Source of the DNA: Ruminiclostridium herbifermentans
Lineage (GTDB): Bacteria; Bacillota; Clostridia; Acetivibrionales; DSM-1351
Assembly (NCBI RefSeq): GCF_005473905.2
Contig: NZ_CP061336.1
Coordinates: 3,030,501 to 3,094,500, forward strand
DNA: 64,000 nt
Reading direction: 5' to 3'
Part shown: positions 1 to 64,000 of the stretch, piece by piece
Layout: each line of letters begins with the position of its first letter
How positions within the stretch are numbered: position 1 is the stretch's first letter
Notes under the pieces: generated by a model
Database searches by the model: none
Told to the model about the DNA's origin: nothing
The model's input: the letters and a program-made list of their open reading frames with translations, nothing else
Translations under genes and position numbers: made by a program

Positions 1-1369
1 TTTTTGCTTCATCACAATTTATGGTCTTTTTCTTTCCCTCCAACTGAGTTGACAATGAAACCTTTCCATTCCATAAGTCAACAATATGCTTTAATGTTTC
101 ATATGCATAACCCAATTCCAGTTCACGTCCATCAAATTCATGCTTTAATTCAAGTGTGTTATCATTTTTATTCCAATCGTTTACTAAAATTATTGGGATG
201 CTTCCAATGCCAACTGTATTGCACAAAGTTTCTCTTATTTTTTTCCATCCCTCATCATCAGACACCTCTGAAATCATATAATCATTTCCTGTTGTAACAT
301 ATTCGAATAAATTCATTTCACAGCAAAGCTCCTGAGTTAAGTACCTTCTTATAAATGATTGATCTCTCTCAGTTTGCCGAACTTCAAATATTTTCTCAAA
401 GCCAAATTTGTTTTTAAGGTTTTCAAAAATTTTAAAACCTATGTAATAGGGGTTAATGCTGGATTTCAACGGACGTATTACTTCATTGTGCTTTCTCAAG
501 AACTCAAAGTGCATATTTTGAGGTAATTCAAGGTTATTTAATATATTATAATGCCAAAAACTTGCCCAACCTTCATTCATTATTTTTGTTTCAATCTGTG
601 GAATAAAATATTGGGCTTCTTCTCTTACTATAGACAATATATCTTTCTCCCAATCTTGAAGTCGTCCATTCTCAATAATAAACTTCAGAAGGTCCTCCTC
701 CTGTTTAGCAAAAAACCTATTATCTTGCTGTACTTCTTTTACTTCCTCTTCTGACTTATTGTTGGAATATCTTTCTAAATTCGGAAATTCTTTTTTGTTT
801 TCTGTCACGGCAAATTTAGGTTCCTCTTTTTCCTCTCTTCTATTTTGGAATTCAACAACCCGCTCCGTTTGAAACTTTATTGCATGTGCTGAATTTAGAA
901 TTTTTTCTACCCGAACGTAGCCTATACTTGGATCAGAAATATATTCTCTAATACGGTCTGCATGATTTTTAAACATTTCAATTGCATATTCTGCCTTAGT
1001 TCCTAATTTAAATAGCCTATTATTTTTAAAGAAATCATTGTGAGCATATACATGAGCGATAGTCAGCACCTGCACTAGCAATGAATTATCCTTCATAAGA
1101 TATGCAATACAAGGATTTGAGTTAATTACCATTTCATATGGTAAACCCGTTAAATTATACTTATGCAAAGTTTTTATTCTTTCATAAGATTTCCCATAAC
1201 TCCAATGAGGGTAATGAGAAGGCATTCCAATATAGGATTCATAACCAATCATATCTTCATAGTTTACTATTTCAAATTCTTGATTATAATAGTTTAATCC
1301 ATAATCCTTGGCCAGCTTTTCAATACGTTCATTCCAATATTCCAAATCTCTTATGCTAAAGTCTGCCAT
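1..1369 (-). CDS. spoVR: SpoVR family sporulation protein (3' end outside window)
   Basis: The frame opens at an ATG at 1369 and stays open to the window edge, giving about 456 residues; the family is usually around 470-500, so only the extreme C-terminus is missing. The start MADFSIRDLEYWNERIE and the internal motif EGWASFWH are typical of SpoVR. SpoVR proteins are conserved in spore formers and affect spore cortex formation in Bacillus subtilis; their biochemical activity is unknown. The Shine-Dalgarno sequence (AGGAGGG, 10 nt from the ATG) lies inside the last codons of the upstream yhbH gene, so the two are probably translationally coupled. It is the third gene of a prkA-yhbH-spoVR operon. 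Confidence 0.93.
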   Translation of the reverse strand, partial: MADFSIRDLEYWNERIEKLAKDYGLNYYNQEFEIVNYEDMIGYESYIGMPSHYPHWSYGKSYERIKTLHKYNLTGLPYEMVINSNPCIAYLMKDNSLLVQVLTIAHVYAHNDFFKNNRLFKLGTKAEYAIEMFKNHADRIREYISDPSIGYVRVEKILNSAHAIKFQTERVVEFQNRREEKEEPKFAVTENKKEFPNLERYSNNKSEEEVKEVQQDNRFFAKQEEDLLKFIIENGRLQDWEKDILSIVREEAQYFIPQIETKIMNEGWASFWHYNILNNLELPQNMHFEFLRKHNEVIRPLKSSINPYYIGFKIFENLKNKFGFEKIFEVRQTERDQSFIRRYLTQELCCEMNLFEYVTTGNDYMISEVSDDEGWKKIRETLCNTVGIGSIPIILVNDWNKNDNTLELKHEFDGRELELGYAYETLKHIVDLWNGKVSLSTQLEGKKKTINCDEAK

Positions 1370-1375
1370 TAAGCC

Positions 1376-2653
1376 TTAACCCTCCTGTTCCACATCTTTG
1401 TCACTAACCTTCTCAAGCAGCTTTTTTAGTGCAGGCAGAACATCTTCCTTTTTGTTAATGTTAATAGCCGCAAAATTTTTACTCTCTATCTTATTTAATA
1501 ATTCAGTTTTTATTGTACTGCCTATACTATAATAGCCAGGTACAATTTCTCCATATCCAAATAAATTACAAACCTCGCAAAGCTTCTTTGCACTTTCTAT
1601 AGCCTTATTGTTATCTTCTGACCAGTTATCTCCATCACTGCAATGAAAAGCATATACATTCCAATTAGAAGGACTGTATCTTTCAGAAATTATCTCAAGT
1701 GCTTTCTCATAACCACTGCTTATGTAGGTACCTCCAGACTCTCCTCTGTGAAAAAACTCTTTTTCATTTACTTCTTTAGCTACTGTAGTATGAGCAATAA
1801 AAACCACATCCACATTGGCATACTTCAGCTGTAAAAACTGATACAATAAGAAATAAAAGCTTCTGGCAAGGTACTTTTTGGTTTGATCCATTGAACCAGA
1901 AACATCCATTATGCACAATACTACTGCATTGTAGTCTCTTTTATTCTCCTCTTTAATCCTGTAATATCTTAAATCCTCTTCAATAAACGGAAATCTTTCC
2001 CTTCGGGTAGTAACTGAAGAAATTGGCTTTGAATTCAACTCATCTTCATTGGAGTCTATGTCAGCATTGTTCGACTCAAATATAGCTTGACTGGAAGTAA
2101 GCTTTTCTTGATTTTGCTCTTCTAAAGCTCTTTTATATGACTGTCTTCTCTTAATTTTCTCCACAACTGAACGTTTTTTTGCCAGTTTTGGGGGTATTCC
2201 CTTATTTTGATACCCAAGCTTTCTATAGCTTTTCTCTTCTAATTGAGACAGCTGTTTTTTATCAATATCAGGAAGGTTTAAGTCGTCAAATAGATATTTT
2301 ACCACCTCTTCTATAGTAATTTCTGTTTCATATATTTCTTCACCCTCCTGATTGCCTGCTTTCCCCTTTCCCGAATTATTGCTTGCTTCACCTGGAAATT
2401 TATCTCCTCTTTTTTCGTCACCCTCACCAACGCCAATTCCAGGTTTATTTTTACCATATATAAATTGATATTCCTTAATGCCCCTTATAGGAATTTTTAT
2501 TTTTTTATCTTTGCTTTTACCTATAATACTTTCCTCAGCAATAATATTACCAAGATTTTTTTTAATAGATTCTTCAATTAATTCTCTGTGCCTTCGTCTG
2601 TCCTCGGCAGATCTATCTCTGCCACCATTATTGCAATCCCTAAAAATGGTCAT
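1376..2653 (-). CDS. yhbH: YhbH/DUF444 family protein with von Willebrand A domain
   Basis: A protein of 425 residues beginning MTIFRDCNNGG. The ATG at 2653 is chosen over the in-frame ATG at 2677 because GGAGGG lies 8 nt upstream and because family members start at this point. The N-terminal half is charged and poorly ordered, with a Gly/Lys/Glu-rich stretch. The C-terminal half is a VWA-like domain with an intact MIDAS motif DVSGS at about residues 250-254. The family (YeaH/YhbH) occurs with the PrkA kinase and SpoVR in many bacteria; in Bacillus it is expressed in the mother cell during sporulation. Its molecular role is unknown, and a PrkA-linked partner or substrate is the usual inference. 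Confidence 0.93.
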   Translation of the reverse strand: MTIFRDCNNGGRDRSAEDRRRHRELIEESIKKNLGNIIAEESIIGKSKDKKIKIPIRGIKEYQFIYGKNKPGIGVGEGDEKRGDKFPGEASNNSGKGKAGNQEGEEIYETEITIEEVVKYLFDDLNLPDIDKKQLSQLEEKSYRKLGYQNKGIPPKLAKKRSVVEKIKRRQSYKRALEEQNQEKLTSSQAIFESNNADIDSNEDELNSKPISSVTTRRERFPFIEEDLRYYRIKEENKRDYNAVVLCIMDVSGSMDQTKKYLARSFYFLLYQFLQLKYANVDVVFIAHTTVAKEVNEKEFFHRGESGGTYISSGYEKALEIISERYSPSNWNVYAFHCSDGDNWSEDNNKAIESAKKLCEVCNLFGYGEIVPGYYSIGSTIKTELLNKIESKNFAAININKKEDVLPALKKLLEKVSDKDVEQEG

Positions 2654-2677
2654 AGTAGAAGCCCTCCAAAGCTGCAA

Positions 2678-4612
2678 TTAATCTTTCCATAGGTTATTAG
2701 CCGAATATTTCAATATAACATTGCAGCAATTATCACAATAGCCATTTTTTTTCATTTCTTCTACCATAGTATTGTATTTCTGAGTCTGCTCCTTATCTCT
2801 AACCTTTGTCTGTGTAATTACTCTGCTTAAATCTCTGACTGAAGCCGTCAATTTTTTCTCTATTGCTTCCTTAAGTGGTTCATAGCTGGTATAATCCAAA
2901 GTTCCTCCATTCCTCATAACAAAGAACATATATGCAGTAACATCAGATCGAAAACCTTTAACCGCTGTGTCAGATATACCAATCTGTTCCTCAATAGACC
3001 TCATAAATTTCTCATCAGGCTCAAGTTCTTCTCCAGTATTTAAATCCTTAATCTTAGTTTTATTAACAAAGGCTTCAGCATGGTCTAAATAATTGTTGAA
3101 TAAGCTTTCAGCCTGCTCTTTGTAGCCATGTATAAAGGCTTTTGTAACCTCTTTTTCAAGTATTTTATTATATTCTTTTTTAATTGAATCGTAAATAAGT
3201 CTAAGATATCGTTCTTTTTCTTCTTCTCCTATTCCCAACTCCTTGACAGATTTAATCAAAGTCTCCATAAGAGCTATTGGATTTATACAATTGTTTTCAG
3301 ATTCTGAAAGGGTAGTATCAAGTGCTTTCATAATAAACCTTGTTGATATTCCAGTCATTCCTTCTCTTGGTGCTTCCTCATGCAATTCAAATATATCAAT
3401 TTTTCTTGTCATTCCCTTTTCTAAAATTTCTTCTCCATTGTATATTTTAAGCTTTGTTATTGGATCAACCTTGCTAGATGGGCTAAGCCTAGTTAGTATT
3501 GCAAACATAGAAGCAATTTCTATTGTATGGGGTGCAATATGAGCTTTAAAATTACTTTTGGACAACATTTTTTGATAAATTTTAATTTCTTCATTAAGTT
3601 CTAAACAGTAAGGAACTTCAACTTTGACTATTCTATCAAGTATGGCTTCATTTGTATGATCTGATTTAAATTTATTCCATTCTGCCTCATTTGAATGTGC
3701 CAATATTACTCCATCAAAATAAATCATAGAGCCTTTGCCAGGAGATGGGATTGATTTTTCTTGAGTAGCAGTAATCATTGTATGTAAGTATTCTGTCTCA
3801 TTTTTAAAAACCTCTATAAATTCAACAATTCCCCTGTTACCAACATTAAAAGCTCCATTGAGAGAAAGCACTCTAGGGTCATCCTCTGGATATAAGTCAA
3901 TTTTTGAAATGTCAACACTACCCGTCAAAATCGAAGTATCCTGATTATTTGGATCAACTGGAGGTACTACGCCTATACCCTTCCTAGAGCGTATTGAAAA
4001 TCCCGTGGACACTACAGGAAAGTTTTCATACTCGCCATTATATTCGTTTTTTAACCTGTATCTACAAACCGGGCATAAATCTCCTTCAATTCTCGTATTT
4101 AGCGTTTTTTCAAATTCATTTCGCAAATGCTTAGGTATGAGGTGTAGTGGCTCTTCTCGCATTGGACAGTCTTTTAACGCATAAATAGGGTCTGCACACT
4201 CAAGTGCCTTCTTCAGTGCTTCCATTATTGAAGATTTACCAGCCCCTACCGGCCCAACTAAATATAACACCTGTCTAGCTTCCTCTCCAGCCATTGCAGC
4301 AGAGTGAAAATACCTTACAATTTTCATTATGGTTTTATCGATTCCAAAAAAGTCATTCTCAAAAAAGGAATACTTTTTTATAATATCATTGCCATATATT
4401 CTTCTTAATCTTGGATTTTCATCAGTTTTTACAGCCTCTATACCTTTAGAAATTATAAGTTCATATATTCTTTGGTGTGAAAGTACTGCTATACTCGGAT
4501 TTGACTTTACTAAATTCAAATACTCAATAAATGTGCCTTCAAATTGCTTTTTCACCCTCTCTTCCCTATCTTTTTGGATCATTTCTCTGAAATCAAACTC
4601 CGGTGTGGTCAT
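2678..4612 (-). CDS. prkA: PrkA family AAA+ serine protein kinase
   Basis: A 644-residue protein, full length for the family. It has a P-loop GPVGAGKSS at about residues 120-128 in an N-terminal AAA+ domain and a C-terminal PrkA region; short CxxC pairs occur near residue 180 and at the C-terminus (CDNCC). PrkA proteins have reported Ser/Thr kinase or AAA+ protease-type activity and act early in sporulation in Bacillus. The ATG at 4612 is preceded by AAGGGGGG. It is the first gene of the prkA-yhbH-spoVR operon, with about 390 nt of non-coding DNA upstream that holds a good sigma-E-type promoter candidate. Confidence 0.95.
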   Translation of the reverse strand: MTTPEFDFREMIQKDREERVKKQFEGTFIEYLNLVKSNPSIAVLSHQRIYELIISKGIEAVKTDENPRLRRIYGNDIIKKYSFFENDFFGIDKTIMKIVRYFHSAAMAGEEARQVLYLVGPVGAGKSSIMEALKKALECADPIYALKDCPMREEPLHLIPKHLRNEFEKTLNTRIEGDLCPVCRYRLKNEYNGEYENFPVVSTGFSIRSRKGIGVVPPVDPNNQDTSILTGSVDISKIDLYPEDDPRVLSLNGAFNVGNRGIVEFIEVFKNETEYLHTMITATQEKSIPSPGKGSMIYFDGVILAHSNEAEWNKFKSDHTNEAILDRIVKVEVPYCLELNEEIKIYQKMLSKSNFKAHIAPHTIEIASMFAILTRLSPSSKVDPITKLKIYNGEEILEKGMTRKIDIFELHEEAPREGMTGISTRFIMKALDTTLSESENNCINPIALMETLIKSVKELGIGEEEKERYLRLIYDSIKKEYNKILEKEVTKAFIHGYKEQAESLFNNYLDHAEAFVNKTKIKDLNTGEELEPDEKFMRSIEEQIGISDTAVKGFRSDVTAYMFFVMRNGGTLDYTSYEPLKEAIEKKLTASVRDLSRVITQTKVRDKEQTQKYNTMVEEMKKNGYCDNCCNVILKYSANNLWKD

Positions 4613-4699
4613 ACAAAAACCCCCCTTTTTTGCCTAGTTGTAGATGTTCTTTAATCAAATAATAATTAATATCTCTTAAAATAAAGTATTTCATTTTAA

Positions 4700-4728
4700 A
4701 ATATATGTGCTCTTTTTTTATAATATTA
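4700..4728 (-). promoter_or_regulatory. candidate sigma-E promoter of the prkA operon
   Basis: On the minus strand TAATATT (4728-4722) is followed by a 14-nt spacer and CATATATT (4707-4700). The first matches the B. subtilis sigma-E -35 consensus KMATATT exactly. The second matches 6 of 8 positions of the -10 consensus CATACAMT. The spacer is within the 13-15 nt range. It lies about 90 nt upstream of the prkA ATG. Mother-cell sigma-E control of this gene set is known in Bacillus; applying it here is inference. Confidence 0.5.
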
Positions 4729-4972
4729 TCAAATAGACAAGTTAATAACTTAAAAAGAAATATTTATTTAACTAAACACTATCCACATAGCAATAAATGC
4801 TTGAAGCCTTTAAGACCTCAAAGTGCATAATATACCAAATATACTTTCGAATTATTTGGGCAGCAAGCTTGTGATAATCTTGAACACTGAAAGGCTTTTT
4901 ATGTGACTGAATAATTATTTTATTCAGTTACTAACATTACTTTTTTATATTTATTTTCAATCACCAATATGA

Positions 4973-4978
4973 TATAAT
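4973..4978 (+). promoter_or_regulatory. candidate -10 box for the small coiled-coil gene
   Basis: TATAAT is found 22 nt before the ATG at 5001. No convincing -35 hexamer lies 16-18 nt upstream, where the sequence is T-rich, so this is only a partial promoter call. Confidence 0.3.
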
Positions 4979-5000
4979 TTCGAAAAAATGAGGTGAAAAT

Positions 5001-5288
5001 ATGGAGGAAAAAATATATAATTTAATAACTAAGATGTATTTAGAATTTACAGAATTTAGAAAAGATATTACAGCAAGAGTAGAACAAAATACGTCTGAAA
5101 TAAAAAAATTAGGCAATCGGGTTGCTTCTCTTAAAAATGAGTTTTCAACTAAGACTGGTGTATTATCTGATGGTTATAAGCAATTAGACAGCAAATTTGA
5201 CAGATTGGAAGCCAAGCTTGACAGTGTTACTAATACAGTTGAAAAACAAGCCGTTGAAATACGAGTTATACAGGGTAGTAAAATATAA
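5001..5288 (+). CDS. small coiled-coil protein of unknown function
   Basis: A 95-residue soluble, charged protein with ATG at 5001 and the ribosome binding site GAGGTG 6 nt upstream. Heptad-like spacing of hydrophobic residues runs through most of it (QNTSEIKKLGNRVASLKN, then LDSKFDRLEAKLDSVTNTVE), predicting a long coiled coil. There are no Cys residues and no membrane segment. Short proteins of this general form are common in Clostridia and have no assigned function. It lies alone between two minus-strand operons with its own upstream -10-like box. Confidence 0.7.
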   Translation: MEEKIYNLITKMYLEFTEFRKDITARVEQNTSEIKKLGNRVASLKNEFSTKTGVLSDGYKQLDSKFDRLEAKLDSVTNTVEKQAVEIRVIQGSKI

Positions 5289-5697
5289 TAAAAAAAGCAG
5301 CTTGGGCATTCACAACATTTCTTCTATTAAAACAAAGATACTTACAAAGAAATACTGGCTTAAATAGTAATTCACAAATATTGCAGCTACTACTTTACTT
5401 CTCAAATAATTACAATTCAATAAATGTAATATTCATTATCAAAAGCATATTCAGCACCAAATTATAACTAGAACCATTTAGTCAAGAAAATGTTCAGCTA
5501 TTTCTCAACATATAAACATAAAATCACTATGATATTCTTCGCATTATTTTACTTTATAATTCAATCCAATACAACCTATACTGTTTCTCATGCAAATTAT
5601 ACGGTACTGTCAATAATTTTTCGCAATTATACATATAAAAGTCAGCTAAAACATAGTCAAAATATAAATTGTACAACTTTACATCCCAACTGCATTA
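5289..5697. other. intergenic region, nothing recognised
   Basis: About 400 nt of AT-rich DNA between the convergent coiled-coil gene and the radical SAM gene. I found no clear hairpin terminator, repeat or reading frame with a ribosome binding site. Confidence 0.6.
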
Positions 5698-7470
5698 TTA
5701 GCTTAAATCTTTATTGTATAGAAGCTTTCTGCTTACTAAAACATACCTATATTTATCACTCATTAAGTCCCTTTTAGAATAGTCAAACATTATAATTTCG
5801 TCAGTTCTCGATAGCTTACTAAGTGAAATAAAAAATACACTTTTCAATATGTTTTTTGTCTGAACCCCAATAAAATCAGGAAGATACTCTTTTATAAATT
5901 CTTCATTTTTTAGCAGTTGATGAATAGCAATTATGCTAATTAAATCCTCTTCTCTCTTTAAGAACTCTGGTATAGCACATGAGCGGTCAGAACTTAGGAA
6001 ATCAAATATCATTTTTTGTCTGAACACTTCTTTTTTCTCTTGGGGAATTTTCCCAAAAGAGTTTTCAAAAAATTCATACAGAATGGCTATATTTTCTTTA
6101 TATGAAATTGGCCTGTCCAAATAGCCCCTTTCCCTGCAAAAAACAGAAAGCATATAATACATTTCAAATGCATCAGAAAACAAGCATTTTTCAATATACT
6201 CAAGTGAACTGTTAAATCTAGCTGAATTAAAATATCTTTCAAGTACCTCTTCAACATCTTTTAATAGCAGAATATCTTCAAAAGTGACATAATTATTACA
6301 CAGCACCTCATATGGAGCATAGTGTCTGTAAATGAACCCATGCTTATGAGACTCGTTTCGTATTTTTGAGCCTTTCAGAAGCTTAAGAAAACCTAGCTGA
6401 AGTTGATGAGGACCTAGACCATATACTTCATTGAAGGAATTCCTGAAGGATTTCAGATTTTCATAGGGTAATCCTGCTATTAAATCAAGATGCACATGTA
6501 TATTTTCATTTGCAAGTATCTTTCTTACATTTTCAGCAAGCTTCTCTATATCAGTTACCCTGTCTATTTCCTCAAGTGTATCATTATTTGTAGTTTGTAT
6601 ACCAATTTCTAGTTGAATTAATCCCTTTGGTGCTCGGCTTAGTATCTCTAAAATTTCATCATCAAATAAATCGGCAGCAGCCTCAAAATGAAATAACGTA
6701 TCACAATTCAAACCAATAATATATTCAAACATTTCCTTAGCCCTTCTCTTATTACAGTTAAAGGTTCTGTCAACAAATTTTATCAGCTTGGGCTTGTACA
6801 ATAATAAAACACTCAAGTCGTTTTTAACTCTATCCTTTGAGAAAAACCTAACACCATTAAAGGTTGAAGATATGCAATAAGAGCATGAAAAAGGACAACC
6901 TCTAGAAGATTCATAATACACTATTCTGTTTGTCACAGATGCCATTAATTCTGCAGTATAAGGCGACTTTATTTCATCTAAATTGTTTACCAAACAAAAG
7001 CCTTCATTATACACAATAGTATTATCCATCCTATATGCTATGCCACACAGCTTCTTGTAGTCCTCAGAATGATTTAATAAGCAACTATATACTTGAGGAA
7101 ATATTTCTTCTCCTTCACCGCATAAAATAAAATCTATTGAGCAATTCTCTTGTAAAACTTTTTTTGCATCATAAGAAACCTCAGGGCCTCCTAAAATAAT
7201 CTTGCATTGAGGTAACAGCTTCTTTATCTCCTTTGAAATTAAAAGTACCAACTCAATATTCCAAATATAACAGGAAAAAGTTAAAATATCAGGCTTTTCT
7301 TTATATAACTCAGATAGTATATTATCTTTACTATCATTTATTGTAAATTCTCTTGTTACAACAATTCCATTTGAATTGTTTGAGATTTCACTAATGCTTG
7401 CCTTTAAATACCAAATAGCTAGACAAGAATGTATATATTTTGAATTAATCCCTACTAAAACTGTTTTCAT
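5698..7470 (-). CDS. B12-binding-domain radical SAM protein (DUF4080-type C-terminus)
   Basis: A 590-residue protein. Residues 1-150 form a Rossmann-like cobalamin-binding-type domain (TVLVGINSKYIHSCLAIWYL, then IILGGPEVSY). The radical SAM cluster motif CPFSCSYC supplies Cys192, Cys196 and Cys199. Residues after about 380 match the long helical extension typical of clostridial proteins annotated as B12-binding radical SAM/DUF4080. No DxHxxG-type cobalamin His motif is obvious, so cobalamin binding is not certain. The substrate is unknown and neighbouring genes give no clue. The ribosome binding site before the ATG is weak. It appears to be transcribed alone. Confidence 0.85.
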   Translation of the reverse strand: MKTVLVGINSKYIHSCLAIWYLKASISEISNNSNGIVVTREFTINDSKDNILSELYKEKPDILTFSCYIWNIELVLLISKEIKKLLPQCKIILGGPEVSYDAKKVLQENCSIDFILCGEGEEIFPQVYSCLLNHSEDYKKLCGIAYRMDNTIVYNEGFCLVNNLDEIKSPYTAELMASVTNRIVYYESSRGCPFSCSYCISSTFNGVRFFSKDRVKNDLSVLLLYKPKLIKFVDRTFNCNKRRAKEMFEYIIGLNCDTLFHFEAAADLFDDEILEILSRAPKGLIQLEIGIQTTNNDTLEEIDRVTDIEKLAENVRKILANENIHVHLDLIAGLPYENLKSFRNSFNEVYGLGPHQLQLGFLKLLKGSKIRNESHKHGFIYRHYAPYEVLCNNYVTFEDILLLKDVEEVLERYFNSARFNSSLEYIEKCLFSDAFEMYYMLSVFCRERGYLDRPISYKENIAILYEFFENSFGKIPQEKKEVFRQKMIFDFLSSDRSCAIPEFLKREEDLISIIAIHQLLKNEEFIKEYLPDFIGVQTKNILKSVFFISLSKLSRTDEIIMFDYSKRDLMSDKYRYVLVSRKLLYNKDLS

Positions 7471-7553
7471 AAATTAATCTCTTTCTTAAGAATCATTTGA
7501 TATCAAGCTTAAATCTAAATTGATTTTTATCAGTAAGCTGTTAGGAACTAGTA

Positions 7554-7658
7554 TTATTCATTACAGTGTTTATGTCTTTCTGCATTTATCATCAATTCTT
7601 CATCTATAACTGATACTTTTTGTTTTTGTACCTCTATTATGCCATCTTTACTTAGCAC
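7554..7658 (-). CDS. possible 34-residue microprotein overlapping the dac 3' end
   Basis: In the +1 frame relative to the end of the D,D-carboxypeptidase gene, a frame opens at GTG 7658 (or TTG 7664) and closes at TAA 7554-7556. It reads MLSKDGIIEVQKQKVSV and ends AERHKHCNE. The composition (Asp, Glu, Lys, His, Ile, Val) looks more like a real protein than AT-rich noise. However the ribosome binding site is weak, and it overlaps the end of the preceding gene by about 11 nt. It could also be a relic of a longer gene. Confidence 0.25.
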   Translation of the reverse strand: MLSKDGIIEVQKQKVSVIDEELMINAERHKHCNE

Positions 7659-8856
7659 GCACAAGTCCAGTCCATGATTTAAAAATCATATTAAAATAAT
7701 AATAGAAGTCCTTTCTGTCTATTTCATCATGGGTTATAATATCTGCTGATGCAAGTATTTTTCCGTCCAGTATGTAATCAATTGTTCCAACCTTGCTATA
7801 AATTTTAACAGGTGCTTCAATTTCTTTTGAAATATTATATACCGTCTGTAGCTTATCTACTTCATCTTGCTTCAAAGGTATTGATATATCCCTATCTGAA
7901 AAGACAGAAATATTACCTTTTAATCCCTTATGTACTTTGATTTCTGATATCTCCTGGCCCTCTTTTAAATACTCATAGCTTTTATAGTTTCCAAATGCAT
8001 AATCTAATAATATCTTGCTGTTTTTTGCTCTAGTAGACCTAGAACTACAGTTCAGTACAACAGCTATTATTCTCCAGCCATTTTGAGTTGCCGATGTTAC
8101 AAGGCATCGTCCAGCTTGACCAGTATATCCAGTTTTGACTCCATCAGCACCAGGATATAAGCTTAACATCTCGTTAGTGTTTGTAATATTGTTTCCCAGA
8201 AATATAGCGTTTTTTGTACCTACTATTTTGCAGAATTTCTCATTCCTAAGTGCATATTGAGTTATTAGTGCAAGATCATAGGGCGTTGAAAAATGTTGAG
8301 GATTATCCAATCCATGTGGGGTTACAAAATTTGTATTGGTAGCTCCTATTTCAGCTGCTTTTCTATTCATAATTTCTGCAAAAGCTTCAATAGAACCACC
8401 AATATGTTCGGCTATTGCAATTGCAGCATCATTTCCAGACCTAAGCATCATTGCATACATTAGATCACCAAGTTTGTACGTCTTACCTTCTTGCAAATTT
8501 ACCTGTGAGCCTGATATTGATGCCGCCCTTTTACTTACTACTACATCTTCATCATCTCTTCCATTCTCTAATGCAACTATTGCTGTCATTATTTTTGTTG
8601 TGCTAGCAATGGAACTCCTCTTATAAGCATTTTTTTCATAAAGTACTCTTCCGCTAACCGTATCCATGACTATAGCAGCACCCGCAGAAATGTTTATACG
8701 ATTATTTCCCATAGTTTCTACGCTATCCTGTTCAAAAAGTTCGCCAATTGGTTCATCATCATTAATATCATCTGCACATGCTAAATTTGTACAAATCATA
8801 TTTATCAGTATTGCAAACACCAATAAAAGTATCTTAAAAGTCTTCAACAACCTCAC
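7648..8856 (-). CDS. D-alanyl-D-alanine carboxypeptidase (PBP5/DacF family)
   Basis: A 402-residue secreted serine peptidase that trims the terminal D-Ala from peptidoglycan stem peptides. Residues 1-28 form a signal peptide (KTFKILLLVFAILINMI) ending near LACA. The active-site motifs are present and in order: STTK at 85-88, SGN at 140-142 and KTG at 241-243. A C-terminal PBP5-type beta domain follows, with a final amphipathic helix (YYYFNMIFKSWTGLVRAK) suited to membrane anchoring. The ATG at 8856 has AAAGG 6 nt upstream. Spore-formers have several such enzymes (DacA, DacB, DacF) and sequence alone does not decide which this is. Confidence 0.93.
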   Translation of the reverse strand: MRLLKTFKILLLVFAILINMICTNLACADDINDDEPIGELFEQDSVETMGNNRINISAGAAIVMDTVSGRVLYEKNAYKRSSIASTTKIMTAIVALENGRDDEDVVVSKRAASISGSQVNLQEGKTYKLGDLMYAMMLRSGNDAAIAIAEHIGGSIEAFAEIMNRKAAEIGATNTNFVTPHGLDNPQHFSTPYDLALITQYALRNEKFCKIVGTKNAIFLGNNITNTNEMLSLYPGADGVKTGYTGQAGRCLVTSATQNGWRIIAVVLNCSSRSTRAKNSKILLDYAFGNYKSYEYLKEGQEISEIKVHKGLKGNISVFSDRDISIPLKQDEVDKLQTVYNISKEIEAPVKIYSKVGTIDYILDGKILASADIITHDEIDRKDFYYYFNMIFKSWTGLVRAK

Positions 8857-9265
8857 ATCCCAACCTTTTCACTATAATCGTTAGATTTTTAACAGCATTT
8901 GTCATCCTCTATTTATATTTAGGAGTAGCTTATATAATGCCATTTTCAGCTTTTGAGGGCTATATTATGCTTCTACAACAAATTAGTCCTGCTGTGTTAA
9001 ATATATGTAATACATGCTTTGTTTATAACGTAAGTTAGGTTTAATATTAGTTAATCGAAACAATTATGTTTGTAACTCGTACAATATAATGATAAAATAA
9101 GCTGTTCTACTATTTGTGAAGTTTTCGCATAATAATTATCATTTTATTTTGAGTATAAGCGATATAACTTAACTTTACCATTTGTGAAATTGTATGTATG
9201 TATGATATATTTATCAATTGTATAAGTTTAATTTTCATATTTATTTGGGAGGCATTAATCTAAGA
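8857..9265. other. divergent intergenic region
   Basis: About 400 nt between the minus-strand carboxypeptidase and the plus-strand glycosyltransferase, so it should hold two promoters. A weak plus-strand candidate is TTGTGA at 9183-9188, 18 nt, then TATATT. Short imperfect direct repeats of the form ATTTGTGAA occur near 9112 and 9181. Nothing else is recognised. Confidence 0.4.
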
Positions 9266-10441
9266 ATGAAAAATGTTATAATAATTTCTTCAAACTATAC
9301 AGGTCACGGCCACAAAAGTATCAGTGAAGCTTTGCAAGAACAATTCAATCTGCATAAAGATATTATCATAAATATTATAGATGGTTTTGATTTAGCTGGT
9401 AATATGGGAGTTCAAGTAGGTAAATCCTATGGATTAGTAACACGAAACGCTAAAAAACTTTGGAATTTAGCATGGAAAATTTCAAGCAGGAACCTTTATG
9501 TAATGCATGAATTCATTGAATTATCAGTAAAACATAATTTTGTAAACCTTTTAAAAAAACTAAAGCCCGATTTAATATTATGTGTTCATCCTATTTTCAA
9601 CACACCAATAATAAATATACTAAAGGAATATAGAATTAATATTCCTTTCGTCACCTTTGTGGCAGATTTAGTAAGCATATCTCCATTATGGGCTGACAAG
9701 CGTGCAAACTGTATTATATGTCCTACTGAAGAAGCAAAAGAAAGATGCATAGGCTTTGGAGTTGCTGAAGAAAACATAAAAGTATTTGGTTTTCCTGTTA
9801 GATCAAGGTTTACAAAGCATATTTCTCAAAAAATTTCAAAGCCAAGCTATATCTTAGATAACCCTATGCAGTGCTTAGTTATGAGCGGTGGTGAAGGTTC
9901 CGGTGATATGGGTTCAATTGCCAAAACTCTATTAGATAATTTTAACTGTAATGTTAACATAATAGCAGGCAGAAACAAATCCTTGAAAGAGAAACTTAAC
10001 AAGACATTATCGCTGCAATATCCTGGTAGAATAAATATTCTTGGATATACTTCTAATATTGAAGAATATATGCTAACCTCTGATATAGCTTTCACCAGAG
10101 GAAGTCCTAATGTAATGATGGAGGCAGTTGCCTGCAATGTTCCTCTCATTATAACAGGTGCTTTACCAGGCCAAGAGCAGGAAAATCCTGACTTCGCTGA
10201 GAAAAATAATCTTGGTATAGTGTGCAAGGATATATCAAATCTATATGAAATTGTTTCTGAACTATTAGCTGATAATGGAAAGAAATTAAATGCAATTAAA
10301 GAGTCTCAGTTACAATATTTTGACCATAACTCTGCTCAAAAAATTGTGGAACATACACTTAGCCTAATTAATAATAGTTCATATAAATATCCATCTGAGT
10401 TTAGACTTAGAAGAAAGTTTAATAGATTGGCGTTGAAATAA
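9266..10441 (+). CDS. MGDG synthase-like glycosyltransferase (GT28), diacylglycerol glucosyltransferase type
   Basis: A 391-residue cytoplasmic-face glycosyltransferase of the GT28/MGDG-synthase group that includes UgtP. These enzymes move sugars from UDP-sugars to diacylglycerol for membrane glycolipids. The N-terminus has IISSNYTGHGHKSISEAL, the family's characteristic loop. The C-terminal nucleotide-sugar domain has SGGEGSGDMGSIAK and RGSPNVMMEAVACNVPLI. I start it at ATG 9266, after GGGAGG at 9248-9253; the upstream TTG at 9218 has no ribosome binding site. The acceptor lipid cannot be told from sequence. It is the first of two plus-strand genes, and an intrinsic terminator follows it at 10707-10744. 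Confidence 0.85.
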   Translation: MKNVIIISSNYTGHGHKSISEALQEQFNLHKDIIINIIDGFDLAGNMGVQVGKSYGLVTRNAKKLWNLAWKISSRNLYVMHEFIELSVKHNFVNLLKKLKPDLILCVHPIFNTPIINILKEYRINIPFVTFVADLVSISPLWADKRANCIICPTEEAKERCIGFGVAEENIKVFGFPVRSRFTKHISQKISKPSYILDNPMQCLVMSGGEGSGDMGSIAKTLLDNFNCNVNIIAGRNKSLKEKLNKTLSLQYPGRINILGYTSNIEEYMLTSDIAFTRGSPNVMMEAVACNVPLIITGALPGQEQENPDFAEKNNLGIVCKDISNLYEIVSELLADNGKKLNAIKESQLQYFDHNSAQKIVEHTLSLINNSSYKYPSEFRLRRKFNRLALK

Positions 10442-10462
10442 AACATTATATCAAAGCTAATC

Positions 10463-10620
10463 CTAACTTTCCGATGAAAAGTAGTACTATGTTCAAGTTT
10501 ACAAATGGCTTTTTAAGCAGTAAACTAACTTGTCTTATAAAATTATTTACTTTTCATTTGATAATACTACGACACCTAATATATTAAGTTTAAGCAGTAT
10601 ATTAACTTAAGCTTGAGTTA
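10463..10620. repeat. dispersed repeat, copy 1
   Basis: About 160 bp sharing long stretches with 55137-55300: AACTTTC, GATGAAAAGTAG, TTCAAG, then TTTACTTTTCATTTGATAAT and ACACCT. GATGAAAAGTA near the left and TACTTTTCATT about 70 bp later form an inverted repeat, so the element can fold on itself. A more divergent third copy is at 40043-40242. No protein is encoded. The function is unknown. Confidence 0.6.
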
Positions 10621-10706
10621 CTCAATCTTAAATTGTTAAGTTTGACTTAAAACTATCAACTTGAAATTTTGAGTAATTAACTTAACCATATAATTTAATT
10701 TGTATA

Positions 10707-10744
10707 GAACATTAGGAGCCAGATAAATTCTAATGTTCTTTTTT
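10707..10744 (+). terminator. intrinsic terminator after the glycosyltransferase gene
   Basis: GAACATTAG and CTAATGTTC form a 9-bp perfect stem with a 14-nt loop, followed by TTTTTT on the plus strand. It lies about 265 nt after the stop codon, beyond the dispersed repeat. Confidence 0.75.
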
Positions 10745-10924
10745 ATATTGCAATTTATTTCAGCCATTTTTCATACCATATAAGTATTTTCTAAAAAATA
10801 ACTTTTTATTATTACCTTCTTAAATTGTCTTCTTTATTCGGGAACATATTCCTTTGCTTGTGTATCTTATTAAAAGAATTGCAGCTGTGATTATTTTAAA
10901 TATTCCTTAAAAGGAGAGTGACTT

Positions 10925-11926
10925 ATGCATCAAAATATAATCATTGGAAGTATTGGAACCTATACTCCCGCTAATCAGATTAACAATTCGTTTTATATTA
11001 ACCACTTTAATAGCATAGGAGTTGATGTGTCTGGGCTACTAAAACACCTCAGCAGTGAAACACGATATATTGCAGATCATAACACAGAAAATGTCATTAC
11101 GATGGCATATGAAGCAGCTGTCAAAGCCTTAAAATCAGCCAATCTAGATCCTACTGAAATTGATTTATTAATTTTTTGTACAGACACTCCAGAACAACTA
11201 ACACCAACAAATGCATTATTATTACATGATAAACTGCATACAACTAATGCAAATCAGATTTTTGACATGAATTCCAACTGCATAAGTATGTTATCTGGCC
11301 TTGATGTTGCAAGCAGAATACTTTCAAGTAATTCGCGAATTAATAAAGCTTTAGTTGTGGGCAGTTTTATGGGAAGCCTAATAGCAAGTGAATATGATCC
11401 TGTCTGCTATTCTACCTTCGGAGATGCTGCTGTGGCAGTAATACTATATAAAACTGAAGAATCTTACAAACGTGGATTTATTGACGCAAATTTTAAAACT
11501 AATACTATAATTAAAGACTTTTATCGATTCCCTTCATGCGGTTTTAGTCAAATATATAACCCTAATATAGATATAGAAGATAAGAAACTGAAATCCAATT
11601 CTTTTGATATGTCTATGATTTGTAAAGACTGGATTGAACTCATGAGTTCACTTTGTACTAAATATGATGTAGACAAGCATTCTATAAAGCAGTTTTTCTT
11701 GTCCCAATTTTCTAAGCCTGAAATAGAAAAAACACTAGAAATGATGGGAGTTGAACTAAATAAATATACATTTATAGGTAATAAATATGGATACACTGGC
11801 CTTACAGGTCCATTACTTGCATATAATGAAGCCTTAGTTAATAAGTCCATACATATAGGAGACTATATAATGTTTTGCTCTATGGGAGCAGGCTACAACT
11901 TATGTGCAATATTGTACAAACTCTAA
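10925..11926 (+). CDS. 3-oxoacyl-ACP synthase III (FabH)-like protein with altered active site
   Basis: A 333-residue thiolase-fold protein. The nucleophile region FDMNSNCISML places the catalytic Cys at about 119, as in FabH. The C-terminal glycine-rich motif SMGAGYNL is also present. The other two triad residues are missing: the FabH stretch IPHQAN reads FLSQFSK (His replaced, near 260), and the GNT motif reads GYT (Asn replaced by Tyr290). A normal decarboxylative condensation is therefore doubtful; acyl transfer, non-decarboxylative chemistry or a regulatory role are alternatives. AAAGGAGAG lies 8 nt before the ATG. It is alone in its transcript and ends 13 nt before a MITE-like insertion. 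Confidence 0.82.
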   Translation: MHQNIIIGSIGTYTPANQINNSFYINHFNSIGVDVSGLLKHLSSETRYIADHNTENVITMAYEAAVKALKSANLDPTEIDLLIFCTDTPEQLTPTNALLLHDKLHTTNANQIFDMNSNCISMLSGLDVASRILSSNSRINKALVVGSFMGSLIASEYDPVCYSTFGDAAVAVILYKTEESYKRGFIDANFKTNTIIKDFYRFPSCGFSQIYNPNIDIEDKKLKSNSFDMSMICKDWIELMSSLCTKYDVDKHSIKQFFLSQFSKPEIEKTLEMMGVELNKYTFIGNKYGYTGLTGPLLAYNEALVNKSIHIGDYIMFCSMGAGYNLCAILYKL

Positions 11927-11938
11927 ATGAATTTTATA

Positions 11939-12286
11939 AGGGGTGTTGCAAAACATCTATTTCCGGATATCAATGCTTATTGCGAGAAATAGTATACAAG
12001 CACAGTATATATCAATGGAGGATCTTCTTAAAACAGATGCTATAAAATGCTATAAAAAAAGTAGGCAAAGAACTAATTTTATAACCAACACAGCCATAAA
12101 ACTTAGCTGTGAGTATAACACCTAGACTAGCTGTCTTGTGTTATAGGTAGTCGATTGTGTTGCTAAAGAGCAACATATATATCTGCATCCTTTTACTAAA
12201 AAGCCATAAATACATACTGTACGGGAAACTATTAAGCAAATAATTGTAAAGGAATATATAAGTTTTCTTGTTTTGTAACAGCCCCT
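11939..12286. mobile_element. MITE-like element or IS remnant, 348 bp, with 5-bp target duplication
   Basis: The ends are AGGGGTGTTGCAAAAC at 11939 and, on the other strand, AGGGGCTGTTACAAAAC ending at 12286. They match except for one deleted base and one substitution. TTATA flanks both ends (11934-11938 and 12287-12291), as a target-site duplication would. No transposase is encoded; the only frame inside is about 60 codons with no recognisable domain. An internal perfect hairpin GTTGCT-AAAG-AGCAAC lies near 12158. Ends beginning GGGGCTGTTGC occur in some insertion sequence families, but I do not assign one. Confidence 0.7.
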
Positions 12287-12340
12287 TTATATATGTTTTT
12301 TATATAAATGTTATATTTATCATAAGTAAAAATTTCATTT

Positions 12341-12703
12341 TTAGATATTTTTTAGAGCATCTTCGAGTGAATTCACCATCAATACTGATTCAAATCCTGG
12401 AATATCCCTCGATAATCTTTGTGTTTGCATCTTTCCTACTGAAGAAGCCTGTTGAACAAGTATTTTCTTCTTAAAAGGGTCTTTTGCATAGAGTTTCATT
12501 ACATTTTTTAAGTTTTCTGCTACATCTTGTGTAGATGTCTTTAAGCCTCTTCCATTAACAATCATAGTATATTCCTTTGGGTCAAACTCTTTTGTTTTCG
12601 ACTTATACTCATTGATAAAGTCCTTGCTTTCCTGTACAGAGAAAAAGCCTGAAGCATTAATTGTAAAAAGCTTTTTGTTTCTGTCCACTTCCATCTTATA
12701 CAC
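12341..12703 (-). CDS. conserved small alpha/beta protein, function unknown
   Basis: A protein of about 120 residues. I choose GTG 12703 because GGAGGT lies 7 nt upstream; the next in-frame ATG at 12694 would be 16 nt away. It begins MEVDRNKKLFTINASGFFSV after the first few residues and alternates predicted strands and helices (NASGFFS, EYTMIVNGRGLK, KKKILVQQASS, FESVLMVNSLEDALK). That pattern resembles a SpoIIAA/STAS-like or similar regulatory fold, but no diagnostic motif is visible. It is a single gene; a strong hairpin terminator lies about 190 nt upstream at 12894-12931. Confidence 0.7.
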   Translation of the reverse strand: MYKMEVDRNKKLFTINASGFFSVQESKDFINEYKSKTKEFDPKEYTMIVNGRGLKTSTQDVAENLKNVMKLYAKDPFKKKILVQQASSVGKMQTQRLSRDIPGFESVLMVNSLEDALKNI

Positions 12704-12893
12704 TAATAGCACCTCCATGTAATAAATGTAATAATATTTCAAAAAAAATATATTGTGTATATTATGACATATTTATTTATTCATTTCAAGCACTTTATGT
12801 TTAATTTAAGTTAATTTGTATATATTTGATAATTAATGTACATTTTTTGTATTTTTATGCAAACAATATTTTTATAACATAATTATTTTGTCA

Positions 12894-12931
12894 AAAAAAC
12901 TCGTTTTGCAAAAATAGCAAAACGAGTTTTT
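12894..12931. terminator. strong bidirectional hairpin
   Basis: AAAAACTCGTTTTGC and GCAAAACGAGTTTTT form a 15-bp perfect stem around a 7-nt loop. The T- and A-rich arms make it work in either direction. It most likely ends the pyrimidine permease transcript coming from the right. The rest of 12704-13235 (about 500 nt) shows nothing else I can name. Confidence 0.75.
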
Positions 12932-13235
12932 ATTAATACTTATTTCTATATTATTTTAAATACAATTGCTCATCTTTCTATCGATAAGTCTTCTGCACCT
13001 ACAATTTTTTAAAAGAGTTTGGGTTGGAGTCGAACAATCTTCTGAGCGGCAAGTTCACACTCTTACAATTTTGAATTGAATATCTGAGTGCTAAAGGTTA
13101 TTTCTGATATACAGATCCAATATTGAACTGAAACCGTAAAAGAACAGCTAACTTGCTCCCAAAATTATATCTAAACAACCATTCCCTAAATAGCAATACT
13201 ATACTTCAATTAATTCCATATTGTAAGTATACTTT

Positions 13236-14624
13236 TTATTCAACATCATTAGTTAGCTTTAGCTTTTCAAGCACATAGAATATTAAGCTAAGTACCATTC
13301 CAACTAATGTAGCTAAAACCATTCCTTTTAACTGAACCTTATCCCCTAAGCTAATTGATATACCACTTATTCCAACTATAAAAACAAGTGCTGTAAGAAC
13401 AAGATTTTTTGCTTTACTATAATCAATCTTTGCTTCAACAATCATTCTTATACCTGAAGCAGCAATTATACCAAAGAGTAGTAAACTAATTCCTCCCATT
13501 ACTGCAGATGGAATACTTGAGATAACTCCTGATAATTTCCCTATAAAAGCTATTATTATGGAAATAACACCAGCTCCACCAATTACCCATACACTGTACA
13601 CTCTAGTAATTGCCATTACTCCCATATTTTCTCCATAGGTAGTAGTAGGACATGAACCACAGAAACCAGAAAGCATAGTTGATACTCCATCACCCATCAA
13701 TGATCTATGAAGTCCTGGATCCTTTGTTAAATCCCTTCCAACTATATTACTAGTAACAAATAGATGACCTATATGCTCCGAAAGAACAACTAAAGCAGCA
13801 GGTGCTAATACCAATATTGCATTAAATTTGAATGTAGGAATTACAAACTCAGGTATATTAATCCAATTAGCTGCTGTTATTGCAGAGTAATCAACATTTC
13901 CCATAATAGCAGCTAATCCATATCCTGATGCAACAGCTATTAAAATAGGAATTACTGAAAGAAAACCTCTGAAACAAAGATTACCAATTATTAATATTCC
14001 AAGAGTAACCAATGATATGAGTATATTTTCAAAATTAAATCCACCGTTTGCATCAGGCAATAATCCTGCCATTTCAGCAGCGCTGCCTGCTAGTTCAAGT
14101 CCTATTAGTGCAACAATAGGGCCCATAGCAGCTGGTGGAAGTACAATATCTAACCAGCTTGTCCCCACTTTACCAATAATAAACGCGACTATCACAAAAA
14201 CCAAACCGCATATTATGTATCCGCCTAATGCCTGCTTGAAATTTTCTACATAATTAGTTGAACTTGTAACAATAGCAGCTGTTGGTGAAAGGAAAGCAAA
14301 ACTTGAACCTAAAAATGCTGGAGCCTTTCCTTTACATATAATCAAATATAGTAATGTTCCAATACCATTAAGCAGTAATACAAGCGCTGGGTCAATAACC
14401 TGAATACTGTTATATTGTGCTAATAGTTCTGGATTTTGTTGTACCTGTTCATAAGTCATTTTTAATACTTCTTCAAGGTAATGGCTCTTTGCAAAACCAT
14501 TAAATAAAAATGGAACAAGCACAGATGCACTAAACATTGCAAACAAATGCTGTAAGCTAAGAGGCAATGCTTTTAAAAATGGAACTTTTTCTTCAACCTG
14601 AATAATAGGTCTAGCATTATTCAT
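13236..14624 (-). CDS. uracil permease, NCS2 (UraA/PyrP) family
   Basis: A 462-residue polytopic membrane protein with about 12-14 hydrophobic segments that imports uracil with protons. NCS2 landmarks are SLQHLFAMFSASVLVPF near the N-terminus, GLELAGSAAEMAG in the middle and SEHIGHLFVTSNIVGRDL with the conserved acidic residue in the substrate site. I start at ATG 14624, which follows GGAGGAG; the frame extends back to TTG 14639 but that codon overlaps the ribosome binding site. The leader carries a PyrR-binding sequence and a terminator, so expression should fall when UMP/UTP is abundant. This makes uracil the most likely substrate among nucleobases. Confidence 0.93.
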   Translation of the reverse strand: MNNARPIIQVEEKVPFLKALPLSLQHLFAMFSASVLVPFLFNGFAKSHYLEEVLKMTYEQVQQNPELLAQYNSIQVIDPALVLLLNGIGTLLYLIICKGKAPAFLGSSFAFLSPTAAIVTSSTNYVENFKQALGGYIICGLVFVIVAFIIGKVGTSWLDIVLPPAAMGPIVALIGLELAGSAAEMAGLLPDANGGFNFENILISLVTLGILIIGNLCFRGFLSVIPILIAVASGYGLAAIMGNVDYSAITAANWINIPEFVIPTFKFNAILVLAPAALVVLSEHIGHLFVTSNIVGRDLTKDPGLHRSLMGDGVSTMLSGFCGSCPTTTYGENMGVMAITRVYSVWVIGGAGVISIIIAFIGKLSGVISSIPSAVMGGISLLLFGIIAASGIRMIVEAKIDYSKAKNLVLTALVFIVGISGISISLGDKVQLKGMVLATLVGMVLSLIFYVLEKLKLTNDVE

Positions 14625-14651
14625 TATAATCTCCTCCAAAATTTTTGTAAT

Positions 14652-14765
14652 AAAAAAACCTTACTGATTTTGGCGCAGTAAGGTTGGGTTTATCCAATTA
14701 TAAGCTTATAGTACGTTCCCAAATATAACCCTTACTAGCCTCTCTGGACTAATTTAAAAGTTTTT
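14652..14765 (-). promoter_or_regulatory. PyrR-binding pyrimidine attenuator before the uracil permease
   Basis: The minus-strand leader contains AGTCCAGAGAGGCT (14750-14737), a match to the PyrR RNA-binding loop consensus ARUCCNGNGAGGYU. It is followed by a terminator hairpin: AACCTTACTG pairs with CAGTAAGGTT (14685-14657), then TTTTTTT (14658-14652). The segment AGTAAGGGTTA just after the PyrR loop can pair with the terminator's 5' arm and act as antiterminator. Known mechanism: PyrR bound to UMP stabilises the anti-antiterminator and causes termination. Confidence 0.88.
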
Positions 14766-14778
14766 TTATTCGAGAAGT

Positions 14779-14807
14779 ATTCTATCATATGTTTTATGCA
14801 AAGTCCA
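14779..14807 (-). promoter_or_regulatory. sigma-A-type promoter of the uracil permease leader
   Basis: TGGACT (14807-14802) and TAGAAT (14784-14779) are separated by exactly 17 nt, matching 4 and 5 of 6 consensus bases. It lies about 30 nt upstream of the PyrR-binding loop. Confidence 0.6.
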
Positions 14808-14916
14808 CAAATTATATATTATTTCATATAAATTTCTATGCATCATTACCATATATTTTATATATTTCTGATAATTGGTTATATATAATCATATATTGGT
14901 AATACCAACTTTTTTA

Positions 14917-16029
14917 TTAACTTTTCCTTTTATTTTCATAAGCACTTAAAATTAATGAATAAATTTTAGAAGCAGAATCAAGCATACGGTTTTTTGTTGC
15001 ATTTGTTGCCATTTTGCTCAATAAATTTTCGTTTGAAATCAAATTACAAATTTGTGTATATAGAGCAGCCGCATTTAATTCATTCTCCAATATAACAACT
15101 GCCCCTCCGTCCCTCTCCAATGAGCGCGCATTATGCTCCTGATGGTTTGCCGTAACATATGGTGAAGGAATCAGAATTGATGGTATTCCCATTGTCTGGA
15201 GTTCACTGATTGTAATAGCTCCTGCCCTGCAAACCATCAAATCACTTGCTGCATATACTTTATCAACGTCATAGATATAAGGTACTACCTTAACCAAGCT
15301 TTTGTACTTTTCATCTATTTTTATGCTAGAATTAATTGTTTCAAATTGCTGTTCACCTGTTGAAAATATTATATTAAATTCACCTTTAAAGTAGTTGTTG
15401 AGCATTTCTGCAACTGTCTCATTTATCTTTCTCGCACCCCTACTGCCACCCATTACAACTATTAAAGGTTTACCCTTAACTGCATCAAGCTTAGACTTAG
15501 CATCAGCCTTATTTTTATTTAATAACTCCTGCCTAACTGGATTGCCTGTATGTACTAATTTTGCAGTCTGTTTGAAGTATTTCTCAGAATCCTTAAAGCT
15601 TATTGCCACATAATCCACATAACGAGCAAGAATTCTGTTTGTCACGCCTGGGAATGCATTTGATTCGTGAATCAAGGTAGGAATACCCTTTTTAGCTGCA
15701 ACATATAAAACAGGCCCGCAGACATAACCTCCCGTGCCTATCACAACATCAGGTTTTATTCTTTTTATTAGCTTAGAAGCCTCAAAAAAACTCTGAATAA
15801 GCTCCTTTACAGCAACTACAGTATCAAATGATATTTTTCTTTTAAAACCCCTGACAGTTATAGTCTCAAGCTTGTATCCTTCTCTGGGAACTAGCTTTGT
15901 CTCCAATCCCTTTTGTGTTCCAACAAAAGTTATTTCTGAATGGGGTTGCTGCTCTCTTATATACTTCGCAATAGCCAGTCCCGGATTTATATGCCCTCCG
16001 GTTCCCCCTCCTGCAATTAAAACTTTCAA
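14917..16029 (-). CDS. murG: UDP-N-acetylglucosamine--N-acetylmuramyl-(pentapeptide) pyrophosphoryl-undecaprenol GlcNAc transferase
   Basis: A 370-residue GT28 enzyme that adds GlcNAc to lipid I to make lipid II on the inner face of the membrane. The N-terminal loop GGGTGGHINPG and the UDP-GlcNAc site region (VVMGGSRGARKIN, CRAGAITISELQTMGIPSILIP, NHQEHNA) are intact. The start is TTG 16029 (LKVLIAGGGTGGH), which has GAGGTGATA 3-9 nt upstream and lies 10 nt after ftsW; the longer frame back to 16095 would overlap ftsW. It is the last gene of the murE-murF-mraY-ftsW-murG run. The usual next genes (murC, murB, ftsQ, ftsA, ftsZ) do not follow. Confidence 0.96.
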   Translation of the reverse strand: MKVLIAGGGTGGHINPGLAIAKYIREQQPHSEITFVGTQKGLETKLVPREGYKLETITVRGFKRKISFDTVVAVKELIQSFFEASKLIKRIKPDVVIGTGGYVCGPVLYVAAKKGIPTLIHESNAFPGVTNRILARYVDYVAISFKDSEKYFKQTAKLVHTGNPVRQELLNKNKADAKSKLDAVKGKPLIVVMGGSRGARKINETVAEMLNNYFKGEFNIIFSTGEQQFETINSSIKIDEKYKSLVKVVPYIYDVDKVYAASDLMVCRAGAITISELQTMGIPSILIPSPYVTANHQEHNARSLERDGGAVVILENELNAAALYTQICNLISNENLLSKMATNATKNRMLDSASKIYSLILSAYENKRKS

Positions 16030-16039
16030 ATATATCACC

Positions 16040-17152
16040 TCATAGTCTTTCGTAATTTGAATATCTAGAAATATTAAGCAGTACACCCACTCCAAACATT
16101 AAAAACATCAGTGATGTTCCTCCATAGCTGAAGAACGGAAGCGAAATTCCTGTAGACGGTATAGAATTTGTTACAACAGCAACATTGAATAAAAATTGAA
16201 TTCCAATTAATGAAGTAATTCCGGTTGCCATCAAACTTCCAAAGGTATCTGGAGCATTCATTGCCACCTTGATTCCTCTCCAAATAAATACTAAAAACAG
16301 AAGCATTACAAATGCAGAGCCTACAAAGCCCAATTCCTCTGCTAATACTGCAAATATATAATCATTATAAGGCTCAGGTATATATAAATATTTCTGCATA
16401 CTCTGTCCAAGCCCTCTTCCAAATAGCCCACCAGAACCAATAGCAAGAAGAGATTGCACGGTCTGCCACCCTTCATCCATAGCATAGTCAAAAGGATTAA
16501 GCCAAGCTTTAACTCTGTCAAAACGATATGGAGCAGCCAATATTGCTACAACAACTGCTGCAACACCTGGCAGTGCCAAAGCTACAAAGTGCGATATTTT
16601 CGCACCAGCACAAAACAAAATAATACAAGATGTAATTACTATAATCAAGGTTCCGCTAAGATGTGGCTCAATCACAACCAGACCTGCAACAAATCCAATC
16701 AACATTAAATATGGCAGAAGTCCCTTTGTAAATGACTGCAAAACCTCTTTTCGTTTAGATAAGCTAAAGGAAAGAAACATAATCAATGCAAATTTTGCCA
16801 TTTCAGAAGGCTGAATAGTTTTTGTTCCTACTCCTAACCATCTTTGAGCGCCATTTCTCTCTTGCCCCACTCCTGGAATTAGTACCAGTATAAGCAGCCC
16901 AATTGATATCATAAGTATTATGGGTGATAATTTTCCCCACCGCTTATAGTCAAAATTCATTGTAACAATAAGTATTACAATACTTAAAGCCATGTATTGC
17001 AACTGCGGAATTAATAAGTAAAATGAATTGCCTACTGTCTTAACTGAAAAATAATAGCTCGAACTAAACACCATTATTGTGCCTAATGAAAGCAGTAAAA
17101 TTACCGCTGCAAATATCCAAAAATCGAAAGGCTTTTTGTTTTTGTTCTTCAT
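16040..17152 (-). CDS. ftsW: FtsW, SEDS peptidoglycan polymerase of the divisome
   Basis: A 370-residue SEDS protein with about ten transmembrane helices. It polymerises lipid II at the septum together with a class B PBP. Family features include GAQRWLGVGTKTIQPSEMAKFA, the loop GWQTVQSLLAIGSGGLFGRGLGQS and the C-terminal PSTGISLPFFSYGGTSLM. GGAGGAAATTA precedes the ATG. Its position between mraY and murG supports FtsW rather than RodA; murD, normally found between mraY and ftsW, is absent. Confidence 0.95.
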   Translation of the reverse strand: MKNKNKKPFDFWIFAAVILLLSLGTIMVFSSSYYFSVKTVGNSFYLLIPQLQYMALSIVILIVTMNFDYKRWGKLSPIILMISIGLLILVLIPGVGQERNGAQRWLGVGTKTIQPSEMAKFALIMFLSFSLSKRKEVLQSFTKGLLPYLMLIGFVAGLVVIEPHLSGTLIIVITSCIILFCAGAKISHFVALALPGVAAVVVAILAAPYRFDRVKAWLNPFDYAMDEGWQTVQSLLAIGSGGLFGRGLGQSMQKYLYIPEPYNDYIFAVLAEELGFVGSAFVMLLFLVFIWRGIKVAMNAPDTFGSLMATGITSLIGIQFLFNVAVVTNSIPSTGISLPFFSYGGTSLMFLMFGVGVLLNISRYSNYERL

Positions 17153-17226
17153 TAATTTCCTCCAGTTTTTAAGCTTGTTACCCCTACATATATTTTGATT
17201 ATATGTAAATAGTTGCTCATAAATTC

Positions 17227-18216
17227 TTAAATGTTATTACCTACACCTAGAATAACAAGAGAGACAATAGAAAGTATAACCGTTACAAATATAAAAACAG
17301 CAACTACTTTTGTTTCCTTCCAGCCCATCAATTCAAAATGGTGATGTATAGGAGCCATTTTGAATATACGTTTTCCAGTTAATTTAAAAGAAGCTACTTG
17401 CAAAATAACCGAAACAGCTTCAATTAAATATATACCTCCAACTATTAATAAAATTAGAGGAATACGCATCATAACTACAATAGCTGTTAATGCACCACCT
17501 AGTGCTAAGCTTCCAGTATCACCCATGAAGACCTTTGCAGGATAAATGTTAAATGCTAGAAAACCAAGGCAACCACCAGCAATTGCCGCCGAAAAAACTT
17601 TAATATATCCCAATTCAGCATTTGTCAATGAATAGATTGTAAAAAATATAGCAACCACAAGCGTAACTCCTGCACATAGACCATCTAATCCATCAGTAAG
17701 ATTAACTGCATTTGAGAAAAAATACATAAATGCTACTATAAACAGAAAGTATAACCACGGTTGAATTATGATGTTTGTAAAAGGTATTGCAATTGATGTT
17801 CCAGCATCTGTATACCTCATTACATAAAATGCAAATGCAACGCATACTATCAATTGCATAAATGTCTTTTGCCCTGCATATAGTCCATCTTTTCTCTTTT
17901 TGACTATCTTAATAAAGTCATCAATGAAACCAACAGCAGCAAAGCCTAATGTTGCAATTAATATAGGTATTATTGCCGGATACTTTTGCGAAAAATAAAG
18001 AGCCACTAATGTTATAGGTATTAAAAAAATTAGTCCTCCAATTGTAGGTGTCCCCATTTTTTTTAAATGAGTTTGAGGACCATCATCTCTCACTGTCTGT
18101 CCAAATTTCAATCTTCTTAAAAACGGAATACAAACAGGCCCTGCAATAAGAGCCAATATAAACGCAGCCGCAAAGGCTAATATATGTTCAGATGTTAATG
18201 AAAAAGTAAGCACCAC
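17227..18216 (-). CDS. mraY: phospho-N-acetylmuramoyl-pentapeptide-transferase MraY
   Basis: A 329-residue integral membrane enzyme with about ten helices that joins UDP-MurNAc-pentapeptide to undecaprenyl phosphate to give lipid I. Diagnostic motifs are DDGPQTHLKKMGTPTIGG, FIDDFIK (catalytic Asp pair), NLTDGLDGL, MGDTGSLALGG and the PIHHHFE loop. Two adjacent GTG codons (18216 and 18213) can serve as start after AGGGGG; I keep the first. It lies 19 nt after murF. Confidence 0.96.
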   Translation of the reverse strand: MVLTFSLTSEHILAFAAAFILALIAGPVCIPFLRRLKFGQTVRDDGPQTHLKKMGTPTIGGLIFLIPITLVALYFSQKYPAIIPILIATLGFAAVGFIDDFIKIVKKRKDGLYAGQKTFMQLIVCVAFAFYVMRYTDAGTSIAIPFTNIIIQPWLYFLFIVAFMYFFSNAVNLTDGLDGLCAGVTLVVAIFFTIYSLTNAELGYIKVFSAAIAGGCLGFLAFNIYPAKVFMGDTGSLALGGALTAIVVMMRIPLILLIVGGIYLIEAVSVILQVASFKLTGKRIFKMAPIHHHFELMGWKETKVVAVFIFVTVILSIVSLVILGVGNNI

Positions 18217-18235
18217 AACTTCCCCCTGTTTATTA

Positions 18236-19627
18236 TTATGGAATCAATGCCTCAGAATTTAAAATGCCATCGGTTATCTCTTCCATTTTCATTCCTCTTG
18301 AGCCTTTTATCAGAATATAATCTCCTTGTCTGATAATACTTAAGATATATTTAAGTGCATCCTTGTTGTTTTCAAAATGCTGCAATATTATTTTCTGATT
18401 ACCTGAATCAGCTACTGCCTTCATTATGCTTTTTGAATCATTACCAATGGCTATCAGGTAATCAATTTTTTTGTCCTTAATAAAGCTTCCTACAGAATAA
18501 TGAAGTTCGCTGGCCATATCTCCCATTTCAAGCATATCACCAAGAACTGCTATACCCCTTGTTTTTGAGCAAAGTTCCTCTAATACATTTATAGCTGCCT
18601 GCATTGATTGAGGACTTGCATTATAAGCATCATTTATAATTTTTATACCTTTGAAGGAAATTATATTCTGTCTCATATTTCCAGGGCTATATGACCCTAT
18701 ACCTTCAATTATGGTATCTATTGGTATTTTCATTTCCATTCCGACAGCTATTGCTGCAAGTGCATTGTAAACATTATGTATACCAGGCACAGGAATTGAT
18801 ACCTTGTAGGTTTGACCATCTAATTCAATGCTAAACTGACTTCCCGACTCTCCTAATGACTCATAGCATGTAGCAACATAATCAAGTCCATTTTCCATTC
18901 CATAATAAACAGTTCTATGCTTAAGGCTGCCTCGAATACCTCTTAGTAAGGGGTCATCACCATTTAGTACAATTAAACCATCATCCTTTAATCCTTCCAA
19001 AATCTCCAGCTTTGCCTTTAAAATTCCCTGCTGAGAGCCTAACTTCTCTATGTGAGATACTCCAATATTAGTTATAACAGCTATTTGCGGCTGAGCAATA
19101 GCAGTAAGCCTGCTAATTTCACCAAAACCGCTCATACCCATTTCTATAACAGCCATCTCATGTTTTTTATCTAGCTGCAGCAATGTTAATGGCAACCCAA
19201 TTTCATTGTTAAAATTGCCCTGTGTCTTAAGTACTTCATATTGCTTTGATAACACACAAGCAATCATATCCTTTGTACTTGTCTTCCCCACACTGCCAGT
19301 AATTCCAACCACAGGTATATTATGCTTCTCTCTGTGCCATGTGGCAAGTTCTCTCAGAGCCTTTGCAGTATCATCAACTAATATAGCAGAAGCATTGTCA
19401 TGCTGCGGAATGGGTTTTTGAGTCAAGCAAACTGCTGCTCCGCTATTTATGCTATTCTCAATATAATCGTGTCCATCAAAGCGCTCACCCACCAAGGGAA
19501 TGAACAAATTTCCTTTTGTTACTTTCCTAGAATCTGTAGTAATACCCGAAAACACTTGCTCAGCATTGCCCCACAATAGCTTTCCATTCACAGCTTCAGC
19601 TAATTCTGCACAGTCAAAAGAAATCAT
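18236..19627 (-). CDS. murF: UDP-N-acetylmuramoyl-tripeptide--D-alanyl-D-alanine ligase
   Basis: A 463-residue ATP-dependent Mur ligase that adds D-Ala-D-Ala to UDP-MurNAc-tripeptide in the cytoplasm. The ATP loop GSVGKTSTKDM, the central NEIGLPLTLL and the C-terminal NDAYNASPQSM are all typical of MurF. The ATG overlaps the murE stop codon (ATGA), and AAGGAGA from the murE 3' end supplies the ribosome binding site, so the two are translationally coupled. Confidence 0.96.
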   Translation of the reverse strand: MISFDCAELAEAVNGKLLWGNAEQVFSGITTDSRKVTKGNLFIPLVGERFDGHDYIENSINSGAAVCLTQKPIPQHDNASAILVDDTAKALRELATWHREKHNIPVVGITGSVGKTSTKDMIACVLSKQYEVLKTQGNFNNEIGLPLTLLQLDKKHEMAVIEMGMSGFGEISRLTAIAQPQIAVITNIGVSHIEKLGSQQGILKAKLEILEGLKDDGLIVLNGDDPLLRGIRGSLKHRTVYYGMENGLDYVATCYESLGESGSQFSIELDGQTYKVSIPVPGIHNVYNALAAIAVGMEMKIPIDTIIEGIGSYSPGNMRQNIISFKGIKIINDAYNASPQSMQAAINVLEELCSKTRGIAVLGDMLEMGDMASELHYSVGSFIKDKKIDYLIAIGNDSKSIMKAVADSGNQKIILQHFENNKDALKYILSIIRQGDYILIKGSRGMKMEEITDGILNSEALIP

Positions 19628-21090
19628 TTTTTTCTCCTTCCAAGCTCCACCAGCAATTCATCTACTACTTCTCTCTCATCAAAGTGTACTGTTTTATCTT
19701 TAAATTGCTGATAAGTTTCATGCCCCTTACCTGCCAAAATAATTATATCTCCATCTTGCGCATTTTCAAGTGCAAACTTTATTGCTTGCCTTCTATCTGT
19801 TATTTTAATATATTTCCCGTTTGTTTTAGTAATGCCTGCCTCAATATCATTAATAATTTTCTCAGGCTCTTCTGTTCTAGGGTTATCAGAAGTTATTATT
19901 GAAAAATCAGCAATTTTTCCTGAAATTTCACCCATCAAAGGTCTTTTTCCTGGGTCTCTGTCACCGCCGCAACCAAATAAACTAACAACTCTGCCCTTTG
20001 CAAATTCCTTAACAGTTGAAAGCACTTTTTCTAAGCTATCTGGAGTATGGGCATAATCTATCAGAACTGAATAGTTTCCATCGGTAGGAACCGTTTCCAT
20101 TCTGCCTGGTACATTAACATTCTTAAGCCCTTCTTTTACATGTTCCAATGTTATTCCTGGTATTAGACAACATGAACCAATTGCTGCAAGTGCATTATAA
20201 ATATTAAAATTACCTTGCAGGTTTGTTCGAATACTTGTGTTACCCCACGGAGAAGTAAGATAAAAGGAAGTATATTCAGTTTCTTTAACAATATCTGTGG
20301 CTCTGATATCTGCAGCCTCACATATTCCGTAAGTATAAACCTTGCAACTAGCCAACTCCGCCATTTTTTTACCTTGCTCACTGTCAATATTTATAACTGC
20401 TTGCTTACACATTTTAAATAGCTTAGCCTTTGCATTAAAATAATCCTCTAAAGTTGCATGCTCCCTAGGGCCTATGTGATCTCTGGAAAAATTAGTAAAT
20501 ACACCCACATCAAAATCACATTTTGCTACTCTATGCAATTCCAAGCCCTGTGAGGACACCTCTATAACGGCACTATCTACTTTTTTCTCCACCATTTCAC
20601 CAAATAGACTTTGTAAATCGAAGGATTCTGGTGTAGTTCTTGTAGCATATAATATCTCGTCTCCAATTAAATTTGCAACTGTTCCTATTAGTCCTATTTT
20701 ATGCTCTGCTGCTTGAAGAATTGACTTAACCATATATGTTGTGGTAGTTTTCCCTTTTGTACCTGTAATTCCTACTAAATTAATCTTACTCGATGGATGA
20801 GAAAAAAATGCATCAGAAACACATGCCAAGCCATATCTGGTATCTTCAATCTCTACAACTGTAACACCTTCTGGAACATCTATATGCTTTTGAACTAGAA
20901 ATGCCTTTGTTCCATTTAAAATAGCATCAGATATGTACATATGTCCGTCAACAACAGTTCCTTCGATACATACAAACAATGAATCCTGTTTTGTTTTCCT
21001 GGAGTCATAAGCAATACTCTCAATATTTATATCCAAACTTCCCTGCACACTTTTTATTTCTAAATCTTTAACCAATTCGCGAAGCAGCAA
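19624..21090 (-). CDS. murE: UDP-N-acetylmuramoyl-tripeptide synthetase, meso-DAP type
   Basis: A 488-residue Mur ligase adding the third stem-peptide residue. The ATP loop is GTKGKTTTTYM. The specificity loop reads SDNPRTEEP; the DNPR motif is the signature of enzymes that use meso-diaminopimelate rather than lysine. The start is TTG 21090, 7 nt after GGAGGT. It opens the murE-murF-mraY-ftsW-murG run and lies about 225 nt after the upstream PBP gene. Confidence 0.96.
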   Translation of the reverse strand: MLLRELVKDLEIKSVQGSLDINIESIAYDSRKTKQDSLFVCIEGTVVDGHMYISDAILNGTKAFLVQKHIDVPEGVTVVEIEDTRYGLACVSDAFFSHPSSKINLVGITGTKGKTTTTYMVKSILQAAEHKIGLIGTVANLIGDEILYATRTTPESFDLQSLFGEMVEKKVDSAVIEVSSQGLELHRVAKCDFDVGVFTNFSRDHIGPREHATLEDYFNAKAKLFKMCKQAVINIDSEQGKKMAELASCKVYTYGICEAADIRATDIVKETEYTSFYLTSPWGNTSIRTNLQGNFNIYNALAAIGSCCLIPGITLEHVKEGLKNVNVPGRMETVPTDGNYSVLIDYAHTPDSLEKVLSTVKEFAKGRVVSLFGCGGDRDPGKRPLMGEISGKIADFSIITSDNPRTEEPEKIINDIEAGITKTNGKYIKITDRRQAIKFALENAQDGDIIILAGKGHETYQQFKDKTVHFDEREVVDELLVELGRRKK

Positions 21091-21217
21091 TTAATACACC
21101 TCCTAATATACTATCACTTACCTAAATTATTCCCACTTTACTCAGTATTTTATAAATTTTAAGCGATTTTATAAATTATCATACCGTAGTTAAATTATAT
21201 TTTTAAATTATTATATT

Positions 21218-21259
21218 GTGCTAATTATCTTATAAAACTTGCAAAGATAATTTCAGCAC
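21218..21259 (-). terminator. hairpin between the PBP gene and murE, possible weak terminator
   Basis: GTGCT-AATTATCTT and AAGATAATT-TCAGCAC form a stem of about 14 bp with a small bulge and a 12-nt loop. On the minus strand the following sequence is A/T-rich but has no pure T run, so partial termination or RNA processing is as likely as full termination. Confidence 0.35.
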
Positions 21260-21315
21260 TAATATTTTTCGGTACAAGCTTGCTTAAATGGGTTATTACC
21301 AAGATATTTGCGAAA

Positions 21316-23514
21316 TCAGTCTGAAACTACGTTTCTAAACATAACTTCTACTACAGTTCCCTTTGTAACAACCTTGCCTGCTTCCTTATCCTGACTAACA
21401 GCAGTTCCAGTACCATTTACGCGGATATTAAGTCCAACTGACTTAAATGCTTGTGTAGCCTCATATACTGTCTTGTCTTTTACATCTGGCACTTTAACTG
21501 TAGCCTCATTTTCAGGCTTATAAGTATATAATATAACTAATGAATTTTCAATCATCAATGCAGAAGACTTAGGGGTTTGCGCCTCAACAACCGCCTTCAT
21601 ATCCTTATTGCTTCCTTCTATTTTATACTCCAACTTATTCTGTTTCAACATTTTTATTGCTTCTTCTAAAGTCTTTCCTTTTACATCAGGAACTTGAACT
21701 TCCTTCTTTAGATTCTTTTTATCTTCTTCTGTATATTCCTTTTCTACTCCTTGGTATGTTAATATTTCATCTATCAGCTTTCCTACCACAGGTGCTACTA
21801 TCATACCTCCACCATGATAAAATTGGTCTGGATAGTCAAGAACAACCAACACACACAGTGTAGGATTATCAGTTGGTGCAATAGCAGCAAATGAAGCAAT
21901 ATATCTGTCATACTTTCCGGTAGCAATAAGTGATTCATTCTTAATTGTTTCTGATGTTCCTGTCTTCCCACCTATCTTATATCCGGGTACTCTTGCATTT
22001 TTACCAGTTCCAACATCTACAACACCGCGTAAAATATCTAATAGAGTCTCTGATGTCTGCTTTGATATAACTCTTCTTACAACATTAGGCTCATATCTTT
22101 TTATTACATTACCTGAACTATCTAATACTTCTTTTACAACATGTGGAGTTATAAGTTCTCCCCCGTTCGCAATAGCACCATAAGCTTGAATAAGCTGAAT
22201 TGGTGTTATTTGAAAACGCTGTCCAAATGATGCGGTACACATATTTATCTCTGTAGGATTAGAGTGGATTATGCTGCTTGCTTCACCGGGAAGGTCAATA
22301 CCAGTCTTTTTATAGAAACCAAAAGCTTTTACATAACTATAGAATTTATCTATGCCCATCTTTTGAGCAAGTCTTACAAATACAGGATTACAAGAGTTAT
22401 ACACACCTTCTCTAAAGGTTTCATGAAGATGGGCATTTGGTTTCCAGCAATTAATAGACCATCCACCAACCTTTATTGTTGCATCTGTAACCTGCGTATC
22501 CGCTGTTATCAATCCTTCTTCAAGGCCTGCTGCAGATGTTATAGGCTTAAAGGTGGAACCAGGTTCATATGTATCAACTACAGCTTTATTTCTCCAAACT
22601 GTTTTTTGAAGGTATTGTACATCCTTTGCGGAAGTTCCGGTCCAAGTGGTTTTATCAACACCAGGAGGAGCCGCCCTAGGATTATTTAAATCAAAATCAG
22701 GCTTTGATGCCAATGCCAGTATTTCTCCATTTCGCGGATCCATAACTATGGCGGTAGCACCATTTAAGACATTATTATCTGCTATAGCTTTTTCTAAGGT
22801 CTTTTCAGCAAAATATTGAATGGTTTCGTCAATGGTTAATACAACATCATTTCCATCCTGAGGTTGTATATATTGTTCCTGACCCATACTTAGTTCAACA
22901 CCACTAGCATCAACTTCACTTAATATCTTGCCAGGCACGCCCTTAAGATACTTTTCCATCATTTTCTCTACGCCATCTAGTCCATCGTTATCAATATTTG
23001 TGAAACCAATAACATGAGCTGCTAAATTGCCGTTTGGATAAAATCTCTTAGTATCTTCATCTACATATATGCCATCAATTTCGTTATCTTTTTTCCATTG
23101 CCTTACCTTTAAACCAACTTCTTTGTCTACCTTCTTCTTAATAAGTTCGTATCTTGAAGATTTCGTCAACTTTTCTTTAATTTTTTCTTTGTCCATTTCA
23201 AGAATTTCTGCCAAATCACTTGCTATCTTATCAACATCAAGCTTTGTTTGCTTCTTTATTACTTGTGGGCTGCAGCTGATGGTTTCAACAGATCCACTGA
23301 CAGCAAGAGGTTCCATATTTCTATCGTATATAGTACCTCTTTTAGGGCTGATAGTTCTATTACTGGTTTGCTGTTCAAACGCCTTTTGTTGATACTCCTG
23401 TCCATTGGCAATTTGAATCCATGCAATTCTAACTACTAGGCCTACTGTACAAAGAGTAAAAATAGCCAGTACCCATAGAAGCCTTTTCTTAAGTTTTATA
23501 TTTGGACCTGTCAA
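21316..23514 (-). CDS. class B penicillin-binding protein with two PASTA domains (SpoVD/FtsI type)
   Basis: A 732-residue membrane-anchored transpeptidase that cross-links septal or cortex peptidoglycan. In order: one transmembrane helix near residues 12-32, a PBP dimer domain, and a transpeptidase domain with STFK (Ser about 320), SCN (about 374) and KTG (about 517). Two PASTA domains follow (VPDVKGKTLEEAI and VPDVKDKTVYEAT). I start at TTG 23514, 6 nt after GGGAGGG; the frame reaches back to GTG 23529, which overlaps that site. A terminator upstream separates it from ftsL, which is compatible with independent control, as for sporulation-specific SpoVD. A vegetative FtsI role cannot be excluded because no other PBP is in the cluster. 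Confidence 0.92.
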   Translation of the reverse strand: MTGPNIKLKKRLLWVLAIFTLCTVGLVVRIAWIQIANGQEYQQKAFEQQTSNRTISPKRGTIYDRNMEPLAVSGSVETISCSPQVIKKQTKLDVDKIASDLAEILEMDKEKIKEKLTKSSRYELIKKKVDKEVGLKVRQWKKDNEIDGIYVDEDTKRFYPNGNLAAHVIGFTNIDNDGLDGVEKMMEKYLKGVPGKILSEVDASGVELSMGQEQYIQPQDGNDVVLTIDETIQYFAEKTLEKAIADNNVLNGATAIVMDPRNGEILALASKPDFDLNNPRAAPPGVDKTTWTGTSAKDVQYLQKTVWRNKAVVDTYEPGSTFKPITSAAGLEEGLITADTQVTDATIKVGGWSINCWKPNAHLHETFREGVYNSCNPVFVRLAQKMGIDKFYSYVKAFGFYKKTGIDLPGEASSIIHSNPTEINMCTASFGQRFQITPIQLIQAYGAIANGGELITPHVVKEVLDSSGNVIKRYEPNVVRRVISKQTSETLLDILRGVVDVGTGKNARVPGYKIGGKTGTSETIKNESLIATGKYDRYIASFAAIAPTDNPTLCVLVVLDYPDQFYHGGGMIVAPVVGKLIDEILTYQGVEKEYTEEDKKNLKKEVQVPDVKGKTLEEAIKMLKQNKLEYKIEGSNKDMKAVVEAQTPKSSALMIENSLVILYTYKPENEATVKVPDVKDKTVYEATQAFKSVGLNIRVNGTGTAVSQDKEAGKVVTKGTVVEVMFRNVVSD

Positions 23515-23652
23515 AAGTATCCCTCCCACATTATAAACAATTAAATTCTCTATAAATAATTAAATTCTCTATAAATAATATTTATTATTTTCAAATTTTA
23601 TTATCACCTAAGCTAACAAATTAATTATTTGCGTAATTATCTAATATATATG

Positions 23653-23696
23653 AAAAAACTATAGACATTATATTTCATATTAATATAATCTATAGT
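23653..23696 (-). terminator. intrinsic terminator downstream of ftsL
   Basis: On the minus strand ACTATAGATTATATT pairs with AATATAATGTCTATAGT (one bulged base), 15 bp, then TTTTTT (23658-23653). It lies about 40 nt after the ftsL-like stop and before the PBP gene, closing the mraZ-rsmH-ftsL transcript. Confidence 0.75.
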
Positions 23697-23736
23697 CATA
23701 GAAAATTTATAATTTAATGAATTTTATATATGTTAT

Positions 23737-24228
23737 TCAAGAAAATATACTTAATAGTTCTTTAAAACCAGCTTTTGCATCCCCAATAAAAGTAATAAGC
23801 TTTGACTCTTTTTTATTGCAAGTCTTTATAACATCCTCTTTTGGTACTTCAATATATACAATCTGACTCTTATTAGGTTTATGCATATGTAATTTATTTT
23901 CGGCTACTTCTCTGATATTTTTTAAACTTTTAGCATTTTGAATTTCTATAGCAAGTAATTGGTTATTATTCTGTATTTCCAAATATTGCTTAGTAAGTTT
24001 GCTGTTATCATAACTCAATTGACTTATTTGTGCATATTTAAACATGGTCATAGCACACATACAAAAAATGGTTATAATACAAAAAGTAATTTTAGTTTTA
24101 ATCTTTTTATTATTTCTTGCTATTTTTTTTGACTTGAGTACAACATTTTCCTCATAGGGATCATAAACATCGTTTTCTATCTTTTCAGCCACTGATCCAT
24201 ATACGTACTTAATATTGTTAGATGCCAC
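23737..24228 (-). CDS. FtsL-like septum protein
   Basis: A 163-residue bitopic protein: a basic cytoplasmic N-terminus of about 45 residues, one membrane helix (ITFCIITIFCMCAMTMF) and an extracytoplasmic coiled-coil segment (LTKQYLEIQNNNQLLAIEIQ) followed by a DivIC/FtsL-like NIREVAENKLHM. FtsL proteins join DivIC/FtsB and FtsQ/DivIB to recruit the FtsW-PBP complex. Sequence conservation is low in this family, and the call relies on topology plus its position between rsmH and a class B PBP. The start is GTG 24228, 8 nt after GGGAG. An unusual 960-nt repeat-containing gap separates it from rsmH. Confidence 0.8.
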   Translation of the reverse strand: MASNNIKYVYGSVAEKIENDVYDPYEENVVLKSKKIARNNKKIKTKITFCIITIFCMCAMTMFKYAQISQLSYDNSKLTKQYLEIQNNNQLLAIEIQNAKSLKNIREVAENKLHMHKPNKSQIVYIEVPKEDVIKTCNKKESKLITFIGDAKAGFKELLSIFS

Positions 24229-24436
24229 TTAAATCACTCCCGTCAAAATTTTTTATTTCCACTTTCCTTTGTGTTTTTCTTTTGCTATTAAATGCTTAAT
24301 TAAATTATTTCTTTTAAATTATTTAATTTTCATAATAAAAACCAAATTCATTCCATGTTCAAAGTCAGCTTAACAGAAAAATTATCCCAGATAAAAGCTT
24401 ATTTAATAATTAACATTGTCTATTTATAAGCATTTA

Positions 24437-25160
24437 TCTTTTGTTTTTTAATAACTTTCATCTTTCAAGTCAATTGCAATAAAACCTTGCTATTTCTGCA
24501 AACCTCTCACGTGCTTTATACGTTGATTTGCGAAAATATAATTGACTTTGTACTTCTACTTGCTCTTATTCTTTTGCTTACTTCAATACATTTGTCCTTT
24601 GTACGCCTTAATAACTTTCATCTTTTGTGCTGTTGCTTCTTTAATCTTTTGTTTTCTTGCTTTTTTCTTTTGTGTTGTTACTTCTTTCATCTTTTGTTTA
24701 CTTACTTTTGTCTTTTGTGTTCTTGCTTACTTTCATCTTTTGTTTACTTACTTGCTTTTGTCTTTTGTGTTCTTGCTTACTTTCATCTTTTGTTTACTTA
24801 CTTGCTTTTGTCTTTTGTGTTCTTGCTTGCTTTCATCTTTTGTTTACTTAATTTTTTCTTTTGTGTCTTACTTTTTCGTCTTTTGTTTACTTACTTGCTT
24901 TATCTTTTGTGTTCTTGCTTTTTTCATCTTTTGTTTAGCTACTTTTGTCTTTTGTATTTTTTACCTGCCTTCATCTTTGGCTTACTTACTTGTTTTTGTC
25001 TTTTGTGTTCTTGCTTTTTCATCTTTTGTTTAGTTACTTTTTGTCTTTTGTGTTCTTGCTTACTTTCATCTTTTGTTTACTTACTCATTTTATCTTTTGT
25101 GTTCTTTTCTTGCTTTCATCTTTTGTGTTCTTACTTCTTTTTTCTTTTGTATGATTGCTC
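24437..25160. repeat. pyrimidine-rich tandem repeat, 50-bp period, about 700 bp
   Basis: The plus strand carries about two dozen copies of TCTTTTGT, alternating in two contexts (CATCTTTTGTTTACTTAC and GTCTTTTGTGTTCTTGC). These combine to a unit of 50 bp that is exact around 24731, 24781 and 24831 and more degenerate to either side. The strand transcribed with the mraZ operon is correspondingly purine-rich (AAAAGATGAAAG, AAGAACACAAAAGAC). Stop codons occur in all minus frames. Plus-strand frames here are shadows made of Phe, Leu and Cys. The rest of 24229-25188 shows nothing else. It lies inside a predicted transcript between rsmH and ftsL. Confidence 0.85.
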
Positions 25161-25188
25161 GTTATGATAATTAGAAATGCTTGCCAAT

Positions 25189-26130
25189 TTAAATTTTTTG
25201 TAAAACTCTAAGCTTTGCGCTTCTTGCCCTTGGATTATCCTCTAATTCTTTATCTGTTGAAACGATTGGTTTTCTATTTACCAATATCGCTTCAGGTTTC
25301 TTTCCGCATACACAAACCGGAAACGAAGGAGGGCAAGTACACGGATTTACATACTTACCATATTGCACTTTTACAATTCTATCTTCAAGGGAATGAAATG
25401 TTATTATACAAAGCCTTCCCCCACTTTTCAGCAATGATACGCAATCATCTATAGTGTTATTTAATATATCCAACTCTTGATTTACAGCAATTCTGATTGC
25501 CTGAAATGTTCTTTTTGCAGGATGTGGACCATCACGCCTAGCAGCACTTGGAACTGCCCTCTTTATAACATCAACCAAATCAAAAGTTGTATTAATAGGT
25601 TTTACTTCTCTATCTTCCACAATAAATTTTGCAATTCTCGATGCCCATTTTTCTTCACCAAAATCTCTAATAATGCGGTAAATATCTTGTTCTGAGTATT
25701 CATTTACTATTTGATATGCTGATAACTCTGAACTCCTATCCATCCGCATATCTAACGGTGCATCATGCTGATAACTAAAGCCTCTGGAAGCTTCGTCAAG
25801 TTGATGGGATGAAACACCCAAATCAAGCAGTATACCATCAACCTCAGCAATTCCTAGTTCACCACATATCTTTTTTATATTCTTAAAATTGGTATTTACT
25901 ATTTTAAAACTTGCTTCCGCTTTAATTTCTTTAAGGCGCATAGAAGATGTTTCAACTGCAAAACTATCTTGGTCTAGACCAATCAAACATCCTTTTGCAT
26001 TTAATCTTCTGTATATTTCAGATGAATGTCCTGCCCCTCCTATGGTACCGTCAATATAAACTCCTTCAGGATTTATATTTAAATATTCAATGCATTCATC
26101 TAATAAAACAGATTTATGTTTAAATTCCAT
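25189..26130 (-). CDS. rsmH: 16S rRNA (cytosine(1402)-N(4))-methyltransferase
   Basis: A 313-residue SAM-dependent enzyme (MraW) that methylates N4 of C1402 in the ribosomal P site. It has the N-terminal [14 protein letters not shown], the SAM loop [32 protein letters not shown] and the late motif [15 protein letters not shown] 26130 follows GAGGTG by 4-6 nt; the in-frame start at 26166 is an artefact of an open leader. It lies 137 nt after mraZ and belongs to the mraZ transcript. Confidence 0.96.
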
Positions 26131-26267
26131 TTTACACCTCAAAGTTTTCTCTTTACTAACCTCCAAACCATTTTCTTACACAAAAACACTTTTTATTGTG
26201 TAGAACACACTGCTTTGTGAGAACCTCTTTCTTCGTTGAGGCAAACGTCTAATTATATAATTTTATG

Positions 26268-26699
26268 CTATATACCTAGCATAGCCATTTTTTCTGCAAT
26301 TTTATCAGCACTTATATTGTCATCGCTATTATATTTTTGCCAATTGGTCTTATCCCATATCTCAACCCTAGAAGAAACACCAATTATATATATGTCCTTT
26401 TCGAGTCCTGCATATTCACGCAAATTTTGTGGTATCAAAATTCTCCCCTGCTTATCCAACTCACACTCGGCTGCACCAGAAAAGAAAAATCTAATAAAAG
26501 CACGAACATCCTTATCTGTAAATGGAAGAGTCTTTAGTTTATTTTCAAGGCTTGTCCATTCTTCTAATGAGTATGCAAACAAACAGCAGTCAAGTCCTTT
26601 TGTTATTATGAACTTTTCTCCCAAGCCCTCTCTAAACTTTGAGGGTACGATTGCTCTGCCTTTTGGGTCAACTGTATGTTGATACTCACCATAAAACAA
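26268..26699 (-). CDS. mraZ: transcriptional regulator MraZ
   Basis: A 143-residue protein, the usual family length, with two AbrB/SpoVT-like swapped-hairpin domains ([20 protein letters not shown] and the later [19 protein letters not shown]). MraZ rings bind repeats upstream of their own operon and repress the division/cell-wall cluster. I start at TTG 26699 (reading MFYGEYQH), 8 nt after GAGGGG, rather than GTG 26708, whose ribosome binding site would abut the start. Three operator boxes lie 31-54 nt upstream. Confidence 0.93.
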
Positions 26700-26729
26700 T
26701 TTGTACACCCCTCACTTAACTATTTCCCT

Positions 26730-26753
26730 CCACTTTGCTCCACTTCTTACCAC
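26730..26753 (-). promoter_or_regulatory. MraZ operator: three GTGG boxes at 10-bp spacing
   Basis: On the minus strand GTGGTAAGAA, GTGGAGCAAA and GTGGAGGGAA follow in direct succession, so GTGG recurs exactly every 10 bp (26753, 26743 and 26733 downward). MraZ is known to bind runs of TGGG/GTGG-type boxes with about 10-bp spacing between its promoter and start codon. These lie just downstream of the predicted -10 box. Confidence 0.85.
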
Positions 26754-26763
26754 TTATATGGAT

Positions 26764-26792
26764 ATTTTATTGCAAAAACGTGAATTTTACAA
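26764..26792 (-). promoter_or_regulatory. sigma-A-type promoter of the mraZ operon
   Basis: TTGTAA (26792-26787), 17 nt, then TAAAAT (26769-26764). The MraZ boxes begin 10 nt after the -10 hexamer, where a bound protein would block RNA polymerase. Confidence 0.6.
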
Positions 26793-26815
26793 GAGTTTTT
26801 ATATAATTCATTACC

Positions 26816-26852
26816 AAAAAAAATAAAGACAGGTATAATATCCTGTCTTTAT
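26816..26852 (-). terminator. intrinsic terminator after the RodA-like gene
   Basis: On the minus strand ATAAAGACAGG pairs with CCTGTCTTTAT (11 bp, 8-nt loop) and is followed by a T run (26823-26816). It separates the lgt-rodA transcript from the mraZ promoter about 25 nt further on. Confidence 0.85.
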
Positions 26853-27013
26853 AGTCCAAAAGTACTAGTATTTAATTGGTAATTGTTTTAACAACACAAT
26901 TTCTTAGATAAAACCATGTGGTTTGATGTTATTCTTTTTGTGAAGATTTTTAACTGAATGAACTTAGTATATTAATCATCCATTTGTATATCCGTCAGTG
27001 TACTTCTTACTAA

Positions 27014-28141
27014 CTATTGAGAAGAACTAAAACTGCTTTTTTTGCTTCTAATAGTCACACTTAGCACTATTCCAATTGCAATAAAATTAGTTAGCATTGC
27101 TGTACCTCCTTGACTAACAAAAGGCAGCGGCAACCCTGTTACTGGAAGTAATCCAATACTCATACCTATATTTTCTATAAAATTAAATGAAATCATACCA
27201 GTAATTCCAATTACTAAAAAAGAACCATACGCATCACCTGCATTTTTAGCGATATGGATGCATCTCAATATAATAAACAATCCCAGTACTATTATTATCA
27301 TTCCACCAATAAAACCTAGTTCCTCACCAACTACAGAAAATATAAAGTCCGACTCATTTACTGGAACACTGCCGCTTTGAGTTTGAATACCCTTTCCGTA
27401 TCCTTGACCAAATAACTGCCCAGACCCTATTGCCATTTTTGACATAATTACATTGTAACCAGCACCTAATGGGTCTATTTCAGGAGAAATAAATGATAAA
27501 ATTCTTTCTTTTCTTTTATCATTTAACACATAAACCCATATAAATGGCAATGATAATGCCAAGCATCCACAAAGGATAAATATGTATCTATAAGGTATTC
27601 CTACAATATAAATAAATATAAGGAATATAAATATAAATACTAAAGCCGTTCCTAAGTCTTTCTGCAGGAGAACAAATCCTATTGCTATGCAAGAATAAAC
27701 AATAAACTTAATAATATCTGACTTATTTATTTCCTGACTTTCTTTAATTCTCTCCAAAAATACCGAAGCTAGGATTATATATGCAATTTTTGCAAACTCT
27801 GAAGGTTGGACACTCATTCCAGCTATTTTAATCCAATTTTTGTTACCTAGTTCCTCACCGCTTCCAATAATTAATGTAAGAACCATTAATCCCATTGCTC
27901 CAAAGAAAATTAATAAGCTAAAAAATTTAAGATTTTTATAGTCAATGGCACTTAAAATCAAGCATAAAGCTACTCCCATTATGAAAGCTAACACTTGAGA
28001 CTTTAATATATTGGGTTTATTAGCTACAGCACTATTCAAAACAAAAAGCCCTATGATAGATAATGTCATTACCGAAAAAAACAGTAAATAATCAAACCTT
28101 TTATATGGATTTTCCGGTTTTAGTTTTTCTACAAAATACAT
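27014..28141 (-). CDS. rodA: SEDS family peptidoglycan polymerase, RodA-like
   Basis: A 375-residue membrane protein with about ten helices, homologous to FtsW/RodA/SpoVE. Signature regions are GNKNWIKIAGMSVQPSEFAKIAY, GAGYNVIMSKMAIGSGQLFGQGYGKG, VVGEELGFIGG and PVTGLPLPFVSQGGTAML. It differs from the FtsW at 16040-17152 and lies next to lgt rather than murG, so RodA (cell elongation) is the better label. A sporulation SEDS protein (SpoVE) is the alternative. Confidence 0.85.
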   Translation of the reverse strand: MYFVEKLKPENPYKRFDYLLFFSVMTLSIIGLFVLNSAVANKPNILKSQVLAFIMGVALCLILSAIDYKNLKFFSLLIFFGAMGLMVLTLIIGSGEELGNKNWIKIAGMSVQPSEFAKIAYIILASVFLERIKESQEINKSDIIKFIVYSCIAIGFVLLQKDLGTALVFIFIFLIFIYIVGIPYRYIFILCGCLALSLPFIWVYVLNDKRKERILSFISPEIDPLGAGYNVIMSKMAIGSGQLFGQGYGKGIQTQSGSVPVNESDFIFSVVGEELGFIGGMIIIVLGLFIILRCIHIAKNAGDAYGSFLVIGITGMISFNFIENIGMSIGLLPVTGLPLPFVSQGGTAMLTNFIAIGIVLSVTIRSKKSSFSSSQ

Positions 28142-28172
28142 TTCTCACCATTCCTAAATAGCATAATTTCTT

Positions 28173-29240
28173 TTATTCATCGTTTTCATTCTTCTGATTT
28201 TCAATAGGTTGATCAATAACTTCATTATCATCAGAAACTATATTTTTCTCCAAATCATTATCAACCTCATTATGCTCATTTCCAAATAAACTACTGGTCT
28301 TTTTTTCGGCTTCTAGTTTTTCCTCTTCCTCAATTTCTTTGAGTATACCAGCATATACGCTTTTTCCCGTATATTCTAGTTCAAGACTTTCATTGTTTAG
28401 CTTTATTCTTTTATAAACAATATAAATACCAAATGCTATTACAAGTACTACTGACAAGAACTGTGATACTCTCATATTCCCAAGCATTAAGCTATCTGTC
28501 CTAAGTCCTTCAATAAATGCTCTTCCAAGAGAATATGTTATAAAGTAAAAACAAAAAACCTCACCATCAAACTTCTTCTTCCTTCTCATCCACATCAAGA
28601 ACACAAAAATAGCCAAATCTAAAATTGATTCATATAAAAAGGTAGGATGAACAGGCAAATCAGGATTTACTGTAATTCCATGCAATTGCTGTATTGCATC
28701 CATATTGTTCTGTAAATAAGCTTTTGTGACAGAACTTTTCATTCCCCATGGCAGTGATGTATTAGTACCAAAAGCCTCTTGATTGAAGAAATTTCCCCAA
28801 CGTCCTATTGCTTGTCCAAGAGGAACATATGGAATTGCAAAATCAAAAAATTTAAAGGTAGGTATTTTTTTGTATCGTGCTACAAAGTAGGCTGTAATAA
28901 CTGCACCAATTATGCCGCCATATATAGCAAGTCCTCCATTTCTAATATTGAAAATTTCTAGTAAATTTGAACTATAATCTTCCCACCTAAATATAACATA
29001 ATATAATCGCGCAAAAATTATTGATATAGGTGCTGCAAACAGCATCAAATCAATTACTGTATCGGGAACCAAATCAAATTTCTTTGAATCTTTTATAGCC
29101 CAAATTACACACACACACATAGCCAAAGCTATAATAATCCCATACCAATATATTGACTTATTAAAGATTCTAAAAGCCTCACTTGAAATATTAAATTCTA
29201 AATTCATATTTGGAAAACTTACAAGAATGCTCTCTTTCAT
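28173..29240 (-). CDS. lgt: prolipoprotein diacylglyceryl transferase with long acidic C-terminal tail
   Basis: A 355-residue membrane enzyme that transfers diacylglycerol from phosphatidylglycerol to the lipobox cysteine of prelipoproteins. Family motifs GGLAIYGGIIGA and QAIGRWGNFFNQEAFG (with the essential Arg) are present, with about seven membrane helices. Residues after about 275 form a hydrophilic, Glu/Asp/Asn-rich tail of some 80 residues; most Lgt proteins stop near 260-290. I start at ATG 29240, because GGGAGG lies 6 nt upstream. That ribosome binding site is the half-copy of the A repeat seen before ribF, rseP and cdsA. Confidence 0.93.
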   Translation of the reverse strand: MKESILVSFPNMNLEFNISSEAFRIFNKSIYWYGIIIALAMCVCVIWAIKDSKKFDLVPDTVIDLMLFAAPISIIFARLYYVIFRWEDYSSNLLEIFNIRNGGLAIYGGIIGAVITAYFVARYKKIPTFKFFDFAIPYVPLGQAIGRWGNFFNQEAFGTNTSLPWGMKSSVTKAYLQNNMDAIQQLHGITVNPDLPVHPTFLYESILDLAIFVFLMWMRRKKKFDGEVFCFYFITYSLGRAFIEGLRTDSLMLGNMRVSQFLSVVLVIAFGIYIVYKRIKLNNESLELEYTGKSVYAGILKEIEEEEKLEAEKKTSSLFGNEHNEVDNDLEKNIVSDDNEVIDQPIENQKNENDE

Positions 29241-29242
29241 TA

Positions 29243-29471
29243 CTAACCTCCCACACCCCATTCAGGTATAAAACTATAGTTAAACTAGAATACATAATAC
29301 TAGCGCAGCTGACTACCAAAACAATTGAAAACTCAGCAAGTTCGCACTAAATTATGTTTTCGGGCTAGTCTCAAACCTTATCTTAACTCTTCAATTATTG
29401 ATTGAAAAGCCGCTTGCAGGTCTTCTCTGCCCGAAAACGCACCATGTTTGCACTGAATTATGTTTTCGAGC
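29243..29471. repeat. degenerate A/B repeat tract between the M16 gene and lgt
   Basis: A half A module (TAACCTCCCACACCCCATT, 29243 onward) supplies the lgt ribosome binding site but lacks the anti-SD arm. A full B inverted repeat lies at 29429-29471 (GCCCGAAAAC and GTTTTCGAGC with GCACCATGTTTGCAC between) and includes the stop codon of the M16 gene. A second partial B copy (TTCGCACTAAATTATG) is at about 29341-29365. Confidence 0.65.
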
Positions 29472-30747
29472 TTTTTACAACAGACAAAGCCATTTTTTCA
29501 ATATCAAAATGCTTATAAAATACATCTGTTATATAATCAAAGCTTATTGTATCATAAACATTAAAATAATCAAACATTGTTACACCTTTAAAATATAAGC
29601 TTATGAATGTTCGAGATATACTCTCAACAGAATTAAACTGTCTTAAGAACCTGCCCTTTGCTGCCTTTTGTAGTCTTTCAAACACATTTAGTTCAAGGCC
29701 ATTATCCTGTAAGCGTCTTATTTCTTTAACCAATAAATCTTTTACTGCCTCAGGATTAACAGACTCCCCACCTAACATAGAATAAGCATAGCTGCTCTCT
29801 AACGAAAAATCCGTCTCAAAGGTAGAATTTATTAATCCTTTATCATAAAGGTTGGAATATAATTCTGAACTTTTACCAATAATCATTGATAATAGCAACT
29901 TTATTGCCACAGTGTATTTCAGTATTTCTGTTCCCTGAAGATTAAAATTGTTATCCTTAAAGCCAATATAAAACAATGGTGTAGGAACAGGCATTATTTG
30001 TTCTACATATTTTTTATTTAAACTTTCGCTTTCATCAGGAAAAATTCTCTTTATCTCGGAAACTTTTTTTGTAGACTGAATGTTCTTTTCTATTTGCTCA
30101 AATACTTGATTATGATCTACATCTCCTACTACTGTTACTACCATATTTGACGGGTGATAAAACGTCTCGTAGCATTTATATAATGTTTCTTTAGTAATTT
30201 TACTTATGCTTTCAATAGAACCTGCAATATCCAGCTTCACTGGGTGCTTTTCATATAAAGCTTCTAATAGATTGAATGAAACCCTCCAACCAGGATTATC
30301 GCGATACATATTTATTTCCTGTCCAATTATACCCTTTTCTCTCTCAACGCTTTCTTCTGTAATATAAGGATTTTGTACAAAATTCAAAAGTAAATCAAAA
30401 TTTTCTTTGAACAAATCGGTGCAAGAAAAAAGATATACAGTTTGATTAAAGCTTGTATATGCATTTGGTCTTGAACCTAAAGCAGCAAATTTATCCATAA
30501 CACTGCCATCTTTTTGTTCAAAAAGCTTATGCTCCAAAAAATGAGCAATTCCATCAGGCACTCTAGTTGTATCCTTATCACCTGGAATAATAAACTCATT
30601 GTCTACTGAACCGTATTTTGTTGAGAACGTAGCATATTTTTTACTATAACCTTTTTTGGGAATCACAAGGCACTTTAATCCGCTGCTATGTTCATATTTA
30701 TATAATTTTTCATCATAATTGTTATACTCAATCGTTTCAAATTTCAT
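29458..30747 (-). CDS. M16 family zinc peptidase (YmfH-like)
   Basis: A 429-residue pitrilysin/insulinase-type peptidase. The inverted zinc motif HFLEH occurs near residue 70 in GIAHFLEHKLFEQ, followed about 75 residues on by the third-ligand region EKGIIGQEINMYRDNP, so it is probably catalytic. The C-terminal half is the second M16 domain. With the next upstream gene it forms the usual active/inactive pair (YmfF-YmfH in Bacillus, which annotation pipelines link to EF-P modification; the substrate is unproven). I start at ATG 30747 after GGGAGG, again supplied by an A-repeat half. Its last codons (SSKT, stop) lie in a B repeat. Confidence 0.9.
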   Translation of the reverse strand: MKFETIEYNNYDEKLYKYEHSSGLKCLVIPKKGYSKKYATFSTKYGSVDNEFIIPGDKDTTRVPDGIAHFLEHKLFEQKDGSVMDKFAALGSRPNAYTSFNQTVYLFSCTDLFKENFDLLLNFVQNPYITEESVEREKGIIGQEINMYRDNPGWRVSFNLLEALYEKHPVKLDIAGSIESISKITKETLYKCYETFYHPSNMVVTVVGDVDHNQVFEQIEKNIQSTKKVSEIKRIFPDESESLNKKYVEQIMPVPTPLFYIGFKDNNFNLQGTEILKYTVAIKLLLSMIIGKSSELYSNLYDKGLINSTFETDFSLESSYAYSMLGGESVNPEAVKDLLVKEIRRLQDNGLELNVFERLQKAAKGRFLRQFNSVESISRTFISLYFKGVTMFDYFNVYDTISFDYITDVFYKHFDIEKMALSVVKSSKT

Positions 30748-30751
30748 AAAA

Positions 30752-30876
30752 ACCTCCCACGCCCCATTGGGCATAAAATTTTGTAAAGTAATGGTGAATA
30801 CAACTTAGCACCTTTTTGCTATACCACCCACACTAACTCAAAAATGCACCATGTTCATCCTGAGTTATTTTTCGAG
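30752..30876. repeat. degenerate A/B repeat tract between the two M16 genes
   Basis: ACCTCCCACGCCCC near 30752 is the SD half of the A module and provides the ribosome binding site of the downstream M16 gene. A B-like inverted repeat, ACTCAAAAATGCACC to TTTTTCGAGC (30836-30876), directly abuts the stop codon of the upstream M16 gene. The matching anti-SD arm is not present. Confidence 0.6.
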
Positions 30877-32166
30877 CTATTTAGCAGTAAGGAAATATAC
30901 TGTATCTAGCAGTATCTTCTTTGAAACATTGACTACATCCTGTTTTGATACATTCTTTGTCTTTTCAATAACATTTTCCATTGTATCGTGGGTTCCTGCT
31001 ATCAATTGACTTAAATAAAAATCTACGATTTGTAATTGACTGTCCTTAAGTGAGAGAATTCCTGTTTCTATAGCCTTAATTGTAGCATTTAATTCATAAT
31101 CAGATATTTTTCCAGCCTGAATATCTTCTAGTTGCTTAAGAATAAGTTCTTTTGCATGATCTTTTTCCTTTATATCTATACCACTTTCAATAACCATTAA
31201 GCCTTTAAACTTTTCCAGGCTGGCAAAAACAAAATAAGCTAATCCAGCCTTTTCTCTTACATTCTGAAAGAGTTTTGAGTGCATTCCTCCGCCTAGTATG
31301 CCATTGTATACTAATAGAGAGTAATAATCATCCTCCTTAGCTGTTATATTAGTTCTAAAGCCTAATGAGAGTTTTCCTTGATTAACATCCATTTTATCTT
31401 CAAAATAGCTAACCTTATCAACAAATTTCTTAACAATACTAGTGCTTAATGCCTTTTGAGCAGTTCTCTTTATACTTTTTAGTCTGCCCTTCATTAAATC
31501 AATATCTTTATCATTAAGTTCTCCTGTTACAAAAATATCTATTGGCAGAGTACTCACTTTTTCTTTGTAGTGCTTATATAACTCGTCTGAAGTTATTCTC
31601 TCTATTTGATCTATTGAACCATACTCGTATAGTCCAAAGGGCTCATCTTTACACATTAATTCATGGCATCTTTCTTGTGCATATTGAACCTTGTCATTAG
31701 TTCTCCCTTCAACAAGCATTTTTAAATTGCTTTTTTCCAGTTCAACATATTGCTCGTTAAATGTACCATCTTGTAAAACAGGGTTAAAAATTATATTTAT
31801 TAAAAATTCAAAAGCTTTTTCAAAATTGCTACTACTATTAAAAGTATATTTATCAGATAGATATTCAAAGTAAAATTGCATTATCTGTCTTTCACCCTTT
31901 TTTGCAATACCACAGTCAAATATCGCTCCATAAAGATCTTCTAAGTATAAATTAATTTCCTTTATCGTTGGTAGACCTTTACAGCCTCTTCTTAAAACTG
32001 AAGGAAAAAGAGCATTAAGAGAAACAGAATTAACATTTAGATCATCTTGAAAAAAAACATTAATAGTATTGGTTTTAAACTTATTTGTCTTTATATTGAA
32101 AACCCGTATACCATTTATTTCTATTATCTTATTTAATTTATCTTCTGAATCATAAGTATTTGTCAT
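30877..32166 (-). CDS. M16 family protein without zinc motif (YmfF-like)
   Basis: A 429-residue M16-fold protein (SLNALFPSVLRRGCKGLPTIKEINLYLEDLYGA). It has no HxxEH motif at the expected place, so it should be the inactive partner of the following M16 peptidase, as in other heterodimeric M16 systems. It retains the second-domain motif GILGGGMHSKLFQNVREKAGLAY, the Arg/Tyr pair that contacts substrate in M16 enzymes. TAGGAGG lies 5 nt before the ATG. The spacing of about 130 nt to the next gene is filled by repeat sequence. Confidence 0.88.
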   Translation of the reverse strand: MTNTYDSEDKLNKIIEINGIRVFNIKTNKFKTNTINVFFQDDLNVNSVSLNALFPSVLRRGCKGLPTIKEINLYLEDLYGAIFDCGIAKKGERQIMQFYFEYLSDKYTFNSSSNFEKAFEFLINIIFNPVLQDGTFNEQYVELEKSNLKMLVEGRTNDKVQYAQERCHELMCKDEPFGLYEYGSIDQIERITSDELYKHYKEKVSTLPIDIFVTGELNDKDIDLMKGRLKSIKRTAQKALSTSIVKKFVDKVSYFEDKMDVNQGKLSLGFRTNITAKEDDYYSLLVYNGILGGGMHSKLFQNVREKAGLAYFVFASLEKFKGLMVIESGIDIKEKDHAKELILKQLEDIQAGKISDYELNATIKAIETGILSLKDSQLQIVDFYLSQLIAGTHDTMENVIEKTKNVSKQDVVNVSKKILLDTVYFLTAK

Positions 32167-32799
32167 GCTTACCTCCTAAAAATCAAAATTTATAAAAATT
32201 TTCTCAAACTTAAACCTTAGTAATATCAGATTTGGCAGCATTAATCTTATATTATATAAGTTGGTTAACCGAGCAATGAACCTTTACTAAACTTTAGCAT
32301 CCCTAGATTTTTTTCGAAAGTTAGATTGGAAACAATTACAAAAATTAGTTATTTGAATAAATATTATTCTAGTAACAAACCATTGATAATTTTTACCCCA
32401 CTAATATATTCAATATATGAAGGTTGTGTAATTATTATTAAAAGTTATTTCTAAAATACTATAATACAGCCTACATGCTAACTTTACCATAAAATAGCAA
32501 TTTCTCGTAGACTCTTACATTTATATTGTAATTATGCCAATCATATATAATTATACATGTATATGAATAAAAAGTATCCATATATAGTATAATAATTTTT
32601 TTAGTATATATTCAATAAACTTGATTAAATAGAGACTAAATTACAAATAATAAATTTGAAGTCAATTACTATCAGACAGATATCAATTTATATTATGTGA
32701 TATTTTCTTTTAGAGACTAACTTGAAAAGAACTTATTACTAACATAGTTTTTTTTAGTTTACAAATTTTTGTAGTCTAAATAAGCAAAGGAGGTTTAAT
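32167..32799. other. long AT-rich divergent intergenic region
   Basis: About 630 nt between the minus-strand M16 operon and a plus-strand small gene. It is very AT-rich, with no frame that has a ribosome binding site and no clear hairpin or repeat. Promoters in both directions are expected, but I cannot fix them. Confidence 0.5.
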
Positions 32800-32985
32800 A
32801 TGAACAACTATAAAGACAGAAAATATGCCAGATGCGTGAAAAAATCAAATAGCTCATCAGATAATGGGTATGATGAGGAAGAATTATCCATTTCAAGTAC
32901 TGCGGCTTTAGGTATTTTAGGCGGAACATTTATTGTTGGACTTATCTCTGGCAAATTACTAAGCATGCTAATGAAATCAAAATAA
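32800..32985 (+). CDS. small single-pass membrane protein, unknown
   Basis: A 61-residue protein: a charged N-terminus of about 32 residues rich in Lys, Ser and Asp/Glu, then one membrane helix (TAALGILGGTFIVGLISGKLL) and a short basic end (MLMKSK). AAAGGAGG lies 6 nt before the ATG and a strong terminator follows directly, so the gene looks real despite its size. I do not recognise the family. Confidence 0.72.
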   Translation: MNNYKDRKYARCVKKSNSSSDNGYDEEELSISSTAALGILGGTFIVGLISGKLLSMLMKSK

Positions 32986-32997
32986 AAAGAATTTTTA

Positions 32998-33045
32998 ACT
33001 AAAAACGATATTCTACCTTTTACATAGAATATCGTTTTTAGTTTT
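32998..33045. terminator. bidirectional terminator between converging genes
   Basis: ACTAAAAACGATATTCTA and its exact complement (33025-33042) form an 18-bp perfect stem with a 9-nt loop. It serves the small plus-strand gene and the exporter permease gene ending at 33071. Confidence 0.85.
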
Positions 33046-33070
33046 ATATACATTAACTCATAGAATTATA

Positions 33071-34279
33071 CTACTCATACCTCAAGGACTCAATAGGGTC
33101 AAGGTCAGCTGCTTTTTTAGCAGGATATACTCCAAACAATAAGCCCAGTGCAATTGAGCCTAAGAATGCTAGAACCACTACTTTTACATTTACTACAGGC
33201 GGTATCTTTATAAGTGAGGATATAATAAACCCTCCTAGAATACCAAAAGCAATTCCTATCAAGCCACTTATACCTGTTAACATTATTGACTCTGTAATAA
33301 ACTGAAAGACAATATCTCGTTTTCTGGCTCCTAATGCTTTTCTTACACCTATTTCTCTAATACGCTCAGTAACAGATACTAAAAGTATGTTTACTATGCC
33401 TATTCCTCCAACAACAAGCGTAATAACAGCAACTACCAACAATACTGATGATACTATTCCTAGCATTGAGTTTAAAACTTCCTGATAATCAGACAAGAAT
33501 TCAACAGCATACTTGTCTTTATTTCCATGCTTCTTTTCAAGAGTTCTTATTACTTTATCACCAATCTTCTTCAATTTAGCACTATCAGTTTCGTCAACTG
33601 AAGCATAAATAAAGTTTAATGAAGTATCCACATAAGATTGTAGCGTAGTCATAGGAATTACTAAGGAAACTGGTTGATTCTCATTAATCAGCATACCGCT
33701 GAATGGGGATTCTTCAACCTCTGTAACTCCTACAACTGTTAAATTTAATGAACCTCCTGAGTTTAATGCTACTCTAAGCTTTTGTCCAATAGGGTCTGTA
33801 TCTTTATAATAAACCTTAGCAAATTCCTCATCAATTACAACAACATTTGACCTTGTTGAATTGTCAATATCATTTATCATTCTTCCTTTAGCCATATCAG
33901 AAGGCATAATTTCTTTGAATTGAGATGAAACACCAGTAATACTTGCCTTTCTGATTTTAGTTCCAACCCTTAACGAACCTGAACCTGATATGGTAGTTCC
34001 AACATTTTTGATTTCTTCGACAGTGCTAATTGCTTTCATATCATCATTTTTCAGTATATCGTTTGAATTTATAGTACCTGACCTATAGTACACAACTAAA
34101 ACATTAGCCCCAATTTTTGCAAACTCACTGTCCATATAGCTTTGAGTGGCATTTCCTATTGCAACAATTGTAATAACAGAAAACACACCCATAATAATAC
34201 CAACCATAGTTAGGATGGAACGGAGTTTATTGGCACGGAGGCTTGACAATGCTTGTTTAAAGCTTTCAATAATATTCAT
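33071..34279 (-). CDS. ABC exporter permease, MacB/YknZ type
   Basis: A 402-residue permease with the MacB topology: one N-terminal helix (LTMVGIIMGVFSVITIVAIG), a large extracytoplasmic domain of about 220 residues and three C-terminal helices. It carries the family segment IGIVNILLVSVTERIREIGVRKALGARKRDI and the terminal DPIESLRYE. It lacks a fused ATPase, which is the separate gene at 36501. It is the last gene of a four-gene set matching YknW-X-Y-Z of Bacillus. Confidence 0.92.
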   Translation of the reverse strand: MNIIESFKQALSSLRANKLRSILTMVGIIMGVFSVITIVAIGNATQSYMDSEFAKIGANVLVVYYRSGTINSNDILKNDDMKAISTVEEIKNVGTTISGSGSLRVGTKIRKASITGVSSQFKEIMPSDMAKGRMINDIDNSTRSNVVVIDEEFAKVYYKDTDPIGQKLRVALNSGGSLNLTVVGVTEVEESPFSGMLINENQPVSLVIPMTTLQSYVDTSLNFIYASVDETDSAKLKKIGDKVIRTLEKKHGNKDKYAVEFLSDYQEVLNSMLGIVSSVLLVVAVITLVVGGIGIVNILLVSVTERIREIGVRKALGARKRDIVFQFITESIMLTGISGLIGIAFGILGGFIISSLIKIPPVVNVKVVVLAFLGSIALGLLFGVYPAKKAADLDPIESLRYE

Positions 34280-34300
34280 TCCGTTTAACCACCTCGCCTT

Positions 34301-35641
34301 TTAATTTTCACTAATTTTTATCCTTGCCCCATCCTTATATACTGCCTTAGGATTCATAACAACAAGGTCGCCCTCTTTAATTTCACCTTTTTTTACTTCA
34401 GCAGTCATATCAGAAGTGCTACCTAGTTCAACTGACTTTTTAATCATTGTCTTTTTATCTTCACTTACTACGTAAATAAAATCATTTCCGTCCTTGTCTT
34501 GAGTGAGCATATCAAGCTGAATTGTTAAAACATTGGTGATATTTACTGTTTTTATATCACAATTCACAGTAATTCCTGGCTTGATGTTAGATGTAACATT
34601 GTCAATACCCACTGTAACTTGAATGACGGTTTCTGAACTGCCCATACCTGTTGTACTTGAACTTGCAACTGGTGAAACACTAGTTACCTTTCCTGTTATT
34701 ATTTCATTTTCAGGTATTGAATCCCCTGTTATATTAACACTTTGCCCCACCTGTATCTGCTTAGCATTATACTCATTTACATTAACCTTAACTTCCAATT
34801 TGTTAGGATCTATTACTACAAAAGCAGGATGTCCACTAGGAGTATACGAACCTTCTGAAACATTTACCTGTGATATAACTCCATCCATAGTACACACCAT
34901 TGATTCTTTTATTTTCTTTATTTTATTCTCAAGATTTTTTATAGTTAATGCACTGTTCTCTATAGCTACTTGCTGAGATTGAATATCAATTTGTTTTGAA
35001 CTTTCTGATTGATTGTTGTTTTTTGATGTTTCGTTTAATGCTGCTTTTTGAGACTCAAGATTTATTTTAGCATTATTTAATGCAACTTCAGCATCCTTAT
35101 ATGTATTTTCTGCCATTTCCAGTTCACTTTTTGACTTGTCACCAACTTCATAAAGCTTCTTTGTATCGTTATAATTTTTTAAAGCTACATCATAGTTTCT
35201 CTGAGCTGAAATCACAGAGTTCTCTGCTACCTTTAATGAATTCTCAGCCGATGTAACATTAACTTTAGTATCCATAAGCTTCAATTTCTTTAAAGCAAGT
35301 TCTTGAGTTCTTTTTGTCAATTTAGCCTGCTCTAACTGTGAATTTAAATCATCAAAATCAAAATCTACCAGCTTTTGTCCCTTTTTTACTACATCGTTTT
35401 GTTTTACATATACCTTTGTTGCCTTTATTGGAGTATCTATGTAGATTTCAGACTTTTCAATCTCAGTAACAGTTCCATTTGCTGAGACATATGAACTGAT
35501 ATCACCTTTTTTTATTTCACTTACTTCAACGGTATAAAGAGGCCCACTTCCTGCACTGCCAGCATTCTTAACTATCCCCACTACAACTAAAACAATAATT
35601 AGTGCCGCAACACCAATCCCTATAAAAACCTTCTTCTTCAT
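34301..35641 (-). CDS. membrane fusion protein (MacA/HlyD/YknX type)
   Basis: A 446-residue adaptor: N-terminal membrane anchor (VFIGIGVAALIIVLVVVGIV), two biotinyl-lipoyl-like halves around a long coiled coil (residues about 100-240), then a beta-barrel and membrane-proximal domain. It links the permease to the outside in MacAB-like exporters. ATG 35641 follows GGAGGT by 5 nt; the frame reaches back to TTG 35653, which overlaps that site. It is 21 nt upstream of the permease gene. Confidence 0.92.
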   Translation of the reverse strand: MKKKVFIGIGVAALIIVLVVVGIVKNAGSAGSGPLYTVEVSEIKKGDISSYVSANGTVTEIEKSEIYIDTPIKATKVYVKQNDVVKKGQKLVDFDFDDLNSQLEQAKLTKRTQELALKKLKLMDTKVNVTSAENSLKVAENSVISAQRNYDVALKNYNDTKKLYEVGDKSKSELEMAENTYKDAEVALNNAKINLESQKAALNETSKNNNQSESSKQIDIQSQQVAIENSALTIKNLENKIKKIKESMVCTMDGVISQVNVSEGSYTPSGHPAFVVIDPNKLEVKVNVNEYNAKQIQVGQSVNITGDSIPENEIITGKVTSVSPVASSSTTGMGSSETVIQVTVGIDNVTSNIKPGITVNCDIKTVNITNVLTIQLDMLTQDKDGNDFIYVVSEDKKTMIKKSVELGSTSDMTAEVKKGEIKEGDLVVMNPKAVYKDGARIKISEN

Positions 35642-35692
35642 TTTAACCTCCAAGTAATCCTATATATATTAAATATTTCTTGCAGTATTATA

Positions 35693-36433
35693 TTAACTCA
35701 TTGCAGTAACTTCAGTAATACCTGAATAAACAGCTAGTAATGCAAATATACAAGCAACTATTATGTACACCTTCTTTTTACTCAATTTACTTACTGTGGT
35801 AATACCTATAGCTATTACTGCATACTGCCAAATTGTAAATACCTCTATCATTTTAGACATACCATATATAAAGCTACCTTTCATTTCTGGTATAAGAGAG
35901 GCTATACTTGTAAAACTAACATCGGAAAAAACACCAGTAAGTCTAGTAGTTATTATAGTTACAATTGTAGATAATGCAGAAATAACAGTAGCATATCCTA
36001 TAACAGATAAAACCTGTTTGAATTTGCCTTCACCCTTAAATATCTTAATAATCGACCATATAACTAAAGCATAAATTAGTAACATTATAACTGCTCCGAT
36101 GGGACCACCAATTATAGATGAGTATTGTGATATGCTGAGAGTTTGCTCTAATTGCTGCTCGGTAATTTCTATGTTCATTTTCGCATATGTAGATTCCAAT
36201 ACACCTCTTGTATATTCCATGTACATGGGTAATGTCGAAAGTATCATAACAAGAGGAACTAGAGCTGTAAGTAATATTCCAAATAATACACGAGGTTTTT
36301 GCTCAAGAGACTGCATAACCTTACCGGGGAAACATATTACACCAATAACCCTTTTAATAAAACTCATTTTTGAATAATCAACTTGATTTTCACCAAAATT
36401 ACTTTCATTCATAATTACATTATTATCATTCAT
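35693..36433 (-). CDS. Yip1-domain membrane protein (YknW-like)
   Basis: A 246-residue membrane protein with about five helices in a Yip1-type arrangement. It begins MNDNNVIMNESNF and has FIKRVIGVICFPGKVMQSLEQKPRVLFG before the first helix. I start at ATG 36433, after AAAGGAAAGTGGG, rather than the frame's upstream limit at 36517, which overlaps the ATPase gene. YknW, a Yip1 protein, is needed with YknXYZ in Bacillus for protection against the SDP toxin; the same four partners are present here, although in the order ATPase, Yip1, fusion protein, permease. Confidence 0.82.
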   Translation of the reverse strand: MNDNNVIMNESNFGENQVDYSKMSFIKRVIGVICFPGKVMQSLEQKPRVLFGILLTALVPLVMILSTLPMYMEYTRGVLESTYAKMNIEITEQQLEQTLSISQYSSIIGGPIGAVIMLLIYALVIWSIIKIFKGEGKFKQVLSVIGYATVISALSTIVTIITTRLTGVFSDVSFTSIASLIPEMKGSFIYGMSKMIEVFTIWQYAVIAIGITTVSKLSKKKVYIIVACIFALLAVYSGITEVTAMS

Positions 36434-36500
36434 TTTCCCACTTTCCTTTCTTGAGTTAAAATTTATTGTATTGTTTTTAATTAACATACAGAAAAAATAT

Positions 36501-37232
36501 TTATGCTTCTGCCACACTGTAGCTTTTCAGAATTTCTTTTGCATCTAAAGGTTTTTTAACTACTTCATCAGATTTTAAAAAGCCGTCTCTGAATCTCAAA
36601 ACTCTTTTGGTGTGCTCTGCTATATCAGGTTCATGTGTAACAAGTACAATTGTAACTCCTTCTTTGTTTAAATCCTGAAAAACTGACATTATCTCCTCAC
36701 TTGATGAACTATCCAGATTTCCTGTTGGTTCATCTGCAAGTATTATTGCAGGAGAATTAACTAATGCTCTTGCAATTGCAACCCTCTGCTTTTGTCCGCC
36801 TGACATTTCATTTGGCTTGTGGTGCATTCTTTTTTCCAATCCAACTCTCTCTAAAGCACTAATAGCCCTATTTCTTCTTTCCTTACTGCCCACCCCTGCA
36901 TAAATCATAGGAAGTTCAACATTCTGCAACGCGGTTATTCTAGGCAATAAGTTAAAAGATTGAAACACAAAACCAATTTTAAGATTTCTTATTTTAGCAA
37001 GCTGAACCTCATTCAAAGTAGATATATTGATACCATCTAACCAGTACTCGCCTGATGTGGATTTATCCAAGCATCCTATTATATTCATTAAAGTAGACTT
37101 TCCTGAACCTGAAGGACCCATTATAGCAACAAACTCTTCCTTTTCTATATCTATGTTGACATTCTTAAGGGCTTCTACTTGAATCTGTCCATTTTTATAA
37201 ACTTTACCTAAATTCTTCATTGAAATTATCAA
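36501..37232 (-). CDS. ABC transporter ATP-binding protein (MacB/LolD/YknY type)
   Basis: A 243-residue nucleotide-binding subunit: Walker [11 protein letters not shown]-loop [12 protein letters not shown], signature [15 protein letters not shown], Walker [15 protein letters not shown] and the switch His in VTHEP. The likeliest start is TTG 37232, 10 nt after GGAGG; ATG 37220 is the alternative. A hydrophilic tail of about 20 residues follows the fold. It is the first gene of the exporter operon. Confidence 0.9.
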
Positions 37233-37419
37233 TGCATTTATTCCTCCTCCCAGATTTGAACTTATAAGCTTCCTTTCCGCATCAAGCAATAACCCAATGC
37301 ATTAATTGAACAATGTTAACATTTAAAGTCCTTAATATTTTAGCTTTCAAAACATTAAAATTTTAAACCTGTTTTTTATTTAACAATATCACATATAAGC
37401 TGAGAATATATGATATTAA

Positions 37420-38430
37420 TTAGCATATTCTAGGCAATTGATCTCCAGCAAGCAGACCAATAATTCTAGCACCACCGCTTAAAGCTTTGAGAAGTACTTT
37501 AGGTTCTCCTGCTTTTGAAACTTCACCAATAATCTGTGCATCTCTGCCATATTTGTTTTTTCTCATTACATTTAGCACAGCTTCAACTTTTTCTGCAGGT
37601 ACAAAGCTTAATAGCTTACCTTCATTAGCCAAATATATCGGATCCATTCCTAAAAGTTCGCACACTCCTTGAACCTCTCTTTTTATAGGGAGCTTATCTT
37701 CTTCTATCACTATTGAAACATTGCTCTGAAATGCAATTTCATTTAATGTAGTTGCAACTCCACCTCGAGTAGGGTCCCTGAGAACATGAATATCCGATGT
37801 AACCTCCAGCATATCATGAACCAAACCAGAAAGCGGAGCACAATCACTCTTGATTTCAGCTTGAAACCCCATATTCTCTCTTTCAAGAAGAATAGAGCAT
37901 CCATGGTCTCCAATGGTACCAGAGATTATAATCTTATCTCCTACCTGTGCGTTTTTACCTGAGATACAAATTCCATCAGGAACTATACCAATACCAGAGG
38001 TATTAATAAATATCTTATCCGCCGCTCCCTTTTGAACAACCTTTGTGTCACCTGTTACTATCTGTACACCACATTCACGAGCAGTAATACTCATGGCTTC
38101 AACGATTTTCTCCAATTCCTCTATGCTAAAACCCTCTTCAATAATGAAACCACAACTTAAATATAATGGTGTTGCACCACTTGTTGACAAATCATTTACC
38201 GTACCACATACCGCAAGCTTTCCAATATTGCCTCCATTAAAAAATATTGGAGTAACAACAAAGCTGTCTGTAGTGAAAACTAGATTATTTGAATTAGTTA
38301 TACTTAGCTTAGCACAATCATCCCCTTGCGAAAGAATATCATTATTAAAATGCTTTTTGAACACTTGATCTATTAACTTTAAAGTAGCTGAACCACCACT
38401 GCCATGAGCTAAAGTAATTATGTTTTGCAT
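37420..38430 (-). CDS. hypE: hydrogenase maturation protein HypE
   Basis: A 336-residue AIR-synthase/PurM-like protein that dehydrates the carbamoyl group received from HypF to a thiocyanate, the source of the CN ligands of NiFe hydrogenases. It starts with ITLAHGSGGSATLKLI and ends with PRIC, whose terminal Cys carries the carbamoyl group. It is the last gene of a hypF-hypC-hypD-hypE series. The ATG has GGAGG 14 nt upstream, rather far, but a stop codon prevents a longer frame. Confidence 0.96.
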   Translation of the reverse strand: MQNIITLAHGSGGSATLKLIDQVFKKHFNNDILSQGDDCAKLSITNSNNLVFTTDSFVVTPIFFNGGNIGKLAVCGTVNDLSTSGATPLYLSCGFIIEEGFSIEELEKIVEAMSITARECGVQIVTGDTKVVQKGAADKIFINTSGIGIVPDGICISGKNAQVGDKIIISGTIGDHGCSILLERENMGFQAEIKSDCAPLSGLVHDMLEVTSDIHVLRDPTRGGVATTLNEIAFQSNVSIVIEEDKLPIKREVQGVCELLGMDPIYLANEGKLLSFVPAEKVEAVLNVMRKNKYGRDAQIIGEVSKAGEPKVLLKALSGGARIIGLLAGDQLPRIC

Positions 38431-38613
38431 ATCTTATTTGTAAGCCTCCGTATCTTATTATAGTTTGTAACTATATTAAACACTAGCATAATTCCTATTT
38501 TATAGTATATTCCCCTTATATTTTTTATAACTTAATCAATCACCTATGGCATTTATTACTGACATATTATCGTGTACACAAACTCATGGAATTTAAGCTT
38601 GTAAAATAAATTC

Positions 38614-39699
38614 TTACTCTCCATATTTATAATAAGCAGCACATGTACCTTCAGATGAAACCATACAAGCACCTACTGGATTTTCTGGAGTACATCTAGT
38701 TTTAAACAGTTTACAGTCTATAGGTCTTTTCTTTCCCTTCAGAACTTCACCGCACTGACATCCCTTTGGTTCAGGACTAGCTTTAATCTTAATATCAAAT
38801 TTTTTTGCTGCATCAAACCTTTCATATTCGGCATTAAGCTCCAGCCCAGAGTTTTTAATATTGCCAATTCCACGCCAAACAGCATCAGCAGCTTGAAAAA
38901 CTTCATACATTTTTTGCTGTGCTTTTGTGTTACCTTCTTTAGTAACAATCCTTGAATACATATTCTCTAAAATAATATTACCATTTGATATATTTTTAAC
39001 TAAAATATTTATCGAATACAATATATCTAGAGGTTCAAAACCTGCCACTACACCAGCCTTTTTCATATTATACGCAACATTTGAAAAAAAGTCTGTACCA
39101 ATTATAGCAGAAACATGTCCAGGATAAATAAAACCATCTATATCCAACTCACTGTCTTCTGCAAGGGTTTTAATTGCTTCTGGCATTGTCTTGTTTGCTG
39201 TCAATACAGAAAAGTTATTTAAACCTTCACTTTTTGCCTTGTATACAGTAAGAGCAATAACTGGAGTTGTAGTTTCAAATCCAACAGATAAAAAAACAAC
39301 CTCCTTATCTGGATTCTCTCTTGCTAAATCCAAGGCATTTAGTGGAGAATAAACCATTTGGACGTTGTTTCCTATAGCTTTTTTATAAAGTAATGTACTT
39401 TCATTACCAGGTATTCTCATCATGTCGCCAAAAGTTGTAATAATAATGTCTTTTTTATCTGAAAGCTGTAATGCACTATCAATATATGATGTTGGAGTAA
39501 CACATACTGGGCACCCCGGGCCAGATACCAGTTCAATACTTTTTGGCAAGAGTGACCTAAGCCCATATCGAGAAATTGCCATAGTATGTGTTCCACAAAC
39601 CTCCATAATTTTTAAATTGGGACCCGAATAGTTGCTGAGATTATCTACAATCTTTTGTATTACTTCTTTATCTCTAAATTCATCAATATAGTTTGCCAT
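38614..39699 (-). CDS. hypD: hydrogenase maturation protein HypD
   Basis: A 361-residue iron-sulfur protein that with HypC assembles the Fe(CN)2CO unit. It has the conserved MEVCGTHTMAISRYGLRSLLP, SGPGCPVCVTP, FSVGFETTTP and the C-terminal cluster ligands CQCGEVLKGKKRPIDCKLF. GGAGGATGC precedes the ATG. It lies about 45 nt after hypC. Confidence 0.97.
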   Translation of the reverse strand: MANYIDEFRDKEVIQKIVDNLSNYSGPNLKIMEVCGTHTMAISRYGLRSLLPKSIELVSGPGCPVCVTPTSYIDSALQLSDKKDIIITTFGDMMRIPGNESTLLYKKAIGNNVQMVYSPLNALDLARENPDKEVVFLSVGFETTTPVIALTVYKAKSEGLNNFSVLTANKTMPEAIKTLAEDSELDIDGFIYPGHVSAIIGTDFFSNVAYNMKKAGVVAGFEPLDILYSINILVKNISNGNIILENMYSRIVTKEGNTKAQQKMYEVFQAADAVWRGIGNIKNSGLELNAEYERFDAAKKFDIKIKASPEPKGCQCGEVLKGKKRPIDCKLFKTRCTPENPVGACMVSSEGTCAAYYKYGE

Positions 39700-39744
39700 G
39701 CATCCTCCATATTCTAACTAATACAAAATTACTTTATGATTCTA

Positions 39745-39966
39745 TTAAATACCCATTTTTCTGATATCTTCAAATATCTCTATAGTTTTAAGAGCTTCTT
39801 CTTGATCAAGTACTTGAATAGCACACCCTGCGTGGACTAATACGTAATCTCCTACTTTTACATTTTCAAGAAGTTCTATAGAAACAGTGTTTGATACCCC
39901 CATCATTTCAACTGTACCTGTATTTCCATCAATGCTCAATACCTTTGAAGGTAAACCTAAACACAT
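39745..39966 (-). CDS. hypC: hydrogenase maturation chaperone HypC
   Basis: A 73-residue protein starting MCLGLPSKV; the Cys after the initiator Met is the functional residue that holds the Fe(CN)2CO intermediate with HypD. AGGAGG lies 8 nt before the ATG. Length and sequence are normal for the HypC/HupF family. Confidence 0.96.
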   Translation of the reverse strand: MCLGLPSKVLSIDGNTGTVEMMGVSNTVSIELLENVKVGDYVLVHAGCAIQVLDQEEALKTIEIFEDIRKMGI

Positions 39967-40368
39967 TTTTAAATCCTCCTATCCCTTAATTAAAATCAAT
40001 TCAATAAACATAATAAATTTCTAAAACTAACCTTAATATTATTAACTTTCCCAATGAAAATTCTCTACATACTCAAGTTTAATAATTGTTTGCCAGCCCA
40101 AGTCTTACTTCTGCAAATGTCCAATTTGTTTTTATAGTTTGTCTTAAAGGCTGCTCCACCCATTTTCAATCAGTTTCTATTCTTTTCAATTGATAAAGTC
40201 TAGGGCATCAAACATTTCAACTTTGAAAGCTGTGCTAGTAATTTTTACTTGTACACATTTAAAGTATATACTCAACACAAATACATTTCAATTGCAAGAC
40301 TTGGTAACTCAGCAACTTAATGTTAACATTTTCTTATAAGTTCATTAAAACTTTTATTTATTATTGCC
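39967..40368. repeat. hypF-hypC gap with a divergent third copy of the dispersed repeat
   Basis: At 40043-40242 the sequence shares AACTTTCC, ATGAAAA and CTCAAGTTTA with copy 1 (10463), and CTTTTCAATTGATAA and TTCAACTTTGAAAGCTGTG with copy 2 (55137), over a longer span because of extra sequence in the middle. Identity is lower than between copies 1 and 2. The remainder of the 400-nt gap shows nothing I can name. Confidence 0.45.
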
Positions 40369-43131
40369 TTATCCATTCCTGCCAATAATCTTACCAAGTG
40401 CAAGTACTGCTTGACCTAATGCAATTCCACCATCATTAGCTGGATATTCTGAATGAGTAAATACATTAAAATTATGTTTTCTCAATCTTTCAACACACAT
40501 TTTAAGCAAAGTAATGTTTTGAAAAACTCCACCGCTTAAAACTACTGCATTCAGGTTACTATTTTTCCTTATTAATATACAGCCCTGCAACACAATTTCA
40601 GCAATAGTAGAATGGAACCTTGAGGCAATATACTCCTTACTATTTCCTGCTTGCATATCTTGAATAATTTGCTCTATTATACAGTTCGTTTGAACAACAA
40701 ATCCACCAATATTATCAAGACTATCAACACATTCTATTTCGCCTGAAACAGCTGAATTGTTCTCAGAAATTGAATAGTCCTCATGACTGCTTAAATTTAT
40801 ATCACAAGACTTCTCATTTTGTTTTTGATTACAAAAATTTAAAATATATGGTTTGGCGTTTGCATCTATTGCATAATATTCCAACTCAATTGCTGCTTGC
40901 CCTTCATAGCTTATATCAGTATTTATACCCAGCAGCGCAGAAACAGCATCAAAAAATCTGCCCATACTTGAGGTTTTCGGACAGTTAATCTTTTTCTCAA
41001 GCATTTTTATTGTGAATTCAATATCCTTCTGACTTATATTGTCCAGTATATTCACATTTTTATGCTTGTAATCAGCTTCATTAGCACACAAAATATCATT
41101 ACTATTATGAGACTGTGCGTTACCCTTATCTTCGTCACCTAATTTATCTTCACTAGTTTCACAATTTCCCCGTTCATTGCTATGTTGTAGCAAATAAGTT
41201 TTATTAGCAGAATACAGATAGCTTACAGCCATTCTCCACGGATGCTTAACAGCCGAATCACTTCCAGGCATCATAACATAATCCAAATGCCCAACTCTTT
41301 CAAGTCCATAATAGCCACCCTTAAAAAATTCTCCTCCCCAAATGTTACCATCATCACCATAGCCAGTCCCATCAAAAGAAACCCCAATAACTTCTCCATC
41401 CAACTGATTTTCTGCCATACATGCAGCAATGTGAGCTTTATGATGTTGTATTCCGATTTTTTCCTTTTCAATATGTTTTAGAGCATATTGTGAAGAAAAA
41501 TAATTTGGATGAAGGTCATAAGCAATATAATCATAAGAAATATCAAATAATTTTTTAAAGTGCTCAACTCCACTGATAAAAGCATTGTTGGTGCTTTCAT
41601 TTTCTAAATCCCCAATATGGTGACTTAGATAAAATAAATTATCTTTATTCATGCAAAAAACATTTTTAAGTTCTCCACCACAAGCCAAAATTGATGGTAT
41701 TTCAAAGCATTCTGGTATATTAAAAAGCTTACGGATATCTAAAATAATAGGTTTGGGAACATATCCCCGAGAACGCCGAATAATATACTCTCTTCCTTCA
41801 AAAACTCTTGTAACCGAGTCATCAGTGCGAATATATATTTCTCGATTATGTGTTAAAAAAACATCTGCAATTTCAGAAAGTTCATTAATTGCATCATCAT
41901 CCTTATAAAATATCGGCTCACTTGATAAATTTCCGCTTGTCATGACTATTAATTCAGGAAATCCATCTTGTTTAAATAATATGTGATGGATTGGCGTATA
42001 CGGCAGCATTACACCTAAGTATTTATTAAGAGGTGCTATTAATTCAGGAAGTTTTATACCTTCCTTTTTTTCAAGAAGCACAATAGGGCTTGCAGGAGAT
42101 TTTAATAATTCAATTTCTTTATCATTCATTTTACAATACTTATTAATTACATCAAGATTTTTCATCATAATTGCAAATGGTTTTTTATCACGATGCTTTC
42201 TATTTCTAAGTCTCTCAATTGCACTATCATTTAAGGCATCACATGAAAGATGATATCCTCCAATTCCCTTTATAGCAGCTATTTGACCAGTTTTTATTAC
42301 TTCTGCAATATGTTCTATGCATTTCTTACTATTAGAAAAAGCTTCTAAACTGCTGTACTCTTCATGCAAATAAGCATGTAAATCACATTTGTCTGAATAT
42401 CTAATATTATTTAAAAGTGGCATTTGTAATTGGTCTGATTGTGCTGGCATACTCTCTTTTTCAAATTCATTTAGCGTACAATTATATAAATTTGATGCAT
42501 TTTGATGCTCTGAAAACTTAAAATGTTCAGTTTTCATTCTGAATTGAGAATTTGAATTACCTAATACAATTTCCAAACTTGGTCCGCATCTGTGGCAGGC
42601 GATAGGCTGAGCATGATATCTTCTATCGGCAGGGTCTGTATACTCTTTTCTACAGCTATCACACATGTAAAAGCTATCCATCGTGGTTTTATCCCTGTCA
42701 TAAGGAATGTCTTTTATTATAGTAAACCTAGGTCCACAATTTGTACAATTAATAAAAGGATACAGATATCTTCTGTCCCCTCTGTCTTTAATCTCCTTCA
42801 AACAATCATTGCATGTTGCTACATCAGGAGAAATAAAAATATTACCTTTAAGGCTTGTTTGACTTTCCTTTATTGTAAAGTCCTTGAAACCTTCAAATGG
42901 TAATTCCTTATAATCAATTGATTCAATTTTAGATAGAGTAGGCGCTGATTTTCTTATTTGATTTAAAAAATCAACTAATTTATCCTTATTGGCTTCTATC
43001 TCAATTATTACATTACTATCCTCATTGCCAACCCAACCCTTTAAGCCAAGTTTCGTAGATAAATTATATATAAAGGGTCTAAATCCTACACCTTGAACAA
43101 TTCCAGTTATAATAATTCTATATTTATTCAT
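40369..43131 (-). CDS. hypF: carbamoyltransferase HypF, enlarged by three insertions
   Basis: A 920-residue protein against about 750 for most HypF. In order: acylphosphatase domain (IVQGVGFRPFIYNLS), two zinc fingers (CNDCLKEI...CTNCGPRF and CDSCRKEY...CHRCGPSL), YrdC-like domain (AAIKGIGGYHLSCDA) and Kae1-like carbamoyltransferase domain (GIQHHKAHIAACMAEN, VVLSGGVFQN). It uses carbamoyl phosphate and ATP to carbamoylate HypE. Extra hydrophilic segments sit after the zinc fingers (about 190-265), near 655-700 and near 790-825; core motifs are intact. The ATG is 3 nt from the ribF stop, with AGGA inside ribF. Confidence 0.95.
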   Translation of the reverse strand: MNKYRIIITGIVQGVGFRPFIYNLSTKLGLKGWVGNEDSNVIIEIEANKDKLVDFLNQIRKSAPTLSKIESIDYKELPFEGFKDFTIKESQTSLKGNIFISPDVATCNDCLKEIKDRGDRRYLYPFINCTNCGPRFTIIKDIPYDRDKTTMDSFYMCDSCRKEYTDPADRRYHAQPIACHRCGPSLEIVLGNSNSQFRMKTEHFKFSEHQNASNLYNCTLNEFEKESMPAQSDQLQMPLLNNIRYSDKCDLHAYLHEEYSSLEAFSNSKKCIEHIAEVIKTGQIAAIKGIGGYHLSCDALNDSAIERLRNRKHRDKKPFAIMMKNLDVINKYCKMNDKEIELLKSPASPIVLLEKKEGIKLPELIAPLNKYLGVMLPYTPIHHILFKQDGFPELIVMTSGNLSSEPIFYKDDDAINELSEIADVFLTHNREIYIRTDDSVTRVFEGREYIIRRSRGYVPKPIILDIRKLFNIPECFEIPSILACGGELKNVFCMNKDNLFYLSHHIGDLENESTNNAFISGVEHFKKLFDISYDYIAYDLHPNYFSSQYALKHIEKEKIGIQHHKAHIAACMAENQLDGEVIGVSFDGTGYGDDGNIWGGEFFKGGYYGLERVGHLDYVMMPGSDSAVKHPWRMAVSYLYSANKTYLLQHSNERGNCETSEDKLGDEDKGNAQSHNSNDILCANEADYKHKNVNILDNISQKDIEFTIKMLEKKINCPKTSSMGRFFDAVSALLGINTDISYEGQAAIELEYYAIDANAKPYILNFCNQKQNEKSCDINLSSHEDYSISENNSAVSGEIECVDSLDNIGGFVVQTNCIIEQIIQDMQAGNSKEYIASRFHSTIAEIVLQGCILIRKNSNLNAVVLSGGVFQNITLLKMCVERLRKHNFNVFTHSEYPANDGGIALGQAVLALGKIIGRNG

Positions 43132-43134
43132 AGT

Positions 43135-44070
43135 TTATGTTCCTATACCAAGATATTCTTTAGCTTGACACATGTCCTTGGATATTTGCTGCATGAGCTG
43201 TTCAACACTCTCAAATTTCCTTTCATCTCGAATCTTTTTTAAAAAGAATACTTCTATCTTTTTTCCATAAATATCTTGATTAAAGTCAATTATATGAGTC
43301 TCAACATTTTTTTGCTTACAGTCTTCAAAAGTTGGATTAAATCCTACATTTGTCATGCTGTTATAGAATTTGCCGTCAAGCAATGTTTTTGTTATATATA
43401 CACCATTAGCTGGTAATACCAAAAATCTTTCAGGATTTATATTGGCTGTAGGATAACCAATAGTATTTCCAATTCTTCTGCCGCTTACTACCTCCGCAGT
43501 AATTGAATAATTTCTTCCTAAAAGTTTATAAGCTGTTTCAAGATCACCGTTTATAACTAATTCTCTTATTCTTGTACTGCTGATAATTTCATTATCACAG
43601 GTAATGGGAGATATAACTATAACTCTAAAACCATATTTTTTGCCCAATTCCTTCAAAAATTCAACATTCCCGTCACCATGATAACCAAATTTGTAGTCAT
43701 AGCCAACTACAGCCAATTTTATATGGAGCTTATCAATTAAAATTTGCTTTACAAATTCCTCAGGTGAAAGTCTTGAAAAATTCTCATTAAACTCATCAAA
43801 ATACAAATAATCCAAATTTATTTCACTAAGTAAATCTATTTTCTTCTGTTCAGTTAACAATAAAGGCGTAATAAGCTTCTTTCTAAGAATATTTTCTGGG
43901 TGCTTAGTAAAATTATAAACTACGGAAGCTAAGCCGTTTAATTGCGTTTCACGAATTAATGTATTTATAAGAGCCATATGACCTATATGCAGTCCATCAA
44001 AATTGCCAAGTCCTACACCTGTATTACAATTAAAGTACTTATCAATACTATTAGAATAAATTACCTTCAT
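43135..44070 (-). CDS. ribF: bifunctional riboflavin kinase/FAD synthetase
   Basis: A 311-residue cytoplasmic enzyme making FMN and then FAD. The adenylyltransferase half has GLGNFDGLHIGHMALI (nucleotidyl HxGH motif) and STRIRELVINGDLETAYKLLGR; the kinase half has GRRIGNTIGYPTANI and NVGFNPTFE. Its ATG at 44070 follows GGGAGGTTAGT, the 3' arm of the A-repeat hairpin, so translation initiation depends on the repeat array upstream. It directly precedes hypF. Confidence 0.96.
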   Translation of the reverse strand: MKVIYSNSIDKYFNCNTGVGLGNFDGLHIGHMALINTLIRETQLNGLASVVYNFTKHPENILRKKLITPLLLTEQKKIDLLSEINLDYLYFDEFNENFSRLSPEEFVKQILIDKLHIKLAVVGYDYKFGYHGDGNVEFLKELGKKYGFRVIVISPITCDNEIISSTRIRELVINGDLETAYKLLGRNYSITAEVVSGRRIGNTIGYPTANINPERFLVLPANGVYITKTLLDGKFYNSMTNVGFNPTFEDCKQKNVETHIIDFNQDIYGKKIEVFFLKKIRDERKFESVEQLMQQISKDMCQAKEYLGIGT

Positions 44071-44626
44071 ACTAACCTCCCACGCCCCATTTAAGCATAC
44101 AATCTGGTACAGTTCTCGTGGAGGTACGCAACATATTTCTTAGGTACCATCCACACTTCTTAATGCTAACCTCCCACGCCCCATTTAAGCATACAATCTG
44201 GTACAGTTCTCGTGGAGGTACGCAACATATTTCTTAGGTACCATCCACACTTCTTAATGCTAACCTCCCACGCCCCATTTAAGCATACAATCTGGTAAAG
44301 TTCTCGTGGAGGTACGCAACATGTTTCTTACATACCTTCCAGTAATACAAAAACCTCTTGTGGTATTTGTCGCTCGAAAATGCACTATGTTTGCACTGAT
44401 TTTGTTTTCGAGCTGCTAACCTCCCACGCCCCATTTAAGCATACAATCTAGTACAGTTCTCGTGGAGGTACGCAACATGTTTCTTACATACCTTCCAGTA
44501 ATACAAAAACCTCTTGTGGTATTTGTCGCTCGAAAAAGCACTATGTTTGCACTGATTTTGTTTTCGAGCTGCTAACCTCCCACGCCCCATTTAAGCATAC
44601 AATCTAGTACAGTTCTCGTGGACGAG
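44071..44626 (-). repeat. array of five A hairpin repeats with two B repeats, leader of ribF
   Basis: A units begin (ACCTCCC side) at 44072, 44166, 44260, 44416 and 44572. Periods are 94, 94, 156 and 156 bp; the long units contain an extra B inverted repeat (44372-44413 and 44528-44569: GCTCGAAAA with TTTTCGAGC). On the transcribed strand each complete A unit has ACCTCCACG, a loop of about 32 nt, then CGTGGGAGGT. The last is the Shine-Dalgarno sequence of ribF (44084-44075). The fifth unit abuts the truB stop codon and lacks the full anti-SD arm. A 20-codon frame (ATG 44134 to TAG 44072) spans the first unit and ends GVGG-stop one nucleotide before the ribF ATG. Confidence 0.9.
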
Positions 44627-45565
44627 CTATCCTCTAAAAAACTTTTTTGATTTTAGGAACGTGCCTCGCCCATCATCAAAAACCTCGCCAATCCCTAAAA
44701 AAACACCCTTAAAATCATATACCCTTTTATTAACATTTTTATTTTCTTTTTCATAGGTATATTTAATCCATACACCATTATTATATTTAGCAGTATCTGC
44801 TTCATTTAGCTGCACTTTATCATAATCTCTAAATACCGACTCAACAGGTACTAATTTGCTGCTAAGAGTATTTTCCTTTGCTAGTTCCATTATCTCTTCA
44901 AGGGTAAACGCTGAGTTTATATCATAATTTCCAGCTCTTGTCCTAACTAAAAAGGACATATGACCACCACATCCAAGCTTTTCTCCTATGTCATTGCAAA
45001 GTGTTCTGATATAAGTACCTTTTGAGCAATGTACGTCAAATAGTACTTTTTTTGTTGCATACTGTACTGTACTACTATTTTCACCGAATATTGAGATATC
45101 ATCCCATATTCTAATTACATTTATATCGTAAATTGTTATATTTCTTGCTTGTCGTTCAATAGTTTCACCTTGCCTTGCAATTTCATAAAGCTTCTTCCCG
45201 CCAATCTTAATTGCCGAATACATTGGCGGAAGTTGGGCAATCTCACCTATAAAACTTTTGCATACATCTACTATCTCATTATTGGTAACATCAACAGGAT
45301 GTGATGAAATAACCTTTCCTGAAGAGTCCTGAGTATCGGTTGTAACACCCAATGTCATCTCAGCACGATAAACCTTATCCTTATCAATCATAAACTCAAT
45401 TGCTTTAGTTGCATTTCCTAAACATATTGGTAATACTCCCACTGCTGATGGATCTAAGGTTCCTGTATGACCAATCTTCCTTTGTTGCGTGATTTTTCTT
45501 GCAACAGCTATTACATCAAATGAAGTCATACCAGCAGGTTTTAAAACATTCAGAATACCATTCAT
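44627..45565 (-). CDS. truB: tRNA pseudouridine(55) synthase
   Basis: A 312-residue enzyme that makes pseudouridine 55 in the T loop of tRNAs. The start MNGILNVLKPAGMTSFDVIA and the catalytic-Asp region GHTGTLDPSAVGVLP are diagnostic. The ATG directly follows the nrnA stop codon, and its ribosome binding site AAAGGAAAG lies in nrnA, so the genes are coupled. Its stop abuts the ribF repeat array. Confidence 0.96.
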   Translation of the reverse strand: MNGILNVLKPAGMTSFDVIAVARKITQQRKIGHTGTLDPSAVGVLPICLGNATKAIEFMIDKDKVYRAEMTLGVTTDTQDSSGKVISSHPVDVTNNEIVDVCKSFIGEIAQLPPMYSAIKIGGKKLYEIARQGETIERQARNITIYDINVIRIWDDISIFGENSSTVQYATKKVLFDVHCSKGTYIRTLCNDIGEKLGCGGHMSFLVRTRAGNYDINSAFTLEEIMELAKENTLSSKLVPVESVFRDYDKVQLNEADTAKYNNGVWIKYTYEKENKNVNKRVYDFKGVFLGIGEVFDDGRGTFLKSKKFFRG

Positions 45566-46519
45566 TTACAATCTTTCCTTTATAGCCTCTATAATCTTTT
45601 TCTTTGCTTCCTCAATTGTACCAATAATTGTGCATCCAGCTGCTCTCTTATGACCGCCGCCATCAAAAATCGCAGCTACTTCTGAAACATCAACATAATT
45701 TTTTGACCTAAGATTTACTCTAATCTCAGTATTGCTTTTTTCCTTTATTAGTGCAGATACCTCCACACTTTCAATAGACCTGCCTATATTAACAAGTCCA
45801 TCACAATCCTCTTCTTTTGCTCCCGTTGAAAAAATATCCTCTAATGATAAAGCAACAACTGCAAGCTTGGAGTTTTCATGTAGTTCAAGCAATTCAATAG
45901 ATTTTGCAGTTAATTTGAGTTTCTCATAAGTGGTATTATCATAAATTCTTTGTGATATTTCTCCCACATTAATGCCTGTTGAAAGCAATTCAGCTATTAT
46001 CTTATGGGTCTCAGCAGTTGTATTCTGATACTGAAAACCACCGGTATCAGTGGCTATTGCAGTATATAAGCATGTTGCAATATCCGCATTTATTTCCATT
46101 TCTAATTTTTTTAACAGCAAATAAGTAATTTCCCCGGTAGAAGCAGATACAGCATTAACATGATTTAGATGTGCGAATTTTGTATTGGTAATATGATGGT
46201 CAATGTTTATAGTGCATGGAGCCATAAAAAACCCTTCGCCTCTTGAGCCCAATCTACCCACATCACCTGTATCAAGAGCTATATTTAAATCGGCAGTATC
46301 AGCACTTTCATCATAAAAGCCCGCTAACTCACCACCAGGCAGAAATTTATATACAGTTGGAATATCTTCTTCCATATATACCCATACTTTCTTTCCTGAA
46401 TTCCTAAGTGCCATACCTAGAGCAAGGGATGAACCTATTGCGTCTCCATCAGCATTGACATGTGGAAATATTGCAACGCTTCCAGCTTCAGATATTAGCT
46501 TAATAATTTCTTTGTCCAT
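45566..46519 (-). CDS. nrnA: DHH-family nanoRNase/pAp phosphatase
   Basis: A 317-residue DHH/DHHA1 phosphoesterase that degrades short oligoribonucleotides and 3'-phosphoadenosine 5'-phosphate. Metal-binding motifs are HVNADGDAIGSS, DTGD, and DHHITN; the C-terminal DHHA1 domain ends with GGGHKRAAGCTI. I start at ATG 46519, 5 nt after GGGGG. The rbfA-nrnA-truB-ribF order is the common Firmicutes arrangement. Confidence 0.93.
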   Translation of the reverse strand: MDKEIIKLISEAGSVAIFPHVNADGDAIGSSLALGMALRNSGKKVWVYMEEDIPTVYKFLPGGELAGFYDESADTADLNIALDTGDVGRLGSRGEGFFMAPCTINIDHHITNTKFAHLNHVNAVSASTGEITYLLLKKLEMEINADIATCLYTAIATDTGGFQYQNTTAETHKIIAELLSTGINVGEISQRIYDNTTYEKLKLTAKSIELLELHENSKLAVVALSLEDIFSTGAKEEDCDGLVNIGRSIESVEVSALIKEKSNTEIRVNLRSKNYVDVSEVAAIFDGGGHKRAAGCTIIGTIEEAKKKIIEAIKERL

Positions 46520-46534
46520 TTTAGCCCCCACAAA

Positions 46535-46888
46535 TTATTCTTTATAATCTTTCTTTGCATCATCTAACAATTTATTTATATACATTCCATGCTCAATTGA
46601 ATTATCCAACTCAAAATGAATTTCTGGAGTAACTCTTAACTGTACTCTATGCCCTAGTTCTCTTCTAATAAATCCGGCTGCACTTTTGAGAGCTTTTATG
46701 GCATTTTTCTTTTCCTCTTCAGTTCCCATAACGCTTACATAAACCTTAGCATGTCCCAAATCTTTTGTCACTTGACAGTCTATAATACTAACTAAACTTG
46801 GTAGTCTTGGATCCTTAATCTCGTTTTGAACTATATTACTTATTTCTCTCTTTACTTCCTCAGATATTCTTGATATTCTATCAGCCAT
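46535..46888 (-). CDS. rbfA: 30S ribosome-binding factor RbfA
   Basis: A 117-residue KH-type protein that assists 16S rRNA 5'-end maturation and cold adaptation. It begins MADRISRISEEVKREISNIV and has KVYVSVMG and LRVTPEIHFELDNSIEHG. ATG 46888 is favoured over GTG 46900 by homology to the family start, though the ribosome binding site is weak for both. It is separated from infB by an unusually long gap. Confidence 0.93.
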   Translation of the reverse strand: MADRISRISEEVKREISNIVQNEIKDPRLPSLVSIIDCQVTKDLGHAKVYVSVMGTEEEKKNAIKALKSAAGFIRRELGHRVQLRVTPEIHFELDNSIEHGMYINKLLDDAKKDYKE

Positions 46889-47673
46889 AATTATATCCAC
46901 ACTCTTTATCTACACTATATTCAAATAATGTAATAGCATGGACCTAGCACCTCCTATCTAATATTTAAACTTCTTCAATCTAGGTTCTAATTACTACTTA
47001 ACCTACAAAAGTAACACTACCCCAAAATACACAATACTCTTCTGCCACATACCATTAGAAAATGTATTCTTGATATTTTGAAATTGATTTTCATATCATT
47101 TACTTAGTATTGCCAAAACATTCATTTTTTACTAATTTATATTAAAAGGTTAATCACATTTACAGCCGTTTATTAGCATTATTCCAATACCCTATAAATA
47201 TTGTATAATACTATTTCCTTATAATCCATATAGTCAAAATCAAAACCCAGTTTTACTGCTCATCCCTTTTAACTCTGTTCTCCATTACTTTTCTATATCA
47301 GGAGACACAAATAGTATTAATCAAATATATGGTCATTGGTTGATTTCTTAATTTCAAAAAAGCTGCTCTCAGATTTTTTCATGAAATATTCTTCATTAAA
47401 TTTTCTTCATAAAAAATCTGATAATGCATAAATACATACTTACTTTGAATTTGCTAAACCATAGCCCATATAAGCAGCAATAACAAACGTCGTTTTAAAA
47501 TAGCTTCTATGTCTTAACACAAAATAATATATTGACTTGTTTTTAAAATACATTAGTAAGGCTGAAATAATCATACAATATATACAAATAGGCTGAATTG
47601 GATTTTACTCCACTTCAACCTACTTAAAAGCAACAACTGTAATATTAATAACTACTTATTCCAATTGAACTTT
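46889..47673. other. 785-nt non-coding gap between infB and rbfA
   Basis: No reading frame with a ribosome binding site is visible. The one structure found is a hairpin at 47370-47420: CAGATTTTTTCATGAA pairs with TTCATAAAAAATCTG around a 20-nt loop, with one bulged base. Its arms are T- or A-rich, so it could terminate or process the transcript. Otherwise AT-rich with nothing recognised. Confidence 0.5.
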
Positions 47674-50600
47674 CTATCTTTTTACTTCCTCCATTATGAA
47701 TGCTTCAATTACATCGCCTTCTTTTATATCGTTGAATTTCTCAATAGAAACACCACATTCATAACCTTGAGTAACTTCCTTAACATCATCTTTAAATCTC
47801 TTAAGGGATCCAAGCTTACCTTCATAAATTACTATACCATCTCTTACAACCCTAACTTCAGAATTTCTCTGAACCTTACCATCTGTGACATAAGCACCAC
47901 CAATTGTTCCAACATTTGAAACCTTAAATACCTGTCTGATTTCAATATGTCCAAGTACAACTTCCTTGTAAGTAGGTTCTAGCAATCCATTCATTGCAGA
48001 TTGAACATCCTCAATAGCTTTGTATATTATACTATATAATCTTATATCTACTTCTGCAGCTTTAGCGGCCTCAGTTACATTTATACCAGGTCTTACATTA
48101 AATCCGATTATAATAGCATTTGAAACTTGAGCCAAAGTAACGTCAGACTCTGTTATAGCACCTACAGCATAATGAACTACATTTACTCTTACCTCATCAT
48201 TGCTCAACTTCATAAGAGAAGACTTCACAGCTTCAAGTGAACCTTGAACATCTGCTTTAATAACCAAATTTAAATCCTTAACCTTTCCTTCTTTAATCTG
48301 ATTATAAAGTTCTTCAAGACTAACCTTTGCACTCTTTTTGTACTGCTGTTCCTTTTGCTTATATTTTCTCTTTTCAACTAAGTGTTTAGCAACCTTTTCA
48401 TCGGTAACCGCATAGAATATTTCTCCAGCATCAGGAACCTCATTCATACCTAAAACTTCAACAGGCATTGAAGGTCCAGCACTCTTAATAGCAGTACCCT
48501 TATCATTTGTCATAGCTTTGATTCTACCAAAAGCTGAACCAGCAATGATTGAATCTCCTGCTTTCAAAGTACCTCTCTGAACAAGCATTGTTGCAACAGG
48601 ACCTCTCTCTTTATCAAGCTTAGCTTCAATAATAGTACCTTTTGCCTGTCTATCCGGATTAGCTTTTAATTCCAACATATCCGCTACTAACAATACCATC
48701 TCTAGTAATTGATCTATGTTTTCTCTTTTCTTTGCAGAAACAGGAACCATAATAGCATCTCCGCCCCATTCTTCTGCAACAATTCCATGCTCAGTAAGTT
48801 CTTGCTTAACTCTGTCTGGATTTGCACCAGGCTTATCAATCTTATTAATTGCAACAATAATAGATACATTCGCTGCTTTAGCATGATTAATAGCTTCTAT
48901 TGTCTGTGGCATTACACCATCATCTGCTGCAACAACTAATATTGCAATATCTGTTACCTGAGCTCCTCTAGCACGCATTGCTGTAAATGCCTCATGGCCA
49001 GGAGTATCTAGGAACGTAATACGTCTATCCTTTGCCTTAACCATATAAGCACCTATATGCTGAGTAATTCCACCAGCCTCACTATCTATTACATGAGTAC
49101 TTCTAATTGCATCAAGTAAAGAAGTCTTTCCATGGTCAACGTGTCCCATAACAACTACAACTGGAGGTCTTGGTACTAATTTTGATTCATCCTCTTCCTC
49201 AATATCATCAAAGAGTATATCTTCTTCGCTAATCTGAACTGCTTTCTCTGTTTTTACACCATATTCTTCAGCAATAATAGTTGCAGTATCAAAATCTACA
49301 TCATTATTAACAGTTGCCATAACTCCAAAAGACATCAGCTTCTTTATAATTTCAGTTGAAGTCTTTTTAAGAGCTTCAGCTAATTCTTTTACTGTAAGTG
49401 TCTCTGGTATAGTTATTGAAGTCAAAACTGCTTTTGGAGGAATATACTTTGTTTGTGCAGCTTTATCAACCTTCTTACTTTTTGGAACTTTCTTTTTCTT
49501 TGAATCATCATTATAAAACTCATTAAAAATATACTCTTCTGAAAGAATCTCTGAAACACCTTTCTTTTCAATAACAATCTTTTGAGGTTTCATCCTATTA
49601 TGCTTGTTTTGAATTACACTGCTTTTTGGAGTTTCCTTTTTCTTATTTTCATCTCTTTTTGCAATCTTATCAAAATCCTTACTTTGGAATTCTCTTCTGG
49701 CTTCATTCCTCTGTGAATCAAATTGTTCTTGAGCTACAGCTACATCAGGCTTTGGTATATCCAATCCTTGCGATTTAAACTGCCCTTGTGGTCTGTCAGT
49801 TCTCTGTCCACTATACTGGCCCTGTGGTCTATCTGTTCTCTGTCCACTATACTGGCCTTGTGGTCTATCTGTTCTCTGTCCACTGTACTGGCCTTGTGGT
49901 CTGTCTGTCTTCTGTCCACTGTACTGGCCCTGTGGTCTGTCTGTTCTCTGTCCACTGTACTGGCCCTGTGGTCTGTCTGTTCTCTGTCCACTGTACTGGC
50001 CCTGTGGTCTGTCTGTTCTCTGTCCACTATACTGGCCCTGTGGTCTGTCTGTTCTCTGTCCACTATACTGGCCCTGTGGTCTGTCTGTCTTCTGTCCACT
50101 GTACTGGCCCTGTGGTCTGTCTGTTTTTTGTCCGCTATTATTCTGACCCTGTGGTCTGTCTGTTCTCTGTCCACTATACTGACCCTGTGGTCTGTCTGTT
50201 TTTTGACCATTATTGTTCTGGCCTTGTGGTTTGTCTGTTTTTTGTATGCTACTATTCTGACCCTGTGGTTTATCTGCCTTCTGTCCATTATTATTCTGAC
50301 TATTTGGCTTATCTGACCGTTGCATAGTAGCATTTTGCTCTTGAGAAATATTATCTTCTGATACTTTAGTATCAACTGGTGCTTCCTCTGGTTTTTTTAT
50401 TTCTTTTTCTTTATTTGCTTCTATATTTTCTTGGGTTAACACTGGTGCAGACTCATCCTTTTCATTTTTTATGCTTTCTGCATTTGCATGAGCAATATCC
50501 TTAGTATTTGACTTAGCTGTATCAATTTCCTCATTACTTTTTACTACCGTTGATTCCATTTGAATAGTGTTTTCTGCCACAGTTTTTCCCTCTTTATTAA

Positions 50601-51174
50601 CGTCCACAATATTTTTATTTTTTTTCAAATCAACAACTTCATTTTGTCCGGACTGAGGTGTCTTTGTTGAAATATTTGGGGTTTCAATAATTTTATTGCT
50701 TTTTTCAACATTCTTCTTTTTGGGTTCTGGTTTAGTTTCATATATAAAACCAGGTCTTAATCCCGATGTACTAGAATCTGTTTTTACATAGTCATTTCTG
50801 TAATTTGACTTCGATGAATTTTTTGAATTTTTATTATGATTATTTGCAACATCAGCGCCGCTTGTTTCTGTTTTACTATCAAGTATTATTTCAGTTGTCC
50901 GAATAATTCTTGGAGCATTCTTGGTATCCTTTTTAACATCCTTTTTCTTTTCTGCTATGTGGACATTATCAGAAACCACTTTCTTATCTTCATCTGTCTT
51001 CTTATTATCATGCTTAATTACACCTATATGTTTATAAAGAGCATCTAATTCATCAGCTTCAAGAAGACTCATATGATTTTTTACATTAATATTTATCTCA
51101 GCAAGCTTTTCTATTAACCTTTTACTTGTAGTATTTAGTTCTTTTGCAAGCTCGTATATTCTAGCTTTTTCCAA
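47674..51174 (-). CDS. infB: translation initiation factor IF-2 with an expanded N-terminal repeat region
   Basis: A protein of about 1166 residues that delivers initiator tRNA to the 30S subunit. The C-terminal half has the IF2-N fold, G domain ([26 protein letters not shown]) and later beta-barrel domains. The N-terminal half is long, charged and low-complexity, including 15 copies of a 12-13-residue unit of form [12 protein letters not shown] at 49780-50325. The start is probably TTG 51174 (reading [13 protein letters not shown]), after GGGGGTG; the frame reaches back to ATG 51195. Either way it overlaps the end of the ylxQ gene. Confidence 0.95.
49780..50325 (-). repeat. 36-bp coding minisatellite in infB
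   Basis: Fifteen consecutive units, mostly 36 bp, encode [12 protein letters not shown]-like peptides. The central eight or so are nearly identical in nucleotide sequence and the outer ones (NNNGQK, NSSIQK) are more diverged, a pattern of recent internal expansion. The unit length is a multiple of three, so copy changes keep the frame. All frames are open on the opposite strand for the same reason and are not genes. Confidence 0.9.
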
Positions 51175-51499
51175 TACCTTCACCCCCGAATTCATTTATT
51201 TGAGCATCTATTAAATTAAGAAGGCCATTTTTAAAATCCTTAGATAAAATAGAAATAACGGCTCGTATTTCCTTTCCTGTATATCTTCCAAGTTCAAGCT
51301 TTTCTCCATACTCTCTATAACAGATATTTCGGAAATTACACATACTTTTAAATTTGTCCTTCGTGTTTTCTGAAGCATCTCTCGCTACAATAACAAGGAC
51401 AGCTTTACCTGACTTTATATTCCTCTCAACAGTTTCATCACCAGATACCAGCTGACCTGCTTTCTTAGCAAGCCCTAATAAGGAATAAACCTTATCCAT
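51161..51499 (-). CDS. ylxQ: L7Ae/L30e family ribosomal protein (YlxQ)
   Basis: A 112-residue protein of the L7Ae kink-turn-binding family ([25 protein letters not shown], then [17 protein letters not shown]). YlxQ lies between ylxR and infB in Firmicutes and binds RNA; its cellular role is not settled. Its ATG overlaps the ylxR stop by 8 nt, and its 3' end overlaps the infB start. Confidence 0.92.
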
Positions 51500-51764
51500 T
51501 ATCTCCCTCCAATTGGTTTTTCAAGTTATTATATATTTCCACATCAATTGTAGTTTCAAAAGCCTTTTCAAGCCTTTTTGCTTTCATGGCTTGCTCGAGG
51601 CATTCAACACTTTTGCAAATATATGCACCTCTTCCAGGCTTCTTACCAACGAGATCAATGTTGATTTCTCCCTCATTATTTTTTACCACACGTATTAACT
51701 CCCTCTTAGGCTTCATTTCTTTACACCCTAGACACATACGCAATGGAATCTTTTTTTGCTTCAT
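51492..51764 (-). CDS. ylxR: RNA-binding protein YlxR (DUF448)
   Basis: A 90-residue protein with the family core RMCLGCKEMKPKRELIRVV and GRGAYICKSVECLEQA. In Bacillus the homologue (renamed RnpM) is a nucleoid-associated or RNase P-modulating protein. ATG 51764 has AAGG 9 nt upstream; the TTG just before it is in frame but worse placed. It lies between nusA and ylxQ, the standard order. Confidence 0.93.
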   Translation of the reverse strand: MKQKKIPLRMCLGCKEMKPKRELIRVVKNNEGEINIDLVGKKPGRGAYICKSVECLEQAMKAKRLEKAFETTIDVEIYNNLKNQLEGDNG

Positions 51765-51802
51765 CAATCCACACCTTCCATAATAAATATTTTCAAATTT
51801 AA

Positions 51803-52945
51803 TTAATCAGAAATAAATTCTTCCTGACTGCTGTCATCATTTTGACTATCGTAACTATAATCCATGTATCCGGTTGATATATTTTCATCAAAAAGCTGTT
51901 TTTCTATTGCCTGCCTTAACTGTGATTCACTCTTGATATCAATTTTCCATCCTGTTAGCTTTGCTGCAAGTCTCGCATTTTGTCCTTCTTTGCCAATTGC
52001 TAATGATAGCTGATAATCAGGTACAACAACTTTTGCTGACTTTTGCTCTTCATCAACATCAACCCTTACAACCTTCGCAGGACTAAGACTACTTGAAATG
52101 TATTCCTTTATATCGCTACTCCATTTTATAATATCTATCTTCTCGCCTCTAAGTTCATCAACTATAGCCTGAACCCTAGTGCCTCGCTGTCCAACGCAAG
52201 CACCTACAGGGTCTACATTTTCATCCTTGGAGTATACTGCAATCTTAGTTCTTGAACCTGCTTCTCTTGATATACTCTTTATTTCAACAGTACCATCATG
52301 GATTTCAGGAACCTCTAACTCAAAAAGTCTCTTAACCAATCCTGGATGAGTTCTTGAAATCATAATCTGTGGTCCTTTTGTTGTCTTCTTAACTTCAACA
52401 ATATATGTTTTAATTCTTTCATTAAACCTGTATTCTTCACCTGGTGTCTGCTCAGTTGTTGCAAGAACAGCCTCAGTTTTACCAAGGTCTACAATTACAT
52501 TCCTTTTTTCAATTCTCTGAATTATTCCAGTAACTATATCACATTCTTTATTGTAAAATTCATCATATATAATTCCGCGTTCAGCTTCCCTAAGCTTCTG
52601 AACAACAACCTGCTTTGCAGTTTGTGCTGCTATTCTTCCAAAACTTCTAGGAGTAACTTCTGTTTCCACATAATCGCCTACATTAAGGGTAGGATTTATT
52701 TTAGCAGCATCTTCAATTGAAATATCCATTGCCTCTACGTCTGGTACTTCGGCTATTTTTCTAAGCCCAAAAACTTTAACATCCCCAGTTTCTCTATCTA
52801 TATTTACATTTACATTCATTGCTGAACCGAAATTTTTCTTGTATGCAGATATTAGAGCAGCCTCAATGGCTTCAATAATTATTTCCTTTTTTATTCCTTT
52901 TTCTTTTTCTAACTGTTCAAGTGCTAACATTAACTCAGCGCTCAT
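51803..52945 (-). CDS. nusA: transcription termination/antitermination factor NusA
   Basis: A 380-residue RNA polymerase-binding factor: N-terminal polymerase-contact domain (AELMLALEQLEKEKGIKKEII), S1 domain, and two KH domains (PVGACVGQRGTRVQAI and LAIGKEGQNARLAAKLTGW). There are no C-terminal acidic repeats, as usual for Firmicutes. ATG 52945 follows GGAGGTTAGCAAA. Confidence 0.96.
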   Translation of the reverse strand: MSAELMLALEQLEKEKGIKKEIIIEAIEAALISAYKKNFGSAMNVNVNIDRETGDVKVFGLRKIAEVPDVEAMDISIEDAAKINPTLNVGDYVETEVTPRSFGRIAAQTAKQVVVQKLREAERGIIYDEFYNKECDIVTGIIQRIEKRNVIVDLGKTEAVLATTEQTPGEEYRFNERIKTYIVEVKKTTKGPQIMISRTHPGLVKRLFELEVPEIHDGTVEIKSISREAGSRTKIAVYSKDENVDPVGACVGQRGTRVQAIVDELRGEKIDIIKWSSDIKEYISSSLSPAKVVRVDVDEEQKSAKVVVPDYQLSLAIGKEGQNARLAAKLTGWKIDIKSESQLRQAIEKQLFDENISTGYMDYSYDSQNDDSSQEEFISD

Positions 52946-52973
52946 TTTGCTAACCTCCAATAAGAATCAATTA

Positions 52974-53432
52974 TTAAAATTTAACAGCCCTTTTAACTAT
53001 GGCAACCTTGTTTTTTTCAAACTCAAGTGTTTTTCCTTCTTGATTTATTACAATTTTACCGTCAATCAATCCAACTAACTCACCTTCAAATATCTTTTTA
53101 CCATCTATAGGCTGAAAAACTTTTATTTCAACTAATTCACCCTTATATTTTATAAAGTCTCTCTCAGTTTTTAGCGGTCTTTCTAAGCCAGGTGATGAAA
53201 CTTCCAAATAATAACTCTGTTCTATAGGATCCTTTTCATCTAAAATATCACTAATTCTTTCGCTAACAGCCTGACAATCATCAATACCGATTCCACCTGC
53301 TTTATCAATATAGATCCTCAGATACCAATTTGCACCTTCTTTAACAAATTCCACATCAACTAATTCATAATTTAAGTCTTCAACTATCGGTTTCGCAAGT
53401 TCAGTAATTACTTGCTGAATATTAATTTTCAT
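52974..53432 (-). CDS. rimP: ribosome maturation factor RimP
   Basis: A 152-residue protein needed for 30S subunit maturation, beginning MKINIQQVITELAKPIVEDL with the core GIDDCQAVSERISDILDEKDPI and YYLEVSSPGLERPLK. I start at ATG 53432, downstream of GGAGGCAGGA. It is the first gene of the rimP-nusA-ylxR-ylxQ-infB operon; a promoter candidate lies 60-90 nt upstream. Confidence 0.95.
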   Translation of the reverse strand: MKINIQQVITELAKPIVEDLNYELVDVEFVKEGANWYLRIYIDKAGGIGIDDCQAVSERISDILDEKDPIEQSYYLEVSSPGLERPLKTERDFIKYKGELVEIKVFQPIDGKKIFEGELVGLIDGKIVINQEGKTLEFEKNKVAIVKRAVKF

Positions 53433-53491
53433 ATTCGTTCCTGCCTCCATGAGCTAGAGTCTCAGTCCTGCTCAAGCCATATATTTTATTG

Positions 53492-53519
53492 CTTATAGCT
53501 TAATAATTAAATTTGACAA
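53492..53519 (-). promoter_or_regulatory. sigma-A-type promoter of the rimP-nusA-infB operon
   Basis: TTGTCA (53519-53514), 16 nt, then TATAAG (53497-53492); each hexamer matches 5 of 6 consensus bases. It lies 60 nt before the rimP ATG. Confidence 0.6.
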
Positions 53520-53583
53520 AATATTATTACGCAAAAACTTAGGCACTATAAGTGCCTTTAATTAACTGCAATTTACTTAGGAT

Positions 53584-53618
53584 AAAAATAACAACAAAGA
53601 GTGGGTTCTCCCACTCTT
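53584..53618 (-). terminator. hairpin terminator after ispG
   Basis: AAGAGTGGG pairs with CCCACTCTT (9 bp, 4-nt loop) and is followed on the minus strand by the T-rich TGTTGTTATTTTTATC. It lies about 310 nt after the ispG stop and closes the upstream envelope/isoprenoid transcript before the rimP promoter. Confidence 0.65.
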
Positions 53619-53925
53619 GGCAGTAAAGTCTATTAAACCTCTATCCTTGTGTATTATATCATTATTATTTCAAATTATCAACAATTTATTATGGTTTTTA
53701 AAAAATAACTTCCAATGACCCTTACTATACAGCCACTTGATATGGACTTTAATGAAAATCATCCTAAAATCATCCTATGGTAATTTAAATAAGTAATTAA
53801 ATTAATCTATAGGTTTTCAAATATTCTGTATCAATAAGTAATGAGACTGTATAATAACCAATAAACTGAAAAATAATTTTTATTGCTAAGCTTAAACTCA
53901 TTACCTCTTGTCAATAATCAATCAT

Positions 53926-54987
53926 TTACATCTCATTAATTTCTTTAATCAGTTCATCAACTATTTTTTCTTGTGGAATCTTTCTGATTATTTTTCCTTT
54001 TTTGAACAATAACGCTTCATTTATACCACCAGCTATGCCAATATCAGCATCTCTAGCTTCTCCTGGACCATTAACTGCACATCCCATTATGGCAACTTTG
54101 ATATTTTTGTTAAGTTTATCTAAAATAGGCTCAAGCAAATTAGCAATGGCAACCAAATCAATTTTTGTTCTGCCGCAGGTTGGGCAGGATACTACTTCTA
54201 TTCCACTTGTTATTATACCTAATGATTTTAGTATTTGTTTGCCAACTCTTACTTCTTCGACAGGATCACCAGTTAATGAAACTCTAAGCGTATCTCCTAT
54301 TCCCTCAGCAATAAGACAACCTATACCAACAGAAGACTTAATTGTTCCTTTATATATTGTTCCAGCCTCGGTAACTCCAATATGTATTGGATAGGGACTT
54401 TTTTGCGATAGAAGTCTGTATGCAGCAATAGTCATTGGAACACTAGATGCCTTTATTGAAATTATTATGTCATCAAAATTGACTTTCTCAAGCATTTCAG
54501 CATGAGCTAGCGCACTTTCTACCATGCCCTCGGGTGTAACACCACCATATTTTTGTAAAATACTTTTCTCTACAGAGCCAGAATTAACTCCAATTCTTAT
54601 TGGTATCTGTCTCTCTTTTGCCATATCGGCAACAATTCTGACTCTATCTTGACCACCAATATTTCCCGGATTAAGTCTTATCTTATCTACACCATTTTTA
54701 ATACATTCTATTGCCAGTCTATAGTCAAAATGTATATCAGCAACAAGAGGTATTTTTATAGCCTTTTTTATTTCCCTAACAGCACTAGCAGCTTCTGCAT
54801 CAGGAACTGCCACCCTTATGATATCACATCCAACATCCTCTAACCTCTTTATCTGTTCAATTGTGGATTTAACATCTCTTGTATCTGTGTTGGTCATAGA
54901 TTGAACAGAGATAGAAGCATCACCGCCAATAAAGATGTCTCCAATTCTTATTTTTTTTGTATTTTTTCTTATAATATACTGTTCCAC
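53926..54987 (-). CDS. ispG: (E)-4-hydroxy-3-methylbut-2-enyl-diphosphate synthase
   Basis: A 353-residue iron-sulfur enzyme (GcpE) of the MEP pathway that converts MEcPP to HMBPP. It has the TIM-barrel start SVQSMTNTDTRDV, IRLNPGNIGG, and the cluster Cys residues in CPTCGRTK and GCAVNGPGEA. GTG 54987 has AAAGG 11 nt upstream. With dxr in the same block it indicates isoprenoid synthesis by the MEP route. Confidence 0.96.
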   Translation of the reverse strand: MEQYIIRKNTKKIRIGDIFIGGDASISVQSMTNTDTRDVKSTIEQIKRLEDVGCDIIRVAVPDAEAASAVREIKKAIKIPLVADIHFDYRLAIECIKNGVDKIRLNPGNIGGQDRVRIVADMAKERQIPIRIGVNSGSVEKSILQKYGGVTPEGMVESALAHAEMLEKVNFDDIIISIKASSVPMTIAAYRLLSQKSPYPIHIGVTEAGTIYKGTIKSSVGIGCLIAEGIGDTLRVSLTGDPVEEVRVGKQILKSLGIITSGIEVVSCPTCGRTKIDLVAIANLLEPILDKLNKNIKVAIMGCAVNGPGEARDADIGIAGGINEALLFKKGKIIRKIPQEKIVDELIKEINEM

Positions 54988-55077
54988 AGGTAAATCTGCC
55001 TTTCCTAAAATACTTAACTCAAACTTCGCACATAATAGTTTATCGGTGCAGCAAAATTATCAGTGGTTTGATTCCAT

Positions 55078-55130
55078 ATAATTGCATGAATTAGAAATAA
55101 TTCGTCTCATCAACTAATTCATGCAATTAT
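55078..55130. other. perfect 17-bp inverted repeat in the rseP-ispG gap
   Basis: ATAATTGCATGAATTAG at 55078-55094 is repeated as its exact complement at 55114-55130 around a 19-nt loop. TTTTAA follows on the plus strand. On the transcribed minus strand no T run follows, so it is a transcript hairpin of unknown role rather than a clear terminator. Confidence 0.6.
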
Positions 55131-55136
55131 TTTTAA

Positions 55137-55300
55137 CCCAACTTTCGGATGAAAAGTAGAACTATCTTCAAGATTACCAATAGCTTGTTATGTAACAAAC
55201 TATCTTATCTTTTGATAATATTTACTTTTCATTTGATAATGCTGCCACACCTCTTATAGTAAGCTTTTAGCAATATTCAACTTCGAAGTCTGTGTACTTA
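55137..55300. repeat. dispersed repeat, copy 2
   Basis: About 160 bp matching copy 1 at 10463-10620 through most of its length: ACTTTC, GATGAAAAGTAG, ACTAT, TTCAAG, and TTTACTTTTCATTTGATAAT. Its right part (TTCAACTTCGAAGTCTGTG) matches the divergent copy at 40043-40242. It ends about 10 nt from the rseP stop codon. Confidence 0.65.
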
Positions 55301-55309
55301 ATGAGACTT

Positions 55310-56602
55310 TTATATCCGTCTCAAAATATCATTAAATGTAACATAAATCATCAATGCAATTAACAATACGAAGCCTACCATTGTAATCATGGCTTCTTTT
55401 TCTGGGTTTAAAGGCTTTCTCCTTATTTTTTCTATTAGTAACAGTAATAGTTTGCTTCCATCTAAAGCAGGGAATGGTATCAAATTTACTAAACCCAAGT
55501 TAATACTTATCATAGCAGATATTGATAGTAAACTATACACTGTTTCTTTTATTGAAGGAGTATCCTGAACAACATCACTTATAAGTGTAGTTATTCCAAC
55601 AGGTCCGCTTAATTCACTCATAGGAACTATTTGTGTAATAAGCCAGCCTATTGAATAATATATTGACCTTGATGTTGAAATAGAGTAATCAACTGATGCC
55701 TTAAGTGTATTAATAAAGCCACCCTTTGAATATTCAAACTCAAGTCCAATAGCTTTCCATTCAGCAGTTTTTCTAGCCACTGGTTTTACTGGCTTTAGTT
55801 CCTGAACTTTTCCTTCTCTATCTACTGTTATGGTTATTTCTTCTTTTCCAAGTTCATCTACAAGCTTTGAAATATCACGCCTTGTATTTATTTCCATTCC
55901 ATTAATCTTAATTATTCTGTCTCCCTTTTTAAGACCAGCCTCTTCTGCAGGAGAATTATCAGTAACTTGTGCAACAAGAGTGGAATCAACCCCATCAAAG
56001 CTTTGGTAATCTTTAGGAGTAAAGCCAAGCATGTAGCCGTCTTGCTCTCTATTTGGAGTTAAGGTAATATTATGAGTTTCACCATTTCTCTCAAACTGTA
56101 AATCTACACTTTCATTTTTTAAAGGATAAGCAAATATTTCTAAATCAGCAGGGAGAAAAACTGTCTTTCCATTATATTTTTCAAGAGTATCACCGACCTT
56201 AATACCTTTTTGTTCTGCTACTGAACCAGGTAATACAGTCTTAACCTGTGTTGTGTTATATCCAGTTTGTGCCATTAATATAAATGCAAAGATAAGAGCT
56301 ATAAGTATATTCATAATAGGCCCAGCTGCAATGATAGCTGACCTAACGCCTACTGGCTTTTTGTTATAAGCTCTTTCATCATCAGACTCTTCTTCCTCAC
56401 CCTCCATTTTCACATAACCGCCTAAAGGTATTAGCCTTAATGAATAAGTTGTTTCTCCTTTTTGAAAGCTAAAAAGCTTTGGACCCATAAACAATGAAAA
56501 CTCATTTACTTTTACCTTAAAAGCTTTAGCTACAAGAAAATGCCCTAGTTCATGTATTATTATCAAAAAACTTAAAACCAATATAGCCAGTAAAATACCC
56601 AT
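55310..56602 (-). CDS. rseP: RIP metalloprotease RseP (site-2 protease family)
   Basis: A 430-residue intramembrane zinc protease. The zinc motif HELGH is at about residues 17-21 in the first membrane helix, one PDZ domain occupies the middle (TDNSPAEEAGLKKGDRIIKING), and the second active-site motif is NLIPFPALDGSKLLLLLIE. Such enzymes cleave anti-sigma factors and leftover signal peptides (RseP, RasP). The true start is ATG 56602; the frame is open 6 codons further because it runs through the A-repeat ribosome binding site GGGAGGTTAAT. Confidence 0.95.
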   Translation of the reverse strand: MGILLAILVLSFLIIIHELGHFLVAKAFKVKVNEFSLFMGPKLFSFQKGETTYSLRLIPLGGYVKMEGEEEESDDERAYNKKPVGVRSAIIAAGPIMNILIALIFAFILMAQTGYNTTQVKTVLPGSVAEQKGIKVGDTLEKYNGKTVFLPADLEIFAYPLKNESVDLQFERNGETHNITLTPNREQDGYMLGFTPKDYQSFDGVDSTLVAQVTDNSPAEEAGLKKGDRIIKINGMEINTRRDISKLVDELGKEEITITVDREGKVQELKPVKPVARKTAEWKAIGLEFEYSKGGFINTLKASVDYSISTSRSIYYSIGWLITQIVPMSELSGPVGITTLISDVVQDTPSIKETVYSLLSISAMISINLGLVNLIPFPALDGSKLLLLLIEKIRRKPLNPEKEAMITMVGFVLLIALMIYVTFNDILRRI

Positions 56603-56860
56603 ATTAACCTCCCACGCCAACTTCAGGCGAAAATTTTAGTGTTTCTATCGTGGAGGTACGCAGAAAGTATATTATATTGCACATACTTCTTATCATGCTA
56701 ACCTCCCACGCCAACTTTAGGCGAAAAATTTTAGTGTTTCTATCGTGGAGGTACGCACAAAGTTTTGCCATACCTCAAAACTGCAAAAAACACTTGTGTT
56801 TTTTAACTCGAAAATGCACTATGTTTGCACTAATCTTATTTTCGAGTTTTTGAAGCTATA
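56603..56860 (-). repeat. two A hairpin repeats plus one B repeat, leader of rseP
   Basis: A units begin at 56604 and 56698. The hairpin next to rseP pairs ACCTCCACG (56657-56649) with CGTGGGAGGT (56616-56607), which is the rseP Shine-Dalgarno sequence. A B inverted repeat (56806-56847: ACTCGAAAAT with ATTTTCGAGT) comes first in the transcript after dxr. AAAAAACAC-TT-GTGTTTTTT (about 56785-56804) makes a further small hairpin beside B. Confidence 0.9.
56604..56696 (-). CDS. candidate 30-codon upstream ORF coupled to rseP
   Basis: ATG 56696 sits 5 nt after GGGAGG of the preceding A unit, an ideal initiation site. The frame runs through the anti-SD arm (codons for Leu-Arg-Thr-Ser-Thr) and ends in SPEVGVGG-TAA; the stop is separated from the rseP ATG by one T. 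The equivalent frames before cdsA (59184-59267) and ribF (44072-44134) also end GVGG-stop one base before the gene. In other units the first codon is ATT. The peptide has no known function; a coupling role is inference. Confidence 0.4.
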   Translation of the reverse strand: MIRSMCNIIYFLRTSTIETLKFSPEVGVGG

Positions 56861-56877
56861 AATATGCTTCAATCAAC

Positions 56878-58023
56878 TTAACTTATCAACTTCTTTGCTG
56901 ATTCTCTTGCCCATTTATCTACTTCTATTATATCCTCTAAGCTTGGATATATATTCACACTATGCTGCTGCATTACATTCTCTATAATTTTAGGTATAGC
57001 AACAAACGATATCTGATTATTTAAAAAAGCTGCTACAGCTATCTCATTAGCAGCATTCATTGCCGCAGCCATTGTACCACCTGCTGTTATAGCATCATAG
57101 GCTAACTGCAAGCACCTAAAAGTTTTTGTATCTGGCTCTTCAAATGTAAGCTGAGAGCATTTCAAGAAATCCAACTTTGAAAAATTATTACTAAACCTCT
57201 TAGGGTAAGTCAAAGCTAACTGTATTGGAGTTCTCATGTCAGGCGAACCCAATTGGGCAATTATTGACCCATCAACGTATTCAACCATTGAGTGAATAAT
57301 ACTCTGAGGATGTACTAAGACTTGAATTTTGTCAAGTTCCATGTCAAACAGCCATTTTGCTTCAATTACTTCCAGCCCCTTATTCATTAATGTTGCTGAA
57401 TCAATAGTAATTTTACTTCCCATACTCCAATTTGGATGCTTTAATGCCTGAGCAGGCGTAATACTCTCTAGTTCACTTAATTTTTTGCCTCTAAATGGAC
57501 CTCCAGAGGCAGTAATTATTATTTTCTCCACCTGCTTATCATCATTCCCCATCAAACACTGATATATTGCAGAATGTTCACTGTCAACAGGAAATATATT
57601 GATATTATACTTTTTTGCTTCTTCTATAACCAGCTTACCTGCTGTAACAAGGGTTTCCTTGTTGGCAAGTGCAATGTTCTTTTTGTTTCTTATTGCATGC
57701 ATTGTGGGAATGAGTCCAACAGTTCCCACTACAGATGTCACAACTGTATCAACTTCCTCTATCTCAACAACGCGTTTCATTCCTTCAATTCCATATAAGA
57801 CCTCAATGTTCATTCCTTGAAATCTCTGTTCAAGTTCTTTAGCCAATTCTGCATTTCCTACAGATACAACTGCAGGTAAAAACTCATGAACCTGTTTTTC
57901 CAGAAGGTCTATATTTGAATTTGCTGAAATAGCAGCAACCTTTAAGCCCAAGTTTCTTGCTACATCAAGAGTCTGGACACCTATAGAACCTGTAGACCCT
58001 AATATTGAAATTACCTTTGACAT
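56878..58023 (-). CDS. dxr: 1-deoxy-D-xylulose-5-phosphate reductoisomerase
   Basis: A 381-residue NADPH-dependent enzyme (IspC) that makes MEP from DXP. The nucleotide-binding GSTGSIGVQTLDV is at the N-terminus, with NKETLVTAG, PVDSEHSAIYQCL, TASGGPFRG and HPNWSMGSKITIDSATLMNKGLEVIEA. The last are metal and substrate-binding segments. GGAGGATAA precedes the ATG. It lies between cdsA and rseP, the usual Firmicutes order. Confidence 0.97.
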   Translation of the reverse strand: MSKVISILGSTGSIGVQTLDVARNLGLKVAAISANSNIDLLEKQVHEFLPAVVSVGNAELAKELEQRFQGMNIEVLYGIEGMKRVVEIEEVDTVVTSVVGTVGLIPTMHAIRNKKNIALANKETLVTAGKLVIEEAKKYNINIFPVDSEHSAIYQCLMGNDDKQVEKIIITASGGPFRGKKLSELESITPAQALKHPNWSMGSKITIDSATLMNKGLEVIEAKWLFDMELDKIQVLVHPQSIIHSMVEYVDGSIIAQLGSPDMRTPIQLALTYPKRFSNNFSKLDFLKCSQLTFEEPDTKTFRCLQLAYDAITAGGTMAAAMNAANEIAVAAFLNNQISFVAIPKIIENVMQQHSVNIYPSLEDIIEVDKWARESAKKLIS

Positions 58024-58360
58024 TTATCCTCCAATTTGCACATGTTTGTTTTCAAAAATTATTACAAGCAGCAATAATATTGCAAGTATTCTAATTATCT
58101 TTACTTTAACAATAAAATATTACCTAAATATTAACTATATATTAACATTTAAAGCCAACAATTTAATTATATACTTTATAAAGCCTATAAATTGTCATTT
58201 ATTATTACAACTTCAACTTTCTATGTTCGCTATTATCACTTAATTATCCCTATAATAAGTCTATTTATACTCAAAAACTAAAACTTAGCACAAAAATGTT
58301 TTGATACTGTAGAATTATCAATGGCTTGTTTCCAATTGCACTTATTAATCTTGTAAATTG
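58024..58360. other. intergenic region, nothing recognised
   Basis: About 340 nt of AT-rich DNA between cdsA and dxr. Unlike the gaps on either side it contains no A or B repeat, no clear hairpin and no convincing promoter. Confidence 0.55.
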
Positions 58361-59182
58361 TTAAGCTAGCTGTAAAACATAATATACCACAGGCGCTACA
58401 AATAAAATGCTGTCAAACCTATCCAGCACACCACCATGTCCAGGCATAATTTTCCCATAATCCTTAATGTTGACAAATCTCTTTATTGCCGATGCCGACC
58501 AATCACCAATTTGTGAAATCAATCCACAACACAGTCCTAAAATTCCTAAAACAAAATATGATATTTCTAAACTAAAATAACTTCTTACAATAACTCCAAA
58601 CACCAACATTAGCGCCATGCATCCAAATATTCCCCCAATTGCACCTGCCAACGTCTTTTTAGGGCTTATTTCAGGGATAATTTTTCTTTTTCCAAAGAGA
58701 CGTCCAAATGTATATGCCATAGTATCAGTACCCCAAGCACCAATAAATATTAGCCAAATTAAACAATATCCATATTCCATGTTTCTGATTAAAATAACAA
58801 AACTTAATAGAAAAGGCACATAAGCTATTCCAAAAGCTGTTATACAAACATCTATAATATTGTAACTCTTATTTTTGAAAACAATAAATGCCATACTCAA
58901 AAAAATAATTATAATTGCTGAAATCCCTGTTAATGTTGGAATATCAACTGCTATCCATCCTGTATCCTTAATACCCAAAATTAATAGTGGAATAACAGAT
59001 AAATAACCAACTATTTTAATTGGATTTATATTTTTCAAATTTGATAAAGAATTATAGAATTCATAAAGTCCAATTGCAGCAATTAAACTTACTGCTATTC
59101 CAAATGTTATTGAACCCAAGTACAATACGACAATAAGTAAAATAAGACCCACTACCGCACTAATTACTCTAGTTTTAAGCAT
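58361..59182 (-). CDS. cdsA: phosphatidate cytidylyltransferase
   Basis: A 273-residue membrane enzyme with about eight helices that makes CDP-diacylglycerol from phosphatidic acid and CTP. The C-terminal family signature SQIGDWSASAIKR, followed by KDYGKIMPGHGGVLDRFDS, is intact. The start is ATG 59182, directly after the SD arm of an A-repeat hairpin; the six upstream in-frame codons belong to the repeat. Confidence 0.96.
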   Translation of the reverse strand: MLKTRVISAVVGLILLIVVLYLGSITFGIAVSLIAAIGLYEFYNSLSNLKNINPIKIVGYLSVIPLLILGIKDTGWIAVDIPTLTGISAIIIIFLSMAFIVFKNKSYNIIDVCITAFGIAYVPFLLSFVILIRNMEYGYCLIWLIFIGAWGTDTMAYTFGRLFGKRKIIPEISPKKTLAGAIGGIFGCMALMLVFGVIVRSYFSLEISYFVLGILGLCCGLISQIGDWSASAIKRFVNIKDYGKIMPGHGGVLDRFDSILFVAPVVYYVLQLA

Positions 59183-59965
59183 ACTAACCTCCCACGCCAA
59201 CTTCAGGCGAAAATTTTAGTGTTACTATCGTGGAGGTTACGCACATAGTATATTTTTTATTGCACATACTTTTTATAATGCTAACCTCCCACGCCAACTT
59301 TGGGCATAATTTATAGTGTTTCTATCGTGGAGGTACGCACATAGTATATTTTTTATTGCACATACTTTTTATAATGCTAACCTCCCACGCCAACTTCAGG
59401 CGAAAATTTTAGTGTTACTATCGTGGAGGTTACGCACATAGTATATTTTTTATTGCACATACTTTTTATAATGCTAACCTCCCACGCCAACTTTGGGCAT
59501 AATTTATAGTGTTACTATCGTGGAGGTACGCACAAAGTATTGCTATACCTCATCACTGCAAAAAACACTTGTGTTTTTAACTCGAAAATGCACTATGTTT
59601 GCACTAATCTTATTTTCGAGTTTTTATAATGCTAACCTCCACGCCTACTTTAGGCATAAATTATAGTGTTTCTATCGTGGAGGTACGCACATAGTATATT
59701 TTTTATTGCACATACTTTTTATAATGCTAACCTCCCACGCCAACTTTAGGCGAAAATTTTAGTGTTACTATCGTGGAGGTTACGCACATAGTATATTTTT
59801 TATTGCACATACTTTTTATAATGCTAACCTCCCACGCCTACTTTGGGCATAAATTATAGTGTTACTATCGTGGAGGTACGCACAAAGTATTGCTATACCT
59901 CATCACTGCAAAAAACACTTGTGTTTTTTAACTCGAAAATGCACTATGTTTGCACTAACTTTTTA
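59183..59965 (-). repeat. array of seven A hairpin repeats with two B copies, leader of cdsA
   Basis: A units begin at 59184, 59281, 59377, 59474, 59632, 59727 and 59824 (spacings 97, 96, 97, 158, 95, 97). Two subtypes mostly alternate: one with GGCGAAAATTTTAGTG and GGAGGTTACGC, one with GGCATAATTTATAGTG or similar and GGAGGTACGC. Each can pair ACCTCCACG with CGTGGGAGGT (one bulged G; perfect at 59632). The subtype next to cdsA keeps an open frame through the anti-SD to GVGG-TAG; the other is interrupted. A full B repeat lies at 59580-59621 and a truncated one at 59931-59957. Confidence 0.92.
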
Positions 59966-59993
59966 ACCACAATTTGAAAAAAACACTATATAC

Positions 59994-60749
59994 TTAGCCT
60001 AATCCACCATACCTTCTGCTTCTTTTTCCATAGTCCCTTATAGCCTCTGAAATATGACTCTCATTTACATCTGGCCATAGAGCATCTGTAAACCATAATT
60101 CTGAATAGGCACATTGCCATAATAGATAATTACTAATTCTCTGCTCTCCGCTTGTTCTGATTAGAAGATCAGGATCAGGAATACCAGCAGTATATAAGCA
60201 GCTTTCAAACTGTTTTTCATCTATATCATTAATTGATAACTTATTTTCTTTTACTTTCTTAGAAATTTCCTTAACAGCATGTAACATTTCAAGTCTAGAG
60301 CCATAATTTAGTGCAATAATGAGGTGTAAACCATCATTGCTGCTCGTAAACTTTTCAACTCTGGCAATCTCCTTTTGAAGTTCTTCTGGTAAAGCAGTTA
60401 AATCACCAATAACTTTGATTTTTACATTGCTGCCCTCAAGTTCTTTTTCAGCGTTACGCAAAAACTCCATTAACAATTTCATTAATGCATCTACTTCGCT
60501 TTGGGGCCTCTTCCAATTTTCAGTTGAGAAGGCGTAAAAAGTCAAATATTTAACTTTTATTTTTGAACAGAAAATAACAATCTTTTTTATATTCATGGAA
60601 CCTTCTCTATGACCCATATTCCTAGGCAGACCTCGTTTTTTTGCCCAACGACCGTTTCCATCAGGGATTATTGCTATATGATTTGGAACCACTTTGAATT
60701 CTTTAATTTTTTCATTTTTTTTAGTAAATAATCTATCAAAAAAACCCAT
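59994..60749 (-). CDS. uppS: isoprenyl transferase (undecaprenyl diphosphate synthase)
   Basis: A 251-residue cis-prenyltransferase making undecaprenyl diphosphate, the lipid carrier for cell-wall synthesis. Motifs HIAIIPDGNGRWAKKRG, GHREGSMNIKK, FSTENWKRP and RTSGEQRISNYLLWQCAYSEL are present. ATG 60749 follows GGAGGTTAGA, a lone half of the A repeat (TAACCTCCACGCCTA near 60752). The frame extends 4 codons upstream through that site. Confidence 0.95.
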   Translation of the reverse strand: MGFFDRLFTKKNEKIKEFKVVPNHIAIIPDGNGRWAKKRGLPRNMGHREGSMNIKKIVIFCSKIKVKYLTFYAFSTENWKRPQSEVDALMKLLMEFLRNAEKELEGSNVKIKVIGDLTALPEELQKEIARVEKFTSSNDGLHLIIALNYGSRLEMLHAVKEISKKVKENKLSINDIDEKQFESCLYTAGIPDPDLLIRTSGEQRISNYLLWQCAYSELWFTDALWPDVNESHISEAIRDYGKRSRRYGGLG

Positions 60750-61146
60750 TCTAACCTCCACGCCTAGTTACATATGAATCAGAACCTTTAGTTGAATCAA
60801 AACCTTTAATTGATTCAAAACCCAAAAAATACAGCCTTGTTTAGTTCTTTAGAGCATACTGATTTTTCTTACTTCACAAGGGTATTTCAACGGACATCTT
60901 TATGGTAACTACTGCCCTTTTGACAAAACTCTTTGTGTTTTCTTCGCATACTCAAAGGATACAGGCTCCCTTATTAATCTCAAATATAGAATTTTTCATT
61001 TGAAATTTGCTCAGAATTATAAATATGTTTGCAATAACATAATTATATATCACATACAGTTATTTTGAAAATAAATCCTTGATAAGTTTAACACAGATAA
61101 ACTATTTATGCGAGATAGTTTATTTATATTTAAAACAACCCCTCGT
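60750..61146. other. uppS leader region
   Basis: About 400 nt. Next to uppS is the A-repeat SD half, then an 18-bp unit present about 2.5 times (GAATCAAAACCTTTAATT-like, 60776-60823). A 9-bp perfect hairpin ATAAACTAT-ATAGTTTAT lies at 61098-61124. No open frame with a ribosome binding site is seen. Confidence 0.45.
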
Positions 61147-61157
61147 TTAGAGGGGTT
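61137..61157 (-). terminator. possible terminator overlapping the small gene's stop codon
   Basis: AACCCCTC pairs with GAGGGGTT (8 bp, 5-nt loop containing part of the stop codon), then GTTTTAAAT on the minus strand. The T run is short, so termination may be partial. Confidence 0.45.
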
Positions 61158-61410
61158 TACATACAAGTATAGTTAAGCTATTTCCTTCTAATGGCTGAAT
61201 TCTTAGTACTCTAAATGATTGGTCATACTCTGTTATTTCTAGTTTAGGTGGTGATGTGATTGTAATATTATCAACTGTATAACCTTTTTTCTGTACTACC
61301 TTTAGAGCATCTCCAAGTGTAAAACCTACAAGTTCAGTAATATCAACTGCTAAGTTAGCATCACAGCACATGCTATCTTCTTTATATCCATCAGCTCTAA
61401 AATAGTTCAA
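61147..61410 (-). CDS. small PASTA-like protein between frr and uppS
   Basis: A protein of about 87 residues. I start at TTG 61410, 8 nt after GGAGGT, which itself lies in the last codons of frr; ATG 61371 (reading MCCDANLAVD) is the alternative. Residues after about 25 (ITELVGFTLGDALKVVQKKGYTV, ending GNSLTILVCKPL) resemble a PASTA-type repeat: a short strand, a helix with GxxLxxAL spacing and a final beta strand. There is no signal peptide or membrane helix. The function is unknown; the coupling to frr suggests co-expression. Confidence 0.72.
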   Translation of the reverse strand: MNYFRADGYKEDSMCCDANLAVDITELVGFTLGDALKVVQKKGYTVDNITITSPPKLEITEYDQSFRVLRIQPLEGNSLTILVCKPL

Positions 61411-61414
61411 ATAG

Positions 61415-61972
61415 CTATACCTCCATAATTTCCTTTTCTTTAAGTGCAACTATACGATCTATATCTGCAATATATTTATCAGTTAAAGTTTGAATATCCT
61501 TTTCTGCATCCTTTAAATCATCTTCTGTAATCTCACTATTTTTTTTCTTTGCTTTCATAGTTTCAATAGCGTCTCTTCTAATTGACCTAATAGCAACTTT
61601 TGAATCTTCGCCTTCTTTTTTGACTAACTTAGTCAATTCTTTACGTCTTTCTTCAGTAAGGGGTGGAAAAACAAGTCTGATTGTCTTACCATCATTATTC
61701 GGATTAATACCAATATCCGATTTCTGTATTTCCTTTTCAATATCCTTAAGTAGTTTTGCCTCCCATGGCTGTATCAAAATAACTCTAGCTTCTGGTACTG
61801 ATACAGACGCAACCTGATTAATTGGGGTGGGAGTGCCGTAATAATCAACGGTTATTTTGTCTAATATTGCTGGGTTAGCTCTCCCTGCTCTGATACCAGC
61901 TAAATTATCTTTTAATACGTTTATGGTCTTATTCATTTTTTCTTCGATGGGTTTGAAAAGTTCCTTGTCCAT
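61415..61972 (-). CDS. frr: ribosome recycling factor
   Basis: A 185-residue protein that splits post-termination ribosomes with EF-G. It has the typical LAGIRAGRANPAILDKITVDYYGTPTPINQVASVSVPE and PPLTEERRKELTKLVKK. ATG 61972 follows AGGAGG; the frame's upstream 13 codons are leader. Its 3' end carries the ribosome binding site of the next gene. Confidence 0.97.
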   Translation of the reverse strand: MDKELFKPIEEKMNKTINVLKDNLAGIRAGRANPAILDKITVDYYGTPTPINQVASVSVPEARVILIQPWEAKLLKDIEKEIQKSDIGINPNNDGKTIRLVFPPLTEERRKELTKLVKKEGEDSKVAIRSIRRDAIETMKAKKKNSEITEDDLKDAEKDIQTLTDKYIADIDRIVALKEKEIMEV

Positions 61973-62027
61973 TATAAAGCTCCTCCTATAATTTATATCT
62001 ATATCATACAATTATTTCCGAATGATT

Positions 62028-62735
62028 TCAATATATTGTAGTACCAATTTCTTCACCCTTAACGGCCCTTATAATATTATCAGGATTATCTAGTCCAAAT
62101 ACCAGCATTGGTATTGAATTGTCTTTACAGAAGGAAGCAGCTGTTGAATCAATTGCTGATAATCCCTTATTTAAATATTCTTGATAACTAATCTTGTCAA
62201 ATTTAATAGCATTAGGATTTTTGGATGGATCGCTATCATAAATTCCATCAACGTTTTTCGCCATTAATATTGCCTCTGCATTTATTTCAGCAGCTCTTTG
62301 TGCTGCTGCCGTATCTGTTGAAAAATAAGGATTTCCCATTCCACATGCAAAAATAACTATTCTCTTTTTCTCTAAGTGTCTTACAGCTTTTCTTCTGACA
62401 TATGGCTCAGCAATTTGTTTCATCTCAATAGCTGTCTGAACTCTAACAGGTATTCCTCTGGATTCTAATGCATCCTGCAGTCCAAGCGAATTAATAACTG
62501 TAGCCAGCATTCCCATGTGATCTGCAGTAGTTCTATCCATTCCTACACCACTTCTGCCTCTCCAGAAATTGCCTCCACCTACAACAATAGCTATTTCAAC
62601 ACCTAACTCATGAGTCTTATATATTCTATCACATATCTCATTAATAGTATCAGTATCAATACCGCTGCCTTTTTCTCCAGATAATGCCTCTCCGCTGATT
62701 TTTAACAATATTCTTTTGTATTTTAGTTCAGTCAT
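62028..62735 (-). CDS. pyrH: UMP kinase
   Basis: A 235-residue hexameric kinase that phosphorylates UMP to UDP. It has [25 protein letters not shown] and [20 protein letters not shown], all typical. GGAGGAGAACT precedes the ATG. Position between tsf and frr is standard. Confidence 0.97.
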
Positions 62736-62803
62736 AGTTCTCCTCCATCCAAAACTATTAATATGCTATTTTATTCTATTTTTTTTTAAAAAAGGCCTTA
62801 ATA

Positions 62804-62832
62804 AGGGGAACATACACTAAATATGTTCCCCT
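62804..62832 (-). terminator. hairpin between tsf and pyrH
   Basis: AGGGGAACATA pairs with TATGTTCCCCT (11 bp, 7-nt loop) immediately after the tsf stop. Downstream comes TATTAAGGCCTTTTTT, so the T run is displaced about 10 nt. It may reduce rather than stop transcription into pyrH. Confidence 0.6.
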
Positions 62833-62840
62833 AAAATGAC

Positions 62841-63488
62841 TTAACCGCCTATTTGCTTCATAACTTCATCAGCGAAGTTTTCTTCTTTCTTATCTATACC
62901 TTCGCCTCTTTCAAATCTAGCGAATCTTCTGATAGAAATATTCTCACCAATATGAGCTATTTTTTCTTTTAATAATTGGTCAATAGTTATATCAGGATCT
63001 TTGATATATGCCTGATCTAACAAACATTTTTCAGCATAGAATTTTTCAATTCTACCTTCAACCATTTTTTCAATGATTTTTTCAGGTTTTCCTTCATTTC
63101 TAGCTTGCACTCTTAATATTTCTTTTTCATTCTCAAGAACTGCAGCTGGTACATCTTCTCTTCTAACATATTCAGGACTGCTAGCAGCTATTTGCATTGC
63201 AATATCCTTAACAAATGTTTTAAATTCCTCATTTTTTGCAGCGAAATCTGTCTCAATATTTACTTCAACGAGAACACCAATTCTTCCGCCACCATGTATA
63301 TAAGCTTCAACTAAACCTTCAGCAGCAACTCTTCCTGCCTTTTTAGCAGCTTTAGCTATTCCTCTTTCTCTTAAGAGCTCAATTGCTTTTTCTTCATCGC
63401 CATTAGTTTCTGTAAGAGCTTTTTTACAATCCATCATTCCTGCTCCGGTTCTTTCGCGGAGCTGCCTTACCATTTCAGCAGTAATCAT
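62841..63488 (-). CDS. tsf: elongation factor Ts, short form
   Basis: A 215-residue guanine nucleotide exchange factor for EF-Tu. It has the UBA-like start [23 protein letters not shown] and the core motif [14 protein letters not shown]. The length matches short EF-Ts with one dimerisation subdomain. GGAGGATAAAAA precedes the ATG. Confidence 0.97.
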
Positions 63489-63616
63489 TTTTTATCCTCC
63501 AAACCGTATAAAATAAGATACATTATTAAGTTTTTTATACGACATATTAATCAATATATATCATATATCAATATATAACGAAGTTGGCTACCCAACCTGT
63601 TTAATTATCAATCAAA

Positions 63617-64000
63617 TTATTCAGCAACAACTTCTTCTGCTTCATTAGCTTCCACAGTAGTAGTTTCAGCTTGTAACTGTTCTCCCTGACGGCCTTCGAT
63701 AATAGCATCAGCAATTTTAGCAGCAATTAACTTTACAGCTCTTATTGCATCATCATTACCAGGGATAACAAAATCTACTTCATCAGGATCACAGTTTGTA
63801 TCAACTATAGCTACAACTGGAATACCAAGCTTTTTAGCTTCAAGAATTGCATTTCTTTCCTTGCGTGGGTCAACAACAAACATTGCTCCCGGAATCTTCT
63901 TTAAATTCTTGATACCGCCAAGGTTCTTCTCAAGATCTTCCATTTCCTTCTTTAACTTGATAACTTCTTTCTTAGGTAGAACTTCAAAAGTTCCATCTGC
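63617..64000 (-). CDS. rpsB: 30S ribosomal protein S2, C-terminal part (5' end outside window)
   Basis: The frame is open from the window edge to TAA at 63617, giving 127 residues of the C-terminal half. It includes [33 protein letters not shown]-type sequence and [13 protein letters not shown], both S2 landmarks, and a Glu/Ala/Thr-rich tail. The start codon lies beyond 64000. It precedes tsf, the usual rpsB-tsf order. Confidence 0.96.

Follow-up and report, generated by a model that had tools for sequence, protein, structure and literature searches.

A lineage-specific, BOX-like mosaic repeat that probably inserts at translation starts and supplies their Shine-Dalgarno sequences in two Ruminiclostridium species

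Introduction

The junction between truB and ribF in Ruminiclostridium herbifermentans raises the question of how a gene comes to take its Shine-Dalgarno (SD) sequence from the end of a tandem hairpin array, and whether such an array regulates this gene, belongs to it alone, or has arrived there from elsewhere. The original prediction described the array as a ribF leader in which each hairpin hides a ribosome binding site. The analysis presented here follows the repeat from the window (the whole 64,000-nucleotide stretch under study) to the genome, the genus and beyond, and leads us to a lineage-specific mosaic repeat, similar to BOX, that most likely inserts at translation starts and supplies an SD by its 3' end. 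Small interspersed repeats are usually viewed as intergenic passengers, and the repeat described here ends in what would be a functional SD, set with near single-base precision ahead of the start codons of housekeeping genes.

The array between truB and ribF

Between truB and ribF lie five copies of a hairpin of ~54 nt, in register on the transcribed (minus) strand, located at 44065, 44159, 44253, 44409 and 44565, with spacings of 94, 94, 156 and 156 nt. Two additional hairpins (A and B) are found inside each 156-nt period, and the tandemly repeated hairpin itself is referred to as module C:

43135..44070, minus strand: ribF, start ATG at 44070, orthologs in 10 of 10 congeners
44073..44126, minus strand: C module 1, with anti-SD arm, small hairpin and the ribF SD GTGGGAGGT; 45.4 bits
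44167..44220, minus strand: C module 2, tandem copy; 37.1 bits
44261..44314, minus strand: C module 3, tandem copy; 38.9 bits
44347..44371 (approximate ends), minus strand: B, terminator-like hairpin and T run, copy 1, read from the sequence
44372..44413, minus strand: A hairpin, copy 1, GCTCGAAAA..TTTTCGAGC
44417..44470, minus strand: C module 4, tandem copy; 34.6 bits
44503..44527 (approximate ends), minus strand: B, terminator-like hairpin, copy 2, read from the sequence
44528..44569, minus strand: A hairpin, copy 2
44573..44626, minus strand: C module 5, beside the stop codon of truB, with a divergent 5' arm (CTCGTCCACG); 34.6 bits

On the minus strand the ribF-adjoining unit reads ACCTCCACG-(32 nt)-CGTGGGAGGT-TAGT-ATG, this last copy ending in GGCGTGGGAGGTTAGT-ATG at ribF, so that its 3' arm is the ribF SD, as had been proposed. 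Five units had also been described as carrying the 5' arm about 32 nt before the 3' arm; all five copies are present, but the exact 5' arm occurs in only four of them, and the truB-adjoining fifth has CTCGTCCACG in its place. The repeat is real, with 16 matches in the window to ACCTCCCACGCC at up to two mismatches (the match at 15727 being no copy) against a shuffle mean of 0.75, and 0 of 100 shuffles reaching 16. It is not specific to ribF, where the original prediction had placed it, but belongs to a genome-wide family; that prediction had neither set hairpins A and B apart nor recognised the mosaic repeat, probably brought in by insertion, of which the unit is the 3' module. In the ribF leader of R. 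sufflavum (locus L121) truB and ribF are separated by ~160 nt, and the long hairpin found there, CAATTACTG..CAGTAATTG, is another one, so that this junction appears to have been invaded by other palindromes too.

Within the window the same repeat also leads rseP, in two copies, and cdsA, in seven, and appears in single and more degenerate form at lgt and at the gene of an M16 peptidase:

29231..29470, minus strand: lgt leader, two A-like hairpins and one C core (hairpin version ACC..GGT)
30742..30876, minus strand: M16 peptidase leader, A and one C core, the latter lacking a good anti-SD arm
56599..56847, minus strand: rseP leader, in the order A, B, linker, C, linker, C, supplying the rseP SD; start ATG 56602
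59179..59973, minus strand: cdsA leader, seven C modules and two A-B blocks (the first A partial), with the cdsA SD; start ATG 59182
60750..60764, minus strand: uppS leader, remnant GGCGTGGAGGTTAGA, 5' half of the hairpin missing

These leaders bear on annotation, the mechanical reading-frame list placing the starts of both cdsA and rseP inside the element (TTG 59200 and 56620, respectively). The window holds three further features. A 36-nt tandem repeat in 14 copies lies inside infB (49779-50291) and encodes a repeated stretch in the N-terminal region of IF2, a stretch similar to it being seen by eye in a G007 block; an AT-rich 25/50-nt tandem array with ~23 copies of the 25-nt unit occupies 24607-25150; and a PyrR-binding RNA leader is found at 14649-14764 (Rfam RF00515, 60.6 bits).

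A genome-wide family at start codons

A search blind to starts, using a 12-base pattern with up to one mismatch and no start codon inside (60 distinct complement sites examined), identified 60 sites in the genome. At 41 of these an ATG-initiated frame of at least 50 codons begins 4-7 nt after GGAGG, the distance being exactly 5 nt at 33; such a frame at 4-7 nt is found at 7.0% of random positions (1396/20000) and at 21/121 other GGAGG sites. A genome search of this kind, suggested together with the original prediction, thus revealed a strong relation of the repeat to start codons. By eye, 17 of the remaining 19 sites belong to chains in which they lie upstream of a final, gene-proximal copy; the last two are L057, which leads no gene, and L062, a chance match.

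The conserved core of 44 copies can be approximated as AAnTTTTnTGCC-nAAA-GGGC-GTGGGAGGTTAnTATG, namely an AU-rich tract, a small hairpin, the SD and the start. A covariance model of this core (R1) finds 115 copies in this genome at E<=1; it contains the start codon and was therefore left out of the start-codon count. Gene-proximal copies, counted with a lenient pattern at the examined loci and including a few doubtful short frames, number 59 here and 66 in R. sufflavum. The best reading of these numbers is that the repeat has moved into the translation starts of dozens of genes in each of the two species, supplying their SDs. One array (L010, G000:2496659-2499675) is of the C type with mostly 93-nt units, some of which contain in-register frames running from one ATG to the next, so that it could be read there as a repeat peptide, MKELGWKKERYYVPPR...

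Mosaic architecture

Module C forms the 3' end portion of a composite repeat built from A (GCTCGAAAA..TTTTCGAGC), B (AAAAACCACAAGTGGTTTTT, terminator-like), a linker and C, full copies of which mostly span ~135-175 nt. In 29 composite copies from both species, found with a pattern that itself required A before C, A lies upstream of C in constant order and orientation, some copies having no clear B. Matches to the 5' arm in this genome are followed by the SD arm in 27 of 29 cases, the other two being chance matches. Array units of 91-97 nt correspond to linker and C, to which the 156-nt ribF units add A and B.

A-B arrays also occur without a recognisable C, and the modules therefore combine as in BOX elements. 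Locus L065 (G000:3463000-3466500) holds 4.4 copies of a 172-nt unit with A and B and no SD module, upstream of what by eye looks like trmB. At L252 (G000:4528800-4532200) four 160-nt A-B units precede a gene that by eye resembles rlmH, and every unit closes with a duplicate of the SD and initial codons belonging to that gene (GGAGGTATAGCTTGAAAA). As judged from this locus, A-B arrays can apparently amplify a host start region as well.

An array unit could also be a small gene in its own right, its SD and ATG or TTG opening a frame of 25-35 codons that extends to the next SD, with termination and reinitiation between frames, as in TAA-T-ATG at rseP. Such frames are visible by eye in many units, several units of R. 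sufflavum start with TTGAAAGA after the SD (by eye), and in the rseP unit the frame begins at an ATG and terminates a single base ahead of the ATG of rseP. Nevertheless, as unit length ranges between 91 and 97 nt the frame across the hairpin differs between arrays, and several units contain stops or have no start, so that we consider this explanation highly improbable.

The core hairpin and the anti-SD arm

Two pairings can be drawn in module C, a small hairpin within the core and a longer-range pairing of the anti-SD arm with the SD, and they differ in how they have been kept. When 140 copies are aligned to R1, by a fit to model and structure that makes the counts lean towards the structure, the six-pair core hairpin is formed in 86.5% of cells, and cells changed on both sides number 55 vs 22.7 in shuffles, a value reached by 0 of 500 shuffles. 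Sliding the hairpin partners abolishes this covariation signal. The first, ungapped alignment of 38 copies showed weaker covariation (12 of 500 shuffles reach its score), and RNAalifold predicted no pairs on the fitted alignment, for which reason a specified structure was used to test the helix. At 16 orthologous genes of the two species identity rises from 30% at positions -45 to -26, through 50% for the AU tract, to 57% for the hairpin, and the expected stem is found in both copies at 12 of the 16; at fapA, L042, L051 and lgt the copy of this genome was assigned a different or displaced stem by the script. The hairpin of the C core, with its co-varying pairs, is retained.

The anti-SD arm lies within the stretch of 30% identity between orthologous copies, is weak in the profile, and by eye has degenerated or is missing in many of the copies that stand singly. 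Compensatory changes in the arms across relatives, expected under the original prediction, were not found: there is no arm-to-arm covariation, SD arms permuted among copies pairing as well in 113/300 and 51/300 permutations, an outcome listed with the original prediction as one that would count against it. An early impression of compensatory anti-SD arms at L042 and L059 failed this permutation test and was abandoned.

These observations bear on the possibility of a cis-regulatory RNA family (a riboswitch, thermometer or protein-binding leader), in which the anti-SD would hide the SD until a signal arrives and tandem copies would sharpen the response. Covariation of the core hairpin agrees with such a role, as does folding of the entire ribF leader, which is better than in 100 of 100 shuffles (z -3.4). 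Upstream complementarity to the SD arm also exceeds that of shuffles in both species (-10.3 vs -7.3 and -7.8 vs -6.3 kcal/mol), and the probability of an unpaired SD is clearly reduced in R. sufflavum (0.205 vs 0.342 with shuffled upstream sequence, lower in 55/66) and weakly so here (0.328 vs 0.384, lower in 37/59, two-sided p 0.07). On the other hand, the folding of single units surpasses that of shuffles by a modest margin (z between -0.6 and -1.7 in five window cases, and -3.1 in one from R. sufflavum), and the arms neither co-vary nor escape the poorly conserved upstream stretch. By eye the target genes are functionally mixed and share no common pathway, which argues against a metabolite switch. 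No Rfam match to the element was obtained, either for the window at gathering threshold, where only PyrR was recognised, or for 12 element loci at E<=1, and in the class search described below only two of 391 genomes had a match. We therefore regard a regulatory RNA family as distinctly improbable.

Thus, the proposal of a repeat-borne hairpin that supplies the SD stands, while the notion that it hides the ribosome binding site stands in part: the SD is indeed more paired than with shuffled upstream sequence, but sequestration does not emerge as a conserved function and, if it occurs, is limited to young copies. We read the sequences as suggesting that young copies arrive with the anti-SD arm and then lose it.

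Distribution among related genomes

With R1 at E<=0.01 and up to 150 candidates scored per genome, so that counts are lower bounds, at least 77 copies are found in this genome and at least 88 in R. sufflavum DSM 19573, and of the other nine congeners eight have none and the ninth has one. A second model, R2, applied to the order at E<=0.001 with 108 candidates scored per genome, gave at least 61 and at least 100 copies in the two species, with matches in 4 of 58 genomes in all (1 and 2 copies in the others). In the class (E<=1e-4, with stricter filters and 16 candidates scored per genome, whereby weak single copies may be missed) matches occurred in 2 of 391 genomes. The module A pattern, at up to two mismatches, matches 51 sites here and 10 in R. 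sufflavum, the remaining 56 genomes of the order having 0. The two species are placed near each other and distant from other species in the part of the published work available to us (PMC10701907).

Two 40-nt cores that hardly differ in sequence, each with SD and ATG (L107 and L109), occur in G038, which belongs to a different family of the order. By eye they precede frames of only 15 and 8 codons, and they are possibly horizontal arrivals. A blastn search of plasmid and phage collections with one 288-base array stretch gave no match, and the core pattern had 0 matches in viral contigs. No description of the element was found in the literature, as covered by a search without preprints and with few subscription papers.

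Sixteen genes carry the element in both species, indicating that part of its spread is old. From this set a best-hit pair with 43% identity was removed, and lgt and the M16 gene were included manually. The probability of such sharing by chance is ~1e-11 for 14 genes shared among 59 and 66 with 3000 genes assumed, a rough figure because the gene-proximal counts rest on a lenient pattern and include doubtful frames.

Filled and empty sites

Presence and absence of the element at orthologous sites, with pairs judged by eye, hold between species, and gain can be told from loss at only part of the loci. In five congeners (G002, G005, G006, G007 and G009) truB and ribF are separated by ~20 nt that include a plain SD, and the gap is longer in G001 and G004. 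The element at rseP is absent in the three congeners compared for this leader (G002, G003 and G004); R. sufflavum, G002 and G004 have TGGAGGA as the SD there, at 5-6 nt. A reverse case is provided by iorB, where R. sufflavum has the element and this genome lacks it, and hisC was dropped as a third clean empty site because R. sufflavum has a rearranged partial copy there.

The cleanest empty site is that of a permease gene, which in R. sufflavum reads ..GTACAGGGAGGTTAGCTTGAT-ATG. Here it reads ..GTTCAGGGAGGTTAGCA, followed by an entire A-B-linker-C and then by GTGGGAGGTTAGT-ATG, which places the element downstream of the old SD and ahead of the start codon. At the left the old SD can still be recognised, its bases also coding for the end of the upstream protein, and the element brings a second GGGAGGTTAG, forming a 10-nt direct repeat with copies 181 nt apart that may be the element's own end. 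The SD at the right is spaced 5 nt from the start, compared with 10 nt in R. sufflavum, implying that a few bases were lost or changed. A clearly retained left host SD was seen at this one empty site, and not at rseP, the M16 peptidase gene or hisC. More generally, GGAGG occurs within 18 nt to the left of A in 10 of 29 composites vs 1.3% by chance, about eight of the ten being, by eye, earlier C modules and not host SDs.

Could the repeat instead be an inherited start motif that was never mobile and that selection shaped locally, gene by gene, its arrays having formed by slippage only? The 16 genes that carry it in both species and the better preservation of the core than of the upstream sequence would follow from such a history, and in G002, which lacks the element, the lgt leader already reads GTGGAGGTTATAA before ATG. 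Yet whole A-B-linker-C blocks and arrays stand between genes that nearly abut in congeners, the non-coding A and B recur in the same order at unrelated loci, and A is found without C (L065, L252). Evolution in place is accordingly improbable in our judgement.

A proposed mechanism of spread

The preferred explanation, which we hold to be probably correct, is that of the lineage-specific BOX-like mosaic repeat introduced above. Its modules keep one order and orientation, its SD stands 4-7 nt before starts, most congeners lack it, and orthologous sites are found empty. The element would be non-autonomous and moved by an enzyme, with its SD at the 3' end. A unit would land just 3' of an SD-like GGAGGTTA, between the SD and the start codon, and its terminal GTGGGAGGTTA would then replace the host SD, so that the gene survives; insertion at this position would be tolerated because the element restores the spacing. 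Every copy would bring a new target at its end, allowing a further copy to land behind it, and arrays would result. After insertion, the AU-rich tract would serve together with the small hairpin and the strong SD as the gene's ribosome landing site, and in young copies pairing of the anti-SD arm with the SD probably lowers translation until the arm decays.

No transposase could be linked to the element in the one family tested, PF01797, the distribution of which does not follow element load: 13 matches were found in the element-free G002, and 10 partial pieces in the draft genome of R. sufflavum, several of them at contig ends and perhaps representing broken intact copies. This mismatch speaks against a Y1 transposase as the mover, and by eye the sole full-length copy here looks like an ordinary IS.

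A bolder extension, which we think possible but doubtful, is that of a mobile element homing on SDs, in which the ACCUCC arm would act as a guide for single-strand integration, as the IS608 guide does for TTAC. A guide role of ACCTCC would explain the choice of target. Landing between SD and start with an SD of its own, such an element could enter essential operons in a survivable way; it would have rewritten dozens of starts in each of two species, and its hairpin and SD would by now be a shared, domesticated initiation module. Independently of such homing, a repeat that ends in a functional SD would illustrate how operons can tolerate selfish DNA and how the translation of many genes can be altered together. 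How the element finds starts, and whether a repeat-borne hairpin preceding the SD changes initiation, become accessible to experiment.

Comparison with known systems

SD-sequestering leaders such as ROSE-type thermometers and translational riboswitches have a 5' arm complementary to the SD at the 3' end of the leader. The element differs in being repeat-borne, in having no common target pathway and in having lost the arm in many copies, and the conserved, co-varying anti-SD/SD pairing of such leaders was not found in it.

Several traits recall the IS200/IS605 family, namely GGAGGTTA at the left flank of some copies, a hairpin, and an ACCTCC complementary to GGAGGT. In the accessible portion of the IS608 account, insertion occurs 3' of a short target that is kept at the left, a hairpin lies by the right cleavage site, and a guide pairs with the target (PMC5934647). 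According to the same portion the IS608 guide is directly 5' of the hairpin base and the two cleavage sites differ (TTAC vs TCAA), whereas the element's complement is ~20-30 nt upstream of its hairpin and both its flanks are GGAGGTTA (PMC5934647). ACCTCC pairs with GGAGGT in young copies and the arms do not co-vary; no matching Y1 enzyme was found with PF01797, and membership in this family is not claimed.

Resemblance is also seen to REP/BIME sequences, which, in the text of the source at hand, are likewise small palindromes with many intergenic copies, tandem mosaics and possible single-strand mobilisation (PMC8266576). As described there, REP carries a tetranucleotide, mostly GTAG, 5' of the hairpin and is associated with TnpA-REP transposases, while the element has GGAGGT 3' of its hairpin and, with PF01797 tested, no cognate transposase was found (PMC8266576).

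Pneumococcal BOX (boxA-boxB-boxC), of which the available part of the description counts 125 in the strain concerned, shares with the element a build of short modules that keep a fixed order, a tandem number that varies for one of these modules, and about a hundred copies (PMC3049150). By the same partial account both are abundant in one species, fewer in a sister species and almost absent in other relatives, and both are transcribed in leaders (PMC3049150). That part of the description does not mention a fixed distance to start codons, and at three loci it describes BOX-formed reading frames without good SDs, whereas the 3' module of the element carries the SD of the downstream gene (PMC3049150). 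In its hairpin mosaics of variable tandem number, its high copy number confined to one lineage and rare in close relatives, and its presence or absence at orthologous sites between species, the element fits among repeats of the BOX/BIME type.
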